From positions 1 through 6,595 of the forward strand of contig JADFZC010000142.1 of the NCBI GenBank assembly GCA_015232735.1: a DNA stretch of 6,595 bases. Direction: 5' to 3'. The DNA comes from Oligoflexales bacterium (GTDB lineage: Bacteria > Bdellovibrionota > Oligoflexia > Oligoflexales > Oligoflexaceae). Shown here one piece after another: positions 1-6,595 of the stretch. Position 1 is the stretch's first letter, and each line of letters opens with the position of its first letter. Both the position numbers and the translations under genes were made by a program. The notes beneath the pieces are model-generated. The model worked only from the letters and a program-made list of their open reading frames with translations. It searched no databases and was not told the origin of the DNA.

Positions 1-2
1 TG

Positions 3-1925
3 ATCATCCTTGCGGATACGGGCAGCGGAATGGTCTATGAAATCAAGGGCGACTTCGAGTTCATTCCGCCTTATAAATATTTTTCCGCGTTTGTGGCGGA
101 AAATCCTGTCACCGACAATATAGATTTCGTCAAATATGTAAAAAGATCTGAAATGAAATCTGTCTACGAACTTTCATATGAAGATATCCATCACCCTGTC
201 TGGTATATCCTCGATGTAAAAAATTCCAGCGACGCCATGGGGCGGCTCGTGCTTGAGGCCACTGGAGGAATAAAAACCTTCATGGTTAAGGCTATAGACG
301 AAAATGGGATCAAAAATGATGCAGAAAGCGAGGTTAATCATTTTTTTGCTTTTGCCAGATTTCTTTTGAAATTTAAAAGAGGCAGTTTCAGAATTTTCAT
401 GCGATCCGAAGGATATCTGCAAAATGCCTCATTTTTTATTTTGGTACAGGATGTCGGAAAATCCTATGAAACCGATTCCACAATAACCACCCTGATCGGT
501 GTCATTAAAGTCATAATACTGGGAGGGATTGCCAATCTCATAATCAGCAGTGTTCTTTTCCTATGGTATTTCAGGGAAAAGATTCCCTTGTACTATTTCT
601 TTTTGCTCAACGCCCTTTTTGTCTATGTCTATTCGATAACGTGCCAGATTTCAACCAGAATCGATGCAGATGTCATGAATCTGATAAAATATGACACAGA
701 AAAAGGGTATTTAATCAACGCATGGCCTTATGTAATCATTTCCCTTCACATCTGTTTCATTTTACTAACAGCTTCGGCCGGCAATCTCTATGATTTGAGA
801 AACAAGTCAAAATGGTCCCATTATTCTCTTATTCTTATTATTTTATTAATGTTTCAGGAGATGACTTCGCTTATTATCAGCGATTTTTATCTGTCAAGAT
901 TAAATGCCAACCTGAACCTTCTTGCTATTTTCCTGGCATCACTGATTTGCGTTTTAAAATACAACGATGAACCTTTCATCAAAAAGCTTCCAAGCCTGGG
1001 AATTGTCACTATAGCATATAGTGTCGTTGCGATTCCTTTTTTTTCGGTCGTCAATACTCTAAAGATCGGCAATGAACTCATGATGATAATATTTTGCCTT
1101 GCCAGCATTGCCATCAGTTTTTTCCTGCCCGTTATCTTCGCAATCAACCTGAACAAGCGGCAAAAGGGTACCGTATGGATAAGAAGAGAGATAAAATCTG
1201 CCAAGAAGGAAGAAATATATACGATGTACAACCATAGGCTGATAGAACCAATCCTGCATTACCAGGATGCAATGTCTGTCTCGTTCAGGCACAGGCTATC
1301 TCTGAGGGGACCTAATCATTGGTATGGACTTCGCAGAATCGACGACCGAAATTCAATTCTGATAGCATTTGTCGACGTCAAGAGGCAAGGCTCCCAGGCA
1401 GCCATACTCAAAGGTTTCCTTACAGGAATTTTTCATGCAATGGAAATATTGGATGATGAGGGTACTGATGATACAGCCAGAATCGAAAGGTATCTTTCCA
1501 CTATCGTGACGGCACTTGCCGATAATCTGCATTACAAGGTTTTTCAAACAGATATTCTGCTTGTACTTATTTCTTTCAATACGCGCTGTCTTTACATCAT
1601 GCATAACAACCGTGAAATTTTTACGTTAATCACTAAAAATGTGGAGGATCAGCTGACAAAAGTCGAAAGTGAATCCCTGAAAGAACATTTTTCAAAGACA
1701 TGTCTGAAAATTGATATGATCGATAACCTCATAATTCACAGTAAAAATGTAAACAATGAGGAACTAGCAAAATACGATCCCGAGGATCTGACTGACGAGA
1801 AACTGTCCCTGAAACGGATAAATTTTCTCAGGAAAGACGAAGACCAGGGTGAGATTTGCCTTTTGAACATCCATTTTCTGAAAAAAGAAGGCAGCCAACT
1901 GCCTCACAATGATGCAGTGGCGTAG
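3..1925 (+). CDS. 7TM sensor with degenerate SpoIIE/PP2C-type phosphatase domain (5' partial, predicted pseudophosphatase)
   Basis: The frame is open to the left edge, so the true start lies outside the window. The first internal Met (30) has no spaced ribosome binding site and would remove any signal peptide. Numbered from that Met, residues 1-145 resemble a 7TMR-DISM periplasmic sensor domain (a GDFEF motif, then a beta-rich stretch around HPVWYILDV). Seven hydrophobic helices follow at about 152-180, 187-207, 233-254, 264-284, 292-310, 321-342 and 350-373. The cytoplasmic part (about 410-617) aligns by eye with the SpoIIE domain of the next gene. However, GGD is GPN (427-429), GDVTGHG is VDVKRQG (448-454, only the Asp kept), YTDG is HSKN (570-573) and DDTS is lost near 605. 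In this family those acidic residues bind the catalytic metals, so activity is unlikely. I infer a regulatory or receptor role with the downstream paralogue. It probably shares an operon with that gene. Confidence 0.85.
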   Translation: MILADTGSGMVYEIKGDFEFIPPYKYFSAFVAENPVTDNIDFVKYVKRSEMKSVYELSYEDIHHPVWYILDVKNSSDAMGRLVLEATGGIKTFMVKAIDENGIKNDAESEVNHFFAFARFLLKFKRGSFRIFMRSEGYLQNASFFILVQDVGKSYETDSTITTLIGVIKVIILGGIANLIISSVLFLWYFREKIPLYYFFLLNALFVYVYSITCQISTRIDADVMNLIKYDTEKGYLINAWPYVIISLHICFILLTASAGNLYDLRNKSKWSHYSLILIILLMFQEMTSLIISDFYLSRLNANLNLLAIFLASLICVLKYNDEPFIKKLPSLGIVTIAYSVVAIPFFSVVNTLKIGNELMMIIFCLASIAISFFLPVIFAINLNKRQKGTVWIRREIKSAKKEEIYTMYNHRLIEPILHYQDAMSVSFRHRLSLRGPNHWYGLRRIDDRNSILIAFVDVKRQGSQAAILKGFLTGIFHAMEILDDEGTDDTARIERYLSTIVTALADNLHYKVFQTDILLVLISFNTRCLYIMHNNREIFTLITKNVEDQLTKVESESLKEHFSKTCLKIDMIDNLIIHSKNVNNEELAKYDPEDLTDEKLSLKRINFLRKDEDQGEICLLNIHFLKKEGSQLPHNDAVA

Positions 1926-1970
1926 AGGTCACTTGAAATATATCTGGAATTTATTTGCCAATAAGGCGGC

Positions 1971-1975
1971 AAGGA
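1971..1975 (+). promoter_or_regulatory. Ribosome binding site selecting the 1981 start
   Basis: AAGGA lies 5 nt before the ATG at 1981, within a purine-rich run. The nearest purine-rich motif to the alternative ATG at 1909 is GAAGG at 1887-1891, which is 17 nt away and too distant. This favours a 55-bp gap between the two phosphatase-type genes over a 17-bp overlap. Confidence 0.6.
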
Positions 1976-1980
1976 AAAAA

Positions 1981-3942
1981 ATGAGAGCCAATACCATCAT
2001 AATTCTGTTTCTTAGCCATTTCTTATGCCAGAGCAGCCTCATTGCAAAGGATCTCATATACTCGAAAGATAAAAAAGTTGTTATGGACCTTTACAGATAT
2101 CTTGATGTATACACGCAAAAATTTGACGAAGACACAAGCCTGACAGAGATTCCCAATTTTGTTCCATCATCTTTCAACCCCCTGGAATTCTCACTATATT
2201 CCAGCGGGGATAAACTTGAAATATTCAGACTAACCATAGTAAATCCCTATAAGGATCAGATAAACCTCATAATCAGCCAGCATGTTGAATCCAAGAGATT
2301 TTTTGTTGCTGAAGAAAGGCAAAACAGACTTGAGATGATGCCTCCATACAGACTTTTGTCGGCAAATCCAGCCGCCTTCGAGGTCACTTTAAAAGAGGGC
2401 GTGAATGTTTTCTACATAGGATTGAGAAGCAATTTCACCCCTGGATACGCCCTCTTTGCCACTGAATCAAAAAATTTCGCGAATATCAGCTATTTTTTAA
2501 TTGTTTTCCAGTTTGCAACAATAGGATCCCAGACCGTGCTCGCCGCCATCATTGTTATCTTTCTGTTTTCAAGAAAACAATCGATTTATTTCTATTTTCT
2601 TATTGATATCGTCACCATTCTCCTTATCTGCAGATATTCCCTGATTATTTTTGATTTGAAGCCGGTGATCACGTTACCCTCCGTCAACTTCAATTCCAAA
2701 CTGGGAATATGGTGCAGCAATTTCGACCTTGGATATTACTGTTTCATCCTGCAGCCGCTCATGACGATACCTTTGCAGAGCCTGCTTCTGGATCTCAAGA
2801 AAAAAAATCCAAGGTGGCATCTCTTTGCCATCCTGTCTCCAATCCTTTTTTTATTTCTTCTGCCTTTCCTCACATACTTTGGAAGATTACTGGCTCATTT
2901 TTCAGCTGCCATATTCTACGGCACAATATGCCTCATCCATTTTTATCTCGCAAAAAAATACACAGTAAACAAAATCTGGCTGAACATGAGCGGATCTATA
3001 CCGTTCATTCTGTTTTATCTTTTTATATTCACAAGTCACTATATTCCAATTTTTAATCTCGATTTCACAGTTTTCATGATTTCACAATATTCAATCTACA
3101 CAATACATTTGATACTTGTAGGCATTCCCACACTAAAGATACTTAGACTGGATCAAATCACGATCGATGAGATCTACTCGAACGAGGAGGCTGGTCAGGC
3201 ACTCCAGTCGGCTGTCATGACAGGTCTTTCTGAGATTAGAAGCAATACGATCATAAACAATATTTTTGATATCGAAATATTTTACAAATCAGCAAGCAGG
3301 ACCGGAGGAGATTGCCTTGGCTTCAGGCATTTCAGGGAGTCGGAGCTTTTTATGGCATACATAGGCGATGTAACGGGACACGGGGTTTCATCCGCAATAA
3401 TCACCGGTATCGTCAACGGAGTAATAAAAACAACTGAAGCACCAAAAATGAACGAAAATCGGGATGAACCGATTAATCAGTTCCTGACCGATATAGTCCT
3501 ATCCCTGAATAAAACCCTTTATAAAACTTCGGATATGATCGGCAAGGCACTCACTGCAATTATTACGGTTTTCGATTTGAAAACAGACAAAGCCTATATG
3601 ATAAATGCCTCCCATCCATTTCCAATCATGCATTCAGATGTCCTTATACCCCTGACGTCCGCCAACTCATCCATAATGGGGATTTCTGAAAAGCCAAAAA
3701 TTCATGTGAACAGATACACAATGAATCCTGGATACTCTCTATTTCTTTATACTGATGGACTATTTGAAAATTCACGAACGAATTTGAATCCATTGAAGCT
3801 GAAGCCGATCATAAAAAATATCATAAAAACAAAAACGGCCAGCGAATTAAAAGAGGTCATCGTGGGAATGTTCAATGAATCTGTAAAAAATATAACAGAG
3901 ATCGATGATACATCATTCATTATCATACGAAAAAGAAGCTAA
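1981..3942 (+). CDS. 7TM sensor serine phosphatase, SpoIIE/PP2C family (intact catalytic motifs)
   Basis: This is a predicted inner-membrane serine/threonine phosphatase. Residues are numbered from the chosen Met at 1981. Residues 1-22 look like a signal peptide (short basic start, hydrophobic core, then LIA before KDL). Residues 23-168 form a periplasmic 7TMR-DISM-like domain. Seven membrane helices lie at about 170-197, 201-224, 250-271, 279-301, 304-324, 337-356 and 362-386. The SpoIIE domain (about 430-653) has every hallmark: GGD (442-444), GDVTGHG (462-468), NASHP (542-546), LYTDG (589-593) and DDTSF (642-646). Family members usually dephosphorylate STAS-domain anti-sigma antagonists in partner switching; no such partner gene is in the window. 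The frame extends up to an ATG at 1909, overlapping the previous gene by 17 bp, but that start has no well-placed ribosome binding site. The 1981 start has one and gives a cleaner signal peptide. Function is confident; ligand and substrate are unknown. Confidence 0.9.
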   Translation: MRANTIIILFLSHFLCQSSLIAKDLIYSKDKKVVMDLYRYLDVYTQKFDEDTSLTEIPNFVPSSFNPLEFSLYSSGDKLEIFRLTIVNPYKDQINLIISQHVESKRFFVAEERQNRLEMMPPYRLLSANPAAFEVTLKEGVNVFYIGLRSNFTPGYALFATESKNFANISYFLIVFQFATIGSQTVLAAIIVIFLFSRKQSIYFYFLIDIVTILLICRYSLIIFDLKPVITLPSVNFNSKLGIWCSNFDLGYYCFILQPLMTIPLQSLLLDLKKKNPRWHLFAILSPILFLFLLPFLTYFGRLLAHFSAAIFYGTICLIHFYLAKKYTVNKIWLNMSGSIPFILFYLFIFTSHYIPIFNLDFTVFMISQYSIYTIHLILVGIPTLKILRLDQITIDEIYSNEEAGQALQSAVMTGLSEIRSNTIINNIFDIEIFYKSASRTGGDCLGFRHFRESELFMAYIGDVTGHGVSSAIITGIVNGVIKTTEAPKMNENRDEPINQFLTDIVLSLNKTLYKTSDMIGKALTAIITVFDLKTDKAYMINASHPFPIMHSDVLIPLTSANSSIMGISEKPKIHVNRYTMNPGYSLFLYTDGLFENSRTNLNPLKLKPIIKNIIKTKTASELKEVIVGMFNESVKNITEIDDTSFIIIRKRS

Positions 3943-3956
3943 TCCCATTCATCATT

Positions 3957-4238
3957 TTATTCTCTATTGGCGATCTTCTCTATCTCCCTGGCAACTTCCT
4001 CACAGGATAATCCGGTAATTTTTGAAAGTTGCTCGATATCGTATTTAATGTTTGAAAATGCTATTAAATTATGAAGTATAGCGATACGACCCATTCGGTC
4101 ACCTTTTTCGATACCTTCTTCTCTACCTTCTTCTCTACCTTTTTCGATACCTTCCGCAATACCTTCTTCTCTGCCTTTTGCCAGACCTTCCGCAAGACCC
4201 TCTGCACGGGCACCTGCGAGATTGGATACATAACGCAT
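3957..4238 (-). CDS. Candidate internal product of the Rpn gene (RpnS-like C-terminal protein, 93 aa)
   Basis: Met249 of the nuclease frame is preceded by a purine-rich run containing AAGG 5 nt and GGAG 9 nt before the ATG. This is a much better ribosome binding site than that of the full-length start. Translation from it would give a 93-residue protein made of the xxxG repeat block and the helical tail, without the nuclease domain. In E. coli, rpn genes are known to encode a short C-terminal form from an internal start that inhibits the full-length nuclease. Applying that here is inference, because this protein belongs to a related but different Pfam family (PDDEXK_2 rather than the YhgA-like group). 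Confidence 0.35.
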   Translation of the reverse strand: MRYVSNLAGARAEGLAEGLAKGREEGIAEGIEKGREEGREEGIEKGDRMGRIAILHNLIAFSNIKYDIEQLSKITGLSCEEVAREIEKIANRE

Positions 4239-4982
4239 TAACCCCTTCTCCCTAATCCGTGCAAGTTCTTTGGCATCAGGGTCGGCTGATAAAATTTCCA
4301 AAGTCTTTTTCGTCTTCTGGATCACTTTTTTAGTTTTATTGAGAGATGGATTATTCATGTGCTCCTCCATAAGAGTCAAATCATCCGGATTATATAAAAA
4401 TCGCACCCACAGATCCAAAGAATTATTTCTGCCAGAATGGCGGCTTTGATCAATACCCTGAATTAACTTCTCAATTTCAATGAAATGAGCAATAAAATAC
4501 GATTTTAAAAAGGCCCTCTGGCGACACTCCTGCATGTAAAAAGAGAGATGGTAATCTTCAAAATCGGTCTCAAAATACTTTTTTACGAGGAAAAAAATCG
4601 AAATGACAGGTTTAAGCATTTCATAAGAATCGCCAGCCTTCAACTGACAAGAAGCCATTTTTGCCAGATAGTAGGTCGACCTTTGGCTCAGGAAATATTC
4701 GTTTCCCATTTGCATCTCGATATCAATTCTGCAGCCATCATCCAGCTTGACCAGAATATCGAGAACCACCCCCTTCTCTTCGATATTCTCTTTTGGCAGG
4801 GTTGGGTTTAACACTTCAAGCTCAAGGATTGGCGAAACAGGGTCGATAACAGCCGTTATGATATCCATCAAGCCTTCTTTACTGTGAGGCTGGGCAAATA
4901 ACATCTTAAATACAACATCCAGCTTGGGATCAAGATGATCGCCCTCTTTGCTGTTTTTTTTCACTCCATTTTCCTCGCTCAT
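3957..4982 (-). CDS. Rpn family PDDEXK nuclease (PDDEXK_2 'transposase family' protein)
   Basis: This is a predicted DNA nuclease of the recombination-promoting (Rpn) type. The N-terminal half matches the family pattern: LDPKLDVVFKMLF (18-30, with Asp22), VLEVLNP-like strand near 54-60, VVLDI with Asp75, IEMQ (88-91, Glu89 and Gln91) and the Tyr-rich helix RSTYYLAK (101-108) before LKPVISI. Asp22, Asp75, Glu89 and Gln91 are the expected PD-(D/E)xK-type active-site residues, so the enzyme looks intact. The C-terminal 93 residues hold ten 4-residue xxxG repeats (259-298) and a helical end. The length of 341 residues is normal for the family. The ATG at 4982 has no ribosome binding site, whereas a GTG at 4964 (codon 7) has GAGGA 7 nt upstream, so the true start may be six codons later. 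The gene converges on the phosphatase with a 14-bp gap and no visible terminator. The family is often annotated as a transposase, but no transposon ends are seen. Confidence 0.88.
   Translation of the reverse strand: MSEENGVKKNSKEGDHLDPKLDVVFKMLFAQPHSKEGLMDIITAVIDPVSPILELEVLNPTLPKENIEEKGVVLDILVKLDDGCRIDIEMQMGNEYFLSQRSTYYLAKMASCQLKAGDSYEMLKPVISIFFLVKKYFETDFEDYHLSFYMQECRQRAFLKSYFIAHFIEIEKLIQGIDQSRHSGRNNSLDLWVRFLYNPDDLTLMEEHMNNPSLNKTKKVIQKTKKTLEILSADPDAKELARIREKGLMRYVSNLAGARAEGLAEGLAKGREEGIAEGIEKGREEGREEGIEKGDRMGRIAILHNLIAFSNIKYDIEQLSKITGLSCEEVAREIEKIANRE
4089..4208 (-). repeat. In-frame 12-bp tandem repeats in the Rpn C-terminal region
   Basis: Ten consecutive 4-residue units (RAEG, LAEG, LAKG, REEG, IAEG, IEKG, REEG, REEG, IEKG, DRMG) place Gly at every fourth position from 262 to 298. 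At the DNA level this is a degenerate 12-bp repeat. Such xEG tails are typical of this nuclease family and tend to vary in copy number between relatives. A change in copy number keeps the frame. Confidence 0.85.
4242..4253 (-). promoter_or_regulatory. Internal ribosome binding site inside the Rpn gene
   Basis: On the minus strand this segment reads AGGGAGAAGGGG, ending 3 nt before the internal ATG at 4238. It contains GGAG at 9 nt and AAGG at 5 nt from that ATG, both plausible Shine-Dalgarno placements. It also encodes ordinary residues (Arg-Glu-Lys-Gly), so a chance match is possible. Confidence 0.4.
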
Positions 4983-5021
4983 TAAAAGATGTCATATTCG
5001 AGGAAATGTTTGTTATTTGCC

Positions 5022-5043
5022 AGTGACATTTGAAAATGTCACT
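5022..5043. promoter_or_regulatory. Perfect 10-bp inverted repeat upstream of the Rpn gene (candidate operator)
   Basis: AGTGACATTT and AAATGTCACT are perfect reverse complements separated by GA, centred about 50 bp upstream of the Rpn ATG. A partial copy of the core (ATGTCA) recurs at 4989-4994, next to the start codon. Neither strand has a T-run after the dyad, so it is a poor terminator and more likely a binding site for a dimeric regulator. A weaker dyad, TGATAC/GTATCA with a 12-bp spacer, lies at 5047-5070. I see no convincing -35/-10 pair. Confidence 0.45.
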
Positions 5044-5080
5044 CGATGATACGCTTAATGATATGTATCAAATGGAGTGT

Positions 5081-5136
5081 GGAGGGGAATTGGATTTACC
5101 CCAATTATCCAAGGTAACGTCATGTGTCACCAATAT
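5081..5136. repeat. Full-length unit 1 (divergent, 56 bp)
   Basis: This unit lies at the Rpn-side edge of the array. It is one base shorter than the parent and carries several private changes (AATTGG, CAATTATCCAAGG and TGTCACC in place of AATGGG, CAACTATCCAGGG and TGTCCCC). That marks it as the oldest or least homogenised copy. Confidence 0.85.
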
Positions 5137-5150
5137 GGTGTCACCAATAT

Positions 5151-5207
5151 GGAAGAGGAATGGGATTTACCCCAACTATCCAGGGTAACGTCATGTGTCC
5201 CCAATAT
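5151..5207. repeat. Full-length unit 3 (57 bp)
   Basis: This copy differs from the copy at 5280-5336 at a single base (GGAAGAGG against GGAAGGGG), so the two share a very recent origin or have been homogenised. Confidence 0.9.
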
Positions 5208-5279
5208 GCCCCAATATGCAACTATCCAGGGTAACGTCATGTGTCCCCAATATGCCCAATATGCAATATGCACCAATAT

Positions 5280-5336
5280 GGAAGGGGAATGGGATTTACC
5301 CCAACTATCCAGGGTAACGTCATGTGTCCCCAATAT
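5280..5336. repeat. Full-length unit 9 (57 bp, taken as the parent)
   Basis: This is the copy I used as the reference. The suffixes of this sequence account for units 4-7 and 10-18, allowing one internal base change in unit 13. All units to its right (gene side) are 28 bp or shorter. Confidence 0.9.
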
Positions 5337-5479
5337 GTCAACGTCATGTGTCCCCAATATTGTCCCCAATATTCCCCAATATCCAGGGTAACGTCATGTG
5401 TCCCGAATATCATGTGTCCCCAATATAGTCCCCAATATACATGTGTCCCCAATATGTGTCCCCAATATGCAATATGATG

Positions 5480-6532
5480 CTACCAAATTTTTGCAGCCTT
5501 ATTTTTTAGCAATTGGGATTGCACCATGATCCAGCTTCCCAAACCGTTTAAATCCTTGTTGTAGTGCTTTTTCACATATTGCTTTGAATAACTCAAAGTC
5601 ACTTTTCCAAATTCCTTAGCTACATTTTTGCTGGAAGGAAACTGTTCATCACGTCCCGATATTTTCGCGAAAAGGTGCATATTGATTGTCACCCACAGTG
5701 ACAAACCTCTATTAAAAATATAATCTTCCTCAGTCGCATTGACCACACTTGGAATTAATAGCTTTGGCAAAAGCAGTTCCAGGTTGCTGAGATTTCCAAT
5801 CACAAATGCCATATTCCATGATTCATATAGTGCGGGCCAGCCGGACCTGAACTGATTTTTAACGAAATAACTCCCTGGAAGCACCTCCACTTTTAACACC
5901 GGCTCCTCCATGATCAAGCCCATACCGGCAAGCGCGTTGTCTTTTCTGCCTTCAAGATAGTCTGTCACCACTGCTTCAGAGATATTAAGCTGCAAAAACA
6001 AGTTTCTCTCTTTAAAAAGTGAACCTTGAATTGTGCCTGGCCCCTGACGCCTGATCCGGCCATATTGATCGAAAACATAGTCCATTGTTTTGGTCTTGAT
6101 CGGCTCAAAAATACTTTTGGTTATTCTCGCGATATCATAGCTTGACGAAAAGAAATCCCGCGGTATGCCATTTTTTTCCCGCAGAGTCAAATAGTACTCC
6201 CGGACTTCATCGGTAAAATTGATGTCAACAGCCATTTTTTTGGTCAATTCCTCAAGGAGATACATGAGATGAATTGCCCTTTTTATTTTTTTCCTTGCGG
6301 CTTCATTTTCCGGATTTGGCAATAAATCTTTCTGTACCGCAACGCATAAAAAGTCCCTGAGCACCGGCTGCTTGGTATTAATACCCTCTATCACTTCATT
6401 TAACATGGGGCGAAGCGGTTGCGACGCTGTCAACTTTGCTCCAAGAGAACTTGTGAACGATGCAAAATCTGCCATTCGCAAATCATTAGCCAAAACATCT
6501 TTAAGAAGTTCAACATCAGTGCTCATGTCCAT
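5480..6532 (-). CDS. Hypothetical protein, 350 aa, soluble
   Basis: I do not recognise this protein. It has no signal peptide and no membrane helix, so it is probably cytoplasmic. The first 120 residues look mostly helical, with a basic KKIKR segment at 81-85. The middle holds RRQGPGTIQGSLF (161-173) and a short beta-rich stretch PVLKVEVLPGSYFVKNQF (211-228). The last third is rich in Leu, aromatic residues and Lys, and ends KIW. The ATG at 6532 is chosen because GGA lies 6 nt upstream and an in-frame TGA lies further upstream. A second ATG two codons in is less well spaced. The stop lies 4 bp from the end of the repeat array, so the array would form the start of its 3' untranslated region. 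There is no sign of frameshift or truncation. The gene runs in the same direction as the Rpn gene but is separated from it by 497 bp, so an operon is not implied. Confidence 0.8.
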   Translation of the reverse strand: MDMSTDVELLKDVLANDLRMADFASFTSSLGAKLTASQPLRPMLNEVIEGINTKQPVLRDFLCVAVQKDLLPNPENEAARKKIKRAIHLMYLLEELTKKMAVDINFTDEVREYYLTLREKNGIPRDFFSSSYDIARITKSIFEPIKTKTMDYVFDQYGRIRRQGPGTIQGSLFKERNLFLQLNISEAVVTDYLEGRKDNALAGMGLIMEEPVLKVEVLPGSYFVKNQFRSGWPALYESWNMAFVIGNLSNLELLLPKLLIPSVVNATEEDYIFNRGLSLWVTINMHLFAKISGRDEQFPSSKNVAKEFGKVTLSYSKQYVKKHYNKDLNGLGSWIMVQSQLLKNKAAKIW

Positions 6533-6537
6533 ATCTA

Positions 6538-6566
6538 TTCCGTGTTTCGGAACTGATCCGAATCAG
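6538..6566. promoter_or_regulatory. Two back-to-back inverted repeats before the hypothetical gene
   Basis: TTCCG/CGGAA (6538-6552, 5-nt loop) is followed directly by CTGAT/ATCAG (6553-6566, 4-nt loop), both with perfect 5-bp arms. On the minus strand the first arm nearest the gene includes the GGA that would act as its ribosome binding site, so a folded leader could mask translation initiation. The stems are short and may be chance. No clear promoter is visible in 6567-6595. Confidence 0.3.
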
Positions 6567-6595
6567 GTTACGGTCTATCATCCTAAGACAAACAG

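Follow-up and report, generated by a model that had tools for sequence, protein, structure and literature searches.

The 6595-base stretch of DNA analysed here, which we call the window, contains a block of short repeats that was most likely built from the end of bacterial jumping genes of a widespread, little understood family. Growth on one side only, as in this block, recurs across several phyla and stops about 6 or 7 letters beyond the element's end. Judging from its sequence, the block very probably represents a terminal inverted repeat (TIR) of the kind known as TIRYT that stands alone and has expanded. Its parts and its immediate neighbours are as follows.

3957..4982, minus strand: ORF of the Rpn family recombination-promoting nuclease/putative transposase (PDDEXK_2), on the array's other side from the 350-aa ORF; not a Y1 transposase
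5081..5475, plus strand: suffix-ladder array of 18 units ending in AATAT; read from left to right, it runs from the inner to the outer side of the TIR
5081..5136, plus strand: unit 1, the innermost and most diverged long copy (GTGTCACC variant)
5151..5207, plus strand: unit 3, a full 57-nt copy; holds GTCATGTGTCCCC, the last 12 bases of which are the repeated TIR core of genome G033
5190..5202, plus strand: the GTCATGTGTCCCC core of unit 3; its reverse complement starts with GGGGACAC, fitting the published TIRYT motif GGGGWSAS
5271..5337, plus strand: second copy (99%) of 5142-5208; a duplication spanning one earlier AATAT
5280..5336, plus strand: unit 9, the second 57-nt copy
5476..5483, no strand: right border; the stop codon of the minus-strand ORF (5480-5482) lies 4 bases beyond the array
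5480..6532, minus strand: ORF of 350 aa whose end adjoins the array; nothing in Pfam or NCBIfam matches it at E 0.001

When the plus strand from 5081 to 5475 is cut after each AATAT, 18 contiguous units result, with ends at 5136, 5150, 5207, 5217, 5253, 5262, 5269, 5279, 5336, 5360, 5372, 5382, 5410, 5426, 5438, 5455, 5468 and 5475. The units that follow unit 1 measure 14, 57, 10, 36, 9, 7, 10, 57, 24, 12, 10, 28, 16, 12, 17, 13 and 7 nt. A first-pass annotation of this DNA had described such a series, with a common AATAT end and left ends that vary over lengths of 7-57 nt, and both the split and a suffix-ladder detector that tolerates one mismatch confirm it. Suffixes shared with another unit make up 98% of the bases in the 17 units after unit 1, the detector scores 230 on the plus strand versus a best of 75 on the opposite strand, and no ladder emerged from 30 first-order Markov resamplings of the window, each examined on one strand. 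With lengths of 7 to 57 nt, the units lack the constant length seen in CRISPR arrays and ordinary minisatellites. The further claim that the units are suffixes of a 57-nt parent holds overall, apart from a few substitutions, among them CCCG in place of CCCC in one unit (5383-5410), and stray bases at the front of some units, which begin with one to three bases (G, A or GTC) beyond any suffix match. CACC is present in units 1, 2 and 8. Since 5271-5337, which comprises most of unit 8, unit 9 and one further base, is a 99% copy of 5142-5208, one copying event probably crossed an earlier AATAT.

The name TIRYT was given to RAYT-like genes that lie between TIRs, with the motif GGGGWSAS common to some of these TIRs (Di Nocera et al., 2013; PMC3733652), and 20 of 26 TIRYT examples were assigned to subclass 2.1 of TnpAY1 (Quentin et al., 2018; PMC6006769). 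Proteins of this subclass, which carry the HuH motif NHVH and a Y motif of the YIELNP kind (Table 1 of the latter paper), occurred in 14.9% of the strains surveyed there, and no REP-like sequence was found beside them. In agreement with the motif, TGTCCCC appears as GGGGACA on the minus strand of the window units that carry it, and those with GTGTCCCC read GGGGACAC there; unit 1 has GGTGACAC instead. Given the fit of this minus-strand GGGGACAC to GGGGWSAS, the window unit very probably represents the outer portion of a TIR of the TIRYT type, the end of elements with a Y1/HUH transposase; the first-pass annotation had not recognised this element. The ORFs of the window include no Y1 gene, and no inverted partner of the TIR was found in it: all nine matches to T[CG][AT]CCCC lie on the plus strand, eight of them inside the array.

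The whole 57-nt unit was not found in phages or plasmids (blastn), nor in viral contigs or genome contigs (exact pattern); against phages, blastn returned two matches of only 22-24 nt with E about 1. Relatives of the neighbouring 350-aa ORF led to the Riflebacteria MAG G013, whose phylum was then searched. Across 39 genomes of this phylum, the array DNA gave eight weak matches in a single genome, G033, most of which concern the same portion of the array. In G033 there are 81 exact matches to TCATGTGTCCCC, or 118 when one mismatch is allowed (exact copies included), while the reversed TCATGTGTCCCC that served as a control occurs there 0 times exactly and once with at most one mismatch. The other 38 genomes have no exact TCATGTGTCCCC or one; in the three with a single copy (G027, G029 and G046) the surrounding 500 bases show no repeat family. 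The copies in G033 face both ways, often paired in inverted orientation at a distance of about 40 bp and sometimes lacking a near partner, and many bear short truncated copies of their tail at the outer side, as where GTCCCCGGAATT is followed by CCCGGAATT, CGGCGGAATC, CGGAATT, CCGGAATT and again CCGGAATT. One Y1_Tnp gene was found in this genome (PF01797 above cut-off; NF047646 REP_Tyr_transpos below it, with 64 of 80 bits). It is bracketed by inverted copies of GGTATCATGTCCCCGGAACTC, outside one of which stands a ladder of TCCCCGGAACTC, CCGGAACTC, GCCGGAACTC and CCGGAACTC. By eye, the protein contains NHVH and YVERNP, and the Y1 protein of locus L299, described below, NHVH and YVELNP, motifs by which they may belong to subclass 2.1. 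The pattern GTCATGTGTCMCC, searched in 290 genomes of the phylum of G002, matched once in each of six genomes and revealed no family.

At such TIRs, the outer flank beside ...TGTCCCC or ...TGACCCC is a hotspot of tandem duplication, with the outer edge fixed some 6-7 nt outside CCCC and an inner edge that varies within the TIR; repeated use yields a ladder. Duplications were scored from -90 to +110 around each end, with at least 9 matching bases, a unit of 5-60 and at most 2 unmatched, and the bin counts for G033, the Y1 ends and the replicate all come from searches that were not anchored at the motif. A first set of 97 Y1 loci was drawn from the Riflebacteria phylum (31), plasmids (6), the phylum of G010 (30) and the phylum of G004 (30); TIR pairs were present at 41 of them (10, 4, 13 and 14, respectively), and the same finder run on pieces of other DNA reported 0 of 90 and 3 of 153. 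Copies too near the ends of their stretch were excluded, leaving 79 of 81 in G033 and 71 of the 78 ends in the first set. Near-identical copies were counted once in the G033, first-set and edge counts, but not in the replicate. In G033, the outer edge of a duplication's first copy falls in the bin 0-9 nt outside CCCC at 16 of 79 exact copies, with 0-3 in the other bins. At the Y1 ends of the first set the same bin holds 12 of 71; the next bins hold 7 (+10) and 5 (+20), raised partly because further units of these ladders fall there, and elsewhere the counts are 0-3. Against a background of 1.3 per bin, a count of 12 has a Poisson probability of 1.5e-8 and a count of 16 one of 9e-13. A replicate, for which the prediction was fixed in advance and the test left unchanged, placed 6 of 30 ends in the bin and 0-1 in the others for the phylum of G001 (an Opitutaceae MAG), where a TIR pair occurred at 15 of 30 loci. 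Its other half, from the phylum of G003, was uninformative because only 1 of 30 loci had a TIR pair, the two ends of which were without a duplication.

The edges were taken as the middle of the possible edge range for duplications in the 0-9 nt bin. On this measure the outer edge lies outside CCCC at +7.2 (sd 1.2) in G033, +6.7 (sd 0.9) in the first set and +6.4 (sd 1.7) in the replicate, and the inner edge at -3.8 (sd 4.4), -6.0 (sd 2.7) and -5.2 (sd 2.2), respectively. Since an even spread within a 10-nt bin would give an sd of about 2.9, the width of the bin does not by itself account for how tight the outer edge is. In the window, the edge at AATAT or AATATG corresponds to +5 or +6 outside CCCC. 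The first-pass annotation had deduced one fixed and one variable boundary from the window alone; this holds at related elements of other genomes (outer sd 0.9-1.7 versus inner 2.2-4.4). Variable right ends in other copies, which would speak against it, were not seen, although the outer edge is fixed only to within 1-2 nt and some duplications lie further out.

No such hotspot appeared at random positions (1 duplication in the 0-9 nt bin among 192; 0-3 per bin) or at the same motifs outside TIRs (0 of 90 sites in L001-L021 and 2 at 93 sites within TIR-bearing Y1 loci), and 400 motif sites in viral loci picked for repeated TGTCCCC gave a flat distribution of 5-16 per bin. The pattern TGTCCCCN{4,8}TGTCCCC matched at least 80 loci in viral contigs; examined by eye, these were mostly without a ladder among the matches listed. 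A cruder, high-threshold detector reported just one case at the 31 Y1 loci of the Riflebacteria phylum, a microsatellite in L119, and the small ladders at these loci were found through the TIR motif. Such a duplication is borne by just 17-20% of ends, which suggests a side product or a rare event, likely a side reaction.

An array with the architecture of the one in the window is present at L299, from the phylum of G010 (Pseudomonadota). Its 14 units end in GGATTTC, measure 7-40 nt after the first and include an imperfect unit close to the outer end; the array occupies about 2188-2545, immediately upstream of a minus-strand Y1 ORF (1489-2163), and its terminal motif, GTGTCACC, is the same as in window unit 1. 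In the Pseudomonas aeruginosa record NZ_CP116719 (PLSDB), two paralogous pairs that share both flanks, with few substitutions, differ, where TIR meets tail, by a single unit that measures 17 bp in one pair and 16 bp in the other. This matches the prediction of stepwise gain or loss at one side. In a wider search, most of the P. aeruginosa ladder query was found only in its own record; two partial matches were in plasmids, and none in phages or E. coli. From the same record comes the 24.3-kb locus L358, in which 24 copies (at most 2 substitutions) of a TIRYT-type TIR ending in AAATAAATCTGTCCCC lie between orphan toxin/immunity-type modules. Five inverted pairs there are 144-163 bp apart and three pairs, 773 bp apart, surround annotated transposase genes, an arrangement that looks as if the element marked or shaped module borders.

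Y1 enzymes cut single-stranded DNA and hold the 5' end on a tyrosine, while the free 3' OH can prime or attack (PMC8266576). We infer that the fixed edge would be the Y1 cut. The reading that we favour, and consider somewhat better than an even bet, is that the window is a solo expanded TIRYT-type TIR in which the Y1 cut sets the fixed edge and a 3' end re-engaging inside the TIR builds the ladder. In this process, a Y1 enzyme would nick single-stranded DNA about 6-7 nt outside GGGG and leave a 3' OH. The 3' end would not be rejoined at once and would re-engage at a variable point within the TIR, through strand transfer onto a second nicked copy or through re-priming followed by copying. It would then be extended or joined up to the same cut again, so that each round would add one 5'-truncated unit. 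The window array would require about sixteen rounds at one unit each, and fewer if several units were copied together, as probably units 8 and 9 were. Repeated copying with an upstream restart and repeated insertion at the boundary, both named in the first-pass annotation, are both possible. A guide pairing of the tail of about 6 nt with the interior of the TIR, as in IS200/IS605, was also considered, since it would have lent support to a cut-site rule: in the first set (78 ends) 1 of 2000 permutations was as good. It was dropped because it failed in G033 (276 of 2000) and in the replicate (3709 of 5000), and because the control on the same strand also gave a raised value (17 of 2000).

The strongest rival, which we regard as unlikely, is replication slippage independent of any transposase, with one edge fixed by a polymerase that stalls at the outer edge of the TIR, be it at a hairpin foot or at a bound protein. 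Tandem duplication is the typical product of slippage, and several TIR ends can fold together with their flank (e.g., L069, L119 and L311). At 79 perfect hairpins (stem at least 9, loop 3-8, one side examined) in 1.01 Mb of unrelated DNA, no outer edge fell in the 0-9 nt bin outside the foot. The window unit folds no better than its shuffles (z +0.85), and these two results also disfavour the processing of a hairpin-forming element, another idea of the first reading. The absence of the hotspot at the same motif outside TIRs counts further against slippage.

The junctions bear on the same question. Many outside the window share 1-4 bases, as slippage would have it; there, the range runs from 2 unmatched bases up to 4 shared, and 7 are shared once. 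In an exact parse of the 17 window junctions, 13 share no base, one shares 1, one shares 2 and two are uninformative (57-nt units). The unit that begins CCAGGG is misparsed among those 13 because of its substitution, and once this is corrected 12 of the 15 informative junctions share no base. The mean is 0.4 shared bases per informative junction, compared with a chance value of 0.44; the count depends on the parse, and if the unit end were read as AATATGC five more junctions would share one C. The shared TAT before CCAGGG and AT before GTGTCC that had been pointed out earlier are both correct, as exceptions among junctions that mostly share nothing, and template switching led by shared bases lacks support as a general rule for the window. 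With so few shared bases, joining by an enzyme fits somewhat better than slippage, though both are possible.

Somewhat less probable still is the repeated insertion of separate TIR fragments by one-ended transposition, in which 3'-complete, 5'-variable pieces would arrive from other genomic copies. Some window junctions have unexplained bases that would suit it. The same several positions also distinguish unit 1 (AATTGG, ATTATCCAAGG, CACC) from both full units, 3 and 9 (window 5081-5207), which suggests that a second source copy came into the array early. However, tails differ between loci and yet are mostly constant within one ladder, and this points to local copying of the same end and not to pieces from elsewhere. 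An assembly artefact of a repeat is highly improbable, for although the window array rests on a single contig of 6595 bases, which the window spans in full and which probably comes from a metagenome, and most related loci come from multi-contig genomes, the pattern recurs in many independent genomes and the paralogues in the P. aeruginosa PLSDB record differ by one unit.

Arrays in which 5'-truncated copies follow one another head to tail and share their 3' end are also formed by the telomeric HeT-A and TART elements of Drosophila, which are long and are reverse-transcribed at chromosome ends. The window array resembles them in its 5'-truncated head-to-tail copies and differs in that its units are only 7-57 nt; no reverse transcriptase was recognised in the window. 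One fixed and one variable end are likewise produced by the one-ended transposition of IS91-like HUH elements. Their enzymes, of another HUH type, carry DNA outward from the element, whereas the variable end here lies inside the terminal repeat. The nearest relatives are the TIRYT/TIRtron TIRs (PMC3733652; mostly subclass 2.1 of PMC6006769), with which our sequences have in common the GGGGWSAS motif within the TIR, the inverted TIRs around a Y1 gene (at 41 of the 97 first-set loci, including that of G033) and the dispersal of TIR families as dimers and clusters. Unlike them, the window has no Y1 gene of its own, and in the available parts of their text neither paper reports truncated copies laddered on one side of a TIR or duplications with a fixed edge beyond it; the strings 'truncated' and 'duplicat' are absent from the main text of PMC3733652. 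REP/REPIN and BIME sequences with their RAYT (Bertels and Rainey, 2011; PMC3116915) are similar in being dispersed short inverted pairs tied to a Y1 gene and in forming tandem clusters. REPs have GTAG and a hairpin, however, and the 57-nt window unit lacks the tetranucleotide and any such folding, while the REPIN tandem clusters described in that source repeat whole units with their flanks and not suffixes that share one end. Among the matches listed in the open-licence literature, as judged by title and the opening of the abstract, no description of suffix ladders at TIRs was found.

A wider version of our favoured reading seems to us evenly poised: that TIRYT enzymes cut and re-engage and thereby extend the ends of their elements one truncated unit at a time, in at least the Riflebacteria, Pseudomonadota, Opitutaceae and deltaproteobacterial phyla sampled. 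Every ladder in a genome would then preserve traces of the enzyme's activity and of where it cuts, about 6-7 nt outside GGGG. The ladders would offer a prediction of the Y1 cut position from sequence only. A clue to DNA recognition and cutting is relevant given the finding that subclass 2.1 has no adjacent REP-like sequence (PMC6006769). Ladders could also serve to follow recent element activity from strain to strain, and they could explain how a class of odd bacterial repeats arose for which ordinary minisatellite models do not account.

The remainder of the window yielded several minor observations. Rfam gave two weak matches on it, both far under the cut-off. The family of the 350-aa ORF is patchily distributed, with 21 loci (L001-L021) in MAGs and isolates of many groups; one Oligoflexia MAG accounts for three of these, and another lies on a contig assigned to a Pacearchaeota bin. 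Positions 3-3942 hold two ORFs in succession, of 640 and 677 aa, the second with a SpoIIE phosphatase domain; leaving aside the window's own protein, the 16 matches of the 677-aa ORF have 21-30% identity over 25-43% of its length. Just past the inner end of the array and before the Rpn ORF, an inverted repeat, AGTGACATT TGAA AATGTCACT, lies at 5022-5043. The 3' part of the Rpn family ORF (4101-4203) contains a 12/36-bp tandem repeat that encodes EGREEGIEKG-like repeats.
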